A stretch of DNA of 64,000 nucleotides, taken from positions 1,204 through 65,203 of the forward strand of contig NZ_SNYN01000021.1 in assembly GCF_004363075.1 (NCBI RefSeq). Direction: 5' to 3'. Position 1 is the first letter of the stretch. Each line of letters begins with the position of its first letter. Source of the DNA: Actinorugispora endophytica (GTDB lineage Bacteria; Actinomycetota; Actinomycetes; Streptosporangiales; Streptosporangiaceae). Shown here piece after piece: positions 1 to 64,000 of the stretch. Under the pieces are notes generated by a model, which was given only the letters and a program-made list of their open reading frames with translations, was not told where the DNA came from and made no database searches. A program made the position numbers and the translations under genes.

Positions 1-1
1 G

Positions 2-259
2 GGTGGTTCCGACCGTCGTGACAGTCGGCCTTCTTACCGCGATGGCGAAGGCCGCTCCAGGGACGTGGAGCGTGGTGGTTATCGGGGTGGTTCCGATCGC
101 CGTGACGACCGGCCGAGCGGTGGTTACCGGGGTGGTTCCGACCGTCGTGACAGTCGGCCTTCTTACCGCGATGGCGAAGGCCGCTCCAGGGACGTGGAGC
201 GTGGTGGTTATCGGGGTGGTTCCGACCGTCGTGACGACCGGCCGAGCGGTGGTTACCGG
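2..259 (+). repeat. Two tandem 129-bp in-frame repeats
   Basis: The unit beginning at 2 recurs at 131, giving a period of 129 bp or 43 codons. The copies are nearly identical at DNA level, with a few substitutions near 93-98 versus 222-227. Each encodes two GGSDRRD motifs. More copies probably lie to the left of the window. The near-identity suggests recent duplication or ongoing homogenisation. Confidence 0.9.
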
Positions 260-1240
260 GGAGACCGCGGGGATCGCCCGTACCGCGCGAGTGGGAACCG
301 TTCGGAGGCGCCGCGTCGCGGATACGGGAATGACCGCCACCGTGACGAGGCGCCGCGCGAGCCGCGCGAGGCCGCTCCGGAACTGCCCGAGGACGCGCTT
401 CCGTACCGCCTCGACGCCGAGGTTCGCGGTGAGCTGACGACCCTGCCCAAGTCGCTGGCCGACGTGGTCGCCAAGCACCTGGTGGCGGCGGGTGAGCTTC
501 TCGGAGAGGATCCGGAGCGCGCCTACCAGCATGCCGTCTACGCCCGGCGCAAGGCGTCCCGTATCGGCGCGGTGCGGGAGGCGGCCGGTCTGGCGGCCTA
601 CTCGGTGGGCAAGTGGCAGGAGGCCCTGTCAGAGCTGCGCGCCGCTCGACGGATGAACGGGCGCAACGTCTACCTCGCCGTGATGGCCGACTGCGAACGC
701 GGTCTCGGCCGTCCCGAGCGTGCCCTGGAGATCGCGCACGGGCCCGAGGCCGAGGGCCTCGAGACCGCCGAGCAGATCGAACTGCGCATCGTCGCCGCAG
801 GGGCCCGCAGGGACATGGGGGACGTTCGCGCTGCCCTGGTCGAGCTCCAAGTCCCCGAACTCAAGGAGCGCCGGGCCCGCCCGTGGGTGGCGCGGTTGTT
901 CTACGCCTACGCCGACGTGCTGCTGGAGCTGGGGCGTACGGAGGAGGCCCGGGAGTACTTCTCCCGCGCGGCCGCCGTGGACCAGGAGGGCGAGACCGAC
1001 GCCGACGAGCGCCTGGCCGCGCTGGAGGGCGTGGAGATCGTCGATATCGGCGAGGACGTGGTGTGGAGCGACGCCGAGGACCCGGACTTCGAGGACGGCC
1101 CCGGGGACCAGGCCGCCGGGATGACCGTGCCCGCGGACATGTCGGAGGCTCCGGCCGGGGACGAGGACTCCCCGAGGGGGGCCGCGCCGGACGAGACTGA
1201 CGCGGAGGTCCCCTCGGACCGGGAGGACGAGAGCTCCTGA
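2..1240 (+). CDS. TPR-containing protein with RGG-type repeat head (5' partial)
   Basis: The reading frame is open at the left edge, so the true start lies outside the window. The first 95 or so visible residues are an Arg/Gly/Asp/Ser-rich low-complexity head built from a 43-residue unit repeated almost identically. It is followed by a helical region of TPR-like pairs (visible residues about 120-330) and an acidic Asp/Glu-rich tail. The body resembles the actinobacterial TPR family that lies upstream of the HAD phosphatase and tlyA genes (M. tuberculosis Rv1691 type). The precise function is unknown. Arg-Gly-rich heads are often flexible RNA- or protein-contacting segments, which is inference here. 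A strong hairpin follows the stop. Confidence 0.8.
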   Translation, partial: GGSDRRDSRPSYRDGEGRSRDVERGGYRGGSDRRDDRPSGGYRGGSDRRDSRPSYRDGEGRSRDVERGGYRGGSDRRDDRPSGGYRGDRGDRPYRASGNRSEAPRRGYGNDRHRDEAPREPREAAPELPEDALPYRLDAEVRGELTTLPKSLADVVAKHLVAAGELLGEDPERAYQHAVYARRKASRIGAVREAAGLAAYSVGKWQEALSELRAARRMNGRNVYLAVMADCERGLGRPERALEIAHGPEAEGLETAEQIELRIVAAGARRDMGDVRAALVELQVPELKERRARPWVARLFYAYADVLLELGRTEEAREYFSRAAAVDQEGETDADERLAALEGVEIVDIGEDVVWSDAEDPDFEDGPGDQAAGMTVPADMSEAPAGDEDSPRGAAPDETDAEVPSDREDESS

Positions 1241-1244
1241 AGTA

Positions 1245-1288
1245 CCGGGCGGCCCGGCTCCGTTACCCGACGGAGCCGGGCCGCCCGG
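1245..1288 (+). terminator. Hairpin after the TPR gene
   Basis: Perfect 18-bp inverted repeat (1245-1262 with 1271-1288) and an 8-nt loop, starting 5 nt after the TPR stop. There is no U-run, as is usual for actinobacterial terminator hairpins. Confidence 0.7.
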
Positions 1289-1362
1289 CATGGGACCGGC
1301 CTGCGGGCGGGTATGACGACGAGACCCACGGCTGTCCGGTCGAGAGCGAGGCTGACGCGTCC

Positions 1363-1806
1363 ATGACCCTGCTCCCACCGCCGTTGAACGGCGCCGTCGT
1401 CCACATCGGGGGCCCACCCGCTTCCCACGACTCGGTCGTCGTGCTGCTGTTCTCGGGACTGAGGCCCGTCATGGTCCGGCACCGGGACCGCGCCTGGGAG
1501 TTTCCCGGCGGACACGCCGAAGCGGGCGAAGACGTCGAGGCCACCGCCCGTAGGGAGGCCCGCGAAGAGGCGGGGGCCGAACTGGCGGAACTGCGTGTCG
1601 TCGGGTACTACGTACTGGCCGGGGGACACACGACCGTGGTCACGCACGCCCAGCTCGCCGGCCTGACTCCGCTGACCGGGGAGTTCGAGACGCTGGAGGT
1701 GCGCTCCTTCGAGGTGCTGCCGCCGGACCTGTCCTTCGACGACGGTCTCTACGCGTACCTGCTCACCGTGCTCGGCCTTCCCGGCGCCCCGGCCGACGGG
1801 TCATGA
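1363..1806 (+). CDS. Nudix hydrolase
   Basis: A 147-residue Nudix-fold pyrophosphohydrolase. The complete Nudix box (G-x5-E-x7-REx-x-EE-x-G) lies at about residues 49-71, in the stretch beginning GGHAEAGED, and contains the REAREEAG catalytic helix that binds Mg2+. Such enzymes cleave nucleoside diphosphates linked to another moiety; the substrate cannot be told from the sequence. The gene ends exactly where the opposing GNAT gene ends (1801-1806), a tail-to-tail junction with no intergenic space. It is not part of the usual neighbourhood of the TPR and HAD genes and looks inserted. The start has only a weak ribosome binding site. Confidence 0.9.
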   Translation: MTLLPPPLNGAVVHIGGPPASHDSVVVLLFSGLRPVMVRHRDRAWEFPGGHAEAGEDVEATARREAREEAGAELAELRVVGYYVLAGGHTTVVTHAQLAGLTPLTGEFETLEVRSFEVLPPDLSFDDGLYAYLLTVLGLPGAPADGS

Positions 1807-2724
1807 GGCGACGCCCGGTACGGGCTTGGCGTACACCACCTCCACCGCGCACTGCCGGTAGCCCAGCCAGGTGTTGACGGCGCGCATCGGCGCGTTGTCG
1901 TCGGCGTTGCTGGTCAGGGCCGTCCGGTAGCCGCGCTCGCGGGCCCGGTGCAGGGCGGCGGCCTTGGTGTACTTGACCAGGCCCCGGCCCCGGTACTCGC
2001 GCAGGGTGCCGGTCATGGCCGAGTACAGTTTCGTCCGGCCGTCGGAGAACAGGTTGACGACGCACACCGGGCGGCCGTCCAGGACCGCGGCAGTGCTCAG
2101 GTCCAGGTCCAGCAGAGGGTGCTCCCACATCGCGGTCAGCCAGTCGGGGTAGGGGGTCGCGTCGTAGGGGATCTCCGCCGGCTCGTCCCGGGCGGCGGCC
2201 CCCTCCACGGCGTGCAGGGGGCGCGGATCGGAACGGAAGTCGCGGTACGGGCGCAGTTCCGCGCCTTCGGGCCTTGGCGGGACCGGTGGCAGCGAGGCCA
2301 GGTCGAGTTCCTGGAACAGGCTGATCGTGCCGCGTTCGTAGCCCCGGTGCTCGGCGAACCGCCCCGATTCCGGGCCGAGGGTGTAGGTGCGCATCACGGT
2401 CCCGCCGACATCGGCGATGTGCTTCTCGGCCGCGCGCAGCAGCGCGCCGCCGACGCCCCTGCGGCGGTGGCCGGGGTCGACGACGATGTTCACGGCGCCC
2501 TGGCCGGCCAGCGAGGTCTCCCATTCCAGCTCGGCGCAGGCACGGCCCACGACGATGCCGTCCAGTTCCGCGACGAGGACCGCGGCGCGGGAGGCGGCCG
2601 GGGCCCGGTCGGCCCGTGCCCGCAGCGACTCGACGGTGTCGATCATGTGCGGGACGGCCTGTTGGGTGATGGCGAGGACGGCCGGCGCGTCATCGGGCCG
2701 GAAGGGGCGAATCACGAGGCTCAT
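1801..2724 (-). CDS. GNAT-family N-acetyltransferase (two GNAT-like halves)
   Basis: A 307-residue protein with an N-terminal GNAT domain (residues about 3-145) containing the acetyl-CoA pyrophosphate-binding pattern RRRGVGGALL. A second, weaker GNAT-like half (about 160-300) has YRGRGLVKYTKA. This double layout is common in actinobacteria, including the mycothiol synthase type, but the substrate is not predictable here. Transcription is probably leaderless: a TAGGGT -10 hexamer lies exactly 6 nt before the ATG. The 3' end meets the Nudix gene tail to tail. Confidence 0.85.
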   Translation of the reverse strand: MSLVIRPFRPDDAPAVLAITQQAVPHMIDTVESLRARADRAPAASRAAVLVAELDGIVVGRACAELEWETSLAGQGAVNIVVDPGHRRRGVGGALLRAAEKHIADVGGTVMRTYTLGPESGRFAEHRGYERGTISLFQELDLASLPPVPPRPEGAELRPYRDFRSDPRPLHAVEGAAARDEPAEIPYDATPYPDWLTAMWEHPLLDLDLSTAAVLDGRPVCVVNLFSDGRTKLYSAMTGTLREYRGRGLVKYTKAAALHRARERGYRTALTSNADDNAPMRAVNTWLGYRQCAVEVVYAKPVPGVAS

Positions 2725-2730
2725 CGTCCG

Positions 2731-2736
2731 ACCCTA
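2731..2736 (-). promoter_or_regulatory. -10 element for leaderless GNAT mRNA
   Basis: The minus strand reads TAGGGT, six bases, then ATG. That spacing places the transcription start on the A of the start codon. No convincing -35 is visible. Confidence 0.45.
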
Positions 2737-2837
2737 GAATCCGGCCCCGGAGTTCGCGACCTGTTTTCGGACGGGCGAGGGAGAACGGTGGCGCCGGGCC
2801 CCGGCGGCGGGACGTGGTCGGGGTTCCCCAGGGGCGC

Positions 2838-3821
2838 TCACCCGGTCTTCTCCGCCTCGCGCCGATCCGCCTCGACCCGGTCCAGCCAGTGCGTGATGCC
2901 CGCGACGTTGCCCTCGACGCCGCTGAGGATGTCCAGGACCTGCTGGGACTCCCCGGCGACGCCCTCGGGGAGGGGGCGGTAGCGGTCGAGTACGCGTTCG
3001 CGCACCAGGGCGACCGCATGGTCGAGGTCGCCTCCGGTGTCACGGGACTCGCGCACGGTCTCCACCCACACCCGGAGCTCCTCGACCGCGCGCTCCAGGG
3101 TCGGGGCGACCTCGTCGACCGCTCCGAAGTGCGAGAACAGCAGCCGTCGCGGTCGGATGTCGGAGAACAGCCGCAGCGAGCCCAGGCCCGCGTCCAGATC
3201 GAAGTCCGGCGGCGGGGTCGCCGGGCGCACGTCGCCGGTGAGCGGGTTGTACACGCCGACCGCGTCGCCCACGTACAGGTCGCCGGACAGGGAGTCCACC
3301 AGCCCGACGTGGTGCTTGGCGTGGCCGGGGGAGTAGTGCGCGGTCAGTCTGCGGCCCGCGCCCAGGTCGACCTCGTCGCCGGTGTCCACGGCGCGGATCC
3401 TGGCCGCCTCGGTCGGCGTCATCTCGCCGAACAGCGTGTCCAGGCGCTCGCCCCACACCATGCGGGCGCTGCGCATCAGCCGTGACGGGTCGGCGAGATG
3501 GCGGGCTCCGCGCTCGTGCACGACGATCTCGGCGCGGGGGAACATCCGGGCGATCTCGCCGGTGCCGCCGGCGTGGTCCAGGTGGATGTGGGTGACCGCC
3601 ACCGTGGCCAGGTCGGCGGCGTCGACGCCCAGGGAGTGCAGCGCGTCGCGCAGCACCGGCGCAGACCCCGCGGTGCCGACCTCCACGACGCACGGCCGCT
3701 CGGACCGGATCAGGTAGCTGGAGGTGATCCCGGGGTAGCCCGCCATCCTGGTGTCGATCGCGAAGATCTCGTCGCCCAGCGGTGTGACGCCCCCGCGGAC
3801 GCCTCCGGTCGTGTCCCCCAC
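2838..3821 (-). CDS. Metallo-beta-lactamase-fold hydrolase
   Basis: A 327-residue MBL-fold protein. The metal motif THIHLDHAGG (HxHxDH) lies at about residues 79-88, a further histidine in the SPGHAKHHVG stretch, an aspartate in LYVGDAVGVY and a terminal histidine in LLFSHFG. Together these make a complete binuclear zinc site. The C-terminal 90 residues are helical. The substrate is unknown; glyoxalase II-like thioester hydrolases and lactonases share this core. The frame stays open upstream to 4124, but I chose GTG at 3821 because an AAGGGGAG ribosome binding site lies just before it and recognisable MBL sequence begins shortly after. It is divergent from the SSB gene. Confidence 0.88.
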   Translation of the reverse strand: MGDTTGGVRGGVTPLGDEIFAIDTRMAGYPGITSSYLIRSERPCVVEVGTAGSAPVLRDALHSLGVDAADLATVAVTHIHLDHAGGTGEIARMFPRAEIVVHERGARHLADPSRLMRSARMVWGERLDTLFGEMTPTEAARIRAVDTGDEVDLGAGRRLTAHYSPGHAKHHVGLVDSLSGDLYVGDAVGVYNPLTGDVRPATPPPDFDLDAGLGSLRLFSDIRPRRLLFSHFGAVDEVAPTLERAVEELRVWVETVRESRDTGGDLDHAVALVRERVLDRYRPLPEGVAGESQQVLDILSGVEGNVAGITHWLDRVEADRREAEKTG

Positions 3822-4093
3822 GGTGCGCTCCCCTTCCCGGTGGACCCCAACGGCCGAACCCGAATCTAGTTCACGGGAATCCCGTCGGGTGCGCCGGGGC
3901 GTGGCCCCGCGGGGCCGTCCGGCGCCCCTCATGCCATTCGACGTCTTCGGGCAGCGTGGACGCAAGTTTTCCACAGGCGGAGGATTCGGCTTTCGCGACG
4001 CCGGGGCGCCGGATGATCCTGGGAGTGAGACAGGGTCCCGCGGCGCCCGGCGCGGCGCGGAAGCCACCGGTTCACCAGTCTGGGAGGACGACC

Positions 4094-4513
4094 ATGCAGA
4101 ACCCGCCACCGGCCCCCACCGCATCCCGACGCGCTCCCGCCCCCGGCCCCGGGGAGCGGCCCGCGTCCCGAGCCACGCACCACTCCGGGGAGCACCGCAA
4201 CGAGATCCTGCTCGCCGGACGGGTCACCGCCGAGCCGTCGGTGCGCGAACTGCCCAGCGGCGACCAGTTGGTGACCTGGCGTATCGCCGTGACCAGGCCG
4301 CAGTCGGAGCAGCGCCCCAACCAGCCGGCCGACCCCATCACCTGCGTCAGCTTCCGGCGGGACATGGCCGAACTCACCCGGGACTGGCGCATCGGGGACA
4401 CGGTGCAGGTCACCGGTGCGCTCCGGCGCCGGTTCTGGCGTTCCCCCAACGGCTCCGCCAGCGTGTTCGAGGTCGAGGCCAAGACCGCGTGCCGGGTCGG
4501 GGCCGCAGCCTGA
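4094..4513 (+). CDS. ssb: Short single-stranded DNA-binding protein lacking the acidic tail
   Basis: A 139-residue protein with a Pro/Arg-rich head of about 33 residues. A single OB-fold SSB domain follows (about 36-135), recognisable from NEILLAGRVTAEPSV, WRIAVTR and ITCVSFRR. It ends in VGAAA and lacks the acidic DDDxPF tip that normally recruits repair and replication partners. This resembles the tail-less second SSB of streptomycetes rather than the essential replicative SSB, and it is not next to rpsF/rpsR. A GGGAGGA ribosome binding site at 4082-4088 supports the start. A role in natural competence-like or developmental DNA transactions is possible but not shown. Confidence 0.85.
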   Translation: MQNPPPAPTASRRAPAPGPGERPASRATHHSGEHRNEILLAGRVTAEPSVRELPSGDQLVTWRIAVTRPQSEQRPNQPADPITCVSFRRDMAELTRDWRIGDTVQVTGALRRRFWRSPNGSASVFEVEAKTACRVGAAA

Positions 4514-4525
4514 GGGCACCGCGGC

Positions 4526-4596
4526 GGGAACGGTCGGGGCTCCCGTCCGGGCCCGGGAGCGGAGACCACCCGGAAGGCGCGCCCCGACCGGTTCCC
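4526..4596. terminator. Bidirectional hairpin between convergent ssb and HAD genes
   Basis: An outer 15-bp stem (4526-4540 with 4581-4596, one bulged base) encloses an inner 6-bp stem (4540-4545 with 4554-4559). It sits between two convergent stop codons and so could end both transcripts. Confidence 0.6.
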
Positions 4597-4601
4597 TCCG
4601 G

Positions 4602-5606
4602 TCACCAGCCCAGCAGGCCGACGGCCTCACGGGCCGCGTCGGCGGAGACCGGGTAGCCCCCACCCCAGGCCGCCGCGCACAGTGCGCGCAGGCCGTCCAG
4701 GGGATCTCCCGAGCCGTCGAGCCGCAACCGGTCCCGGCCCGCTGCGGCGGTCCAGCCGCCGCAGCGGGCCAGGCCCTGATCCAGCAGTGCGGACGGGTGC
4801 GACTCGTTCATTCCGTCCAGGTCGTGGGCGAGGTAGGAAGGTCGGTGCTCGGGTGGGGCCAGAAGCAGCTCGGCGGGGGTGGTCACTCCGGACAGCACCA
4901 GCAGGCTGTGCGCGCCCCGCCGGGTCGCGCCCTCGATGTCGGTGTCCAGACGGTCACCGACCACCAGAGGGTTGGTGGAGCCGGTGCGGCGCACGCCTTC
5001 CTCGTGCAGCGGCCGCTCCGGTTTGCCCGCCACGATCGGCTCGCGCCCGGTGGAGTGGGCGATCACCCGGGAGAAGGAGCCGTTGCCGGGCTGGATGCCG
5101 CGTCCCAGAGGCGCGGTGGCATCGTTGTTGCTCACCACGAACAGCGCCCCGGCGGCCACCGCGAGAGCGCCCTCGACCGCCAGGTCGTAGCCCATCCGGG
5201 GCGAGTATCCCTGCACCACGGCCACCGGCTCGTCATAGACGGTCGTCACCGGGCGCAGGCCGTGGGCGCGCACCGCCTGCCGCAGACCGGTGTCGCCGAC
5301 CACCAGCACCGGTGACCCCGGAGCGACGCGTTCCGCGATGAGCCGGGCGGCGGCCTGCGCGGAGGTGACCACGTCGTCGGCTTCGGCGCCCACCCCCAGC
5401 GAGGTGAGGCGTTCGGCGATGGACGCCGGGGTGCGCGAGGCGTTGTTGGTCACGAAGGCCACCCGCATTCCCTGGGCGCGGGCCTTGGCCACGGCCCCCG
5501 GAGCGGCGGGAACCGCGTTCGGGCCGACGTAGACGACCCCGTCCAGGTCGAGCAGGGCCGCGTCGTAGACCGAGTGCAGGGGTTCGGGTGAGGCCAGGAG
5601 AGTCAT
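4602..5606 (-). CDS. HAD-IIA family phosphatase
   Basis: A 334-residue HAD hydrolase of the NagD/p-nitrophenylphosphatase type. Motif I is D20-L-D22-G with the catalytic aspartates, motif II is in FVTNNAS, the conserved lysine is in GKPERPL, and motif IV is GDRLDTDIEGA. The large cap domain lies between motifs II and III. In mycobacteria the orthologue (Rv1692 type) dephosphorylates glycerol phosphate; here a small phosphometabolite is the likely substrate. It overlaps DUF1015 by 4 bp (ATGA at 5603-5606), indicating translational coupling in a two-gene operon. Confidence 0.88.
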   Translation of the reverse strand: MTLLASPEPLHSVYDAALLDLDGVVYVGPNAVPAAPGAVAKARAQGMRVAFVTNNASRTPASIAERLTSLGVGAEADDVVTSAQAAARLIAERVAPGSPVLVVGDTGLRQAVRAHGLRPVTTVYDEPVAVVQGYSPRMGYDLAVEGALAVAAGALFVVSNNDATAPLGRGIQPGNGSFSRVIAHSTGREPIVAGKPERPLHEEGVRRTGSTNPLVVGDRLDTDIEGATRRGAHSLLVLSGVTTPAELLLAPPEHRPSYLAHDLDGMNESHPSALLDQGLARCGGWTAAAGRDRLRLDGSGDPLDGLRALCAAAWGGGYPVSADAAREAVGLLGW

Positions 5607-6943
5607 CGTTTTCCGTCACTGTTGAAGGGGTCGGCCGGGTCAAGGGCGCGCAGTACAAGTCCGGTGCGCGGTTTGGGGCCGAATGATGTCGACTTGCGGG
5701 GTGTGAGCTCGTTCCGGGCGGTCACCGCGTAGACGTCCTCGACGTCCAGCGGAGGCAGGATCACCGCGGTCCTCCTCCCCGGCTCCGCCGCCGCGGCCGC
5801 TTCCTCGGCGTCGTCGTGGACCAGCAGCGCGTCCTCGTCGCGCAGCCCCCAGAGGGGGAGGAAGAGGTGGATGAGCGCGGCGGTGTGCAGCGCCCGCCAT
5901 TCTTCTGAGCGCTCGGGGAGTGCGGCGGCCAGCGGTGCCGGGTCCACTTCGCGCACGAGGAAGCCGCGTCGCGCGTCCGCCAACAGCAGGGACGGTCCCC
6001 GGCGCGCGGCGCGCTCCAACCGGGCGGCGGCCTCCTCCACGGGAACGCCGGTGAGGTCGTCCACCCGGGCGTGCGCGGCGGCGGCGCGGGCGGCGTCGGC
6101 CGCGTCCAGACCGGTGAACACGCGGTGGATGGCGCCGAGGCAGGGGGGCGAGGAGTCGGAGTCCACGAGCAGGGCCAGCCCGTAACCCCACGAGGGCTCC
6201 TTCGGGTGCGCCGCGCGCAGCCGCTGGTAGGCGGCGTACCGGTGGTGCCCGTCGGCGATCATCGCGGTGCGGGTGGCCAGGTCCGCGGAGACGGCCGAGT
6301 GCTGGGCGGGATCGGTGATCGCCCACAGTCGGTGCCGTGTCCCGTCGCCGGTCAGGGTGTCCACCAGGGGCTCGTCCTGGCGGGGAGCGGTCGCGGCGGT
6401 GGCCGCCGCACCCCGCGCGGCGCCGGTGCCGCCCTGGTACAGCAGGAAGATCGGTTCGAGGTTCGCGCGGGTCTCGGCCATGAGCCGGGCGCGGTCGGCC
6501 ACGGGAACATCGAAGACCTCCTCGTGCGCGCGCACCGTTCCGCTGCCGGGGGGCGGCAGCCGCAGCGCGCCGATGAGGCCGCGCTGGCGGACCCCTGCCG
6601 TGCCGGTCTGCTCGTACACGTACAGCGAGGCCTCGGCGTCCCGTACGAGCACGCCCTCGTCGATCCAGCGCCGGAGTGTGCCCGCGGCCCGCCGGTACCG
6701 GTCGGGCCCGGAAAGGCCTGTGGGCGGCTCGGCGGCGGGGGGCAGGGTCAGACGTACGGCGTTGTGCGGTTCGGCGCGGATCAGGGCGGAGACGGTTCCG
6801 GCGTCCACCACGTCATAGGGGGGAGCCAGCGCGAGTGCGAGGTCCAGATCGGGGGAGTCGATGAGGGCCCGGGCGTCCTGGGACGCGTACCGCAGCCCTC
6901 GGAACGGGGCGAGTTCGAGAACGTCTTCGGCGGCTTCCGACAT
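5603..6943 (-). CDS. DUF1015 family protein
   Basis: A 446-residue protein of the DUF1015 family. Recognisable blocks are PFRGLRY near the start, LAPPYDVV at about 38-46, the strongly conserved ADGHHRYAAYQRLR in the middle and LTPRKSTSF near the C terminus. The biochemical role is unestablished; the family is sometimes linked to serine kinase-like or HTH-associated functions. It is the first gene of a unit with the HAD phosphatase. I chose ATG 6943 because the family block starts right after it. A long hairpin (7038-7093) separates it from the next upstream gene. Confidence 0.85.
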   Translation of the reverse strand: MSEAAEDVLELAPFRGLRYASQDARALIDSPDLDLALALAPPYDVVDAGTVSALIRAEPHNAVRLTLPPAAEPPTGLSGPDRYRRAAGTLRRWIDEGVLVRDAEASLYVYEQTGTAGVRQRGLIGALRLPPPGSGTVRAHEEVFDVPVADRARLMAETRANLEPIFLLYQGGTGAARGAAATAATAPRQDEPLVDTLTGDGTRHRLWAITDPAQHSAVSADLATRTAMIADGHHRYAAYQRLRAAHPKEPSWGYGLALLVDSDSSPPCLGAIHRVFTGLDAADAARAAAAHARVDDLTGVPVEEAAARLERAARRGPSLLLADARRGFLVREVDPAPLAAALPERSEEWRALHTAALIHLFLPLWGLRDEDALLVHDDAEEAAAAAEPGRRTAVILPPLDVEDVYAVTARNELTPRKSTSFGPKPRTGLVLRALDPADPFNSDGKR

Positions 6944-7037
6944 CCGCAAACGATACCGGGGAGTCCTCTGCCAGGGGCAGTGTCGGAAGGGTGACATGTC
7001 CGACGAGCGGGGTCGGGGTCGCGGTGGTTTTCCCGCT

Positions 7038-7093
7038 GGTCTTGACCTTTCCGGGGTCTCGGCGGCGGTTGAGGCCCCGGAAAGGTCAAGACC
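7038..7093. terminator. 56-nt near-perfect hairpin
   Basis: Two 23-nt arms (7038-7060, 7071-7093) differ at one position and flank a 10-nt loop. The ends read GGTCTTGACC and its complement. It lies just downstream of the SCP2-like gene on the minus strand and ahead of DUF1015, a terminator position. Its length and its TCTTGAC...GTCAAGA ends resemble the 56-bp palindromic element at 26.70 and 58.22 kb, though the interior differs. Confidence 0.65.
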
Positions 7094-7124
7094 GGGAAGA
7101 AGAACGGACACCGGACGCGGGGCG

Positions 7125-7475
7125 CTAGAGCAGCTTGCGCATCCGCATCATGTCGCCGAGGCTCGCGTCCAGCTTGATCCGCCCGGACAGCAGCGCCTTG
7201 GCGAAGTCCAGCCGGTCCTCGGACAGGGCCACCAGGTCGTCGCTGGAGACGGTGATGCGTACCTGGGCCCGCTCGATCTCGGCCGAGGCGGGCTGGTCGG
7301 TGACGCCGACCAGGCCCTGCATGCTCAGGCGCATCTCGAAGACGGTCCGCAGGTCGCTGACGGTGACGCTGACGGTCCGGTCCACGATGTGCTTGCGCCG
7401 CCGGGCCTCGTCGAGCTGGGCGATCTCATCGGACACTTTGCCGATGGCGGTACGGCATTCCTCAATGGTGGCCAT
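7125..7475 (-). CDS. SCP2-like small protein
   Basis: A 116-residue protein with a short helical start and an alpha/beta body. It ends in the run LDFAKALLSGRIKLDASLGD, typical of SCP-2 sterol-carrier-like domains in which the C-terminal helix closes a lipid pocket. Actinobacteria carry many small stand-alone versions of unknown ligand. ATG 7475 is used because the family sequence begins there. It is divergent from the coiled-coil gene at 7788 and followed by the hairpin at 7038-7093. Confidence 0.7.
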   Translation of the reverse strand: MATIEECRTAIGKVSDEIAQLDEARRRKHIVDRTVSVTVSDLRTVFEMRLSMQGLVGVTDQPASAEIERAQVRITVSSDDLVALSEDRLDFAKALLSGRIKLDASLGDMMRMRKLL

Positions 7476-7787
7476 GCCCCCATCATGCCCTAGATCGTCG
7501 GCGGGAAGGTTCCGCCCGGTCAGTGGTGGGAAGGGCCGCCGGTCCCTCCCGAGCGCCGTCGGCGGACCGGAGCCGCGCGGCTTCACCGCGTGAGGGCACG
7601 CGGCCACGTCAGGGGACTCCGGCGCGGGAGGGCCGTCCAGCGGTCCCGACGCGTCCCGACTCCCGCGAGGCGGTCGGCCGCGGGCTTGCGCCGCATGACG
7701 GTGTCGATGCGGGTAGCGTTTCAACGGGGTCCCGCTCACGCAGGCATCACCCGCCGGCACACCTGGATTTCTCGAGGAGCACGTTCA
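7476..7787. other. Divergent intergenic region
   Basis: This 312-bp gap separates the SCP2-like gene from the coiled-coil gene. A TAGCGT hexamer at 7714-7719 is a plausible -10 for the rightward gene, without a well-spaced -35. No other structure was found. Confidence 0.4.
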
Positions 7788-8555
7788 ATGGTCGTCGACG
7801 CGGTACGCACCTACCTGGAAGCCGCCAGCGGTTTCACCGAGCTCACCCGCAAGCACGCGGTCGCGGCGGCCAAGACCCTCCTCAAGGAGAGCGACGAGCG
7901 CTCGGGGGGCGCGATCACCCGCGCCGCCGACACCGCCAAGAGCACCGTGGAGAACGTGGAGAGCTCGGTGCGCGGCACGCGCGTGGGGCACAGCATCCAG
8001 GCGCTGGCCACGGACCTCATCGAGACGAGCAGGGCGAACCGGGCCGCGATCGGCACCCTGGTCGAAGGCGAGGTCGAACGCCTCCTGGACCGCCTCGACC
8101 TGGTCCGCCGCGACGAGCACGACCGGCTGCTGCGCCGCGTCGCGGAACTGGAGCGGCGCCTGGCCTCGACGGCCGCGGCGCAGCGGCGCCGTGCCGCGGC
8201 AGGGGAGGGGGCGCGGACCCCCGCGGCCGCCTCGGCGGAGCCCGTGCGCGGCGCGGCGGCGGAGGCCGAGCAGGCCCCCGAGCCCGAGACGGCGGGGTCC
8301 CCGGTGGTCGAGGCCGAGCCCGCGGAGGCCGAGCAGACCCCGGCGGCCGAGCCCGCGCCCGAGTCGGCGGCCGAGCCCGCGCCCGTGGTCGAGGAGCCCC
8401 GGGGTCAGGAGCCCGGGAGCGCTCCGGCGGCCAGGCCCGCGGCGCGCGCCGGGAAGGCCAAGGCCAACGGCGCCCGGTCGCGGTCGACCAAGGGCCAGCC
8501 CAAGCGCGCCGCGACCCGCAAGGGCTCCGGCCCGGCCAAGGACGGGGGCAAGTAG
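7788..8555 (+). CDS. Coiled-coil protein with Ala/Pro/Glu linker and basic tail
   Basis: A 255-residue protein in three parts. Residues 1-135 are helical and phasin-like (AASGFTELTRKHAVAAAK, then a leucine-rich coiled coil around RRVAELERRLAS). Residues 140-220 are an acidic Ala/Glu/Pro repeat linker. The last 35 residues are Lys/Arg/Ala-rich (AATRKGSGPAKDGGK), like histone H1-type tails. No function can be assigned; granule, nucleoid or polar scaffolding are possibilities. A CGAGGAG ribosome binding site supports ATG 7788. The stop overlaps the next start by one base, so the two are co-translated. Confidence 0.75.
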   Translation: MVVDAVRTYLEAASGFTELTRKHAVAAAKTLLKESDERSGGAITRAADTAKSTVENVESSVRGTRVGHSIQALATDLIETSRANRAAIGTLVEGEVERLLDRLDLVRRDEHDRLLRRVAELERRLASTAAAQRRRAAAGEGARTPAAASAEPVRGAAAEAEQAPEPETAGSPVVEAEPAEAEQTPAAEPAPESAAEPAPVVEEPRGQEPGSAPAARPAARAGKAKANGARSRSTKGQPKRAATRKGSGPAKDGGK

Positions 8556-8716
8556 TGGAGGGCGAGGCCGTGCTCGCCGAGCGCACCCTCGCCGGGGTGC
8601 GGGCCCGGATGGACGCGCTCGACGAGCTCGACACCGCGGAGCACGTCGCCGTGTTCGAGACGGTGCACCGCGAACTCTCCGAGGTGCTCTCCGCTCTCGA
8701 CCCCCCGCGCGGCTGA
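8555..8716 (+). CDS. Small conserved 53-aa protein
   Basis: A 53-residue acidic helical protein starting at GTG 8555, which shares one base with the preceding stop. Its core HVAVFETVHRELSEVL resembles the small conserved protein found immediately before tlyA in actinobacteria (Rv1693 type). The position, one-base overlap and codon bias support a real gene. The function is unknown. It ends 111 bp before tlyA. Confidence 0.7.
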   Translation: MEGEAVLAERTLAGVRARMDALDELDTAEHVAVFETVHRELSEVLSALDPPRG

Positions 8717-8836
8717 CCGTTCGCGACCGTGCCCCAGCCCCCTTCCGGAGGGCTCGGGGGATACCGCGAGAACACGGGGAAGCCGCGCGGAGACCACCGC
8801 GAGCCGGACACCGAACACTAGATAGGCATGCACACC

Positions 8837-9637
8837 ATGGCCAAACGCAGCCGACTGGACGCCGAGCTGGTCCGGCGCGGCCACGCGCGCTCGCGGTCCC
8901 ACGCCGCCGAACTCATCGACGCGGGACTGGTCCGCGTCGCGGGGGGCGTCGCCACCAAGGCGGCCACCCAGGTCGGCACCGACCAGGCGATCGTGGTGAA
9001 CGCGGCCGACAACGAACCGGTCTACGTCTCACGGGGCGCGCACAAGCTCATCGGCGCGCTCGACGCCTTCGGCATCGACGCCACGGGCCGGCGCTGCCTG
9101 GACGCGGGGGCCTCCACCGGGGGGTTCACCGACGTGCTGCTGCGGCGCGGGGCGGCGCACGTCCTCGCGGTCGACGTCGGGTACGGCCAGCTCGCCTGGT
9201 CGCTGCGCAGCGACGCGCGGGTGACGGTGCTGGAGCGGCAGAACGTCCGCGAGCTCACCCCCGGCCACGTCGGCGAACCGCGGCCGGACCTGGTGGTCGG
9301 AGACCTGTCCTTCATCTCGCTGAACCTGGTCCTGGGGGCGTTGTCCGAGTGCGCCGCTCCCGGCGCCGACTTCGCGATGATGGTCAAACCCCAGTTCGAG
9401 GTGGGCAGGGATCGCGTCGGCGCGGGCGGTGTGGTGCGCGACCCCGAACTGCGCGCGGACGCGGTGCGCGGTGTGGCCGCGCACGCCCTCACTCTGGGGC
9501 TGGGTGTCGAGGGCGTCGCGGCGAGCCCGCTGCCGGGGCCGTCGGGGAACGTCGAGTACTTCCTGTGGCTGCGCGCGGGGGCGCGCCCCCTGGACGAGGA
9601 GCGGCTGCGGCGGGCGGTCGAGGAGGGGCCGCAGTGA
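8837..9637 (+). CDS. tlyA: TlyA rRNA 2'-O-methyltransferase / hemolysin A
   Basis: An S4 RNA-binding domain (residues about 3-60, RLDAELVRRGHARSRSHAAELI) is followed by an RrmJ/FtsJ-type SAM-dependent methyltransferase domain containing LDAGASTGGFTDVLL and DLSFISL. In mycobacteria the orthologue 2'-O-methylates cytidines in 16S and 23S rRNA and sets capreomycin sensitivity. Two in-frame ATGs (8828, 8837) lack a clear ribosome binding site. I prefer 8837 because family members usually begin with Met-Ala followed by basic residues. It is 266 residues from that start, the normal family length. Confidence 0.93.
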   Translation: MAKRSRLDAELVRRGHARSRSHAAELIDAGLVRVAGGVATKAATQVGTDQAIVVNAADNEPVYVSRGAHKLIGALDAFGIDATGRRCLDAGASTGGFTDVLLRRGAAHVLAVDVGYGQLAWSLRSDARVTVLERQNVRELTPGHVGEPRPDLVVGDLSFISLNLVLGALSECAAPGADFAMMVKPQFEVGRDRVGAGGVVRDPELRADAVRGVAAHALTLGLGVEGVAASPLPGPSGNVEYFLWLRAGARPLDEERLRRAVEEGPQ

Positions 9638-9778
9638 ACGGGGTCCGGCCGCCGGACATGGCGGACGGGCCACGCATCCGGATCGTCCGAGGCTTCGGGT
9701 AACGTGTCCCGGCCGGGTCGACCCCGGCCGCGCCACCGCGAGCGGTGGCCGGGGTAAGGCGATGAGGAGGACCTTGCG

Positions 9779-10750
9779 ATGACCGGTGCGGGCCAGGACA
9801 CGTCCGATGCGCCCGGTGGCGGGACCGGCCGGACCGTGCTCCTCCTGGCGCACACGGGGCGGCCCGCCGCCGTCCGCAGCGCCCGACTGGTCCACCAGAG
9901 CCTCACGCGGGCCGGGGTGGCGGTGCGGATGTTCGCCTCCGAGGTCGACGAGATCAGGCGGACCGGCGCGCGGCTGGACCCCGTGGAGATCGTCTCGCCG
10001 GGGCCCGGCGCCGCGGTGGGGGCCGAGCTCGTCATGGTGCTGGGCGGCGACGGCACGCTGCTGCGCGCCGCCGAGATCGCCCGTCCGGCAGGGGTCCCCC
10101 TCCTGGGCGTGAACCTGGGGCACGTGGGCTTCCTCGCCGAGGCCGAGCGCGACGACCTGTCCGACACCGTGCGCTGCGTGGTCGCGCGTGATTACGAGGT
10201 CGAGGAGCGCATGACGATCGACGTCGCGGTGTACGACAGGGGCCGCAACGGCACGACCCCGCCGGTGCGCACCTGGGCGTTGAACGAGGCCACGGCCGAG
10301 AAGCTCGACGCCCGCCGCATGCTGGAGGTGGTCCTGGAGATCGACGGGCGTCCGCTGTCCCGCTGGGGCTGCGACGGAGTGGTGTGCGCCACGCCCACCG
10401 GTTCGACCGCGCACGCGTTCTCCGCGGGAGGCCCCGTCGTGTGGCCCTCCGTGGAGGCGCTTCTGGTGGTGCCGCTGAGCGCGCACGCCCTTTTCGCGCG
10501 GCCCATGGTGGTCGCCCCCGACGCGACCGTCGCGTTCGAGGTGCTCCCGGACACCACCGAGGGGGTGCTCTGGTGCGATGGACGCCGTATGGTCGAACTG
10601 CCCGCCGGAGCGCGAATCGAGATCTCGCGCTCGAACACGCCGGTGCGGTTGGCCCGCCTCCAGCGGCCGCCGTTCACCGACCGGCTGGTCGCCAAGTTCG
10701 GCCTCCCGGTGGCCGGTTGGCGCGGGCGGGCCGAGCGCGGGCACAGGTGA
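9779..10750 (+). CDS. nadK: NAD kinase
   Basis: A 323-residue ATP/polyphosphate NAD kinase producing NADP. The diagnostic GGDGT motif is in VMVLGGDGTLLRAAE at about residues 88-96. The NE/D-type substrate loop is in ALNEATAEK, and the glycine-rich nucleotide segment in CDGVVCATPTGSTAH. A GAGGAGG ribosome binding site precedes ATG 9779. It lies between tlyA and recN, as in most actinobacteria. A TAACGT hexamer at 9700-9705 may be its own -10. Confidence 0.95.
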   Translation: MTGAGQDTSDAPGGGTGRTVLLLAHTGRPAAVRSARLVHQSLTRAGVAVRMFASEVDEIRRTGARLDPVEIVSPGPGAAVGAELVMVLGGDGTLLRAAEIARPAGVPLLGVNLGHVGFLAEAERDDLSDTVRCVVARDYEVEERMTIDVAVYDRGRNGTTPPVRTWALNEATAEKLDARRMLEVVLEIDGRPLSRWGCDGVVCATPTGSTAHAFSAGGPVVWPSVEALLVVPLSAHALFARPMVVAPDATVAFEVLPDTTEGVLWCDGRRMVELPAGARIEISRSNTPVRLARLQRPPFTDRLVAKFGLPVAGWRGRAERGHR

Positions 10751-10814
10751 GCGCACCCGTGCGCGCGGCACGGGCAGCACAAGGCGTCAGCAGTGGTTAT
10801 CAGGAGAGGGTCCG

Positions 10815-12512
10815 GTGCTCGAAGAAGTCCGAATCCAGGGTCTCGGCGTGATCGACGACGCGGTTCTGGAGCTGTCTCCGGGGTTCACCGTGGTCACGGG
10901 TGAGACCGGTGCGGGTAAGACGATGGTGGTCACCGGTCTGGGGCTGCTCTTCGGTGGACGGGCCGATCCGCAGCGGGTGCGTCCCGGTGCGGACCGGGCG
11001 GTCGTGGAGGGCAGGCTGACGGTTCCCCCGGGAGGCCGGGTCGCCGGGCGCGTCGCGGAGGCGGGCGGCGAACTCGACGAGGACGTGCTGATCGTCTCGC
11101 GCAGCGTGTCCGCCGAAGGCCGCTCGCGCGGCACTCTCGGAGGGCGGTCGGTGCCGGTCAGCCTGCTGGCGTACCTTGCCGACGACCTCGTCGCCGTGCA
11201 CGGCCAGTCCGACCAGCAGCGGCTGCTGCGCGCCGAACGCCAGCGCGCGGCGCTCGACCGGTACGCGGGGGAGGCGCTGACCAAGACGCTCAGCGCCTAC
11301 AGCGCCGCCTACCGGCGGCACCGGGAGGTCGCCGAGTCGCTGGAGGAGCTGACCACCCGGGCGCGCGAACGCGCCCAGGAGGCCGACATGCTGCGCTTCG
11401 GCGTGGAGGAGATCCTCGCGGCCGAGCCGCGCGAGGGCGAGGACGCCGAGCTTCTGGCCGAGGAGACCCGGCTGGCGCACGCCGACGCGCTGCGCGTGGC
11501 CGCGACCACCGCGCACGAGGCGCTTGCCGGAGACCCCGCCAGCGACGTCGAGGTGGACGTCGCCGCGCTGCTGGCCGCCGCGCGCCAGGCGCTGACGGCC
11601 GTCCGCGAGCACGACGCGGAGCTCGCCGCGGTCGCCGACCGGCTGGACGAGGTCAGCTACGTACTCAGCGACGCCGCCACCGAGCTCGCCTCCTACTCCG
11701 AGTCCGTGGACGCGGACCCGGCGCGCCTGGCCGCGGTGCAGGAGCGCCGGTCGCTGCTCACCCAGCTCTCCCGCAAGTACGGCGCCACCACCGACGACGT
11801 CCTGGCCTGGGCCGAGGACGCCGCCAAGCGGCTGGCGGAGCTGGACGGCGACGACGAGCGCATCGAGGCGCTCGCCGTGGAGGAGGAGGAGCTGCGCGGG
11901 CGGATGACCGAGCTCGCGGACCGGCTCACCGGCATCCGCTCCGAGACCGCCGACCGGTTCGGCGCGGCCGTCACCGAGGAGCTCGCCGCGCTGGCGATGC
12001 CGCACGCCCGGGTCGCGGTCCGCCTGACCACCGGCGCGCAGTTCGGTCCGCACGGCCGCGACGACATCGAGCTGCTGCTCGCCCCCCACCCCAGCGCTCC
12101 GCCGCTGCCCCTGAACAAGGGCGCCTCGGGGGGGGAGCTCTCCCGGGTCATGCTGGCCATCGAGGTGGTCTTCGCCGGGGCCGACCCCGTTCCCACCTTC
12201 GTCTTCGACGAGGTCGACGCGGGTGTCGGCGGCAAGGCCGCCGTCGAGATCGGGCGGCGCCTGGCCCGCCTCGCCCGGCGCGCGCAGGTCATCGTGGTCA
12301 CCCACCTGCCCCAGGTCGCCGCGTTCGCCGACGCCCACCTGGTGGTGGAGAAGTCCAACGACGGCATGGTCACCGAGAGCGGGGTGACCCGGCTGGACCG
12401 TTCCGGGCGGGTCCGGGAGCTCTCACGTATGCTGGCTGGGCTGGAGGACTCCGAACTCGGCCGCGCCCACGCCGAGGAGCTGCTCACGATCGCGGCGGCC
12501 GACCGCGACTGA
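10815..12512 (+). CDS. recN: DNA repair protein RecN
   Basis: A 565-residue SMC-like ATPase for double-strand break repair. Walker A is GETGAGKT near residue 31. A long coiled coil occupies about 150-370. The signature ASGGELSRVMLAIE and Walker B VFDEVDAGVGGKA lie in the C-terminal half, followed by VVTHLPQVAAFAD. GTG 10815 is preceded by GGAGAGGG. It directly follows nadK. No convincing SOS box is visible in the 64-bp gap. Confidence 0.95.
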   Translation: MLEEVRIQGLGVIDDAVLELSPGFTVVTGETGAGKTMVVTGLGLLFGGRADPQRVRPGADRAVVEGRLTVPPGGRVAGRVAEAGGELDEDVLIVSRSVSAEGRSRGTLGGRSVPVSLLAYLADDLVAVHGQSDQQRLLRAERQRAALDRYAGEALTKTLSAYSAAYRRHREVAESLEELTTRARERAQEADMLRFGVEEILAAEPREGEDAELLAEETRLAHADALRVAATTAHEALAGDPASDVEVDVAALLAAARQALTAVREHDAELAAVADRLDEVSYVLSDAATELASYSESVDADPARLAAVQERRSLLTQLSRKYGATTDDVLAWAEDAAKRLAELDGDDERIEALAVEEEELRGRMTELADRLTGIRSETADRFGAAVTEELAALAMPHARVAVRLTTGAQFGPHGRDDIELLLAPHPSAPPLPLNKGASGGELSRVMLAIEVVFAGADPVPTFVFDEVDAGVGGKAAVEIGRRLARLARRAQVIVVTHLPQVAAFADAHLVVEKSNDGMVTESGVTRLDRSGRVRELSRMLAGLEDSELGRAHAEELLTIAAADRD

Positions 12513-12696
12513 GCCGCGCCGCGTCCAGCGGTCCCCTTCCGCCGGGACACGGCCGCCGTCCACCGCGTGGGCCGCCGCGACCACAGCGGGGACGGTGGAC
12601 CAGGATGCCCGAGGACGAGCAGACGGGAGCACGCCAACACGCCGTCACAGTGCGGGGTGTGACGATATCGCTGCCCTCCGTGGCAGGATGCAGGCG

Positions 12697-13902
12697 ATGA
12701 AGGTTCCCACCGCGTTCAGCGCGCGGCTCCCGAGACTCCGTCGCGCCAGGCCCGACGGAACGAACGGCGTTGTCGCCCCGGTCCGGGCGGACCGCCGCAC
12801 CAAGAATCTCACCAAACGGCTCAGACCCGGCGACATCGCGGTCATCGACCACGTCGACATCGACCGGGTGAGCGCCGAGGCCCTCGTCGAGTGCGGGGTC
12901 TCGGCGGTGCTGAACACCGCCACGAGCATCAGCGGCCGGTACCCCAACCTCGGGCCGCAGCTCATCGTCGAGGCGGGGATCCCACTGGTCGACGAGGTCG
13001 ACCCGGCGGTCTTCTCCCGGTTGGAGGAGGGCGAGCGGCTCCGGTTGGAGGGCGGGATCCTGCTGCGCGGCGACACGGTCGTGGCCAGGGGCGTCGAACA
13101 GGACGAGGCGTCGGTCGAGGCGGCCATGGCCGAGGCGCGCGCCGGACTCGCGGTGCAGCTGGAGGCGTTCGCCGCCAACACCATGGAGTACCTCAAGCGC
13201 GAGCGGGCGCTGCTCCTGGAGGGGGTCGGCGTACCCGACATCGCCACCTCGATCGAGGGCAGGCACGTCCTGATCGTGGTGCGCGGCTACCACTACCGCG
13301 AGGACATCGCGACGCTGCGCTCCTACATCCGCGAGTACCGGCCGGTCATCATCGCGGTGGACGGCGGCGCCGACGCGCTCCTGGAGGCCGGGTACCGGCC
13401 CGACATCATCGTCGGCGACTTCGACTCGGTGTCCGACCGGGCGCTGACCTGCGGCGCGGAACTGGTGGTGCACGCCTACCGGGACGGGCGGGCCCCCGGT
13501 CTCCAGCGCGTCACCGACCTGGGCCACCAGGCCGTCGTCTTCCCCGCGACCGGGACCAGCGAGGACGTGGCGATGCTGCTCGCCGACGACGCGGGCGCCG
13601 CCCTCATCGTCGCGGTCGGCACGCACGCCACCCTCGAGGAGTTCCTGGACAAGGGCCGCGCGGGGATGGCCAGCACCTTCCTCACCCGCCTGCGGGTCGG
13701 CGGCAAGCTCGTCGACGCCAAGGGCGTCAGCCGCCTCTACCGCAGCCGCATCTCGCCGTGGACGCTGCTGCTGCTCGCGGGGGCCTGCCTGCTCACCATC
13801 GTCGTCGCGGCCTACAGCTCCCCGGCCGGGCAGGTCTACATGACCTTCCTCGCCGTGCGCTGGGACGCGTTCCTCTACTGGCTCACGGGACTTCTCGCGT
13901 GA
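12697..13902 (+). CDS. steA: SteA-like septation protein
   Basis: A 401-residue protein of the actinobacterial SteA family (Rv1697 type). It combines a soluble domain with thiamine-pyrophosphokinase-like features (VIIAVDGGADALLEAGYRPDIIVGD... near 220-250) and a C-terminal membrane segment (about 350-372, WTLLLLAGACLLTIVVAA). In Corynebacterium SteA and SteB act together in cell separation and envelope sensitivity. The stop overlaps the steB start by 4 bp, so they are coupled. ATG 12688 is an alternative start three codons upstream. Confidence 0.88.
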   Translation: MKVPTAFSARLPRLRRARPDGTNGVVAPVRADRRTKNLTKRLRPGDIAVIDHVDIDRVSAEALVECGVSAVLNTATSISGRYPNLGPQLIVEAGIPLVDEVDPAVFSRLEEGERLRLEGGILLRGDTVVARGVEQDEASVEAAMAEARAGLAVQLEAFAANTMEYLKRERALLLEGVGVPDIATSIEGRHVLIVVRGYHYREDIATLRSYIREYRPVIIAVDGGADALLEAGYRPDIIVGDFDSVSDRALTCGAELVVHAYRDGRAPGLQRVTDLGHQAVVFPATGTSEDVAMLLADDAGAALIVAVGTHATLEEFLDKGRAGMASTFLTRLRVGGKLVDAKGVSRLYRSRISPWTLLLLAGACLLTIVVAAYSSPAGQVYMTFLAVRWDAFLYWLTGLLA

Positions 13903-14927
13903 TCGACTTCCGTTACCACCTGGTCTCCATCGTCGCGGTCTTCCTCGCGTTGACCGTCGGCATCGTGCTGGGCACCACGATGCTGCAGGACCCGCTGCTC
14001 AACGCCCTGAAGACCGAGACCGCGCAGCTGCGCGAGCAGAGCGAGCAGCTGCGGACCGAGAAGGACCTGGCCGAGAAGCTGAACGCCGGTGACGCCCAGC
14101 TCATCGCCGCGTACGCCGACGCCATGCTCGACGGGCGGCTCAACGGGCTGCGGGTCGTCGTGGTGGAGTCGCCGGGGGTGGACGCGGCGTCCCGCGACGC
14201 CGTCCTCGACGGGATCCGGCGCGCGGGGGGGACCGTCGGCGGGCGGCTGCTCCTGACCGACAGGTACCTCGACCCGAGCGAGTCCAGCTTCGTCGACGAG
14301 GTCACCGACCAGCTCGGGGCCGGCCTGGACCTGCCGCAGGGCAACCCGTACGAGCGGGCCGGGGCCGAGATCGCCCAGGCCGTGCTCGCCGTGGACGAGG
14401 ACGCGCCCCAGGGGGTGGCGCGCAGGGCGGGCGACGACTTCGACGGGGAGGCGGTCCTGGCCGGGTTCACCGAGGCGGGGCTGCTCACCACGCAGGGCCG
14501 GCCCGCGTCGGGCGCCGACGCGGCCCTGGTGCTGGCCCCCGCCGAGCCCTTCGCGTCCGCCGACTCCCAGGAGGGGGAGGCGGTCACCCCGCCCGGCAAC
14601 GCGGTGGTGCTGGCGCTGGCGCGCGCCTTCGAGCAGGCGGGCAGCGGCACCGTCCTGGCCGGTTCGCCCGCGGCGGACGGCCGGACGGGCGTCGTGCGCC
14701 AGGCGCGCGCGGAGGAGGCCCGCTTCAGTACCGTCGACACGGTCGACACCCAGGCGGGCGCCGTCGTCGCGGTGCTCGTGCTCGCCATGACCGAGGAGGG
14801 CCGTGACGGCCACTACGGGATCGGCGCCGGGGTCGACGGCTTCCTGCCCGACCCGCTGCCGGCCGTCAGTGAACCGTCCCCCGAGGCCAGTCCCGAGACC
14901 AGCCCGTCCAGCAGAGACGACTCATAG
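13899..14927 (+). CDS. steB: SteB/MctB-like membrane protein
   Basis: A 342-residue protein of the copper transporter MctB/SteB family (Rv1698 type). It begins VIDFRYHLVSIVAVFLALTVG, a single N-terminal membrane anchor, followed by a coiled coil (residues 45-75, Gln/Glu/Leu-rich) and an extracytoplasmic alpha/beta domain. The tail is Ser/Pro/Glu-rich. SteB interacts with SteA in septation, and older literature linked the family to copper. GTG 13899 overlaps the steA stop. Confidence 0.88.
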   Translation: MIDFRYHLVSIVAVFLALTVGIVLGTTMLQDPLLNALKTETAQLREQSEQLRTEKDLAEKLNAGDAQLIAAYADAMLDGRLNGLRVVVVESPGVDAASRDAVLDGIRRAGGTVGGRLLLTDRYLDPSESSFVDEVTDQLGAGLDLPQGNPYERAGAEIAQAVLAVDEDAPQGVARRAGDDFDGEAVLAGFTEAGLLTTQGRPASGADAALVLAPAEPFASADSQEGEAVTPPGNAVVLALARAFEQAGSGTVLAGSPAADGRTGVVRQARAEEARFSTVDTVDTQAGAVVAVLVLAMTEEGRDGHYGIGAGVDGFLPDPLPAVSEPSPEASPETSPSSRDDS

Positions 14928-14940
14928 AAAGTACCCGGAC

Positions 14941-15963
14941 ATGCTCCCAGGTCCTTCCCCCAGACCGCGGACACGCCCCGAGGGCGCGGCGGACACCTCC
15001 GAGCGGCCGCTCCCGGCCCCTCCGTCGCAGACGGGGGACGGACGCGCGCCGACGCCTCCGCCCGGGGCGGCCCGCGCCGTGCGCGGCCTCGCGGGCGCGG
15101 TGGTCGGCGCGATCGCGGCCCGGGGCATGTACGCGGCCCTGACCAGCGGGTGGGGACCGGGTTCGGGGAGCGGGCCGGTCGGCGCCCGGTGGAACCGCGT
15201 CAACTTCCGGGGTGAGCGGGTCACCCTGTTGGAGGGCCCCGCACTGGCCGCCGGGGCGTGCACGGGAACCGTGCTCTCGCCCGGCCTGCCGGTCAACCTG
15301 CGTATGGCGACGGTGCTGGCGGGCGGCGGCGCGGCGGCCTTCGGGGCCTACGACGACCTGTCGGGGACGGCGGGCTCCCGGGGGTTCCGGGGGCATCTGG
15401 GCGCCCTGGCCCGCGGTGAGGTGACGACCGGGGCGGCCAAGATCCTGGGGATCGGCGCGACCAGCGCGGCCGCCGCGGTGGCGGTGGCCCGCGCGCCGGT
15501 GGACGTGCTGGTCAACAGCGCGCTGATCGCGGGCAGCGCCAACCTGCTCAACCTGTTCGACCTGCGTCCGGGCCGCGCGACCAAGGTGGCGCTGCTGGTC
15601 GGCGCCCCCGCCCTGGCGCATCCCGTCGCGGGGCCGATCGCGGCACCGGCCCTGGGCGCGGCCGCCGCTCTGCTGCCCGAGGACCTGGGGGAGCGGGCGA
15701 TGCTCGGCGACTCGGGGGCCAACGCCCTCGGCGCGATGCTGGGGGTGGCCGCCGCCGCGAGCCTGCCGCGGTCCGCCCGCCTGGGCCTGCTCGCCGGTGT
15801 GGTCGCGCTGACCGCGGCGAGCGAGTTCGTGAGCTTCACCAGGGTCATCGCCGAGACCCCGCCGCTGCGCCGCCTGGACGAGCTGGGCCGCCGCTCCACG
15901 CCGTTCCCCGCCGGGCACCGGCCCCTGCCGGCCGACCTGCTGGCGGCGCCGAGCGCGGAGTGA
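14941..15963 (+). CDS. MraY/WecA-like polyprenyl-phosphate sugar-1-phosphate transferase
   Basis: A 340-residue polytopic membrane protein with a 45-residue Pro-rich cytosolic head. Three family landmarks are visible: the AYDDLSG acidic pair (about residue 137), NLLNLFDLRPGR (about 201-212) in place of the usual NxxNxxDGLDG block, and GDSGANALGAMLG (about 260-272). These mark the family that transfers a sugar-1-phosphate to a lipid carrier, but the motifs diverge from true MraY and WecA. It starts 14 nt after steB and precedes a flippase and a glycosyltransferase, suggesting the first step of a lipid-linked saccharide. Confidence 0.75.
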   Translation: MLPGPSPRPRTRPEGAADTSERPLPAPPSQTGDGRAPTPPPGAARAVRGLAGAVVGAIAARGMYAALTSGWGPGSGSGPVGARWNRVNFRGERVTLLEGPALAAGACTGTVLSPGLPVNLRMATVLAGGGAAAFGAYDDLSGTAGSRGFRGHLGALARGEVTTGAAKILGIGATSAAAAVAVARAPVDVLVNSALIAGSANLLNLFDLRPGRATKVALLVGAPALAHPVAGPIAAPALGAAAALLPEDLGERAMLGDSGANALGAMLGVAAAASLPRSARLGLLAGVVALTAASEFVSFTRVIAETPPLRRLDELGRRSTPFPAGHRPLPADLLAAPSAE

Positions 15964-16057
15964 CTTCCTCCTCGGTCCAGGCCCTCCCCGAGGGCCGCCC
16001 GAGCCCCGGACCCCGGGACCGGCGGAAGCGCCGGCCCGGTGCGGGGAGGGAGCGGGG

Positions 16058-17701
16058 ATGAGCGGCCGGGGCGCGGGGCGCGGGTGGGTACGGCGAGTGA
16101 GCGCCTCGCTGGCGGGGGCCGCGCTGCTCATAAGCGTCGTCACCGTCTTCGCGCGGGTCGCCGGGTTCGGCCGGACCCTCGTCTTCTCCCAGACGGTCGG
16201 GGAGAACTGCCTGGGCACCGCCTACGTCACCGCCAACCAGCTGCCGACCGTCCTGTTCGAGGTCGTCATCGGCGGCGCCCTGTCGGGGATGGTCGTCCCG
16301 GTTCTGGCGACCGCCGCCAGCCGGGGCGACGCCGGGCAGGTGCGCCGCACCGCCTCGGCGCTCGTCACCTGGGTGGTACTGGCCGCCGTCCCGCTGAGCC
16401 TGCTCCTGGCGGCCGCGTCCGCCCCGGCCGCCCTGCTCCTGCTGTCCGGGACGCGGGGGTGCGACAGCGCCGACCTGCTGGCGCTCGCGACGCGCTTCCT
16501 GGTGGTCTTCGCCCCGCAGATCCTCTTCTACGGTCTGGCCGCGGTGCTGTACGGCGTCCTCCAGGCGCACCGCCGCTTCCTCGCGCCGGCACTGGCCCCT
16601 CTGGTGTCCAGCCTCGTGGTCATCGCCGCCTACGTCGCCTTCGTGCCCCTGAGCGGGGGGCGGGCCGACGACATCGGCGCCCTGCCCGCCGCCGCGGAGC
16701 TCACCCTGTCCCTGGGCACCACCGCGGGGGTGGCCGCGCTGTTCCTCACCGCGCTCGTGCCCGTCGCCCGGCTGCGCCTGGGGCTGCGCCCCACCCTGTC
16801 CTTCCCGCCCGGCATCGCCCGCCGGGCGCGCTCCCTGGCGGTGGCCGCGCTGCTCCCGCTGGTCGCCATGCAGCTGAGCCTGCTGCTGTCGATGTGGCTG
16901 GCCAACAACGGGGGCGGCGGAGGCACGGGGGTGTTGTACAGCTACGCCTGGGCCCTGTTCACCCTGCCCTACGGGATCGTCGCGGTCCCCATCGCGACCA
17001 GCGCCTTCACCGCGTTGTCGGTGCACCACGGCGAGCGGGAGCAGGGGGCCTTCGACCGGGTGCTCTCGACGGGGGTCCGCGCCTGCCTCATCGCGACCGC
17101 GGGGCCCGCCGCCGCGCTCGCCGCGGCGGCCTTCCCGCTGTCACTGGTGTTCGCCGGGGAGACGGCTCCGCAGCTGGCCCGGGCGCTGCCCGCCTACGCT
17201 CCCGGGATCGTCGCCTTCGGGACGGCCGCCCTGCTCAGCAGGGCGCTGTACGCCTCCCACCACGGCAGGGCCGCGGCCCTGGCCCAGGTCGCGGGCTGGC
17301 TGGCGGTGACGGTCGGCTCCGTGGCCGGCGTCGCGCTCGCCCCGCCCGGCTGGACGGTCGCCGCGCTGGGAGCGGGCACCTCGCTGGGGCTGGGGATCGG
17401 CGCGCTGCTGCTGGTCGCGGCGGTGCTGCGCGCGCGGGGGCGGTCCGCCTTCGCCGCCGCGGGCCGGACCGTCGCGGCCTGCGCGCTCGGCACGGGGCTG
17501 GGGTACGCGTGCGGGGCGGGCGTCGCCGCTCTGGCGCCCACCGGTTCGACACCGGCGGCCGCGGGGGCGGCGGTGCTCAGCGGGACCGCCGCGTTGGCGG
17601 GATACGGACTGGCCGTCGCGCTGATCGACTCCAAGGCGCTGCGCGCGGCCCTGACGCGCCGGATCGGCGGCGCGTCCACCGACGAGGGGAGAACGGGTTG
17701 A
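16058..17701 (+). CDS. MurJ/MviN-like lipid-linked saccharide flippase
   Basis: A 547-residue polytopic protein of the MviN/MurJ (MOP) family. VFARVAGFGRTLVFSQ near the start and the FAPQILFYGLAAVLYGVLQAH block are characteristic, with roughly 14 hydrophobic segments. It lacks the long kinase-like extension of mycobacterial MviN. Genomes of this type normally carry another murJ near the origin, so this copy may export a different lipid-linked product. The stop overlaps the downstream glycosyltransferase start by 4 bp. Confidence 0.82.
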   Translation: MSGRGAGRGWVRRVSASLAGAALLISVVTVFARVAGFGRTLVFSQTVGENCLGTAYVTANQLPTVLFEVVIGGALSGMVVPVLATAASRGDAGQVRRTASALVTWVVLAAVPLSLLLAAASAPAALLLLSGTRGCDSADLLALATRFLVVFAPQILFYGLAAVLYGVLQAHRRFLAPALAPLVSSLVVIAAYVAFVPLSGGRADDIGALPAAAELTLSLGTTAGVAALFLTALVPVARLRLGLRPTLSFPPGIARRARSLAVAALLPLVAMQLSLLLSMWLANNGGGGGTGVLYSYAWALFTLPYGIVAVPIATSAFTALSVHHGEREQGAFDRVLSTGVRACLIATAGPAAALAAAAFPLSLVFAGETAPQLARALPAYAPGIVAFGTAALLSRALYASHHGRAAALAQVAGWLAVTVGSVAGVALAPPGWTVAALGAGTSLGLGIGALLLVAAVLRARGRSAFAAAGRTVAACALGTGLGYACGAGVAALAPTGSTPAAAGAAVLSGTAALAGYGLAVALIDSKALRAALTRRIGGASTDEGRTG

Positions 17702-18801
17702 ACGGGTTGCGCGTCGCGCTGACACTGGCCACCAGCGGCGGGGGCGTGGGCAACCACGTGCGTTCGCTGTGCGCCGGGCTGGTCGGGCGAGGCCACCGGG
17801 TCGTGGTCGTCGGACCGGCCTCGACCGAGGAGCGGTTCGGCTTCACCGCGGCGGGGGCGCGCTTCGCCCCTCTGGAGGTGGGGGGCCGGCCGAGCCCCTT
17901 CGCCGACGCCGCGGCGCTGGTACGGCTGCGCGGCCTTCTCAGGGGCGCCGACGTCGTGCACGCGCACGGGGTGCGCGCCGGCGCGCTGGCGGCGCTGGCC
18001 CGGCCCTCCGCGCCGCTCGCGGCCACCCTGCACAACGCTCCCCCCTCGGGGAGCGGGGCCGACGCGCTGCTGTTCGGCCTGCTCGAACGCGTTCTGGTGC
18101 GCCGCGCCGATCTGGTCCTGGGGGTCTCCGGCGACCTGGTGGAGCGGATGCGCGCGCGCGGTGCGCGGCGGACCGGGCGGGCGCTGGTGCCCGCTCCGGC
18201 CATGGCCTCCTCCGGCCGGGACCCGGCCGAGCTGCGCGCCGAACTGGGTGTCGAGCCGGGTCGGCCGCTGCTGGTGACCGTGGCCCGGCTGGCCGGGCAG
18301 AAGGGGCTGCCGGTCCTGCTGGACGCGGCGGGGCGCTGGGCGGCGCGCACCCCGCCGCCGCTGGTGGCGGTCGCCGGGGACGGGCCCCTGCACGGGCGGC
18401 TCGCGACGCGGATCTCCGCGGGCTCCCTGCCGGTGCGCCTGCTCGGACGTAGGACGGACGTCGCCGACCTGCTCGCCGCGGCCGACGTGTTCGTGCTGGC
18501 GAGCGTGTGGGAGGGCCAGCCCCTGGTGATCCAGGAGGCCCTGCGTGCCGGGCTGCCCGTTGTGGCCACCGATGTGGGCGGGGTCCCGGACCTGGTGGGG
18601 GACGCCGCGCTCCTGGTGCCCTACGGCGACCCCGCCGCGCTGGCCGACGGAGTGGCGCGGATCCTCGACGACGGCGCGCTCGCCGCCCGGATGCGGGTCC
18701 GCGCCCGCGCGGCTGCCGGGGCGCTCCCCGTTCCGGGGGACGACGCCGACCAGGTCCTGGACCTCTACGCGGAGGTCCTGTCCGGCAGTCACCCAAGGTG
18801 A
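17698..18801 (+). CDS. Family 4 glycosyltransferase
   Basis: A 367-residue GT-B fold enzyme. The N-terminal acceptor domain shows SGGGVGNHVRSL and DVVHAHGVRAG. The C-terminal donor domain shows VARLAGQKGLPVLLDA, VAGDGPL and the E-x7-E nucleotide-sugar motif around VWEGQPLVIQEALRAGLPVVATDVGG. TTG 17698 is chosen as start because it overlaps the flippase stop (TTGA) and has GAGGGGAG 7 nt upstream. It is probably co-translated with the flippase; the sugar and acceptor are unknown. It ends the ste unit. Confidence 0.85.
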   Translation: MNGLRVALTLATSGGGVGNHVRSLCAGLVGRGHRVVVVGPASTEERFGFTAAGARFAPLEVGGRPSPFADAAALVRLRGLLRGADVVHAHGVRAGALAALARPSAPLAATLHNAPPSGSGADALLFGLLERVLVRRADLVLGVSGDLVERMRARGARRTGRALVPAPAMASSGRDPAELRAELGVEPGRPLLVTVARLAGQKGLPVLLDAAGRWAARTPPPLVAVAGDGPLHGRLATRISAGSLPVRLLGRRTDVADLLAAADVFVLASVWEGQPLVIQEALRAGLPVVATDVGGVPDLVGDAALLVPYGDPAALADGVARILDDGALAARMRVRARAAAGALPVPGDDADQVLDLYAEVLSGSHPR

Positions 18802-18897
18802 GGTGAAGGTCACCGAACAGTCGGACGAAATGACGGCACCGGTGGTTCTCCCCACACCGGATCGATGGCATCATGGACCCGGATGTGAGAGACGCTC

Positions 18898-18922
18898 GGA
18901 ATATTTTCGAGTCGGTCTCGTT
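18898..18922 (+). promoter_or_regulatory. ECF-type promoter candidate before the terC leader
   Basis: GGAAT at 18898-18902 and CGTT at 18919-18922, with 16 bases between, match the general ECF sigma layout. Transcription would begin about 18930, just before the riboswitch-like segment. Confidence 0.4.
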
Positions 18923-18933
18923 TCATCATGCGG

Positions 18934-19040
18934 CAGGGGAGTATCCCTTCGCGGCGGTGCCGTCATCACGGAGCGCAAAGGCGCGTTCCCGGTTCCGTCG
19001 GTCCACCGGTTTCCGGGGGGCGGGAGAGACCTCCGGTTAG
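18934..19040 (+). promoter_or_regulatory. yybP-ykoY (Mn2+) riboswitch candidate
   Basis: The leader of terC contains the hallmark blocks of the yybP-ykoY class: AGGGGAGTATC at 18935-18945, a CGTCATCAC loop segment at 18961-18969 and GGGAGAGACCTCC at 19022-19034, which can pair with the 5' block to close the central junction. These RNAs bind Mn2+ and very often precede TerC-family genes. The call rests on motif reading and context, not on a covariance model. Confidence 0.7.
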
Positions 19041-19095
19041 TCGTCGTGCCCGCAAAATGCGCGCGGTCACCATAACCGGAGGAGAGTTCCTCGTC

Positions 19096-20115
19096 ATGGA
19101 CGTACCCCTGTGGGTCTGGATCGCCACCATCGTCGGCATCCTCGCGGTCCTCGCCATCGACCTGGCGATCGTGGACCGCCCGTGGAGCAAGAAGCACCAG
19201 CCCACGGAGTTCAGCATGAAACAGGCCGGCTGGTGGTCGGCCTTCTACATCATCCTCGCGATCCTCTTCGGACTCGGGATCTGGTACGTCGAGGGCGGGG
19301 CGAAGGCGAGCGAGTACTTCGCCGGATACGTCACCGAGAAGAGCCTGAGCGTCGACAACCTCTTCGTCTTCTACCTGATCCTCACCTCCTTCGCGGTGCC
19401 CAAGAAGTACCAGCACGAGGTGCTGCTGGTCGGCATCATGCTGGCGCTGGTCATGAGAGGCGTCTTCATCGCGATCGGCGCCCAGGCCATCAACGCCTGG
19501 AGCGAGGTCTTCTACCTCTTCGGCGCCTTCCTCATCTACACCGCGATCAAGATCGTCCGGGACCACGTCAAGGGCGAGAGCGAAGAGGACGACGACTACA
19601 CCAACAGCTTCGCGGTGCGCATGGTCAAGAAGGTCTGGCCGGTCACCGACGACTACCACGGATCGCACCTGACCGTGAAGAAGGACGGGCGCCGCCACGT
19701 CACCCCGATGCTCATGGTCATCGTCGCCATCGGCGTCACCGACCTGGTCTTCGCCGTCGACTCCATCCCGGCGATCTTCGGCCTCACCCAGGACGCCTAC
19801 ATCGTCTTCACCGCCAACGCCTTCGCGCTGCTGGGCCTGCGCGTCCTGTACTTCCTGCTGGCGGGGCTGATGGACAAGCTGTCCTACATCAGCTGGGGCC
19901 TGGCCGCGATCATGGTGTTCATCGGCGTCAAGATGCTGCTGCACGCGCTGCACGAGAACGGCGTGCACGTGGTGGAGATCAGCACCGGCCTGTCCCTGAC
20001 CGTCATCCTGGGCGTGATGACCGTGACAATCGTGGCCAGCGTGATCAAGGCCCGCTCCGACGCCAAGCGCCTGAAGGCGCAGGAGGAGACCGTGGGGACG
20101 GCCTCCGTCGAGTAG
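19096..20115 (+). CDS. TerC family membrane protein (metal exporter type)
   Basis: A 339-residue polytopic protein of the TerC/Alx family. Conserved acidic membrane motifs are EKSLSVDNLFVFYLIL (about 77-92) and VTDLVFAVDSIPA (about 217-229), whose aspartates are thought to handle Mn2+. Eight or so hydrophobic segments are visible, with a charged cytosolic loop around 160-200. Members export Mn2+ and protect or metallate extracytoplasmic proteins. A GGAGGAGA site precedes ATG 19096. The riboswitch-like leader supports manganese control. In many relatives pyrG occupies the position after the ste genes, so terC here breaks that order. Confidence 0.9.
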   Translation: MDVPLWVWIATIVGILAVLAIDLAIVDRPWSKKHQPTEFSMKQAGWWSAFYIILAILFGLGIWYVEGGAKASEYFAGYVTEKSLSVDNLFVFYLILTSFAVPKKYQHEVLLVGIMLALVMRGVFIAIGAQAINAWSEVFYLFGAFLIYTAIKIVRDHVKGESEEDDDYTNSFAVRMVKKVWPVTDDYHGSHLTVKKDGRRHVTPMLMVIVAIGVTDLVFAVDSIPAIFGLTQDAYIVFTANAFALLGLRVLYFLLAGLMDKLSYISWGLAAIMVFIGVKMLLHALHENGVHVVEISTGLSLTVILGVMTVTIVASVIKARSDAKRLKAQEETVGTASVE

Positions 20116-20181
20116 GCCGGTCGGGGGCGCGGTTCCCCGGAGGCCGAAGGCGCGGGGTTCCTCACGGGAACAGGCCGATAA

Positions 20182-20197
20182 TCGAACATCCGTACGT
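20182..20197 (+). promoter_or_regulatory. LexA/SOS box candidate upstream of uvrA
   Basis: TCGAAC-N4-GTACGT matches 9 of 10 core positions of the actinobacterial box CGAAC-N4-GTTCG. It lies immediately before a TACAAT -10 (20199-20204), a position where repressor binding would block RNA polymerase. Confidence 0.5.
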
Positions 20198-20217
20198 CTA
20201 CAATGAGGGTCCCGGTC

Positions 20218-20243
20218 GGAATGCGGCCGGGGCCCTCGTGGTT
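20218..20243 (+). promoter_or_regulatory. SigR-type promoter candidate upstream of uvrA
   Basis: GGAAT (20218-20222), exactly 18 bases, then GTT (20241-20243) matches the consensus for SigR/SigH thiol-stress sigma factors. From memory, uvrA belongs to the conserved SigR regulon of actinomycetes. Confidence 0.5.
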
Positions 20244-20463
20244 ACCGTGGAGAGGCGCGGCCTCCGGCGGGCGGCCTCCCGGCCGCCGCCGAGACCGGGC
20301 GACACGCCCCGTCCCGCGCCCTCACCGCCGGGACCGCCGCGGCCGGCGTCCGGTGACGAGCGGACCCCTCTTCGCGCGGTACGAGAGCACACCCCAGTTG
20401 ACGAGGAAGGATGGAGCGCATCGGCGTTCCGGCGCAGAGCCGGGGGCGCCCGCGCGAATAGAC

Positions 20464-23310
<2,847 letters not shown>

Positions 23311-23333
23311 TCGGTCGGCCCGGGGCGCTCGGA

Positions 23334-23339
23334 TAGCGT
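23334..23339 (+). promoter_or_regulatory. -10 candidate for the RDD gene
   Basis: TAGCGT lies 42 bases before the GTG start at 23376, in the short gap after uvrA. There is no convincing -35. Confidence 0.3.
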
Positions 23340-23375
23340 GGGCGGGCCAGGACGACGACAGGAGACGGGAGCCCC

Positions 23376-23888
23376 GTGAACGACACCCCCGCCGCCGGCG
23401 CCGTGCCCGCTCCGTTGACGCGGCGGGTTCTCGCGAGGCTGGTGGACGTGCTGGTCCTGGCGGGGATCAGCCTGCTCGTCAACGCGGCGCTGGTCCCCCT
23501 GGCGCCGGGGGAGCCGCCCGCTCCGGGCGGGGGCGGTGTGTTCGGCGTCGTGGCGGCGGTGCTGACGTTCGCCGCCTACCTCGCCTATGAGGTGGGACTC
23601 ACCCTGGCGCACGGCGGCACTCCCGGCAAGCGGCTGCTCGGCCTTCGGCTGGCGCCGGTCGCGGCGGGGGAGGACCGCCCCGGCGCCGCGGCGGTCCTCC
23701 GGCGGTCGGCCGTGCTGTACGCGTCGGTGCTGCTGGCGCCGGTCCCGCTGGTGAACGTGGTGGCGCTGGGGGTGTCGGTCTTCGCGGTGGTCTCGGCGGT
23801 CATGGACCGTCCGGCGGGGCGCGGACTGCACGACCGGCTCGGCGGCAGCGTCGTTGTTGGCGAGCGCCCCGAGTCGGTATCGTCGTAA
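23376..23888 (+). CDS. RDD family membrane protein
   Basis: A 170-residue membrane protein of the RDD family. It has the Arg-Leu-Val-Asp motif at the start of the first helix (ARLVDVLVLAGISLL), the conserved GGTPGKRLLGLRL loop and the C-terminal GLHDRLGGSVVV signature. Some family members transport compatible solutes or act as Na+/H+ antiporters; here the role is unknown. GTG 23376 has AGGAGACGGG upstream. A second RDD gene follows 150 bp downstream, so the two may be paralogous partners. Confidence 0.85.
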   Translation: MNDTPAAGAVPAPLTRRVLARLVDVLVLAGISLLVNAALVPLAPGEPPAPGGGGVFGVVAAVLTFAAYLAYEVGLTLAHGGTPGKRLLGLRLAPVAAGEDRPGAAAVLRRSAVLYASVLLAPVPLVNVVALGVSVFAVVSAVMDRPAGRGLHDRLGGSVVVGERPESVSS

Positions 23889-24037
23889 CCGGCCGCCGGA
23901 GGCGGGGCCGCAGGTCTCCGGCCGCCCGCGCCGGCGCCCCGCCGCGGGCGGCCGAACCCGGCCCGGGCGGTTCCCACAACACTGCCTGCCGGGCGTTCTC
24001 CGCGCGGAGCCCGCCGGCACAGGAGGTCTGTTCTTCG

Positions 24038-24754
24038 ATGAGTCTCCCACCGCCCTGGAACCCCGAACACGGCCAGGGGGGTCAGTGGCAGGGCGGTCCG
24101 ACGGAGGGCGGACCGCGTCCGCCCGTCCAGGGGCCGCCGCCGATCCGGACCGGCGTATTCCAGCCGCCGCCCTACCAGCAGCCCCGCCCGGCGCCCGTGC
24201 CGCTTCCGGGCGGGCGCCCCTGGCCGCCACCGCCGCCCGGCGCGAACGGGGGGCACTACCCGCTCGCGGACTGGGGGCAGCGGGCGGGGGCGCGCCTGAT
24301 CGACACCTGCTTCGTGATCGTGCCGGGGGCGGTGCTGACCTTCGCCGTCTCCATGATCTGGGGCGCGTTCGCGGTCGCCGACGGCAGCGGCCTGTCCTCG
24401 GCCTGGGACAGCTCGATGATCATCGCGAGCGTGTGCGCCTTCCTGCTGTGGACGGGCTACGACGCGTTCTGCGTGCACCGGTGGGGGCGCACCCCCGGCA
24501 AGACGATCACCAAGATCCTGGTGGTGCCGTTGAGCGGCGAGGGCCGCCCGGCGCGGGTCCCCTTCGACGCGCTGCTGGTCAGAGCGGGGCTCTTCCAGCT
24601 CCCGTGGGCGTTCATGTGGGCGCCGCTCTCGGTGCAGTCCCTCCTGGGCATGGTCGCCATGGTCGTGTTCTATTTTCTGCCGCTGTGGGACAGGCCCAAC
24701 CAGCAGGGCCTGCACGACAAGGTCTCCAGGACCGTGGTCGTGCGGACCGGTTGA
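24038..24754 (+). CDS. RDD family membrane protein with Pro-rich head
   Basis: A 238-residue protein. The first 80 residues are a cytosolic Pro/Gly/Gln-rich head. The RDD domain follows: GARLIDTCFVIVPGAVL, the loop GRTPGKTITKILV, and the end GLHDKVSRTVVV. Three to four hydrophobic segments are visible. Pro-rich heads are common on actinobacterial RDD proteins and may mediate protein contacts. AGGAGGT at 24021-24027 supports ATG 24038. It is transcribed in the same direction as the first RDD gene and the Rieske gene. Confidence 0.85.
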   Translation: MSLPPPWNPEHGQGGQWQGGPTEGGPRPPVQGPPPIRTGVFQPPPYQQPRPAPVPLPGGRPWPPPPPGANGGHYPLADWGQRAGARLIDTCFVIVPGAVLTFAVSMIWGAFAVADGSGLSSAWDSSMIIASVCAFLLWTGYDAFCVHRWGRTPGKTITKILVVPLSGEGRPARVPFDALLVRAGLFQLPWAFMWAPLSVQSLLGMVAMVVFYFLPLWDRPNQQGLHDKVSRTVVVRTG

Positions 24755-24833
24755 CGGCTCCCTGGTCGCTCCACCCGGGGACAGGCACTACATTGCGTAG
24801 CGTAACCTGTCGAATCGATCAGAAAGCCGTGCA

Positions 24834-25259
24834 ATGACAACGGATCCGTCGTCGTGTGCCTGCCGGATCAGCCGGCGGACGATGTTGACGACCGCGGGGG
24901 CAGCGGGAACGGTGGCGCTCACCGCGGGCGCCTGCACCACCGAGGAGAACCGGCCCAAGCCGCAGGACGCGCTGCGCGGTCGGGTGGTGGCCCAGACGAC
25001 CGACGTCCCCGAGGGCGGCGGGCTGCTGGTGGTCGAGGCGAAGCTCGTGATCACCCAGCCCGCGGCGGGGGAGTACCAGGCGTTCGGCGCGTCGTGCACG
25101 CACGGCGGCTGCACCGTCCAGGAGATCACCACCGACATCCACTGCCTCTGCCACGGCAGCAGGTTCGACCTGAACGGCGAGGTCGTCCAGGGACCCGCCA
25201 CCGAACCGCTGGAGCCGTTCGAGGTGACGGTGGAGGGCACCGACATCACCCTGGTGTGA
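24834..25259 (+). CDS. Exported Rieske [2Fe-2S] protein
   Basis: A 141-residue protein with a twin-arginine signal ([22 protein letters not shown], residues 13-34) and a possible lipobox-like cysteine at 34. A single Rieske domain follows. The cluster ligands are C88/H90 (CTHGGC) and C104/H107 (CLCHGS). C93 and C106 form the cytochrome bc1-type disulfide pair. It is much shorter than QcrA and has no cytochrome neighbours, so it is a stand-alone extracytoplasmic electron carrier of unknown partner, a class common in Streptomyces. Confidence 0.88.
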
Positions 25260-25291
25260 CGTGTGACGCGGTGCCCTCCCGGAAGGCCCGG

Positions 25292-26449
25292 TCAGTCCTG
25301 CGACTCGGCCGTCTCGCGGCCGTCCGAGGGGTTGACCGGGTCGCCCACGTCCACGGGAGGGCGCCGGAACGCCGAGGTCGGCCACAGCGCGGCGTACCTC
25401 TCCTCGCCGTCCTCCGCCCCGGTGACCTGGGTGCGGTTGCGCGGCAGCGACTCGGGGAAGTTCTCGCGGATGTAGGTGACCATGTGCTCGCGCAGCTCCA
25501 CCGTCAGCGTCCAGCGGGCGCTGGAGTCGGCGGTGGTCGCCGTGGCGCGCAGCTCGATCAGCCCCGATTCCAGCACGTCGGTGACGTCGAGCGCCCAGCT
25601 GCGGCCGTCCCACAGCGGGTGCCCGGTCACGAACGAGCCGAGCTCGCGGCGCAGCGCCTCCACGGGGACCTCCCAGTCGACCCGGAACACCACCGACCCG
25701 GTGATGGCGGTGCCGTGCTTGGTCCAGTTCTCGAACGGGGTGGTGGTGAAGTAGGACACCGGAAGCACCAGGCGCCGCTCGTCCCAGATCCGCACGGTCA
25801 CGTTGGTGAGGGTCAGCTCCTCGATGCGGCCCCACTCGCCCTCGACGACCACCACGTCGTTGATCCGCAGCGAGTCGCTGAACGCCAGCTGAAGGCCGGC
25901 GAACATGTTGCCCAGCGTGGACTGGGCGGCCACACCGGCGACGATGCCGATCAGACCGGCGGACGCCAGGAGCCCGGCGCCCAGCGCGGCCACGGAGGGG
26001 AAGGTGAACAGGATCGCCGCCACCGCGAGCAGGCCCAGGACCGTGGCCGCCACCCGGCGCAGCAACCGGACCTGCGTCTGGAGCCTGCGCGAGCGCCGGT
26101 CGGCGTCGCCGTTGTGCACCGAGAGCCAGTCCAGCACCGTGTCGGTGATCGCGTAGGCGACGGTCAGCGCGAGCCAGGTCAGCGACGCGATCATCGCGAT
26201 GCGCATGCCGTGCTGGAAGACCGGATACCAGAACCGGGGGTTCTCGAATCCCCCGGCGTCGGGGATCGCCAGGTTGACGCCCACGACCGCCGCCGCGGCG
26301 TAGGCGGAGAGGCGGCACCGCCGCACCAGCGGACCGGCCAGGCTCCAGACCTTGGACAGCTTGTGCGTGAGCAGCCAGTGCACCACCGTGACCAGGAGCA
26401 CCGAGATCGCGACGGCGATGCCGACCGCGATCCAGTTGCCGAGTGACAT
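25292..26449 (-). CDS. MscS-type mechanosensitive channel
   Basis: A 385-residue small-conductance mechanosensitive channel-like protein. It has four N-terminal membrane helices (residues about 5-120), with the pore helix and beta domain in GAGLLASAGLIGIVAGVAAQ, then TLGNMFAGLQLAFSD and INDVVVVEGEWGRIEEL. The cytoplasmic vestibule domain and a charged tail follow. It opens under membrane tension to release osmolytes. I chose ATG 26449 over the upstream start at 26509 because GAGGAGG sits 11 nt before it and the first helix starts there. Confidence 0.9.
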   Translation of the reverse strand: MSLGNWIAVGIAVAISVLLVTVVHWLLTHKLSKVWSLAGPLVRRCRLSAYAAAAVVGVNLAIPDAGGFENPRFWYPVFQHGMRIAMIASLTWLALTVAYAITDTVLDWLSVHNGDADRRSRRLQTQVRLLRRVAATVLGLLAVAAILFTFPSVAALGAGLLASAGLIGIVAGVAAQSTLGNMFAGLQLAFSDSLRINDVVVVEGEWGRIEELTLTNVTVRIWDERRLVLPVSYFTTTPFENWTKHGTAITGSVVFRVDWEVPVEALRRELGSFVTGHPLWDGRSWALDVTDVLESGLIELRATATTADSSARWTLTVELREHMVTYIRENFPESLPRNRTQVTGAEDGEERYAALWPTSAFRRPPVDVGDPVNPSDGRETAESQD

Positions 26450-26703
26450 CACGGGAGAAGCCTCCTCAAGGGGGTCGGGAAAAGTCGGTTCAAGCGTCGG
26501 TACGCACAACCTAGGGCATCGCTATACCGAACCGTGACGTTTCGAGGGTGAAGAACCGCATGTGTCGGGGCCGCGGGGACGCCGGTGGAAACGCGGCCGA
26601 CTCGTCGGCGGTCCGCGCAGCGAAGACGTCAGTGCGGAGCCTCTGGCGCGGGGGCGGTTCGGGCTCTGCGGGTCCGCGGTCCTCCCCAGGGGTCCTGCTC
26701 GAT

Positions 26704-26759
26704 GATCGTGACGCCGGCGTTCCACTATGTCCGTTTCGTAGAACGCTGACGTCAAGATC
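26704..26759 (+). repeat. 56-bp palindromic element, copy A
   Basis: Arms at 26701-26722 and 26741-26762 pair at 19 of 22 positions and end in GATC...GATC. The reverse complement of 58219-58274 aligns over all 56 bp without gaps, including the loop core TGTCCGTT and the right arm. Copy A sits between divergent genes, so it is not simply a terminator. Confidence 0.8.
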
Positions 26760-26904
26760 ATCAATGAAATCCTCGCACAACGGATATGATGGGCGCGTCC
26801 TCGGCCCGCGCCCGCCGGCCTGTGAGGCCACCGGCATCCCGCCGCGCCGGCCACTGTCGTCTCTGCCACGCGGTGTCCGGGTGCGGACAGTCTCATGCGA
26901 CGAC

Positions 26905-26910
26905 CACAAT
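26905..26910 (+). promoter_or_regulatory. -10 element for leaderless uvrC mRNA
   Basis: CACAAT, then GGGACC, then ATG: the six-base gap puts transcription start on the start codon. The 13-mer CAATGGGACCATG recurs exactly at hutH. Confidence 0.5.
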
Positions 26911-26916
26911 GGGACC

Positions 26917-28938
26917 ATGACCGCCCGACCGAACCTGCGCCCCACGCCCGGATCGATCCCCACGGACCCGGGGGTCTACCGGTTCCGGGACGAGCACGGC
27001 CGCGTGATCTACGTCGGCAAGGCCAAGAACCTGCGCGCGCGGCTGTCCTCCTACTTCCAGGACTTCGCCGCGCTGCACCCGCGCACCCAGACGATGGTCT
27101 CCACGGCCGCCGACGTCGACTGGACCGTGGTCGGCACCGAGGTCGAGGCGCTGCAGCTGGAGTACTCCTGGATCAAGGAGTACGACCCGCGCTTCAACGT
27201 CCGCTACCGCGACGACAAGAGCTACCCGTACCTGGCGATCACCCTCGACGAGGAGTTCCCCCGGGTGCAGGTGATGCGCGGCAGCAGACGCAAGGGGGCG
27301 CGCTACTTCGGTCCCTACTCGCACGCCTGGGCCATCCGCGACACCGTGGACCTGCTGCTGCGCGTCTTCCCGGTGCGGACCTGCTCGGCGGGCGTGTTCA
27401 AGCGGGCCCGCTCCAGCGGCCGGCCCTGCCTGCTCGGCTACATCGACAAGTGCGCCGCGCCGTGCGTGGGCCGGGTGTCCCCGGCCCAGCACCGCGCGCT
27501 CGCCGAGGACTTCTGTTCCTTCATGGCCGGTGAGACCGGCCGCTTCATCAGGACGCTGGAGGCCGACATGCGCGCGGCGGCCGAGGAGCAGGAGTACGAG
27601 CGCGCGGGACGCATCCGCGACGACGTCCAGGCGCTGCGCACGGCCCTGGAGAAGCAGGCGGTGGTCCTGGGCGACGGCACCGACTGCGACGTCATCGCCT
27701 TCGCCGAGGACCCGCTGGAGGCCGCGGCCAAGGTGTTCTACGTGCGCGACGGCCGCGTCCGCGGGGAGCGGGGCTGGGTGGTCGACAAGGTCGACGACGT
27801 CTCCACCGGCGAGCTCGTCGAGCAGTTCCTCTCCCAGACCTACGGCGGAACCGAGTCCGGCGGACAGGGCTCGGGCGGCGCGGCCGCGGTCATCCCGCGC
27901 GAGGTCCTGGTCTCGGCCCCGCCCGCCGACCACGCGGCCGTCACCGCCTGGCTGTCGGAACGGCGCGGGTCGGCCGTGGACGTGCGCGTCCCCCGGCGCG
28001 GGGACAAGCGCGTCCTGCTGGAGACCGTCGCCAAGAACGCCGAGCAGACCCTGGCCCGGCACAAGACCCAGCGCGCCGGGGACCTCACCACCCGCTCCAA
28101 GGCGCTCGCCGAGATCGCCGACGCGCTCGCCCTGGAGGCCGCCCCCCTGCGCATCGAGTGCTACGACGTCTCCAACCTGCAGGGCCGGCACGTGGTGGCG
28201 TCCATGGTGGTGTTCGAGGACGGGCTGGCGCGCAAGTCCGAGTACCGCCGGTTCAGCATCCGGGGCAGCGGGACCGGCGGGGCCGAGCAGAACGACGTCG
28301 CCGCGATGCACGAGGTCATCACGCGTCGCTTCACCCGTTACCTGGAGGAGAGCCAGCGTTCGGGCGAACTCGACATGCTGGGTGAGGGAACCGAGGCGGA
28401 CCGGGAGCCCGGCGTCCCGGCGGCACCCGCGAAGTTCGCCTACCCGCCCAACCTGGTCGTCGTCGACGGCGGGCGGCCCCAGGTCCTGGCCGCGCGCCGG
28501 GCGCTGGGCGAGCTGGGCGTCGAGGACGTCGCGGTGTGCGGGCTGGCCAAGCGGCTGGAGGAGGTGTGGCTGCCCGACGACGAGGACCCCGTCATCCTGC
28601 CGCGCGCCAGCGAGGGCCTCTACCTGCTGCAGCGTGTCCGGGACGAGGCACACCGGTTCGCCATCTCCTACCATCGCAGGAAGCGGGCCAAGGCGCTCAC
28701 CACCAGCGCGCTCGACGACGTCCCGGGGCTGGGTCCCACCCGTCGCGCGGCGCTGATCAGGCACTTCGGGTCGGTCAAGCGCCTGGCCGCGGCCACCGTC
28801 GCCGAGATCGCCGAGGTCCCCGGGATAGGGACGCGAACCGCGGAGACCGTCCACGCGCGACTCACCGGCACCGGCGACACCGGGGGCACGGGCGCGCACC
28901 ACTCACCAGACGAGGGCGAGCGAAACAATGGGGGATGA
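26917..28938 (+). CDS. uvrC: UvrABC excinuclease subunit C
   Basis: A 673-residue dual-incision nuclease. The GIY-YIG domain (residues about 18-95: [20 protein letters not shown]) makes the 3' cut. A UVR helix pair (around residues 215-245, [18 protein letters not shown]) contacts UvrB. The RNase H-like domain ([21 protein letters not shown]) makes the 5' cut, and tandem helix-hairpin-helix motifs end the protein. Length and order are normal. There is no ribosome binding site before ATG 26917, and a -10 six bases upstream suggests a leaderless message. It overlaps rapZ. Confidence 0.97.
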
Positions 28939-29824
28939 CCACGTGACCAATCCGGGAGGCGAACTCCCGCCGGAGATCGTCATCGTGACGGGAATGTCGG
29001 GAGCCGGGCGCAGCACCGCCGCGCGGGCACTGGAGGATCTGGACTGGTTCGTCGTCGACAACCTGCCGCCGGGACTGCTGCCCACCATGATCGATCTCGC
29101 CGGGCGCACCCACGGAGCGGTGCCCCGGGTGGCCGCGGTCGTGGACGTGCGCAGCATGGCCTTCACCCAGGACCTGCTGTCCACCGCCGAGGAGCTGCGC
29201 GGCCGCGGCATCGCCGCGCGCGTGGTGTTCCTCGAGGCCAGCGACGAGACGCTGGTGCGCCGCTTCGAGAGCGTGCGCCGCCCGCACCCCCTCCAGGGGG
29301 ACGGCCGGCTGACCGACGGCATCTCCCGCGAACGCGAACTGCTGCGCGCGGTCCGCGGCGAGGCCGACCTGGTCATCGACACCTCCCAGCTCAACGTGCA
29401 CCAGCTCAAGGCCAAGATGGTGGGCTTCTTCGGGGAGTCCAAGGAGGCCCACCTGCGGGCCAACGTCGTCTCCTTCGGCTTCAAGCACGGCCTGCCCGTG
29501 GACGCGGACCTCGTCGTCGACTGCCGCTTCCTGCCCAACCCGCACTGGGTGCCGGACCTGCGCCCGATGAGCGGGCGGGACGAGCCGGTCCGCGACTACG
29601 TGCTGGCCCAGCGCGGCGCCAAGGAGCTGCTGGACTCCTACACCGAGGTGCTGCGCCTGCTCATCGCCGGGTACCTCCGCGAGGGCAAGCACTACATGAC
29701 GCTCGCGGTGGGGTGCACCGGCGGCAGGCACCGCAGCGTCGCCATGTCCGAGCAGCTCGCCGGGCGCCTGCGCGAGGAGGGCGTGGAGGTGAACATCATC
29801 CACCGCGACCTGGAACGCGAGTAG
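28928..29824 (+). CDS. rapZ: RapZ-like nucleotide-binding protein
   Basis: A 298-residue member of the RapZ/YvcJ (UPF0042) family. The P-loop reads GMSGAGRST, with arginine (R28) where the canonical Walker A lysine sits, as I recall for streptomycete homologues. The C-terminal domain carries [21 protein letters not shown] and [12 protein letters not shown], the substrate or RNA-binding part. In E. coli RapZ tunes glucosamine-6-phosphate synthase; in Gram-positives it works near yvcK and whiA. ATG 28928 overlaps uvrC by 11 bp; GTG 28943 is an alternative. Confidence 0.9.
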
Positions 29825-29854
29825 GCCGCCTCCCGGATCGCTCCGGGACAGCGG

Positions 29855-29890
29855 TCCCCGGGACGGCGGCGGGATCCGCCGTCCCGGGGA
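29855..29890 (+). terminator. Hairpin between rapZ and yvcK
   Basis: A perfect 15-bp stem (29855-29869 with 29876-29890) and a 6-nt loop lie 30 nt after the rapZ stop, without a U-run. It could end or attenuate the uvrC-rapZ transcript. Confidence 0.55.
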
Positions 29891-29978
29891 TCCGTCGTAC
29901 ACACCTCCGGGGCCGCCGCGGCCCCGCCAACGACGCCCCGGGCCGCCAGGCCGGGGAGAAGGAGATGCGCGGACGCCG

Positions 29979-30974
29979 ATGTCGGGTTACGAGGAGGACG
30001 CTTCGAGGAGGCGGGGAGCGGACGGGGACGTCCCCCCACCGCCGCGGGTGGTCGCGTTGGGCGGGGGGCACGGGCTGTACTCCTCGTTGTCCGCGCTGCG
30101 CCGGGTGACCACCGACGTCACCGCGGTGGTGACGGTGGCCGACGACGGTGGTTCCAGCGGGCGGCTGCGCCGGGAGCTGGGCGTCCTCCCCCCCGGGGAC
30201 CTGCGCATGGCGCTGGCCGCGCTGTGCGGTGACGACGAGTGGGGCAGCACCTGGACCGAGGTCGTGCAGCACCGCTTCCGCTCCGAGGGCGAACTGCACG
30301 GGCACGCCGTGGGGAACCTGCTCATCGTGGCGTTGTGGGAGCTGCTGGGCGACTCCGTCGCCGGGCTGGACTGGGTCGGGCAGCTGCTCGGCGCGCACGG
30401 CCGGGTGCTGCCGATGTCCTCGGTCCCGCTCGACATCGTCGCGGAGGTCGAGGGCGCCGACCCCGCCCGCCCCGACGAGGTGGTGACCGTGCGCGGCCAG
30501 GTGGCGTGCGCCAGCACCCGAGGCCGGGTGCGCTCCATCTCGCTGATCCCCGACCAGCCGCCGGTGCCCGGCCAGGTGCTCAGGGCCGTGCGCGAGGCCG
30601 ACTGGGTGGTGTTCGGCCCCGGGTCCTGGTTCACCAGCGTGCTCCCGCACCTGCTCGTCCCCGATCTGGCGAGGGCGCTGGTGGCCACCAGCGCCCGCCG
30701 GGTGGTCGTGCTCAACCTCTCCCCCCAGCGCGGGGAGACCGACGACTTCGCCGCGCACACCTACCTGGAGGTCCTGGCCGGGCACGCGCCGGAGCTGGGC
30801 GTGGACGTGGTGCTGGCCGACCGCAAGGGCGTGGAGGACGCGGTCCGGCTCGAACGCGTGGCCGGGGGCCTGGGCGCGGAACTGGTGCTGGACGACCTGG
30901 CCGTCGCGGACGGGACGCCCCGGCACGACCCGGAGCGGCTCGCGGCCGCCTTCGACCGGATCCTCCTCGGCTGA
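29979..30974 (+). CDS. yvcK: YvcK/CofD-like gluconeogenesis factor
   Basis: A 331-residue CofD-fold protein. The family marks are VVALGGGHGLYSSLSALRR, VTVADDGGSSGRLRRELG, the HAVGNLLI block and VFGPGSWFTSVLPHLLVP. YvcK binds UDP-GlcNAc and affects envelope synthesis and carbon metabolism in Firmicutes and mycobacteria (CuvA). It lies between rapZ and whiA in the conserved trio. A Pro-rich stretch precedes the first strand. The coding sequence is intact and of normal length. Confidence 0.92.
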   Translation: MSGYEEDASRRRGADGDVPPPPRVVALGGGHGLYSSLSALRRVTTDVTAVVTVADDGGSSGRLRRELGVLPPGDLRMALAALCGDDEWGSTWTEVVQHRFRSEGELHGHAVGNLLIVALWELLGDSVAGLDWVGQLLGAHGRVLPMSSVPLDIVAEVEGADPARPDEVVTVRGQVACASTRGRVRSISLIPDQPPVPGQVLRAVREADWVVFGPGSWFTSVLPHLLVPDLARALVATSARRVVVLNLSPQRGETDDFAAHTYLEVLAGHAPELGVDVVLADRKGVEDAVRLERVAGGLGAELVLDDLAVADGTPRHDPERLAAAFDRILLG

Positions 30975-31160
30975 CGACGGGGTCCGGGAGGTGGGCAGGG
31001 CCCCGCGGAGCACGCGGCGCGACTCGCCGGATCGGGCGGGGACATCGGACACACGCGCGCGGGGGCGTGGCGTTCGGGGAACGGGCAAGTAGTCTGCCAC
31101 GAGGGCGCCGTTTTCCGGCGGCGTCCTCGCGTGCGTTCTACAGGGGGAGGGACCGCATCC

Positions 31161-32141
31161 ATGGCGATGACCGGTGTGGTGAAGGACGAGCTGAGCCGGC
31201 TGACCGTTCTCAAGCCATGCTGCCGCAAAGCGGAGGTCTCCACGATCTTGCGCTTCACCGGTGGACTGCACCTGGTCAGCGGCCGCATCGTGATCGAGGC
31301 CGAACTCGACACCGGGGCGGCCGCGCGCCGACTGCGCAAGGACATCTCCGAGGTCTTCGGACACGAGTCCGAGGTGGTGGTGCTCGCGCCCAGCGGGCTG
31401 CGCAAGGGCAACCGCTACGTGGTCCGGGTGATCAAGGACGGCGAGAGCCTGGCCCGCCAGACGGGGCTGGTCGACGGCAACGGCCGCCCCGTGCGCGGGC
31501 TGCCCCGGCACGTGGTCGCGGGTGGGGCGTGCGACGCCGAGTCCGCGTGGCGCGGCGCCTTCATCGCGCACGGCTCGCTCACGGAGCCGGGCCGGTCCAT
31601 GTCCCTGGAGGTCACCTGCCCGGGCCCCGAGGCGGCGCTGGCCCTGGTGGGGGCGGCGCGCCGCCTCAAGGTGCACGCGAAGGCGCGCGAGGTGCGCGGC
31701 GTGGACCGGGTGGTGGTGCGCGACGGCGACTCCATCGGCGCGCTGCTGACCCTGCTGGGAGCCCACCAGAGCGTGCTGGCCTGGGAGGAGCGCCGGATGC
31801 GGCGCGAGGTGCGGGCCACCGCGAACCGGCTGGCCAACTTCGACGACGCCAACCTCCGGCGCAGCGCCCGCGCCGCGGTCGCGGCGGGCGCCCGGGTCGA
31901 GCGGGCCCTGGAGATCCTCGCCGAGGACGCGCCCGAGCACCTGGTCGCCGCGGGGAGGCTGCGCCTGGCGCACAAGCAGGCGTCCCTGGAGGAGCTCGGG
32001 CAGCTCTCCGACCCGCCGCTGACCAAGGACGCCATCGCCGGGAGGATCCGCCGGCTGCTGGCGATGGCCGACAAGCGAGCAGCGGATCTGGGTGTCCCCA
32101 ACACCGAGGCCAGCCTGACCCCCGACATGCTCGTGCCGTGA
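31161..32141 (+). CDS. whiA: Sporulation/cell division regulator WhiA
   Basis: A 326-residue DNA-binding regulator. The N-terminal degenerate LAGLIDADG homing-endonuclease-like half is followed by a C-terminal helix-turn-helix (around residues 230-310, [25 protein letters not shown]). In Streptomyces, WhiA with WhiB activates sporulation-septation genes such as ftsW and ftsK. GGGGGAGGGACC precedes ATG 31161. It is the last gene of the rapZ-yvcK-whiA set and is followed by a long untranslated gap before gap. Confidence 0.95.
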
Positions 32142-33577
<1,436 letters not shown>

Positions 33578-33595
33578 CACGCCGCCCACGGCAAC

Positions 33596-33643
33596 GGCGA
33601 CGCCCTTCTGACCGGCCCCGACGGCCGGACGGAGGGCGTCGCC
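33596..33643 (+). terminator. Hairpin between gap and pgk
   Basis: A perfect 11-bp outer stem (33596-33606 with 33633-33643) and an inner CCGGCC/GGCCGG stem follow the gap stop. It may partly terminate transcription or stabilise gap mRNA, giving gap higher expression than pgk. Confidence 0.5.
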
Positions 33644-33678
33644 GCCCATGTACACCACTTCCAGAAGGGGAAGTAGAC

Positions 33679-34866
33679 ATGCGGACGATCGAGGACCTCG
33701 ACGTCGCGGGCAAGCGCGTTTTCGTCCGGGCCGACCTCAACGTGCCCCTCGACGGTGACCGCATCACCGACGACGGCCGCATCCGGGCCAGCCTGCCCAC
33801 CATCAACGCGCTGCGCGGGCGCGGCGCCCGCGTCGTCGTCGGCGCCCACCTGGGCCGGCCCAAGGGCAAACCCGACCCCGCCTTCTCGCTGCGCCCGGTC
33901 GCCGCGCGCCTGGGCGAGCTGCTGGGCGCCGAGGTGCGCTTCGCCGAGGACACCGCGGGCGAGTCCGCCCTCGCGGCCAGCCGCGCGCTGGCCGACGGCG
34001 AGGTCGCCCTGGTCGAGAACCTGCGCTTCGAGCCGGGGGAGACCAGTAAGGACGACACCGAGCGCGGCGGGTTCGCCGACCGGCTCGCGGCCCTGGCCGA
34101 GCTCTACGTCGGCGACGGCTTCGGCGCCGTGCACCGCAGGCACGCCAGCGTCTTCGACCTGCCCCAGCGCCTGCCGCACGCGGCCGGCGGCCTGGTGTTC
34201 ACCGAGGTCGACGTGCTGCGCAGGCTCACCGAGTCCCCCGAGCGGCCCTACGCGGTGGTGCTCGGCGGCTCCAAGGTCTCCGACAAGCTCGGCGTCATCG
34301 ACAACCTGCTGAACACCGCCGACCGCATCCTCGTCGGCGGCGGGATGACGTACACCTTCCTCGCGGCCAAGGGCCACGAGGTGGGCTCCAGCCTGCTGGA
34401 GCGCGACCAGATCGACACCGTCAACGAGTACCTGCGCCGCGCCGACGAGCGCGGTGTCGAGTTCGTGCTCCCCGTCGACGTGGTGGCCGCCGAGAAGTTC
34501 GCGGCCGACGCGGTGCACGACGTGGTCGGCGCCGAGGAGATCCCCGCGGACCGGATGGGCCTGGACATCGGCCCCGCCTCGGCCGAGCTCTTCGCCGCAA
34601 AGCTGGCCGACGCCCGGACCGTGTTCTGGAACGGCCCGATGGGCGTGTTCGAGATGGAGCCCTACGCCGGAGGCACCCGCGCGGTGGCCCAGGCGCTGCT
34701 GGACTCGGACGCGTTCACCGTGGTCGGCGGCGGCGACTCCGCCGCGGCCGTGCGCGCGCTCGGCTTCGACGAGAACGCGTTCGGGCACATCTCCACCGGC
34801 GGCGGCGCCAGCCTGGAGTACCTCGAAGGCAAGACCCTGCCCGGCATCGCGGCACTGGAGGACTGA
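33679..34866 (+). CDS. pgk: Phosphoglycerate kinase
   Basis: A 395-residue enzyme making ATP and 3-phosphoglycerate from 1,3-bisphosphoglycerate. Visible marks are the substrate-binding [11 protein letters not shown] near residue 14, LGRPKG, LLENLRFE-type [10 protein letters not shown] and the nucleotide site [13 protein letters not shown] and [13 protein letters not shown] near the C terminus. Length is normal. The ribosome binding site is AAGGGGAAG. It starts 101 bp after gap and lies 7 bp before tpiA. Confidence 0.97.
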
Positions 34867-34873
34867 GGAAGAC

Positions 34874-35659
34874 ATGGCAACCGCCAAGCGCAAGCCGCTG
34901 ATCGCGGGCAACTGGAAGCTGCACAACAACCACCTCGAAGCCATCGCGCTGGTGCAGAAGATGGCGTTCTCCCTCGACGAGGCCGACTTCGAGGCCGCCG
35001 AGGTCGTGGTGCTGCCGCCGTTCACCGCGCTGCGCAGCGTGCAGACCCTCGTCGAGGGTGACAAGCTGCGCATCGGCTACGGCGCCCAGGACATCTCCCA
35101 GCACGAGAAGGGCGCCTACACCGGTGAGGTGTCCGGACCGATGCTGGCCAAGCTCGGCTGCTCCTACGTGCTGGCCGGGCACTCCGAGCGGCGCGAGTAC
35201 CACCGCGAGGACGACGCGGTGGTGAACGCCAAGGTCAAGGCCGCCTTCGCCAACGACATCACGCCGATCCTGTGCCTGGGGGAGGGCCTGGACGTCCGCA
35301 AGGCCGGCCGGCAGGTCGAGCACTCCCTCGCCCAGCTGGAAGGCGCGCTCAAGGGCGTCACCGAGGAGCAGGCCCGCCGCCTGGTCGTCGCGTACGAGCC
35401 CGTGTGGGCGATCGGCACCGGCGAGGTCGCCACCCCCGAGGACGCCCAGGAGGTGTGCGCGGCGCTGCGCGCCCGGCTCGGCGAGCTGTACTCGCCCGAG
35501 ACCGCCGAGCAGACCCGCGTCCTGTACGGCGGCTCGGTCAAGAGCGACAACGTCGCGGCCATCCTGAGCAAGGACGACGTGGACGGGGCCCTGGTGGGCG
35601 GCGCGAGCCTCAAGGCCGACGAGTTCGTGAAGCTGGCCCGCCTCGGAGAGCAGAAGTAG
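34874..35659 (+). CDS. tpiA: Triosephosphate isomerase
   Basis: A 261-residue TIM barrel. The catalytic lysine is in GNWKLHNN (about residues 12-19), the histidine in VLAGHSERR and the catalytic glutamate in [13 protein letters not shown]. Phosphate loops appear as [10 protein letters not shown] and LVGGASL. It interconverts dihydroxyacetone phosphate and glyceraldehyde-3-phosphate. It follows pgk by 7 bp with a GAGGAAG site inside the gap, so the two are one transcript. A 16-bp hairpin ends the unit. Confidence 0.97.
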
Positions 35660-35678
35660 TACGCGTTCTCCCGCGTTT

Positions 35679-35714
35679 CGACGGGCCCGCACCGATTTCG
35701 GTGCGGGCCCGTCG
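35679..35714 (+). terminator. Terminator hairpin after tpiA
   Basis: A perfect 16-bp stem (35679-35694 with 35699-35714) and a 4-nt ATTT loop, 20 nt after the tpiA stop. Confidence 0.75.
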
Positions 35715-35968
35715 GCGTCGGAGGGCAGGCGAAAGTTCCGTATCCATCGGGAAACAGGCCGTCGGATCCCGCCAAAACCAGTGATCCACGCGCTACGATG
35801 CGCGAAGGTTCCCCTGAACCGATCCGGGCCCCGCTGGGCGCGGGGTAAAATCAGGTACTGTCCCCGGTCCCATGCCCGCAGATCCGCCTTCCCCTCGGTT
35901 GGCGCGAGTGCGGGAGGGGCCTTAGGTCGTCAATTCCCCCTCGCCGGGGTTGAGTTACGGGTGAGCAC

Positions 35969-36202
35969 GTGATTCTCGGTCTGTCCATTGTCCTGATGCT
36001 CGTCAGCCTGCTGCTGATCATGCTGGTGCTGCTCCACAAGGGCAAGGGCGGAGGCCTGTCCGATCTGTTCGGCGGCGGCGTCACGTCCTCCCTGGGCGGT
36101 TCCTCGGTGGTCGAACGCAACCTCGACCGCCTGACCATCGTCTCCGGCTCGGTCTGGATCGTCTGCGTCGTCGCGCTCGGCCTGCTCATCCAACGGGGAT
36201 AG
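35969..36202 (+). CDS. secG: Preprotein translocase subunit SecG
   Basis: A 77-residue two-helix membrane protein: LSIVLMLVSLLLIMLVLLH, the conserved GKGGGLSDLFGGG loop and SGSVWIVCVVALGLLI. SecG stimulates SecYE-mediated protein export. Its location after tpiA is conserved in actinobacteria. GTG 35969 is chosen from the family start; the ribosome binding site is weak. A TAAAAT hexamer at 35846-35851 may be the -10. Confidence 0.93.
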   Translation: MILGLSIVLMLVSLLLIMLVLLHKGKGGGLSDLFGGGVTSSLGGSSVVERNLDRLTIVSGSVWIVCVVALGLLIQRG

Positions 36203-36319
36203 TCCACCTCGATCCAGTGCCCGTACGGCCCGGGCACGCGCGCCCGGCCCCTGAGCGCCGTGCGGAGCGCGCACCAAGTCTCCCCTCACCGAGGGGTAAG
36301 CACGCCGAAGGAGTTTTTC

Positions 36320-36691
36320 GTGGGTAGTGGCAGTGCCATCCGTGGCAGCCGCGTCGGTGCCGGCCCGATGGGCGAGGCCGAGCGAGGCGAGTCCGCGCCG
36401 CGGATCCGTATCGCGTTCTACTGCGCCAACAAGCACGAAGTGATCCCGAGCTTCTCGCACGAGGCCCAGGTCCCGGAGGAGTGGGACTGCCCCCGCTGCG
36501 GTTTCCCCGCGGGCAAGGACCCGGAGAACCCCCCGGCCCCGCCGAGGACCGAGCCGTACAAGACGCACCTGGCGTACGTGAAGGAGCGCCGCAGCGACGC
36601 CGACGGCCAGGCGATCCTGGAGGAGGCCCTGGCCAAGCTGCGCGCCGACCGCGCCGCCATGGACGCGGCGATCAAGGCGATGAGCAACTAG
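36320..36691 (+). CDS. rbpA: RNA polymerase-binding protein RbpA
   Basis: A 123-residue transcription factor. Residues 1-35 contain the flexible N-terminal tail with the RGSRVG motif. A zinc-ribbon-like core follows (FYCANKHE and WDCPRCG, Cys/His ligands). The C-terminal helices, including the ERRSDADGQAILEEALAKLR sigma-interacting region, end the protein. RbpA stabilises promoter complexes with the principal sigma factor. GTG 36320 is preceded by GAAGGAG six bases upstream. A rho-independent-like hairpin follows. Confidence 0.93.
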   Translation: MGSGSAIRGSRVGAGPMGEAERGESAPRIRIAFYCANKHEVIPSFSHEAQVPEEWDCPRCGFPAGKDPENPPAPPRTEPYKTHLAYVKERRSDADGQAILEEALAKLRADRAAMDAAIKAMSN

Positions 36692-36709
36692 CGCCCTCCC
36701 GCCGTTCGA

Positions 36710-36737
36710 CCCCACCGGTCTCCCACCGGTGGGGTTT
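36710..36737 (+). terminator. Terminator after rbpA
   Basis: A perfect 10-bp stem (36710-36719 with 36725-36734), 5-nt loop and three T residues. It lies between rbpA and the convergent IclR gene, so it may serve both. Confidence 0.75.
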
Positions 36738-36744
36738 CGTCATG

Positions 36745-37503
36745 TCAGGGGGCCCTGCCGCCGAGGCGGCGGGTGAGTTCGGCGGCCGCGTCGCGGGCCC
36801 GCGCGGCCAGCGCCCCGGGGGTGACCGGGCGTTCGCACGGGAGGGTGAGGCCGATCGCGGCGACGGGCGTGCCCGAGTGGTCGAAGGCGGTGGCCGCGAC
36901 CGAGGTGTAGCCCTCGGTGACCTGGCCGTCCTCCCGGGAGAAGCCCCGGCGGCGCTCCAGCGCGAGGACCTCCCGCAGTTCGGCGGGGGAGGCCGGGCCT
37001 CGCCCGGTCCGGGTGGTGAACCGCTCGGGGCCGGGGTACAGGGCCCGCACCTGGGCGCGCGGCAGCCACGCCAGCATCGCGCGCCCCGACGCGGTCAGGT
37101 GCGCGGGAAGGCGCACACCCACCCCGGTGACGAGTGCGGGCGCGTGCGGAGGCCGCTCCTTGAGCAGGTAGAGGGTGTCCGCGCCGTGCAAGACCCCCAG
37201 GTGCGCGGTCGCGCCGGTCTGCGCGGCCGTCCGCGCCACCAGGGGCCGGGCCAGCCGCTCCAGCGGGTCGTGCCGCAGGTAGGCCGAGCCGATCTCGAAG
37301 GCGGCCACTCCCAGCCCCCACCGCCGCTCCTCCGGCAGGTGCGTCACGAAGCCCTCCTCGGCCAGGGTCTCCAGCAGCTGGTAGGCGCTGGAGCGCGGCA
37401 GGTCAAGACCGCGCGCGATCGCGGCGGCCGATACCGGCCCGGCCTGCGCGGCCAGGAAGCGCAGCAGCCGGACGGCCCGGGTCGCGGCTGGGACGAGGCT
37501 CAT
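36745..37503 (-). CDS. IclR family transcriptional regulator
   Basis: A 252-residue regulator with an N-terminal winged helix-turn-helix (residues about 5-60, AAAIARGLDLPRSSAYQLLETL) and a C-terminal IclR effector domain (about 75-248, including ASGRAMLAWLP and GYTSVAATAFD). IclR proteins usually respond to aromatic or small organic acids. It is divergent from the dioxygenase/esterase pair with 131 bp between starts, making that pair the likely target. The hut genes 3 kb away are an alternative target. Confidence 0.88.
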   Translation of the reverse strand: MSLVPAATRAVRLLRFLAAQAGPVSAAAIARGLDLPRSSAYQLLETLAEEGFVTHLPEERRWGLGVAAFEIGSAYLRHDPLERLARPLVARTAAQTGATAHLGVLHGADTLYLLKERPPHAPALVTGVGVRLPAHLTASGRAMLAWLPRAQVRALYPGPERFTTRTGRGPASPAELREVLALERRRGFSREDGQVTEGYTSVAATAFDHSGTPVAAIGLTLPCERPVTPGALAARARDAAAELTRRLGGRAP

Positions 37504-37564
37504 GGCTTGATTCTCACCGGTCGCGCCGGGGGATGGAACAGTGCGGCCCCGGATCGCGAATCAG

Positions 37565-37591
37565 GGGAATATCGTTTAAATTTCAACTGTT
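37565..37591 (+). promoter_or_regulatory. SigR-type promoter before the dioxygenase pair
   Basis: GGGAAT (37565-37570), exactly 18 bases, then GTT (37589-37591) is a perfect match to the SigR/SigH consensus. It lies in an AT-rich patch in otherwise GC-rich DNA, with the predicted start site about 35 bases before the ATG at 37635. Confidence 0.65.
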
Positions 37592-37634
37592 TACCGGTGT
37601 GTCTAACTCTTCGAGAGTGGAAGTGAGTACGGTC

Positions 37635-38585
37635 ATGAGCGTGCGGCCCTCGGGTATCCACCACGTCACGGCGATCGCGAGCGATCCACAGGCCAACGCG
37701 GACTTCTACCGCAAGGCGCTGGGGATGCGGCTGGTGAAGCGGACGGTCAACTTCGACTCGCCGGACACCTACCACCTGTACTACGGCGACCGGGCGGGCA
37801 ACCCGGGCACCGTCATGACCTTCTTCCCGTGGCCGGACGCGCCCAGGGGGCGCATCGGAGCGGGGCAGGCCACCGTCACCTCCTTCTCCGTCCCCGAGGG
37901 CTCGCTCGGCTGGTGGCAGACCCACCTCGCGCGGCTGGGAGTGGAGTCCTCCCGGCCGGCCGAGCGGCTGGAGGAGGACGTGCTGAGCCTGCGCGACCCC
38001 GACGGCCTCGTCATCGAGCTGGTCGCCAGCACCGACCACCACGACACCGACCCGTGGGACGGCGGCGAGGTCCCCCTCGAACACGCCATCCGCGGCATCC
38101 GCGCGGTCACCCTCACCGAGCGGGACCACGAGCAGACCGCGGCCATGCTCCAGGGGCAGCTCGGCTTCACCCTGGCCGCCGAGCAGGGCGACCGCCTGCG
38201 GTTCCGCACCGGCGCGGCCGGGGACGGCGTGGGCGACATCGTGGACGTCATCGCCTCGCCCGGCGCCCGGCTCGGGCACGTCGCCGCGGGGACCGTGCAC
38301 CACGTCGCCTACCGCGCCCCCGACCAGCAGGCCCAGGCCGACTGGCGCCAGACCCTGCTGGACGCCGGAGTGGACGTGACCGAGGTGCGGGACCGCTCCT
38401 ACTTCACCTCGATCTACTTCCGCGAGCCCGGCGGCGTGCTGCTGGAGATCGCCACCGACGGCCCCGGGTTCGACTACGACGAGCCGCTGCTGGAACTGGG
38501 CCGCAGACTCAGGCTGCCGCCGTGGCTGGAGCCCGGCCGCGCGCAGATCGAGCAGGGCCTGCCCGTTCTGAAGACCGAGGAGTGA
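37635..38585 (+). CDS. Ring-cleaving dioxygenase-type VOC protein (MhqO-like)
   Basis: A 316-residue protein of two paired vicinal-oxygen-chelate (glyoxalase-fold) halves. The first starts with IHHVTAIASDPQANADFYRKALG; the second contains VHHVAYRAPD and YFREPGGVLLEIATD. The histidines in these blocks and the late glutamate form the metal site. The family includes MhqO and MhqA of Bacillus, which open hydroquinone-type rings during quinone stress. The stop overlaps the esterase start by 4 bp. The upstream SigR-type promoter fits an electrophile-stress role. Confidence 0.88.
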   Translation: MSVRPSGIHHVTAIASDPQANADFYRKALGMRLVKRTVNFDSPDTYHLYYGDRAGNPGTVMTFFPWPDAPRGRIGAGQATVTSFSVPEGSLGWWQTHLARLGVESSRPAERLEEDVLSLRDPDGLVIELVASTDHHDTDPWDGGEVPLEHAIRGIRAVTLTERDHEQTAAMLQGQLGFTLAAEQGDRLRFRTGAAGDGVGDIVDVIASPGARLGHVAAGTVHHVAYRAPDQQAQADWRQTLLDAGVDVTEVRDRSYFTSIYFREPGGVLLEIATDGPGFDYDEPLLELGRRLRLPPWLEPGRAQIEQGLPVLKTEE

Positions 38586-39217
38586 GCGTGGGAGACCTCG
38601 GCTTCGAGCACGTGTTCCGCCCGGCCGCCGGGCCGGGCGGCCCCACCCTGCTCCTGCTGCACGGCACCGGCGCGGACGAGCACGACCTGCTGGGCCTGGG
38701 CCGCCTGCTCGCGCCCGGCGCGGCGCTGCTGTCCCCGCGCGGCAGGGTCAGCGAGCACGGCGCGAACCGCTGGTTCCGCCGCCTGCGCGAAGGCGTCTTC
38801 GACGTGGACGACGTGATCGCCCGCTCGGGCGAGCTGGCGGGGTTCGTCGGCGCGGCCACCGCCGCCTACGACCTCGACCCGGCCGGCGTGGTGGCGGTCG
38901 GCTTCTCCAACGGCGCGAACATGGCGGCGGCCACCCTGCTGCTGCACCCGGGGCTGCTCAGGGCCGCCGCGCTGTTCGCCGTCGCCGCGCCCCTGCAGGG
39001 CCGCGAGCCCGAACAGGTGGACCTGTCGGGCACGCCGGTGTTCATCGGGGCGGGGGTGGAGGACCGGATGACGACCATCGACCAGGCCCGCCTCCTGGCC
39101 GGGCAGCTGCGGGAGCGGTCCGCCGCCGTGCGGATGCGCGAGCACCCGGGGGGCCACGGCATCCCCCAGGAGGTACTGGACGACGCCGGGGAGTGGTTCT
39201 CCGAGAGCGTCCTGTAG
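38582..39217 (+). CDS. Phospholipase/carboxylesterase-like alpha/beta hydrolase (MhqD-like)
   Basis: A 211-residue alpha/beta hydrolase. The oxyanion region is LLLLHGTGADEHDL, the nucleophile serine lies in VVAVGFSNGANMA, the acid in AGVEDRMT and the histidine in HPGGHGIP. It belongs to the small carboxylesterase family paired with ring-cleaving dioxygenases (mhqD with mhqO in Bacillus). GTG 38582 overlaps the dioxygenase stop, so both are co-translated. The substrate is probably a ring-cleavage ester or a quinone adduct; this is inference. Confidence 0.88.
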   Translation: MSVGDLGFEHVFRPAAGPGGPTLLLLHGTGADEHDLLGLGRLLAPGAALLSPRGRVSEHGANRWFRRLREGVFDVDDVIARSGELAGFVGAATAAYDLDPAGVVAVGFSNGANMAAATLLLHPGLLRAAALFAVAAPLQGREPEQVDLSGTPVFIGAGVEDRMTTIDQARLLAGQLRERSAAVRMREHPGGHGIPQEVLDDAGEWFSESVL

Positions 39218-39333
39218 ACGGTCGCCCCGGGGCGTCCCCCGGGAGACCCGATGGACGCGGCCCCGTGCCCGGGGCGCCTCACGGGGTTCCCGGGCACGGG
39301 GGTACCCGCGGTGGACATGGCCACCGGGGTCTC

Positions 39334-39361
39334 GTGACCGGGGGGAAGCGGCCGGTAGCGT
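39334..39361 (+). promoter_or_regulatory. Leaderless promoter of the Rpn-type gene
   Basis: GTGACC (39334-39339), 16 bases, TAGCGT (39356-39361), then six bases to ATG 39368. This matches a vegetative promoter producing a leaderless mRNA. Confidence 0.5.
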
Positions 39362-39367
39362 CCCGGC

Positions 39368-40216
39368 ATGCCCACGAAAGAGCATGAGTTCCCGATCCAG
39401 TTGTTCCGTGACAGCCCCGCCCTGGCGGCGCTGCTGCTGAACCGGGCGTTCGGGCTCGACGTCCCCTCGTACACCGAGGCCCGGCTGGAGTCCGGCGACC
39501 TCACCGACTGCTTCCCCACCGAGTACCGCGCCGACGCGGTGGTGAGCCTCAACGCCGACGGCCTGGTGCTGGCCGTCGTCGTGGAGGTCCAGCGGGGCCG
39601 GGACCGGAGGAAGCGGCTGAGCTGGCCGGTCTACCTGGCCACGCTGCGCGCCCGGCTGGACTGCCCGGCCGTGCTGCTGGTGCTGTGCCCCGACGACGCC
39701 ACCGCCGCCTGGTGCGCCGCCCCCATCGACATGGGCCACCCCGGCTGGGTGCTGGCCCCGCTCGTCGCCGGCCCCGAGCGGCTGCCGGTGCTGGCCTCGG
39801 TGGAGCAGGGCGCGCGGGAGCCCGAGCTGGCGGTGCTCTCGGCCATCGCCCACGGCGGCGACACCACGGTGATCGACACGTTCGTGGACGCGATGGGCGG
39901 GATCGAGGACATCGAACAGGCCCAGAGGTACGTTGACCACGTGATGGCGGTCCTGCCCGAGGCCGCCCGCAACCACCTGGAGAAGCTGATGGCGACCGAG
40001 ACGCACAAGTACCAGAGCGAGTTCGCCCGCAGGCGGATGGCGGAGGGCGAAGTGAAGGGCGAGGCGAGGAGCATCCTCAAGTTCCTCGCGGCCCGTGGCG
40101 TGGAGGTGGCCGACGAGGAGCGCGAGCGGATTCTCGGCTGCGCCGCCCCCGAGGTGCTGGACGAGTGGCTGCGGCGCGCGGTCACCGCCCGGACCGCGGC
40201 CGAGCTGTTCGGGTGA
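39368..40216 (+). CDS. Rpn-type PD-(D/E)XK nuclease/transposase-like protein
   Basis: A 282-residue protein of the recombination-promoting nuclease type that is common in actinomycetes. The PD-(D/E)XK core is visible as YRADAVVSL (Asp) followed by VLAVVVEVQRG (Glu-x-Gln) at about residues 58-80. The C-terminal part (ETHKYQSEFARRRMAEGEVKGEARSILKFL...) is the helical tail typical of the family. No target-site repeats or transposase neighbours are seen. The stop overlaps the next gene by 4 bp. The biological role of actinobacterial members is unknown. Confidence 0.78.
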   Translation: MPTKEHEFPIQLFRDSPALAALLLNRAFGLDVPSYTEARLESGDLTDCFPTEYRADAVVSLNADGLVLAVVVEVQRGRDRRKRLSWPVYLATLRARLDCPAVLLVLCPDDATAAWCAAPIDMGHPGWVLAPLVAGPERLPVLASVEQGAREPELAVLSAIAHGGDTTVIDTFVDAMGGIEDIEQAQRYVDHVMAVLPEAARNHLEKLMATETHKYQSEFARRRMAEGEVKGEARSILKFLAARGVEVADEERERILGCAAPEVLDEWLRRAVTARTAAELFG

Positions 40217-40557
40217 GCGGGGTGGGGGACCACGAGATCAGCGGGACGTACGAGTACAAGAGCGCGTTCGTCCGCAGGTACGTGGCCGAGGGCATCGAGC
40301 AGGGGATGGTGCAGGGCATCTTCCAGGGCCTGGATCAGGGCCTGGACAAGGGTCTGGAGAAGGGTCTGGAGAAGGGGCTGAAGAGGGGCCTGGCGCAGGG
40401 CCGGGCGAGGAGCATCCTGACGGTGCTCTCGGTGCGGGACGTCGAGGTGGCCGAGGAGAAGCGCGAGCGGATTCTCGACTGCGCCGACCTGGAGGTGCTC
40501 AGCGTGTGGCTGCGACGCGCGGTCACCGCGCGGACCGTGGCCGAACTGTTCGACTGA
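40213..40557 (+). CDS. Truncated tandem copy of the Rpn-type C-terminal tail with GLxxG repeats
   Basis: A 114-residue protein that repeats only the C-terminal 70 residues of its upstream neighbour (for example LRRAVTARTVAELFD against LRRAVTARTAAELFG). It has no nuclease core. Between the two conserved halves is an expanded run of four-residue GLxK/GLxQ units (about residues 34-58). GTG 40213 overlaps the upstream stop, suggesting both parts are made together. It may be a partner or regulator of the full-length protein, or a remnant of an unequal tandem duplication. Confidence 0.7.
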   Translation: MSGVGDHEISGTYEYKSAFVRRYVAEGIEQGMVQGIFQGLDQGLDKGLEKGLEKGLKRGLAQGRARSILTVLSVRDVEVAEEKRERILDCADLEVLSVWLRRAVTARTVAELFD

Positions 40558-40609
40558 GGCGGCCTCTCCGAGCGCCTGTCTGAGATCCCGGACGGAATCC
40601 GGGTGTCGG

Positions 40610-40634
40610 CCCTCGCCCCGGGCCGGGGCGAGGG
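40610..40634 (+). terminator. Hairpin ahead of hutH
   Basis: A perfect 11-bp stem (40610-40620 with 40624-40634) and a 3-nt loop lie between the Rpn-type pair and the hutH promoter. Confidence 0.55.
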
Positions 40635-40636
40635 CG

Positions 40637-40642
40637 TCCAAT
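40637..40642 (+). promoter_or_regulatory. -10 element for leaderless hutH mRNA
   Basis: TCCAAT, GGGACC, then ATG at 40649. The sequence 40639-40651 is identical to the uvrC start. The -35 would fall in the hairpin at 40610-40634, so DNA binding there could matter. Confidence 0.4.
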
Positions 40643-40648
40643 GGGACC

Positions 40649-42193
40649 ATGTCGACCGCAGCCGCCGTCCCGATCGGCCCCCGCCCGCCCAGCCCCGCCG
40701 AGGTCGTCGCCGTCGCCCGCCACGGCGCGCCCGTGCGGCTCACCGACGACGCGCTCAAGGCCGTCACCGAAGGGCGCCAGCGGGTCGAGGCCCTGGCCGC
40801 CGGGCAGGTCCCCGCGTACGGGGTGAGCACCGGGTTCGGCGCGCTGGCCACCCGGGGAATCGCGCCGGAGCTGCGCGAACGCCTGCAGAAGTCGCTGATC
40901 CGCTCGCACGCCGCGGGCACCGGCCCCGAGGTCGAGCGCGAGGTCGTGCGCGCCCTCATGCTGTTGCGGCTGCGGACCCTGGCGTCGGGCCGCACGGGGG
41001 TGCGGCCCGAGACCGCCCGAGCGGTGGCCGCGCTGCTCAACGCGGGTGTCACCCCCGTCGTGCACGAGTTCGGCAGCCTCGGCTGCTCCGGCGACCTCGC
41101 GCCGCTCGCGCACGTGGGACTCGCCCTCATGGGGGAGGGCACCGTGCGCACCGCCGACGGCGAACCCGCCCCCGCCTACACCGCCCTCCACGACGCGGGG
41201 ATCCGCCCGGTGGAGCTCGGCGCCAAGGAGGGGCTGGCCCTGGTCAACGGCACCGACGGCATGCTCGGCATGCTGCTCCTGGCCTGCCACGACCTGCGCG
41301 CGCTGTTGCGGACGGCGGACCTGACCGCCGCCATGAGCGTCGAGGCGCTGCTGGGCACCGACCGGGTGTTCGCCGCAGACCTGCAGGAACTGCGGCCGCA
41401 CCCGGGCCAGGCCGCGGCGGCCGCCAACATGCGCGCCCTGCTCTCCGACTCGCCCATCGTCGCCTCGCACCGGGGGTCCGGCTGCGCCCGCGTCCAGGAC
41501 GCCTACTCGCTGCGCTGCGCCCCGCAGGTCGCCGGGGCCGCGCGCGACACGCTCGCGCACGCCGAGGCCGTCGCGGCCCGCGAACTCGACTCCGTCATCG
41601 ACAACCCCGTCGTCCTCGCCGACGGTCGCCTGGAGTCCAACGGCAACTTCCACGGCGCGCCCGTCGCCTACGTGCTGGACTTCCTGGCCATCGCGGTCGC
41701 CGACGTCGCCTCCATCAGCGAGCGCCGCACCGACCGCATGCTGGACGTCGCCCGCTCGCACGGCCTGCCCGCCTTCCTCGCCGACGACCCCGGTGTGGAC
41801 TCGGGGCACATGATCGCCCAGTACACCCAGGCCGCCATCGTGTCCGAACTCAAGCGCCTGGCCGTTCCCGCCTGCGTCGACTCGATCCCCAGCTCGGCCA
41901 TGCAGGAGGACCACGTGTCCATGGGCTGGTCGGCCGCGCGCAAGCTGCGCCGCGCGGTGGACGGGCTCACCAGCGTGCTCGCCGTGGAACTGCTCACCGC
42001 CGCGCGCGCCCTGGACCTGCGCGCCCCGCTGGAACCCGCCCCGGCCACCGGCGCGGCCGTCGCCGCCCTGCGCGAACGCGTCTCCGGCCCCGGCCCCGAC
42101 CGCCACCTCGCCCCGGAGATCGCCGCGGCCGCCGAACTCATCGCCGACGGCACCGTGCTGGCCGCCGTCGAATCCGTCACCGGACTCGTCTGA
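40649..42193 (+). CDS. hutH: Histidine ammonia-lyase
   Basis: A 514-residue enzyme converting histidine to urocanate and ammonia. The MIO cofactor forms from C146-S147-G148 in [12 protein letters not shown]. Most HAL enzymes have Ala-Ser-Gly; the Cys variant is, as I recall, typical of Streptomyces HAL. Other marks are [21 protein letters not shown] and [15 protein letters not shown]. Length is normal. There is no ribosome binding site, so translation is probably leaderless. It heads the hut cluster, with hutU 16 bp downstream. Confidence 0.96.
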
Positions 42194-42209
42194 AGCAGGG
42201 AGCCTCCAC

Positions 42210-43883
42210 GTGACCGTCCCGGGACCCCGACCCGTCCGCGCCGCGCGCGGCGCCGAACGCACCGCCAAGAGCTGGCAGACCGAAGCCGCGCTGCGGATGC
42301 TCCACAACAACCTCGACCCCGAGGTCGCCGAGCACCCCGACGAGCTCGTCGTCTACGGCGGCACCGGCCGCGCCGCCCGCGACTGGGCGAGTTTCGAGCG
42401 GATCACCGCGTCGCTGCGCTCCCTTGAGGACGACGAGACGCTGCTGGTGCAGTCGGGGCGCCCCGTCGGGGTCCTGCGCACCCACGAGTGGGCGCCGCGC
42501 GTGCTCATCGCCAACGCCAACCTCGTCCCGGACTGGGCGGACTGGGAGGAGTTCCGCCGCCTGGAGGCGCTCGGCCTGACCATGTACGGGCAGATGACCG
42601 CCGGATCGTGGATCTACATCGGCACCCAGGGCATCCTCCAGGGCACCTACGAGACGTTCGCGGCGGTGGCCGCCAAGCTCGGCGGCGGGAACGGCCCGGG
42701 CGACCTGGCCGGGACGATCACGCTGACCGCGGGACTGGGCGGGATGGGCGGCGCCCAGCCGCTCGCGGTCACCATGAACGGCGGCGTGGCCCTGGTCGTG
42801 GAGGTCGACCCCAGCCGGATCGAGCGTCGGCTGGCGACCCGCTACCTGGACGTGCGGGCCGCGGACCTGGACGAGGCGCTGCGCCTGGCGGTCGAAGCGC
42901 GCGACGCGCGCCGCCCGCTGTCCGTGGGCGTGCTCGGCAACGCCGCGGAGGTGCTGCCCGAACTGCTGCGCAGGGGCGCGCCCGTCGACGTGGTCACCGA
43001 CCAGACCTCCGCGCACGACCCGCTGGCCTACCTGCCCGTCGGCGTGGACGTCGCGGACCGGCGCTCGCTGGCCGCGGCGGACCCCGCCGCGTTCACCGAC
43101 CGGGCCCGAGAGTCCATGGCCGCGCACGTGGCCGCGATGGTCGGGTTCATGGACGCGGGCGCCGAGGTGTTCGACTACGGCAACTCCATCCGGGGAGAGG
43201 CCAGGACCGCCGGGTACGCCCGCGCGTTCGACTTCCCGGGGTTCGTGCCCGCCTACATCCGGCCGCTGTTCTGCGAGGGCAGGGGCCCGTTCCGGTGGGC
43301 GGCCCTGTCGGGGGACCCCGCCGACATCGCGCGCACCGACCGGGCCGTCCTCGACCTGTTCCCCGACGACGAGCCGCTGGCGCGGTGGATCCGGGCGGCG
43401 GGGGAGAAGGTGGCGTTCCAGGGGCTGCCCGCCCGCATCTGCTGGCTCGGCCAGGGCGACCGCGCCGCGGCGGGGCTGCGCTTCAACGAGCTGGTGGCCG
43501 CGGGCGAGATCAGCGCGCCCCTGGCGATCGGACGCGACCACCTGGACACCGGGTCGGTGGCGTCGCCGTACCGCGAGACCGAGGCGATGAGGGACGGGTC
43601 GGACGCGATCGCGGACTGGCCGCTCCTCAACGCCCTGGTCAACACGGCCTCGGGCGCGACCTGGGTGTCCGTCCACCACGGCGGAGGCGTGGGCATCGGC
43701 CGCTCGGTCCACGCGGGCCAGGTGAGCGTCGCCGACGGCACCGAGCTGGCCGCGGCCAAACTGGAGCGCGTCCTCACCAACGACCCGGGCACGGGTGTGC
43801 TGCGGCACGCGGACGCGGGCTACCCCGAGGCCGAGGCGGTCGCCGCACGGCACGGCCTCCGGGTGCCGATGAGCGAGGGGTGA
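42210..43883 (+). CDS. hutU: Urocanate hydratase
   Basis: A 557-residue NAD-dependent enzyme turning urocanate into imidazolone propionate. Conserved blocks are [51 protein letters not shown] and [19 protein letters not shown]. The catalytic cysteine region is [17 protein letters not shown] 42210 follows hutH by 16 bp with a GCAGGGAG site. It is full length. Together with hutH it forms the first two steps of histidine degradation. Confidence 0.96.
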
Positions 43884-44033
43884 CGGCAACCCACACCCCG
43901 CCCCGTCCGGGGGACGGCCACCCCCGAGGCCAAGCCGTACGGACCGGTGCGGGGCTGTCGGACCCCGGACGCCGGCCGCGCGGCCGGGCCTGTGGACAAC
44001 CACGAGGAGCACGCCCGTGATGAGGAGAGACCG

Positions 44034-45257
44034 ATGAGCGACACCTTCGACGCCATGTGGGCCGGCCTCGCCCCGCTGGGGCGGAACCGCGCCACCGGCG
44101 GGTACCGGCGCTACTCCTGGACCCCCGCCGACGCTGATGTGCGGGCCTGGTTCACCGCCGAGGCCGTCGCGCGGGACCTGGCGGTGGAGACCGACCGCAA
44201 CGGCAACCTGTGGGCCTGGTGGGGCGACCCCGGGCCCGACGCGGTGGTCACCGGCTCGCACCTGGACTCGGTCCCCGACGGGGGCGCGTTCGACGGCCCC
44301 CTCGGAGTGGTCAGCGCGCTCGCGGCCGTGGACGAGCTCGACCGGCGCGGCCTGCGCCCCGTCCGACCGCTCGCCGTCACCGTCTTCGTCGAGGAGGAGG
44401 GCGCGCGCTTCGGAATGCCCTGCCTCGGCTCGCGCCTGCTCACCGGCGCCGTCACGCCCGAACGCGCCCGCGGCCTCGCCGACGCCGACGGCGTCACCTG
44501 GGGCCGCGCCATGGCCGACGCCGGTTTCGACCCCCAGCGGATCGGCGCCGACCCCGAACGCCTCGCCCGCGTCGGCGTCTTCGTCGAACTCCACGTCGAG
44601 CAGGGCCGCGCCCTCGTCCACCGCGGCGCGCCGGTGGGCGTGGCCGACAGGGTCTGGCCGCACGGCCGCTGGCGGTTGGACTTCTCCGGCCAGGCCGACC
44701 ACGCGGGGACCACCCGCCTGGCCGACCGCAACGACCCCATGCTGCCCTTCGCCGAGACGGTCCTGGCCGTGCGCCGCGCCGCGGCCGAGCACGACGCCGT
44801 CGCGACCGTCGGCAAGGCGCACGTCGCCCCCAACGGCACCAACGCCATCCCCTCGCGGGTCCGGGCCTGGCTGGACGCCCGCGCCCCCGACGAGGCCGCC
44901 CTGCGCTCCCTCGTCGGCGGCGTGGACATCGCGGCCCGCCTGGCCGCCGCCGAACACGGCGTCACCCTGGCCAGCTACCAGGAGTCCTTCACCCCCGTGG
45001 TGGACTTCCCCGGCGCCCTGCGCGACCGCGTCGCCGCCCTCGCTGGCGCCGGCGCCCCCGCCCCCGCGCTGGCGACCGGCGCGGGCCACGACGCGGGAAT
45101 CCTGGCCGCCGCCGTGCCCACGGCGATGCTCTTCGTGCGCAACCCCACCGGGATCTCGCACGCGCCCGAGGAGCACGTCGACCTCGCCGACCGCCACGCC
45201 GGGGTCGCCGCACTCGCCGACACCCTGGCCGACCTCACCGGAGCCGAGCGGCCGTGA
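44034..45257 (+). CDS. M20 amidohydrolase (allantoate amidohydrolase-like) of the hut cluster
   Basis: A 407-residue dimetal M20 peptidase-family enzyme of the allantoate amidohydrolase/N-carbamoyl amino acid hydrolase type. Metal ligands are visible in [15 protein letters not shown] (His, Asp), EEEGARFG (Glu pair), ELHVEQG (His) and ISHAPEE (His). No other purine-breakdown gene is near. Lying between hutU and hutF without a hutG, it most likely hydrolyses N-formyl-glutamate to glutamate. GAGGAGAG precedes ATG 44034. The stop overlaps hutF by 4 bp. Confidence 0.85.
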
Positions 45258-46693
45258 CCACTTCGGCGTCCTCCCGGCCACGCGGACCGGACACCGGCGG
45301 CCGCCCCGGTCCGGTCCGCCGCTACCGGTGCGAGTGGCTGTGGGACGGCGAGGGCGACGTCGCCCCCGACGTCCTGGTCGAGGTGGGCGCGGAGGGCACC
45401 GTCACGGACGTCGCCCGCGCGGCCCCCGCCGGTCCCGGGGCCGAGGAGCTGCCGGGCCTGACCATCCCGGGCATGGCCAACAGCCACTCCCACGCCTTCC
45501 ACCGCGCGCTGCGCGGCCGCACCCACGACGGCGCCGGCTCCTTCTGGACCTGGCGCGAGCGCATGTACGGCGTCGCCGCCCGCCTCGACCCCGACTCCTA
45601 CCACCGGCTCGCCCGCGCGGTCTACGCGGAGATGGCGCTGGCCGGGATCACCTGCGTCGGCGAGTTCCACTACCTGCACCACGGCCCGGGCGGAACCCCG
45701 TACGCGGACCCCAACGCCATGAGCGCGGCACTCGTCGCCGCGGCGGCCGACGCCGGGATCCGCGTCACCCTGCTCGACGCCTGCTACCTGACCGGCGGCC
45801 CGTCCCCCGAAGGCGCGCGGCCGCTGCGGGGCGCCCAACTGCGGTTCGGCGACGCCGACGCCGAGGCGTGGGCCGACCGGGTCGCCGCGTTCCGGCCCGA
45901 CGGCCCGCACGCCCGCGTCGGCGCGGCCGTGCACTCGGTGCGGGCCGTGCCCCGGGAGCAGATCCCCGCCGTCGCCGAATGGGCCGCGGAGGAGGACCGC
46001 CCCCTGCACGTCCACCTGTCCGAGCAGCCCGCCGAGAACGAGGCCTGCCTCGCCGCCTACGGAAGCACCCCCGCCGTCGTGCTCGCCGACGCGGGCGCGC
46101 TCACCCGCCGTACCAGCGCGGTGCACGCCACCCACCTCGCCGACGGCGACGTGGCGGCCCTGCGCGCGGCCCGTTGCACGGTGTGCCTGTGCCCCACGAC
46201 CGAGCGCGACCTCGCCGACGGCGTGGCCCGAGTCCCCGACCTCCTGGCGGCGTCCGGAACGGGCGCCGCCGCGCGGCTCGCCCTCGGCACCGACGGGCAC
46301 GCCCAGATCGACATGTTCGAGGAGATGCGCGGCGCCGAACTGCACGAACGCCTGCGCGGCGGACGGCGCGGCGTCCTGGCGCCGCGCGACCTGGCCCGCG
46401 CGGCCCTGGCGCACGGCCACGCGAGCCTCGGCTGGGACGAGTCCGGTCCCGGGCGCGCGGGCGCCATCGTCCCCGGCGCCCGCGCGGACCTGGTCACACT
46501 CGACACGGACGGCGTACGCCTGGCCGGGTTCGACCCGGCCCACGCCATCGGCGCGGTCGTCTTCGCGGCGACCGCGGCCGACGTCCGGCACGTCATGGCG
46601 GACGGCCGCTGGATCGTGCGCGACGGCGTCCACCAGGGAATCCCCGACCTGCCCCGCGTCCTCGACGCCGCCGTCAAGGAGTCGAACCCGTGA
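45254..46693 (+). CDS. hutF: Formimidoylglutamate deiminase
   Basis: A 479-residue amidohydrolase-superfamily enzyme converting N-formimino-glutamate to N-formyl-glutamate and ammonia. Metal-binding motifs are [20 protein letters not shown] and [16 protein letters not shown]. The first 20 residues are a Pro/Arg-rich extension. GTG 45254 overlaps the M20 gene, and its stop overlaps hutI, so three genes are translationally coupled. The presence of HutF rather than HutG alone defines the five-step route. Confidence 0.92.
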
Positions 46694-47901
46694 CCACCCG
46701 AATCCTGCCCGAGTCCCTGCTCGTCGACCGCGTCGGCGTGCTCGTCACCAACGACCCCCGGCTCGGTCCCGGCCCGCTCGGACCGGTGACCGACGCCGCG
46801 GTCGTGGTCGAGGGCGGCCGCGTCGCCTGGGTCGGCCCGAGCGCGCACGCGCCGGCCGCCGACGTGCGGGTGGACGCCGCGGGGCGCTGCCTCGTCCCCG
46901 GCTTCGTGGACAGCCACTCCCACGTGGTGTTCGCCGGGGACCGCGGCCGCGAGTTCGCCGCCCGGATGAACGGCGAGCCGTACCGCGCGGGCGGCATCCA
47001 CGCCACCGTCGCCGCGACCCGCGCCGCCACCGACGCCGAGCTGCGCGCCAACGCGGTCCGGCTGCTGCGCGAGGCCCGCGCCCAGGGCACCACCACCCTG
47101 GAGGTCAAGACCGGGTACGGCCTCACCGTGGCCGACGAGGAGCGCTCGGCCCGGATCGCCGCACGCCTCACCGACGAGGTCACCTTCCTGGGCGCGCACG
47201 TGGTGCCGCCCGAGTACGCGGACGACCCCGCCGGATACGTGGACCTGGTCACCGGGCCGATGCTGGCGGCCTGCGCGCCGCACGCGCGCTGGATCGACGT
47301 GTTCTGCGAACGCGGGGCCTTCGACGCCGACGCCGCGCGCGCCGTCCTGACCGCGGGGCGGAGCGGCGGCCTGCTCGCCCGCGTGCACGGCAACCAGCTC
47401 GGCCCGGGCCCGGGTGTCCGCCTGGCCGTCGAACTCGGCGCGGCCTCCGTCGACCACTGCACCCACCTGGACGCCGCGGACGTCGCCGCGCTCGCCGACT
47501 CGGCCTCGGCCGGCGGCACCGTCGCCACCCTGCTGCTCGGTGTGGAGTTCTCCACCCGCCAGCCCTACCCCGACGCCCGCGCGCTCCTGGACGCCGGGGC
47601 CGTCGTCGCCCTGGCCGGGGACTGCAACCCCGGGTCCTGCTTCACCTCCAGCATCGCCCTGTGCATAGCCCTGGCGGTGCGCGAGATGCGGATGAGCCCC
47701 GACGAGGCGCTGTGGGCGGCCACCGCCGGGGGAGCGGCGGCCCTGCGCCGCGCCGACATCGGCCACCTGGGCGTCGGGGCCCGCGCCGACATGCTCCTGC
47801 TCGACGCGCCCGACCCGGTCTATCTGGCCTACCGGCCGGGCGTGCCCCAGACCGCGGCGGTGTGGAAGGACGGCGACCTGGTCGCGGGGGACCCGGGCTG
47901 A
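46690..47901 (+). CDS. hutI: Imidazolonepropionase
   Basis: A 403-residue zinc/iron amidohydrolase opening the imidazolone ring to N-formimino-glutamate. Motifs are [51 protein letters not shown] and [15 protein letters not shown]. Length is normal. GTG 46690 overlaps the hutF stop by 4 bp. This is the third step of the pathway, placed last in the operon. A few weakly conserved residues (Gly-Asp-Cys for the usual Thr-Asp-Phe) differ from enteric HutI. Confidence 0.93.
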
Positions 47902-47967
47902 GAAAGGGGGAGGCCGGTCCCGGGCCGGGTGGACGCCCCGGGGGCCGGTGCGCGAGTGTGGTGTCCC

Positions 47968-48498
47968 ATGACCGGCATCAACGATTACGTCGCGCTGGCG
48001 CGCGACGACCACACCGATCCCGTCCGGCAGTGGACGGACCTGATGGAGGCGGTCTCGGGCGTCGCCCGAGACCGGTTGTGCGAGGTCGCGGCGCTGCTCG
48101 ATCCGCCACCGGGGCCGATCCGGACGGGAACGCCCCTCGCGGCGGTCCTGGCGGACTTCGAACGGTTCGGCGTGCTGCTCTCGGAGGTCGCGGCCACCCG
48201 GCCGGGACTCGCCCCGGGTGTCGACGACCGGCTGCTGGCGGCGCGCGCCGAGCTCATCGCGCTGCGCGACCGCGAGGAGGGCTACGCCGCCGCGGCGCGG
48301 GCCATGCGGGCGCTGCACCACCGGGCCGCGCACACGGCGGCGTCCGGCCCGCGCGCGCTGCTGCGGCGGAGGCGCCGTGAGACCGCCCCCGAACGGCCGG
48401 CCCCGCGGACCGGTCCGCGAAGGAGCGGTCTGTCGGCTGGATGTCTGGGGGGCCTCGCCGTATCGTTCGTCCTCCTGCTCGCGGTGGTCCTCGGCTGA
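47968..48498 (+). CDS. Unknown 176-aa protein with C-terminal membrane anchor
   Basis: I do not recognise this protein. Residues 1-120 form a soluble, helical domain rich in Asp/Arg/Ala (for example LLSEVAATRPGLAPGVDDRLLAARAELI). An Arg/Pro-rich stretch (about 122-150) leads to a single C-terminal hydrophobic segment (GGLAVSFVLLLAVVLG), a tail-anchor layout. It lies 66 bp after hutI on the same strand. Codon use is like its neighbours. It could be a late member of the hut transcript. Confidence 0.6.
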   Translation: MTGINDYVALARDDHTDPVRQWTDLMEAVSGVARDRLCEVAALLDPPPGPIRTGTPLAAVLADFERFGVLLSEVAATRPGLAPGVDDRLLAARAELIALRDREEGYAAAARAMRALHHRAAHTAASGPRALLRRRRRETAPERPAPRTGPRRSGLSAGCLGGLAVSFVLLLAVVLG

Positions 48499-48575
48499 CC
48501 TCCGGGAGCGGGCCCCGTTCCTCACACGCGCGTAGCACCGGCGAAACACGCGGTCCGGAGAATGAGGGGACGAGG

Positions 48576-49715
48576 GTGCGAGACCGCGATCGTGTGGGGG
48601 TGGGGGCAGTGGCTCTGTGGCGGATCCGCGTGGCGGTCGAGGACCGGCCGGGGCAACTGGCGGGAATCGTCCAGGCCATGGCCGAGCACGGCGGGAACGT
48701 CGTGGGGCTGTCCATCCACACCGATCCCGTGGGAGTGGTCGACGAGTTCGTCGTCGACGTCCCCGGCTCCCACCACGGCCTGGTCGCCGACCTCACCCGG
48801 CGCAGCCGGGACGGCGACGTCATGGCGGTGCCCGCGGCGCCCAAGGACGTGGTCGACGACGTCACGCGCTCCCTCCTGCTCACCGCGCGCCTGAGGAGCG
48901 AGCCCAACCAGCTGCCCGAGGCGCTGCGCGAACTCCTGGACGCCGACGAGGCCCGCTGGACCGGTCTCGGCAGGACCGTCCCGGACTTCCCCGAGGAGCC
49001 CGAGAGCGTCCTGACCGTTCCGGTCGGCCCGCTGCGCGCGGTCCGGCTGCGCCGACTGGACCGCCCCTTCACCTGGACCGAGTCGGCCCGCGCCGATGCC
49101 CTGGTGCGCTCGGTCCTGCCCCCCGCCGGGCCGGCCCCCACCCGGGGCTCGGTCGTCACCCACCGCGGCGTCGAGCTGTTCGTCTGGCGGGTCGGCGCGG
49201 GCGACGCCGACGCGCTGCACCGGCTGCACCGGCGCTCCTCCGCCGAGACCAGGCGCAGGCGTTACCTCTCGGGCACGCGCGACGTCAGCCCGAGCATGAT
49301 CGACGTCTTCTGCGACCCCGGGCGCGGGCTGACCCTCGCGGCCCGGCCCGGCGGTGGCGGCGATCCCGTCGCGCTCGCCCACCTGATGTACACAATGGAC
49401 CCGGGGGTCGGCGAGATCGCGTTCCTGGTCGAGGACGCCTGGCAGGGCAGCGGCATCGGAACCTGCCTGGCGCGGGTCCTCACCGCCGTCGCCGCCGACT
49501 GGGGGCTGGCCGAGGTCCGCGCCGAGACCGTCCCCGACAACCAGCCCATGCAGCGGATCATGCGCCGCCTCGGCGCCACCGTCCACCCGCCGCGCGAGGG
49601 CGTCGTCCAGGCGCGCCTGCCCGTCGCGGGGACCACCCCCTCGCGGAGGCCGGGCCGGCTGATGACCCTGCTCGGCCAGGCGGGCGCGCCCGGGGGCCCG
49701 GCCGCGAAGGCGTGA
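48576..49715 (+). CDS. ACT domain-GNAT acetyltransferase fusion
   Basis: A 379-residue protein. An N-terminal ACT domain (about residues 14-85, IRVAVEDRPGQLAGIVQAMAEHG) joins a C-terminal GNAT fold (about 205-350, with the acetyl-CoA site VEDAWQGSGIGTCLARVLT). The ACT part suggests allosteric control by an amino acid. The substrate is unknown; protein lysine acetylation is one possibility seen in actinobacterial amino-acid-sensing acetyltransferases. GTG 48576 has GAGGGG six bases upstream. Its stop abuts that of the convergent permease. Confidence 0.8.
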   Translation: MRDRDRVGVGAVALWRIRVAVEDRPGQLAGIVQAMAEHGGNVVGLSIHTDPVGVVDEFVVDVPGSHHGLVADLTRRSRDGDVMAVPAAPKDVVDDVTRSLLLTARLRSEPNQLPEALRELLDADEARWTGLGRTVPDFPEEPESVLTVPVGPLRAVRLRRLDRPFTWTESARADALVRSVLPPAGPAPTRGSVVTHRGVELFVWRVGAGDADALHRLHRRSSAETRRRRYLSGTRDVSPSMIDVFCDPGRGLTLAARPGGGGDPVALAHLMYTMDPGVGEIAFLVEDAWQGSGIGTCLARVLTAVAADWGLAEVRAETVPDNQPMQRIMRRLGATVHPPREGVVQARLPVAGTTPSRRPGRLMTLLGQAGAPGGPAAKA

Positions 49716-51158
49716 TCAGGCCAGGCGGCTCCTGCGGACGCCGTACAGGAAGTACACGACGGTCCCCAGCAGCATCCACACCACGAACCGGATCCAGGTG
49801 TCGACGGTCAGGTTCAGCATCAGCCAGACGCAGGCCAGCGCAGAGACGGCCGGCAGGACCGGCACCCACGGGGCCCGGAAGGCCCGGGGCAGGTCAGGGC
49901 GGGTCCGGCGCAGCACGATCACGCCGAGGGACACCACCACGAAGGCGAACAGGGTGCCGATGTTGACCATCTCCTCCAGCGTGCCGATCGGTACGAGGCC
50001 GGCGAGCAGCGCCACCGAGACGGTGGTGATGGCGGCCATCACGTACGGCGTGCCGAAACGCGGGTGCGTCCTGGACAGGCCGCGCGGCAGCAGCCCGTCC
50101 CGGGACATCGCGAACGCCACCCGGGACTGGCCCATCATCAGCACCAGGATGACGGTGGTGATGCCGATGACGCCGCCCAGGGAGATGAGCGTGGCGGCCC
50201 AGTCCGCGCCGACCGCGCGGAACGCCTCGGCCAGGGGCGCGTCCACGCCCAGTTCGGTGTAGGGGCGCATCCCGGTGACGACGGCGGCTACCGCCATGTA
50301 CAGGATCGTCACGATGACCAGCGACCCGAAGATGCCCACGGGGATGTCGCGCCGGGGGTTCCTGGTCTCCTCGGCGGTGGTGGCGACGACGTCGAAGCCG
50401 ATGAAGGAGAAGAACACCACGGACGCGGCCGCGATGACGCCCCACAGGCCGAAGGAGCTGGGCTCCAGGCCCAGCATCACCTGGGTGAGGGGCTGGTGGC
50501 CGATCGACCCGGTTCCCGTCGGTACCGGTTCGGCCGGGGGGACGAACGGGGTCCAGTTGGCGGTGTCCACGTAGAACGCGCCGACGGCGATGATGAACAG
50601 CACGATGCCGACCTTGACGGTCACCACGACCGCGGTGACCCGCCCCGAGAGTTTGGCGCCCATCACGCTGACCAGGCCCAGCAGCACGACGATGGCCATG
50701 GCGCCGAGGTCGACCGAGTAGCCCCCGCCGACGGGGACGGAGGTCGGCGTCCCGATCAGGTCGCCCGCGTACTCGGACCAGCCCACCGCGACCACGGAGG
50801 CGGCCAGCGTGAACTCCAGGACCAGGTCCCAGCCGATGACCCAGGCGACGAACTCGCCGAGGGTGGCGTACCCGAAGGTGTAGGCGCTGCCGGCCACCGG
50901 CACGGTCGAGGCGAACTCGGCGTAGCACATGGCCGCCAGCGCGCACACCAGGCCGGCGACGAGGAAGGCCGCGATGATGGCGGGACCGGCGTTCTCGGCG
51001 GCCTGGCGCCCCGTGACCACGAAGATGCCGGTCCCGATGATGACGCCGATGCCGAAGACGATCAGGTCGAGGCCGCTCAGATCCCTGCGCAGCCGGTGCC
51101 CCGGCTCGTCGGTGTCCTGGATCGACTGTTCGATGGTCTTGGTGCGCCAAATGCTCAA
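49716..51158 (-). CDS. APC family amino acid permease
   Basis: A 480-residue twelve-helix transporter of the amino acid-polyamine-organocation superfamily, close to the cationic amino acid (CAT/YfnA) type. The helix I motif GIGVIIGTGIFVVTG and the consensus block FSFIGFDVVATTAEETRNPRRDIP are clear. It is convergent with the ACT-GNAT gene and 1.8 kb from hutI. Uptake of histidine or another amino acid feeding the hut pathway is possible, but specificity cannot be read. Confidence 0.88.
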   Translation of the reverse strand: MSIWRTKTIEQSIQDTDEPGHRLRRDLSGLDLIVFGIGVIIGTGIFVVTGRQAAENAGPAIIAAFLVAGLVCALAAMCYAEFASTVPVAGSAYTFGYATLGEFVAWVIGWDLVLEFTLAASVVAVGWSEYAGDLIGTPTSVPVGGGYSVDLGAMAIVVLLGLVSVMGAKLSGRVTAVVVTVKVGIVLFIIAVGAFYVDTANWTPFVPPAEPVPTGTGSIGHQPLTQVMLGLEPSSFGLWGVIAAASVVFFSFIGFDVVATTAEETRNPRRDIPVGIFGSLVIVTILYMAVAAVVTGMRPYTELGVDAPLAEAFRAVGADWAATLISLGGVIGITTVILVLMMGQSRVAFAMSRDGLLPRGLSRTHPRFGTPYVMAAITTVSVALLAGLVPIGTLEEMVNIGTLFAFVVVSLGVIVLRRTRPDLPRAFRAPWVPVLPAVSALACVWLMLNLTVDTWIRFVVWMLLGTVVYFLYGVRRSRLA

Positions 51159-51285
51159 GAGAGGCTCCAGCTCCGTTGCCGGGCCCGGCGGGGCCGCGGG
51201 AGACCGGGTGTCGGGGCGGGATCCCCTACCCGGAATTCCTCTCCTACCAGCACGGAAGCGTCCGCGGCTCGGGAGACACGCAAAA

Positions 51286-51321
51286 GCGGTCGGCGCCGGG
51301 CGGAAACCCGGCGCCGACCGC
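51286..51321 (-). terminator. Terminator after the zinc-ribbon gene
   Basis: A perfect 15-bp stem (51286-51300 with 51307-51321) and 6-nt loop lie about 100 bp beyond the minus-strand stop at 51422 and upstream of the permease start. Confidence 0.6.
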
Positions 51322-51421
51322 GGGGTCGTGCCTCATGACCCGGGACGGGCGCGGATCACTCCGCGCCCGCCGAACCGGAAGCCTTCGAACGGCACGCCCC
51401 GGAGGCGCGTTCCGAGGGCGG

Positions 51422-51676
51422 TCAGCCCTCGGCGGACTCGTCCCCGGACGCGGCGGAGTCTTCGGTCTTCTTGGTGACGCGACGCTTCTTCACCGGGCGG
51501 GAGTAGTCCACCAGCGGCTCGAACTGGGTCTCGTACTCCTTCTTGCACTCCTCGCAGGAGTCGACCTCGCGAACGGTGCCGTCCCAGGCGAACTGGATGA
51601 CCTCGGTGGCCTCGACCTTCTCGTCGCGAACGGCGTGCGGGTCGCAATACTTGCGCGTGAAGACCTCGGTGACCAC
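51422..51676 (-). CDS. Small zinc-ribbon-like protein of unknown function
   Basis: An 84-residue protein. The Cys/His pairs YCDPH (residues 10-14) and CEECKKEY (about 41-48) could form one zinc site. The rest is acidic strands and a Lys/Arg then Glu/Asp/Ser tail. I do not recognise a named family, though similar small proteins recur in actinomycetes. It has its own terminator hairpin, and its upstream region is shared with doxX. It could be a DNA- or protein-binding regulator. Confidence 0.65.
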   Translation of the reverse strand: MVTEVFTRKYCDPHAVRDEKVEATEVIQFAWDGTVREVDSCEECKKEYETQFEPLVDYSRPVKKRRVTKKTEDSAASGDESAEG

Positions 51677-52024
51677 GATGGCGGCTTCCCTTCGGTAGCG
51701 GTATGGGTGCTGGCACCGGAATCATACACGCGTTCGAAAACGGGAAGTGAATGGGAAGGGGGAGCTCCGTGCCGGTTTCGGCGGAGTTCGCGGACCCGTC
51801 GCCCCCGAGAGCCTAGCGAAGACCGGTGGCCCTTATGACCACCCTGTTCCGGGCGGTGTGCGGTCCGGCTCACAGGGGAGTGAAATTGGCTACTTTACGT
51901 GTCGGGGTGTGTTCGTATACGATCTACTTTCCTCGGAAGATGCTTCCGAGGCGTTTCGGCTCAGGGGCACGGGCCGAATCCGCGCCGACACCATTCCATC
52001 CCCCTTCGAAGGAAGACAGGAACG
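51677..52024. other. Divergent region between zinc-ribbon gene and doxX
   Basis: A 348-bp gap. A rightward promoter is plausible: TTTACG (51894-51899), then TATACG (51916-51921) or TACGAT (51918-51923). Just past it, a perfect 9-bp hairpin (51931-51939 with 51943-51951) would sit at the 5' end of the doxX transcript. Confidence 0.5.
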
Positions 52025-52468
52025 ATGACCGAACGTACGCAGCGGATCAACGCGTGGCCCGCCGACATCACCGCGCTTCTGGCCAGGATCGTCGTGGGGG
52101 CGGTGTTCATCGCGCACGGCCTGCAGAAGATCGGGACGGGCGTCGACGGCGTCGCCCAGGGGTTCGGGAGCATGGGCATCCCGCTCCCGCAGGTCGCCGC
52201 CGTCACGGCGATGACCGTCGAGATCGGGGGCGGCCTCGCCCTGATCGTCGGCTTCGCGCTGCCCGCGGCGGGCGCCGCGCTGGCCGCCTTCATGGTCGGC
52301 GCCTACACCTTCGCCCATGTCGGCGACGCACTCGTGGGCGGCTACGAAGTGGTCCTGGTGCTCGGCGCCTCGGCGCTGGCGCTCGGGTTCTCGGGGGGTT
52401 CCCTCGCGGTGGACCGCTTCCTGCCGTGGGGAACCCGCCGCGCGGAGACGGTGCGGGCCGCGGTCTGA
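52025..52468 (+). CDS. DoxX family membrane protein
   Basis: A 147-residue protein with four hydrophobic segments. The DoxX pattern starts at ITALLARIVVGAVFIAHGLQKI, followed by the GGGLALIVGF helix. Family members take part in quinone- or thiol-linked redox at the membrane, and in mycobacteria in a superoxide-detoxifying complex. GAAGGAAG precedes ATG 52025. It is a monocistronic gene with its own hairpin leader and a hairpin after the stop. Confidence 0.87.
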   Translation: MTERTQRINAWPADITALLARIVVGAVFIAHGLQKIGTGVDGVAQGFGSMGIPLPQVAAVTAMTVEIGGGLALIVGFALPAAGAALAAFMVGAYTFAHVGDALVGGYEVVLVLGASALALGFSGGSLAVDRFLPWGTRRAETVRAAV

Positions 52469-52808
52469 GGCGCTGACGCGGGACGCGGATGACCGCGGGG
52501 CGGGAGCGCTGGGAGGACGCGCCCGCCCCGCTTCTCCCGGTGGGCGTGGCGTTTCCGGGGGCCCAACCGCTGACGGGCCGGGGCCGCGCCCACAGCGCCC
52601 GTTGTGCGAGGGTCCCGTTGACGGTCTTGGGCCTTCTGCCCGTTCCGGGGCCTTGAAGGGCGGAAAGCCCGTGATCATTCCGGGCGGGGGCGGAACCGGC
52701 CCTCACCCGCCGTCGCCGCCCGCCGTGACCTCGCGATCCGCGTGGCGTGAGACCGAAAGACCCGCCCGGAGCACCGGCACGCCGAACCACCCCCGCGCCG
52801 GAGCTTCC
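52469..52808. other. Convergent gap between doxX and the zf-TFIIB gene
   Basis: A 340-bp gap that contains only the hairpin at 52495-52531. No other ORF with actinobacterial codon bias or RNA structure was seen. Confidence 0.4.
52495..52531 (+). terminator. Hairpin after doxX
   Basis: A perfect 10-bp GC stem (52495-52504 with 52522-52531) with a 17-nt loop, 27 nt after the stop. The remainder of the gap to 52808 shows nothing further. Confidence 0.45.
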
Positions 52809-53093
52809 CTAGTCGAAGATCTCGTCCAGGAAGCTCGCCTGGCGTCTGCGGCGCCCGCCCTGGTAGTCGCTTCTCGCGTAGGCGTCGTCGTCCTCGTCCC
52901 CGCGGTGGTGGCGACCGCCGTTGTACCCGCCTTCGTGTCCGCGCCGCCAGCGGTGCTCGGCCTCCAGCAGTTGTTCGAGCTCGCCCCGGTCGAGGAACAG
53001 CCCTCGACACCGCGAGCACTTGTCGACCGTCACGCCGACGAGGGTCTCCCGACTGAGCGAACCGGGGCATTTGGGGCAGGAAAGCTGCGTCAT
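52809..53093 (-). CDS. zf-TFIIB domain protein
   Basis: A 94-residue protein with a TFIIB-type zinc ribbon: CPKC at residues 6-9 and CSRC at about 26-29, separated by the usual beta hairpin. The conserved GLFLDRGELEQLLE follows. The C-terminal half is Gly/Arg/His/Asp-rich and disordered. The family is widespread and of unknown role; nucleic acid or protein binding is assumed. ATG 53093 is set by the family start. Confidence 0.82.
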   Translation of the reverse strand: MTQLSCPKCPGSLSRETLVGVTVDKCSRCRGLFLDRGELEQLLEAEHRWRRGHEGGYNGGRHHRGDEDDDAYARSDYQGGRRRRQASFLDEIFD

Positions 53094-53465
53094 GTGCTCT
53101 TGGATACCGCGACCGGGCCCTTCGGTTCCACCGGACCGCGGAAATCGCGCGCGACTCGTGACCGGCTCCGCGCCGGGCCCGGCACCGGGCCGCCGAACAT
53201 CCCCCTCTATGGCCCACTGTCCGGATTCACGCGAATTTGGCATCCGAAATCTCTCATACGCCGAACGTGAACCAGGGTCGCTGGTTATCGTGTTGCCTTG
53301 TCTGCAACTTTCCGGCGTGCCGCGAATTCTATCCGCGACCCGCCCTGCGGGACTTGTCTGAAAATGTATGGTATCCGCCGGCCGTATCAGGGCCGTGTGG
53401 GCCACGGGGGAGGGGGCGGTTCCGATAGGGGATGAGACGGAGCCGTCCCCAAAAAAGGGGAAAAT
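53094..53465. other. Divergent region between zf-TFIIB and DUF485 genes
   Basis: A 372-bp gap, less GC-rich than average (notably 53220-53460). It must hold the actP operon promoter, but I could not identify a convincing -35/-10 pair or activator site. An AAGGGG ribosome binding site at 53454-53459 belongs to the next gene. Confidence 0.4.
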
Positions 53466-53903
53466 GTGTTCGACCATCTCGAAGTTGTCATCAGTAGACC
53501 GCTCCATTCAGGTGAGAAGCCTGGGTATCCGGCCTGCCAGGCGCAGCGCCGGCAACTGGTCCAGCAGAGCGTCCAGGCCGTGCGTATGGGGAGCGACCCG
53601 CGCTTTGTGAAGCTGCGTAAACGATTCATTCGTCAATTCGCTGTCCTCGCCGTCCTTTTTCTCGGTTTGTATCTCGGCTATATCTTCCTCACCGCATTCG
53701 CGCGTGATTTCATGGCCGTCCGGGTCGCCGGGTCCATCAATGTCGCGCTAATTCTCGGCGTCCTCCAGTTCGCGTCGACCTTCCTGCTGGCCTGGGGGTA
53801 CGGCCGCTGCGCCGCGCGCGGCCTCGATCCGCTCGCCGCCGAACTGCGCATCGAGAAGGCGGAGGAGAGCGCCGCCCGTCACGGCCGGGTGGTGCGGCCG
53901 TGA
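53466..53903 (+). CDS. DUF485 membrane protein (ActP partner)
   Basis: A 145-residue protein. An unusual 40-residue head precedes the DUF485 core: DPRFVKLRKRFIRQF, then two membrane helices (LAVLFLGLYLGYIFL and ALILGVLQFASTFLLAWGYG). The AAGGGG site supports GTG 53466; the internal ATG at 53586 has none. DUF485 genes lie directly before ActP-type symporters (yjcH-actP in E. coli), and the 4-bp overlap here shows the same coupling. Confidence 0.82.
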   Translation: MFDHLEVVISRPLHSGEKPGYPACQAQRRQLVQQSVQAVRMGSDPRFVKLRKRFIRQFAVLAVLFLGLYLGYIFLTAFARDFMAVRVAGSINVALILGVLQFASTFLLAWGYGRCAARGLDPLAAELRIEKAEESAARHGRVVRP

Positions 53904-55558
53904 CGACCGGACAGATCTGGACCATCGGACTCTTCGCGCTGTTCTCCGGGGTCACGCTCGCCGTCACCGTCCGCGCGGGCCGCGGGGGCGGGGGCGCCGC
54001 GGACTTCTACGCGGGCGGCCGCGGCTACGGCAGAACCCAGAACGGCCTGGCGCTGACCGGCGACTACCTGTCGGCCGCGTCGTTCCTCGGCATCGCCGGG
54101 ACCATCGCGCTCAACGGCTACGACGGCCTCCTGTACTCCGTCGGCTTCCTCGCCGCCTGGCTGCTCGTGCTGCCGTTGTCGCAGCTGGTGCGCAACACCG
54201 GACGCTTCACCATGGCCGACATCCCGGGCTTCCGCATGCGCCGCGCGCGGGTGCGCCTGGCCTGCGCCGTCTCCACCGTCACCGTCTCGGTCTGCTACCT
54301 GCTGGCCCAGATGGTCGGCGCGGGCGCGCTGGTCACCCTCATGCTCGGCTTCGACCAGGGCGAGTCCCTCCTGGGCATGGACGCGGCCGCGGCCCGCACC
54401 GCGGCCATCGTCACGGTGGGCGTCCTGATGATCGCCTACGTCATGTACGGCGGCATGCGGGCCGCCACCTGGCTGCAGATCGTCAAGGCCCTGCTGCTGC
54501 TGGCCGGGACGGCCCTCATGGCGGCCGCGGTCCTGGCCGTGTTCGGGTTCGACGTCAGCGGCCTGCTCGGCGCGGCCGCCGAGGCCAGCGGAAAGGGCAG
54601 GGCGTTCCTGGAACCCGGGCTGCGCTTCGGACAGGACGTCCCGGGAGACCCGGTGCGGACCATCGTCAACAAGCTCGACCTGCTCAGCCTGGGTCTGGGC
54701 CTGGTCCTGGGCACGGCCGCGCTCCCGCACATCCTGGTCCGCTTCTACACCGTTCCCGACAGCCGGACCGCGCGCGGCTCGGTCAACCGCGCCATCGCGC
54801 TGGTGGGCGGGTTCTACCTCATGACGCTGGTGCTGGGCTTCGGCGCGGCCGCGTTGGTGGGGCCCGAGCGGATCGCCGCCCAGGACCCCTCCGGCAACAC
54901 CGCGGTGCCCCAACTGGCGCGCGAACTCGGCACGATCCTGGCCGGCCCGGTCGGCGGCTCCATCATGCTGGCGTTCGTCTGCGCGGTCGCCCTTGTCACC
55001 ATCCTGGCGGTCATCGCGAGTCTGACGCTGGCCTCCTCCTCGTCCCTGGCACACGACTTCTTCGGCCACGTGCTGATGCGGGGACGGCCCAAGGAGTCCC
55101 AGGAGGTGGGGGTCGCGCGGTTCTCCGCCGCGCTCATCGGGGCCCTGGCGATCCTGCTCGCGGTCTTCGCCCAGGACCTCAACGTGGCCTTCCTGGTGGG
55201 CCTGGCCTTCGCGACCGCGGCCGCGGCGAACCTCCCGGTCATCGTGCTGTCGATGTTCTGGTCCCGGTTCAACGGCAGGGGGGTGGAGGCGGGCGTCTAC
55301 GGGGGGCTGCTCTCCTCCCTGCTCCTGGTCACCCTGTCCCCGGTCATGTCCGGGAAGGTCGGCGCGTCCGGCGAGAACCTCTCGCTGCTGCCCGCCTGGA
55401 TCGACATCCAGGTCTTCCCGCTGGAGAACCCGGGCCTGGTGTCCATCCCGATCGGTTTCGCGTGCGCGGTCGTCGGCGCCCTGTCGTCGCCCGAGCGCAA
55501 CTCCGTCCGCTACCGGGAGCTCCAGGTGCGCTCCCTCACCGGGACGGGGGCACACTGA
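53900..55558 (+). CDS. actP: Sodium:solute symporter, ActP/MctC type
   Basis: A 552-residue transporter of the SSS family with about 13 hydrophobic segments. DFYAGGRGYGRTQNGLALTGDYLSAASFLGIAG is the characteristic start (residues 35-67). Pairing with DUF485 marks the acetate/monocarboxylate (ActP, MctC) branch. GTG 53900 overlaps the upstream stop. It is followed by a 10-bp terminator hairpin. Substrate by homology: acetate, propionate or pyruvate. Confidence 0.9.
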   Translation: MTTGQIWTIGLFALFSGVTLAVTVRAGRGGGGAADFYAGGRGYGRTQNGLALTGDYLSAASFLGIAGTIALNGYDGLLYSVGFLAAWLLVLPLSQLVRNTGRFTMADIPGFRMRRARVRLACAVSTVTVSVCYLLAQMVGAGALVTLMLGFDQGESLLGMDAAAARTAAIVTVGVLMIAYVMYGGMRAATWLQIVKALLLLAGTALMAAAVLAVFGFDVSGLLGAAAEASGKGRAFLEPGLRFGQDVPGDPVRTIVNKLDLLSLGLGLVLGTAALPHILVRFYTVPDSRTARGSVNRAIALVGGFYLMTLVLGFGAAALVGPERIAAQDPSGNTAVPQLARELGTILAGPVGGSIMLAFVCAVALVTILAVIASLTLASSSSLAHDFFGHVLMRGRPKESQEVGVARFSAALIGALAILLAVFAQDLNVAFLVGLAFATAAAANLPVIVLSMFWSRFNGRGVEAGVYGGLLSSLLLVTLSPVMSGKVGASGENLSLLPAWIDIQVFPLENPGLVSIPIGFACAVVGALSSPERNSVRYRELQVRSLTGTGAH

Positions 55559-55595
55559 GGCGCGGTCCCCGTCGGGGAGCCCGGTCCACGGGAAC

Positions 55596-55623
55596 GGGGG
55601 CGCGGCGGTCCCACCGCGCCCCC
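55596..55623 (+). terminator. Hairpin after actP
   Basis: A perfect 10-bp stem (55596-55605 with 55614-55623) and 8-nt loop, 37 nt after the actP stop. Confidence 0.55.
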
Positions 55624-55719
55624 GCGGTGGACGGGAGACCCCCGGAAACGGGAACGTTTTACGGAAAGCCCTTTCCTGTGCGTGTTCGCCGTGTTACGTT
55701 CTGCTGGCGATCGACGGAC

Positions 55720-55733
55720 TGGGAGCGCTCCCG
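55720..55733 (+). promoter_or_regulatory. CelR/CebR operator
   Basis: TGGGAGCGCTCCCG matches 13 of 14 positions of the box TGGGAGCGCTCCCA, bound by the LacI-type repressors CebR (Streptomyces) and CelR (Thermobifida) and released by cello-oligosaccharides. It lies 126 bp before the lyase start. A TACGTT -10 candidate is at 55695-55700. Confidence 0.85.
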
Positions 55734-55858
55734 CATCTCTGGGCTCCTCCCCCTCCGGGAGAGGACGACCGCCGGCCGCGCGGACAGAGGACCCGTCACT
55801 TCCCCCGGCCACCTTCGGCCCGCCCCCTGGCCGAACGGCACTCGTGAGGAGTCAGCAC

Positions 55859-58102
55859 ATGCAGCACCGTCCCCCCACCGGCGGCACCCGAAGGCCAGGG
55901 AGGCCCCTGGCCGCGGCCGCCGCACTGGCCCTGTGCGCCACGGCGGTCGCCGCCGCGGGCGGCCCCGCGAGCGCGGCCGCCGGATGCCGGGTCGACTACG
56001 GCACCAGCCAGTGGAACAACGGCTTCACCGCCAGCGTCGACATCACCAACCTCGGAGACCCGGTCGACGGTTGGACCCTGGAGTGGGAGTTCCCCTCCGG
56101 GGAGCGGCTGACCCAGGGCTGGGGCGCCGAGTTCGCCTCCTCCGGCGCGGGCGTCACGGCCTCCAACACCTCCTGGAACGCCGAGATCGCCACCGGTGCC
56201 ACCGTCGGCATCGGGTTCAACGCCACCCACACCGGCACCGTGGGAACCCCCTCCTCCTTCACGCTGAACGGCGTCGTGTGCACCGGCGGGACCGGCTCCG
56301 AGCCCGACCCCGACCCCGATCCCGACCCCGGTGGCACGGAGGACCCCGACGGCGCGCGCCAGACCGAACGGCTGGACCGCGGGCTGGTCAGCGTCCGCAG
56401 CGGCGACGGGAACCTGGTGAGTTGGCGGCTGCTGGGCGGAGACCCCCGGGACGTGGCGTTCAACGTCTACCGGGGCTCCACCAGGCTCACCCCCGCCCCG
56501 CTGGCCTCGGCCACCTCCTACCTGGACACGGGCGCGCCGGCGAACGCCTCCTACACGGTGCGCCCGGTCGTCGACGGCGTGGAGCAGGCCGCCTCGCCCG
56601 CCTCGCTGGCGTTCTCCGACGGCTACCTGGACGTGCCGCTGCAGCGGCCCCCGGGCGGCAGCGTGAACGGCTCGTCCTACACCTACGACGCCAACGACGC
56701 CAGCGTCGGCGACCTCGACGGCGACGGCGCGTACGAGATCGTGCTCAAGTGGGAGCCCGCCAACGCCAAGGACAACTCCCAGTCCGGCTACACCGGACCG
56801 GTCCTGATCGACGCCTACGAGCTCGACGGCACCCGGCTGTGGCGTCTCGACCTGGGCCGCAACATCCGCGCGGGCGCGCACTACACCCAGTTCCAGGTGT
56901 ACGACTACGACGGCGACGGACGCGCCGAGGTGGCGATGAAGACCGCCGACGGAACCCGCGACGGCATGGGCGCCGTCATCGGCTCGGCCTCGGCCGACCA
57001 CCGCAACTCCTCCGGCTACGTGCTGTCCGGCCCGGAGTTCCTCACCGTGTTCGACGGGCGGACCGGCGTGGCCCTGGACACCGCGGACTACGTGCCCGCG
57101 CGCGGCACGGTGTCCTCCTGGGGCGACAGCTACGGAAACCGGGTCGACCGCTTCCTGGCCGGGACCGCCTACCTGGACGGCGAGCGCCCCAGCATGGTGT
57201 TCTCGCGCGGCTACTACACCCGGACCGTCATCGCGGCCTGGGACTTCCGGGACGGGCGGCTCACCAGGCGCTGGACCTTCGACACCAACAGCTCCACCAA
57301 CACCGGGCAGGGCTACGACGGCCAGGGCTTCCACTCCCTGTCCGTCGCCGACGCCGACGGCGACGGCCGCGACGAGGTCATGTTCGGCGCGATGGCCGTG
57401 GACGACGACGGCACCCGGATGTGGACCACCCGCTACGGCCACGGCGACGCCCTGCACGTGGGCGACCTCGTGCCCGGACGGTCGGGCCTGGAGGTGTACG
57501 GGGTGTCCGAGAGCGCCTCCCAGCCCGACGCGTGGCTGGCGGACGCGCGCACCGGCGCCACCATCTGGCGCACCGCGTCAGGCGACGACAACGGGCGCGG
57601 CGTGGCCGGAGACGTCTGGTCGGGCAGCCCCGGCGCGGAGTTCTGGTCGTCGAGCGTGGACGGACTGCTCGGCGCCGACGGGAGCAGCGTGGGCCGCAAG
57701 CCCGGATCGGCCAACTTCCTGGCCTGGTGGGACGGCGACCCGAGCCGCGAGCTCCTGGACCAGACCCGAATCGACGAGTACGGACCCGGCGGCGACACCC
57801 GCCTGCTCACCGGATCGGGCGTGGCCTCCAACAACGGCACGAAGGCCACCCCGGCGCTGTCCGGCGACATCCTGGGGGACTGGCGAGAAGAGGTCGTCTG
57901 GCGCACCGGTGACAGCTCGGCGCTGCGGATCTACTCGACGCCCCACGCCACCGACCGGCGCCTTCCCACCCTGATGCACGACACGCAGTACCGGGTGGCG
58001 ATCGCATGGCAGAACACCGCCTACAACCAGCCGCCCCACCCGTCCTTCCACATCGGCGACGGAATGGCGTCCCCGCCCTGGCCGGACATCCACTACCCGT
58101 GA
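55859..58102 (+). CDS. Secreted CBM2-rhamnogalacturonan lyase (PL11)
   Basis: A 747-residue exported enzyme. A signal peptide (about 1-40, GRPLAAAAALALCATAVAAAGG) leads into a CBM2 cellulose-binding domain (about 42-140, with a conserved Cys pair near the ends and surface Trp residues). A PDPDPDPDP linker follows, then a PL11 beta-propeller (about 165-747; blocks such as SVGDLDGDGAYEIVLKW, YDYDGDGRAEVAMKTADG and Ca2+-type DxDxDG loops). It cleaves rhamnogalacturonan I. GTGAGGAG precedes ATG 55859. The CelR-type box suggests induction by cellobiose. Confidence 0.9.
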   Translation: MQHRPPTGGTRRPGRPLAAAAALALCATAVAAAGGPASAAAGCRVDYGTSQWNNGFTASVDITNLGDPVDGWTLEWEFPSGERLTQGWGAEFASSGAGVTASNTSWNAEIATGATVGIGFNATHTGTVGTPSSFTLNGVVCTGGTGSEPDPDPDPDPGGTEDPDGARQTERLDRGLVSVRSGDGNLVSWRLLGGDPRDVAFNVYRGSTRLTPAPLASATSYLDTGAPANASYTVRPVVDGVEQAASPASLAFSDGYLDVPLQRPPGGSVNGSSYTYDANDASVGDLDGDGAYEIVLKWEPANAKDNSQSGYTGPVLIDAYELDGTRLWRLDLGRNIRAGAHYTQFQVYDYDGDGRAEVAMKTADGTRDGMGAVIGSASADHRNSSGYVLSGPEFLTVFDGRTGVALDTADYVPARGTVSSWGDSYGNRVDRFLAGTAYLDGERPSMVFSRGYYTRTVIAAWDFRDGRLTRRWTFDTNSSTNTGQGYDGQGFHSLSVADADGDGRDEVMFGAMAVDDDGTRMWTTRYGHGDALHVGDLVPGRSGLEVYGVSESASQPDAWLADARTGATIWRTASGDDNGRGVAGDVWSGSPGAEFWSSSVDGLLGADGSSVGRKPGSANFLAWWDGDPSRELLDQTRIDEYGPGGDTRLLTGSGVASNNGTKATPALSGDILGDWREEVVWRTGDSSALRIYSTPHATDRRLPTLMHDTQYRVAIAWQNTAYNQPPHPSFHIGDGMASPPWPDIHYP

Positions 58103-58218
58103 CCGGTTCCGTGCGGTGAGCCGCCGAGGGGAACCCCGCCGACGCGGTCGGCGAGGACGGGTGCGGGTCGAGGCCGCTCCCGTCGAAACGACCCCGACAT
58201 CCCCATCATGAACCAATA

Positions 58219-58274
58219 GATCTTGACGTCAGCGTTCTGCAGAACGGACAGAATCGGACGCTGACGTCAAGATC
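58219..58274 (-). repeat. 56-bp palindromic element, copy B
   Basis: Perfect 16-bp arms (58219-58234 with 58259-58274) framed by GATC. On the minus strand it aligns end to end with copy A at 26704-26759. It lies between the convergent lyase and pgl genes. Confidence 0.8.
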
Positions 58275-58340
58275 GTCGAGGGAGGCGGCGCGGAGCCCTC
58301 CTTCGAGGGGCCCGCGGCCGTTTCCGTGTAACGGGGGTGG

Positions 58341-59126
58341 TCAGTGCCCCGGCACGTACAGGCCCGGCGGCAGGGCGCTCGCGGCCGCGTGGTCCAGCAG
58401 GAACAGCGTCCGGGAGCGCCCGCGCGCGCCCGCCGCGGGGACCTGCACCGGACCCGCCTTGCCCAGGGCCAGGTGGACCGCGTCGGCCTTGGACTCACCC
58501 GCCGCCAGCAGCCACACCTCGCGCGAACCGCGGATGGCCGGCAGCGTCAGGGAGACCCGGACGGGCGGCGGCTTGGGGGAGCCGTGCACCGCGACCACGG
58601 TGCGCTCGGTCTCGTACATCGCCGGAAGCTCCGGGAACAGCGAGGCCACGTGCGCGTCCGGACCCACCCCCAGCAGGCACACGTCGAACGGCGGCGCGTC
58701 CGCGCCACCGCCCGCGGCGGCCCGCAGCTCCTCGGCGTAGCGCCGCGCGCCCGCCTCGGGGTCGTCGCCGTCGGGCCCGCCGGGCGCGGGCATCACGTGC
58801 ACCCGCTCGGCCGGGACCGGGACGTGGTCCAGCAGCGCCGCGCGCGCCTGCGTCTCGTTGCGCTCGGGGTCGCCGGCGGGCAGGAACCGCTCGTCCCCCC
58901 ACCACACGTCCACGCGGCGCCAGTCGATCGCGTCGCGCGCCGGGGCCTTCGCCAGCTCGGACAGCACCGCGATCCCGATGCCGCCGCCGGTCAGTACGAC
59001 GGACGCGGTCCCGCGCAGCGCCTGGGCGTCCACCAGCCGGGTGACGATCCGCGCCGCCGTGGCCTTCGCCAGCAGGTCCGCGTCGGACTGCACGACGACC
59101 GTCGGAGGGTTCACGACCTTGCTCAT
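58341..59126 (-). CDS. pgl: 6-phosphogluconolactonase
   Basis: A 261-residue DevB-type enzyme of the oxidative pentose phosphate pathway. It shares the glucosamine-6-P isomerase fold: VVLTGGGIGIAVLSEL, DVWWGDERFLPAGDPERNE (a characteristic block) and LLGVGPDAHVASLFP. It hydrolyses the lactone made by Zwf. ATG 59126 overlaps the opcA stop (ATGA), so the two are coupled. It is the last gene of tal-pgi-zwf-opcA-pgl as read on the minus strand. Confidence 0.94.
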   Translation of the reverse strand: MSKVVNPPTVVVQSDADLLAKATAARIVTRLVDAQALRGTASVVLTGGGIGIAVLSELAKAPARDAIDWRRVDVWWGDERFLPAGDPERNETQARAALLDHVPVPAERVHVMPAPGGPDGDDPEAGARRYAEELRAAAGGGADAPPFDVCLLGVGPDAHVASLFPELPAMYETERTVVAVHGSPKPPPVRVSLTLPAIRGSREVWLLAAGESKADAVHLALGKAGPVQVPAAGARGRSRTLFLLDHAAASALPPGLYVPGH

Positions 59127-60049
59127 ACCCCGGCCTCCGCACCGCTGAGCCGCGCCGCCATGGACCTGGCGGTGCGCTCGTACATCTCGTCGGCGTCCAG
59201 GCGGCGCAGCTCCTCGGAGAGGAACTCCGACACCCGCCGCCGCGCCAGCGCAACCGTCTGGTCGGGCTGGTTCGGCCGCCGCAGCGTGGCCACCCGGCCG
59301 TCCTTGCGGCTGATCGCCACGGGGCCGTCGTCGGTGATGAGGGAGGCGCCGGTGATCCCCGGACCGCTGGACTCCCTGCGCTCCACCGGCACCTCCAGCT
59401 GCTGGCCCAGCCAGGCCGCCAGCAGGTCGGCGGTGGGGTAGTGCGGTTCGGCCTCGATCTCGGCGGCCGTCACCCAGCCGCACGACTGGTCCATGGTCGA
59501 GGCCAGCAGTGAACGCCACGGGGTGAGCCGGGTCCAGGTCAGGTCGGTGTCGCCGGGCGTGTAGTGCTCGATCCGGCGCAGCAGGTCGGCCACCGGGTCG
59601 GCGGCGCGCTGGGCGTCGGTGATGCGCCGGTGCGCGAGCATGCCCACCGGGTCCGAGGCCGGGTCGGCCGGGCCGACCCCCGGCCACCACGCCACCACCG
59701 GGGCGTCGGGGACCAGCAGCGGGGTGACGACGGAGTCGGCGTGGCCGCCGAGCGGCCCGTACAGCCGCAGCAGCAGCGCCTCGCCCGGTCCGGCCGTGCC
59801 GGGACGGCGGATCTCGGCGTCGATCGCGGGCTCGGCGTCGGGGTCGCGGCGGATCAGCGCGATCACCCGGCTGGGGTGCTCGTGCCCGGCCTCGGTCGCC
59901 GCGAGCACCGCGTCGTAGTGGTCGGCCTCGTCGGTGACGATGACGAGGGTGAGGACGAGGTTCATCGCGCCGCCGCCGACGCTGCGCCGTTCGGTGGCCA
60001 GCGCCTCGGCGATCTGCGAGGTCGTGGTGCGCGGAAGGTAGAGCGTCAT
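59123..60049 (-). CDS. opcA: Glucose-6-phosphate dehydrogenase assembly protein OpcA
   Basis: A 308-residue protein of the OpcA family found next to zwf in actinobacteria and cyanobacteria. It lacks catalytic motifs but keeps family blocks such as TLVIVTDEADHYDAV, VAWWPGVGPADPA and RLTPWRSLLASTMDQ. It promotes assembly and redox tuning of Zwf. It starts 157 bp after the zwf stop and overlaps pgl by 4 bp. Confidence 0.92.
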   Translation of the reverse strand: MTLYLPRTTTSQIAEALATERRSVGGGAMNLVLTLVIVTDEADHYDAVLAATEAGHEHPSRVIALIRRDPDAEPAIDAEIRRPGTAGPGEALLLRLYGPLGGHADSVVTPLLVPDAPVVAWWPGVGPADPASDPVGMLAHRRITDAQRAADPVADLLRRIEHYTPGDTDLTWTRLTPWRSLLASTMDQSCGWVTAAEIEAEPHYPTADLLAAWLGQQLEVPVERRESSGPGITGASLITDDGPVAISRKDGRVATLRRPNQPDQTVALARRRVSEFLSEELRRLDADEMYERTARSMAARLSGAEAGV

Positions 60050-60206
60050 CGGTCCTCCCCGGGGTGGGCCGCCGCCGCGGCGTCCACAGGCTCAAGGTTT
60101 CTCTGGCGGGCGCTTGTCGAACGGTGGTGGACTCGGGAGTGGGGGACCGAGTCTCTCCCCCTGCCCCGGGGGGTCCCCGGGCCCGGCGGCGTGTGCGCTC
60201 GCGGTG

Positions 60207-61751
<1,545 letters not shown>

Positions 61752-61790
61752 CTTCGGCTCTTTCCTAGTAGTGGTGTCGGGCGGCCGGGT

Positions 61791-61831
61791 CCGGCGCCGT
61801 CCCGGCTCCGCCGGAGCCGGGACGGCGCCGG
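61791..61831 (-). terminator. Very long perfect hairpin between pgi and zwf
   Basis: 20-bp arms (61791-61810 with 61812-61831) around a single central base lie just after the pgi stop and before the zwf start. On the minus strand it can terminate pgi or reduce readthrough to zwf. Confidence 0.7.
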
Positions 61832-61835
61832 AGCG

Positions 61836-63470
61836 TCAGGGCCGGACGGCGCCCAGCGCCCGGCTCAGTTCCTCCAGGCCCGCGACCCGGTCGCGCAGGT
61901 GCAGGCGGATGGCGGGACGGCCCCGCTCGGCGAGCGCGCCGAAGTCGCCCAGCGCCTGGGCGAGCTGCAGCCGCGCGAACGAGTACGGTCGGCCCGGCAC
62001 CGGCAGGTCCTGCGTGACCTCACCGGTGATCTGCGCGAACACGCCGTTGGCCGGTCCGCCCTTGTGGTACTGCCCGGTGGAGTGCAGGAAACGCGGCCCC
62101 CACCCGAAAGTCACCGGGCGGGGAGTCAGCGCGGCGAGGCCGGAGCGCACCGTGGCGGCGCGCCCGTCGCCCTCGGCGTCGCGGTCCAGGTACGCCATCA
62201 CGGCCAGGTAGCCGTCCTCGGGGACCGAGCGCACCAGGGCCTGCAGCACCGCCGCCAGATCCTTGGCGTCGCCCAGCAGCGCCGGGTCGGACGCGTGCAC
62301 CTCCACGGCGCCGTCCACCAGCAGCGGGGCCCCCGTGGGCAGCGTCCCGTTGTTGGAGGACTCCAGCAGCGCCTTGGTGTTGTCCTTGGACTCCTGCACG
62401 TTGGGCTGGTCGAACGGGTCGATCCCCAGCAGGCGGCCCGCCACCGCGGTGGCGTACTCCCAGGCCAGGAACTGCCCGCCCAGGGGGCCCGTCACCAGGG
62501 TGTCGGCGGTGTCCGCCCCGGGCGCCGCGTCCTCGCCGTAGACCACCAGGTGGGTGTCGGGTCCGGGCGTGAACCCGGGCGCGTCCACGCCCTCCACGAC
62601 CACCGGCAGCAGACCGGTCCCGCTCTTGCCGGTGGACTCGGCCACCAGCTGCTCGATCCAGTCGCCCAGCCCGGCCGGGGTCCGCCCGGCAAGCACGACC
62701 TTGTCGTGCCCGCCGAACCCGCCCAGGACCGCGCCCAGCGCCAGCGCCGGGTTGTCGTCGTCGGCCAGCGTCGCGGCGACCGCGGCGGCCTCGTCCAGCA
62801 GCGCCTCCACGTCCACCCCGGCCAGGGCGCTGGGAACCAGGCCGAACGCGGTCAGCGCGCTGTACCGGCCGCCCACGTCCGGGTCCGCCAGCACGGTCTC
62901 GTAGCCGCGCTCGGCGGCGAGGCCGGCCAGCGGGGACCCGGGGTCGGTGACCACGACGACGCGCTCGGCCGGGTCGATCCCGGCGTCGGTGAACGCCTGC
63001 TCGAACGCGCGGCGGTGGCTGTCGGTCTCCACGGTCCCGCCGCTCTTGGACGAGACCACCACGACCGTGCGGGCCAGGTCCGTCCCGATCGCGCGGCGCA
63101 CCTGGTGGGCGTCGGTGGTGTCCAGGGTGACGAGGTCGGCCCCGCGGCTCGCGGCGATCACCTCGGGGGCCAGCGAGGAGCCGCCCATCCCGGCCAGCAC
63201 CACCCGGTCCAGCCCGGCGGCGCGCTTGGCCTCCGCGATCTCCCTGATCCGCGGCAGCAGCGCCCGGGAGCTCTCCGCGAGGTCGACCCAGCCCAGCCGG
63301 ACCGACGCCTCGGCCTCGGCGCCCGGGCCCCACAGGGTGGCGTCCTTGGCGGCCAGCCGGGCGGCGACGCCGTCGGTGCCGAGCGTCTCCAGAGCGGTCC
63401 GGGACGCGTCGCCCGCCGCGCCGCGCAGGGTTACGGTGAGGCCGCCGGCCTGTACCTGATCACTGCTCAA
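61836..63470 (-). CDS. pgi: Glucose-6-phosphate isomerase
   Basis: A 544-residue isomerase-fold (SIS domain) enzyme of the actinobacterial type fused to the pentose phosphate cluster. Visible blocks are VVLAGMGGSSLAPEVIA, VVVSSKSGGTVETDSHRRAFEQ and DQPNVQESKDNTKALL, with the late histidine in HSTGQYHKGGP. I prefer TTG 63470 as start: GAGGAAGGA lies 8 nt upstream, whereas the ATG at 63509 has no such site. It interconverts glucose-6-P and fructose-6-P. Confidence 0.9.
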   Translation of the reverse strand: MSSDQVQAGGLTVTLRGAAGDASRTALETLGTDGVAARLAAKDATLWGPGAEAEASVRLGWVDLAESSRALLPRIREIAEAKRAAGLDRVVLAGMGGSSLAPEVIAASRGADLVTLDTTDAHQVRRAIGTDLARTVVVVSSKSGGTVETDSHRRAFEQAFTDAGIDPAERVVVVTDPGSPLAGLAAERGYETVLADPDVGGRYSALTAFGLVPSALAGVDVEALLDEAAAVAATLADDDNPALALGAVLGGFGGHDKVVLAGRTPAGLGDWIEQLVAESTGKSGTGLLPVVVEGVDAPGFTPGPDTHLVVYGEDAAPGADTADTLVTGPLGGQFLAWEYATAVAGRLLGIDPFDQPNVQESKDNTKALLESSNNGTLPTGAPLLVDGAVEVHASDPALLGDAKDLAAVLQALVRSVPEDGYLAVMAYLDRDAEGDGRAATVRSGLAALTPRPVTFGWGPRFLHSTGQYHKGGPANGVFAQITGEVTQDLPVPGRPYSFARLQLAQALGDFGALAERGRPAIRLHLRDRVAGLEELSRALGAVRP

Positions 63471-63687
63471 AGCGATGGTCCTTCCTCGTCTCACACGGGT
63501 TTCCCGCAATTGTGTCCGGCAGGGCCGCGCCGAAGGAAATCCGGGAAACCGCGCGGCCGCCGGTCAGGCGACCGGCCCCGCGAGTTGGGCGAGGGTTCGG
63601 GCGCCGTTCACCGTCGGCTCCGACCTCGGACCCCCCGACGCGTGGGAGGAGTTCCACGCGGTGAGGGGCCCGGATCGGGGACGGGCC

Positions 63688-64000
63688 TCAGGCGTTGGCG
63701 TCCAGCTGCTGGGAGACCCGCGTGAGCAGCTCGTCCCAGGACTTGGCGAACTTGTCCACGCCCTCGTTCTCCAGCACCCTCACCACGTCGTCCAGATCCA
63801 CCCCGACCGCCGCCACCGCGTCCAGGTCGGCGCGCGCCGACCCGTAGTTCGCGCGGACGGTGTCGCCGGTGATCTCGCCGTGGTCGGCCACCGCCGACAG
63901 CGTGGCCTCGGGCATCGTGTTCACCGTGTTCGGCGCGACCAGCTCGGTCACGTACAGGGTGTCGGGGAGCTCCGGGTCCTTCACCCCCGTGGACGCCCAC
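63688..64000 (-). CDS. tal: Transaldolase, C-terminal part (partial)
   Basis: Only the last 104 residues of the gene are in the window; the reading frame continues past the right edge. The visible start [20 protein letters not shown] and the block [11 protein letters not shown] are typical of the transaldolase C-terminal half, ahead of the amphipathic end ITRVSQQ-type helix. The visible length from the GVKDP block to the stop is normal. It supplies the non-oxidative pentose phosphate branch beside zwf, opcA, pgl and pgi. Confidence 0.92.

Follow-up and report, generated by a model that had tools for sequence, protein, structure and literature searches.

A divergent sugar-1-phosphate transferase candidate tied to the cell-separation genes steA and steB across the Actinomycetota

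A functional tie between SteA and the PGT (the label used here for the third protein of a five-gene set, encoded after steB) is well supported by co-occurrence, fixed gene order and co-decay of a SteA motif, and bears out the link to steA and steB that a first-pass annotation had suggested for the set. Together, steA, steB and the PGT gene make up one ancient actinomycetotal unit. The explanation favoured here, to which we assign as a whole a probability of about one half, is that the SteA pocket senses or processes the nucleotide of a lipid-linked pathway headed by the PGT, coupling wall cleavage to it via SteB. For the SteA ligand question posed in the 2026 SteAB paper, this provides a concrete candidate pathway. 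According to excerpts of PMC6705760 and PMC12977500, SteA and SteB act at the septum in cell separation, and SteB binds RipA, in Corynebacterium glutamicum and Mycobacterium tuberculosis. The word 'glycosyltransferase' occurs in the main text of neither paper, nor does 'MurJ' in that of PMC12977500, and literature searches for the gene set returned no paper describing it among the matches listed.

The locus and its gene order

Within the window (the whole 64-kb stretch of DNA that was analysed), the open reading frames and the sequence give the order recN-steA-steB-PGT-MurJ-like-GT4 (Table 1). The tight packing reported earlier was confirmed, including both 4-bp overlaps, steA/steB (13899-13902) and MurJ-like/GT4 (17698-17701); steB and the PGT gene are 13 bp apart, and the PGT and MurJ-like genes 94 bp. 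The septation genes had been called 'fused' to the pathway, which is right as to the adjacency of the genes, but there is no protein fusion. In the 64-kb window, neither tRNA nor tmRNA matches were detected and no Rfam family reached its gathering score; the region before the TerC gene had no Rfam match even at E 1.

Table 1. Features of the locus, in window positions
Feature	Coordinates	Strand	Basis
steA	ATG 12697..TGA 13902	+	NF040608 516.3 bits; AF2 model
steB (MctB family)	GTG 13899..TAG 14927	+	PF11382 262.2 bits
PGT, divergent PNPT-superfamily polyprenyl-phosphate sugar-1-phosphate transferase candidate	ATG 14941..TGA 15963	+	Model, motifs
MurJ-like MOP flippase, outside the MurJ equivalog	ATG 16058..TGA 17701	+	PF03023 166.6 bits
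GT4 retaining glycosyltransferase	TTG 17698..TGA 18801	+	PF00534/PF13692
SteA residues 221-247, TPK-type metal motif	13357..13437	+	Motif state tracks PGT presence

As in the SteAB-RipA system, SteA (equivalog cut-off 150 bits) and SteB (gathering cut-off 25.6 bits) are full members of their families and follow recN in the same order, SteB being the membrane-anchored extracytoplasmic partner of SteA. Unlike its counterparts in M. tuberculosis and C. glutamicum, the SteA of the window has an intact pocket, and steA-steB is followed by a predicted lipid-linked-sugar gene set. The genome also encodes six LCP proteins and eight NlpC/P60 proteins.

A divergent member of the PNPT superfamily

Neither Pfam nor NCBIfam gave a match to the PGT at E <= 0.001, and its score against PF00953 (E = 0.17; 12.3 bits) lies below the cut-off of 27; that family was matched by 15 of 31 PGT homologues at E <= 0.01. 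Structure prediction, which had been proposed as a check, gave an AlphaFold model (pLDDT 88.3, pTM 0.84) with the multi-helix membrane fold of the PNPT superfamily; MraY and DPAGT1 structures took all of the first 18 places among PDB entries (Z 18.0-23.1 over 221-251 residues, with VIA Z 23.1 for MraY 9zno), the next fold stood at Z 5.1, and Foldseek produced the same outcome. Like MraY, WecA/TagO and DPAGT1, the protein has the DD (137-138), N-x2-D (in N203-x2-D206-LRPGRAxK214) and GD (GD256) motifs, with D137, D138 and D256 aligning with the DD and MGD of MraY and so supplying the Asp-Asp and (M/L)GD signature of the superfamily. Unlike these enzymes, it carries DxxPG(R), here DLRPGR, for DGLDG, and PxLRxLDxxGR in place of the His loop. 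Neither DGLDG nor HHH occurred in any of the 31 homologue rows, in agreement with the initial remark that the transferase motifs differ from those of MraY and WecA; the pairing of a His-rich loop with DGLDG that marks MraY and WecA/Rfe is thus missing from the PGT, and is present in the WecA-like protein of the same genome. The PGT is best described as a divergent transferase family, for which model and motifs predict sugar-1-phosphate transfer. Its member in the window scores below every cut-off in Pfam and NCBIfam, and across the phylum the family occurs in step with a division regulator.

That the PGT might instead be catalytically dead, serving SteAB as a lipid-carrier sensor or scaffold, would fit the lack of a His loop, the proline at the second Asp of DGLDG and the score below the Pfam cut-off. 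This we regard as quite improbable, since D137, D138, K166, N203, D206 and D256 are invariant in 31/31 rows drawn from many families, which would be unusual for a dead enzyme, and a glycosyltransferase and a flippase accompany the PGT in class-level relatives.

The accompanying flippase and glycosyltransferase

The MurJ-like protein resembles the lipid II flippase MurJ in belonging to the MOP family PF03023 (cut-off 27.4 bits) and in its match to MurJ in the PDB (E 1e-18); it differs in falling below the MurJ equivalog TIGR01695 (149.3 against 235.55 bits) and in sharing its genome with two further MurJ-type proteins. Residues R52, D269, R270 and E273 are those of note in E. coli MurJ. An argument from these residues that the MurJ-like protein is unable to carry lipid II was dropped, as the genome's two other MurJ-type proteins, by eye, lack them too. 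The GT4 has the GT-B domains and the E-x7-E motif (E270-x7-E278) of retaining GT4 enzymes, and E270, E278, H86, H88, G13 and G14 were invariant over 16 sequences.

It had been foreseen that the set would prove to be housekeeping if the genome held no other mraY or murJ. However, the genome contains a separate mraY (L035), which follows murF and whose product has PLQHHFE and NLTDGLDGLA, a gene for a WecA-like protein (L034, with HLHHR) and the two other MurJ-type genes; the five-gene set is therefore not housekeeping. Lipid-linked oligosaccharide pathways of the pgl, teichuronate and ECA types begin with the action of a PNPT and a GT4. The locus is like these in having a transferase, a glycosyltransferase and a flippase, and unlike them in being tied to a division regulator and in that none of its five genes encodes a polymerase or ligase.

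Co-occurrence and synteny

Across 246 genomes sampled phylum-wide, SteA and the PGT were both present in 92 and both absent from 141, with SteA alone in 10 and the PGT alone in 3; the corresponding numbers in a class sample of 296 were 92, 129, 61 and 14. All 82 same-contig pairs of the phylum sample lay on one strand, with the PGT 0.9-14.2 kb downstream, and a further 10 pairs were on different contigs. Among named loci of class-level relatives, the MurJ-like gene directly followed that for the PGT in 72/73 and the GT4 gene was in place after it in 69/72, although named loci and other genomes may count the same species twice. In the phylum sample, the MurJ-like gene followed in 4/39 and the GT4 gene in 7/38, all of these being class members. 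Hence the conservation predicted for the five-gene set holds phylum-wide for the core steA-steB-PGT, MurJ-like and GT4 being added directly only in class-level relatives. The synteny counts show that the arrangement is not accidental. SteAB works without the PGT, as judged from the 61/153 SteA genomes of the class sample that have none, and one family, f5, keeps the PGT without SteA in 14 sampled genomes.

Some of this pattern is what would be expected if the stretch from recN through steA and steB to the PGT gene and pyrG were simply an old housekeeping neighbourhood with no common function. In most loci that extend far enough, steA is preceded by TlyA, NADK and recN; 5/6 deep loci have a CTP-synthase-like gene behind that for the PGT (one confirmed by Pfam); and one deletion can explain the joint absence of neighbours. 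Yet inheritance of position seems unlikely to be the whole account, as SteA and the PGT of deep lineages share a strand even where 5-14 kb of other genes separates them, and as the SteA pocket decays where the PGT has gone even though steA-steB still stands behind recN, which position cannot explain.

Decay of the SteA pocket in lineages without the PGT

The metal motif GDxDS was intact in 134/134 SteAs from genomes with the PGT (in which rows L066-L185 were so labelled because the PGT match had brought them in) and in 3/33 from genomes without it, 31 of the 61 SteA-only genomes of the class sample having been fetched. The three exceptions are L226, L217 and L220, the last two from the window's own family. 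Set aside, here and in the tree described below, were L202 (G250), L203 (G308) and L239 (G391), where absence of the PGT is doubtful given a contig end in G250 and G391 and two PGT pieces in G308; all three have GDMDS and, if counted as PGT-less, would bring the intact count to 6/36. Also left out of the 33 was L205 (G110), which has a SteA truncated at a contig end and its PGT on another contig.

In PGT-less SteAs, polar invariants of the nucleotide domain were kept at a mean of 0.56 and non-polar ones at 0.77 (p 0.001), while N-domain invariants were kept at 0.85, the nucleotide domain being lower (p 0.002). Fisher p values ignore phylogeny. A loss specific to the motif was not upheld, for residues 217-247 as a whole were lost no faster than other invariant SteA columns (p 0.49, with L205 still among the PGT-less rows). 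The decay thus extends across the pocket domain and may in part reflect general relaxation.

Phylogeny was taken into account through a recN tree of the window and 102 of 153 eligible rows, built after excluding rows with insufficient recN and keeping one in four of the PGT-containing rows L066-L145. On this tree the PGT state changes 10 times, with 6 changes forced by starred branches, and 4-6 of 6 independent pairs went the same way and none the opposite way; taken by itself, the sign test on the tree is of borderline significance (median p 0.0625, range 0.031-0.125). The motif reads GDFDS in the window, GDPDQ in M. tuberculosis and GNPTG in C. glutamicum, so that the last two SteAs are decayed forms. 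Most sampled lineages that lack the PGT show decay of the putative SteA active site, and this loss offers a pointer to the ligand or activity of SteA. Studies of SteA would do well to use intact-pocket proteins in preference to those of M. tuberculosis or C. glutamicum; residues to change include D241, D243, S244 and K319.

The nucleotide domain of SteA

SteA consists of an N-terminal domain, a nucleotide domain resembling thiamin pyrophosphokinase (TPK) and HPPK, with intact VDGGAD...GDFDS in the window, and C-terminal membrane helices. Its AF2 model (pLDDT 83, pTM 0.60) matched M. tuberculosis SteA 9hmy at VIA Z 29.6 and, through the fold at residues about 168-348, archaeal HPPK (MptE; 8sd5) at Z 15.4, TPKs at Z 7.8-12.2 and a Maf glycosyltransferase at Z 11.5. 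TPK binds metal through four aspartates, as an excerpt of PMC2515308 describes; their counterparts in SteA are D222, D241, D243 and, presumably, D290, which are at least 97% conserved where the PGT is present and partly lost (kept at 0.55-0.94) where it is not. Although it shares fold and metal motif with TPK, HPPK and Maf, SteA differs in its extra N-domain and membrane helices, in scoring 41.3 bits against a cut-off of 76.4 for the TPK equivalog TIGR01378, in having no match to the second, thiamine-binding TPK domain at E 0.001 in Pfam, and in the conserved TPK lysine, whose position, as placed by motif, is probably occupied by M293.

These likenesses, together with the fact that no other protein of the genome matches the TPK catalytic domain, would agree with SteA being itself an enzyme in PGT-containing lineages, akin to a pyrophosphokinase, nucleotidyltransferase or Maf glycosyltransferase and supplying or consuming the PGT substrate, with a secondary role in division and with pseudoenzymes in M. 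tuberculosis and C. glutamicum. Such a scheme is rather unlikely, for the lysine position appears to be Met, a sensor could need the same residues, and, in the excerpt of PMC12977500, C. glutamicum SteA was not stabilized by ADP or triphosphates, albeit in a decayed form. The same excerpt reports stabilization of that protein by UDP and GDP and a pocket predicted to bind carbohydrate. The UDP/GDP effect, too, comes from a decayed form, which counts against the explanation favoured here, and with the M. tuberculosis protein the outcome for nucleotides was ambiguous.

A model for SteA, SteB and the PGT

We infer the activity and substrate of the PGT, the export step and the direction of signalling as follows. 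At the cytoplasmic face, the PGT would draw on a nucleotide sugar to place a sugar-1-phosphate on polyprenyl phosphate, the GT4 would add a second sugar, and the lipid-linked saccharide would be exported by the MurJ-like protein, or by a housekeeping flippase where a lineage lacks that protein. The nucleotide pocket of SteA, matched to this pathway, would bind and perhaps convert its nucleotide or nucleotide sugar, and SteA, via SteB, would license an NlpC/P60 wall hydrolase, thereby tying daughter-cell separation to local lipid-carrier or glycan status. Where the PGT is lost, the pocket, left without a ligand, would decay and the link between SteAB and the hydrolase would stay.

More tentatively, ancestral SteA, beyond acting as a division adaptor, may have served a dedicated septal lipid-linked glycan pathway, headed by a new PNPT subfamily, as its metal-dependent nucleotide enzyme or sensor. 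This pathway would have been present at an early stage of the phylum and since lost from the branches to which the model organisms belong, leaving a pseudoenzyme there; if true, cell separation in many actinomycetes would be gated by this glycan. Beyond the phylum, steAB lies next to spo0A in Clostridia, according to the excerpt of PMC12977500.

Gene cluster and genomic setting

The window comes from an actinomycete genome of 5.25 Mb in 44 contigs, and in one part of it the genes run in the order TlyA, NAD kinase, recN, steA, steB, PGT (a candidate polyprenyl-phosphate sugar-1-phosphate transferase), MurJ-like, GT4, a TerC gene and uvrA, with TlyA and uvrA being what we take the flanking genes to be from their sequences. 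Spacing from steA through to GT4 is tight (-4, 13, 94 and -4 bases, in order). The nearest named PGT loci include those of Allosalinactinospora and Marinactinospora. Elsewhere, the genome encodes its own MraY (L035) behind murF, a WecA-like protein (L034) and, adjacent to each other on contig 1, two further MurJ-type genes, all named by motif; hence, the cluster is not the housekeeping set, and the case that the first-pass annotation gave as a refutation, a genome lacking any other mraY or murJ, does not hold.

Coordinates of the five clustered genes in the window
Gene	Position	Remark
steA	12697-13902	clear family member
steB	13899-14927	clear family member
PGT	14941-15963	membrane protein
MurJ-like	16058-17701	
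GT4	17698-18801	

A divergent transferase

The PGT of the window has no match in Pfam or NCBIfam at E 0.001, its value against PF00953 being E 0.17; 15 of 31 PGT homologues match that family at E 0.01. When a profile built from the 31 sequences is run against the PDB, MraY chains come up at E 0.06-0.1, their motifs aligned with those of PGT. Thirteen positions are invariant across the 31 rows (G134, D137, D138, H151, K166, N203, D206, P209, G210, M253, G255, D256 and S297), and the catalytic Asp residues of the superfamily are retained, because the Asp positions are among the invariant ones and in register with MraY. The motifs had been described as unlike those of MraY, and they are: MraY has DGLDG and a His loop, whereas PGT has DxxPG at the DGLDG site in 31/31 rows (DLRPGR in 21) and PxLRxLDxxGR, which by its position appears to replace the His loop. 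Structure prediction agrees with the earlier reading of the gene as a transferase, in that the AlphaFold model (pLDDT 88.3, pTM 0.84) fits the fold of MraY and DPAGT1 at Z 18.0-23.1, with the next fold at Z 5.1; Foldseek gives the same picture. Structurally, PGT and its homologues form a subfamily of their own among the polyprenyl-phosphate sugar-1-phosphate transferases, with the activity itself presumed.

Conservation and co-occurrence

Among 80 named loci (56 from Streptosporangiales, 20 from seven other orders and 4 unplaced), those reaching far enough have steA (73/74) and steB (74/74) upstream of PGT, and MurJ-like (72/73) and GT4 (69/72) downstream, although these loci were picked by PGT similarity and therefore overstate the constancy of order. 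Twenty class-sample loci, drawn from PGT-bearing genomes, give 20/20, 20/20, 16/16 and 4/4, respectively. Of the proposed five-gene set, steA-steB-PGT holds phylum-wide: in 40 phylum-sample PGT loci, steA lies upstream in 32/39 and steB in 35/39, the misses being three loci of family f5 (apparently Streptomyces-like) and others at or past the edge of the fetched stretch. The remainder of the set does not hold, as MurJ-like is directly downstream in 4/39 (four class members) and GT4 in 7/38 (the same four plus three f5). Of the other loci, 10 carry MurJ-like ahead of PGT in the same orientation and 5 carry it inverted; it was not found in 21/40 phylum-sample loci. Since MurJ-like and GT4 so rarely adjoin PGT there, steA-steB-PGT is the core unit and these two are companions.

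The expected co-occurrence with steAB is likewise seen in relatives. Across 246 genomes of the phylum (thresholds: PGT, >80 bits; SteA, over its family cut-off), PGT occurs in 95, SteA in 102 and both in 92; the three with PGT alone are all f5, and the ten with SteA alone include seven of family f6, likely mycobacterial, and two (G250, G308) in which the absence of PGT is doubtful. Where the two genes lie on the same contig (82 pairs), they are always on one strand, and PGT follows SteA at a distance of 0.9-14.2 kb; 10 pairs are on separate contigs. The class sample (n=296) has both genes in 92 genomes, PGT only in 14 (all f5), SteA only in 61 and neither in 129. Within the window's order, a single-sequence search finds PGT in 90/101 genomes; of the other 11, six have SteA, one of them with a 41-codon PGT remnant, and five have none. 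G030, G055, G066, G070 and G087, from the window's own family, gave no match to SteA or PGT.

In f5 loci L157, L163 and L185, PGT and GT4 adjoin recN, and steA, steB and MurJ-like are absent. The PGT match stops at columns 259-262 of 286 in 13/14 f5 genomes, and the missing C-terminal segment may be a site of SteA contact.

The SteA pocket and its decay

The window SteA carries VDGGAD...GDFDSVSD inside a TPK-like domain (Pfam TPK_catalytic). Its profile finds archaeal HPPK in the PDB at E 7e-8 and TPKs weakly, and its model scores Z 15.4 against archaeal HPPK and 7.8-12.2 against TPKs. In TPK, according to PMC2515308, Mg2+ is held by four Asp (D78, D113, D115 and D142 in C. albicans). SteA D222, D241 and D243 align with three of them, and D290, by motif, would be the fourth. 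For the N-terminal domain, residues 14-127, the swivelling domain of rifampin phosphotransferase is a structural match at Z 9.9, and pyruvate phosphate dikinase a weaker one at Z 6.7; by eye, an obvious catalytic His is missing from its usual place.

The metal motif GDxDS is intact in 134/134 SteAs from PGT-bearing genomes versus 3/33 from PGT-less genomes, the latter count leaving out three rows of uncertain PGT absence (L202, L203 and L239), in all of which it is intact. The three exceptions among the 33 are L217, whose genome has a PGT remnant, L220, from the same genus, and L226. Where the SteA of the window reads GDFDS, that of M. tuberculosis reads GDPDQ and that of C. glutamicum GNPTG. 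A recN tree with 103 rows, quickly built and with some long branches, gives 10 changes of PGT state, of which 6 are forced by starred branches; such counts are blind to gain versus loss, and we infer losses, because deep lineages bear PGT. When 6 independent pairs are formed at random 200 times, the motif changes the same way as PGT in 4-6 of them and the opposite way in 0 (sign test: median p 0.0625, range 0.031-0.125).

Decay extends beyond the motif. Among 80 columns with at least 97% conservation in SteAs from PGT-bearing genomes, mean retention without PGT is 0.56 for 24 polar columns of the nucleotide domain, 0.77 for its 32 non-polar columns (polar lower, p 0.001) and 0.85 for 24 N-domain columns (nucleotide domain lower, p 0.002). 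Residues lost most include S244, S288, Y261, K319 and H259. Residues 217-247 alone are lost no faster than other invariant columns; therefore, the decay concerns the whole pocket domain rather than a single motif.

Proposed role and novelty

PNPT enzymes release UMP, and GT4 enzymes release UDP or GDP. SteA might read or handle a nucleotide or nucleotide sugar of the PGT pathway and, via SteB, could couple assembly of a lipid-linked glycan to wall cleavage. In PMC12977500, PMC6705760 and PMC12338722, SteAB is placed at the septum, SteB binds RipA, and C. glutamicum SteA is stabilized by UDP and GDP but not by ADP or triphosphates; a carbohydrate pocket is predicted in SteA, with its ligand left open there. 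In a bolder form of the proposal, SteA with an intact pocket would be an enzyme, and the SteA proteins studied so far would be pseudoenzymes. PGT, SteA and their companions all belong to known superfamilies, and no description of the gene set was found among the open-licence papers searched; what appears new is the gene combination, the transferase subfamily and the tie of the SteA pocket to PGT.

Variation in arrangement

L088 and L145 have steA-steB-PGT-GT4 with no MurJ-like gene separating PGT from GT4. MurJ-like is oriented opposite to PGT in L155, L156, L161, L162 and L172, as is GT4 in L155 and L172. Deep-branching lineages have a 608-764 aa ORF immediately upstream of PGT, behind GT4 where present (L150:7234-9525, L170:7113-9344 and L156:10517-12340, the chosen start of the last being possibly spurious), which has no Pfam match at E 0.001. 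Behind PGT, a CTP-synthase-like gene is found in 5/6 deep loci inspected, one confirmed with Pfam.
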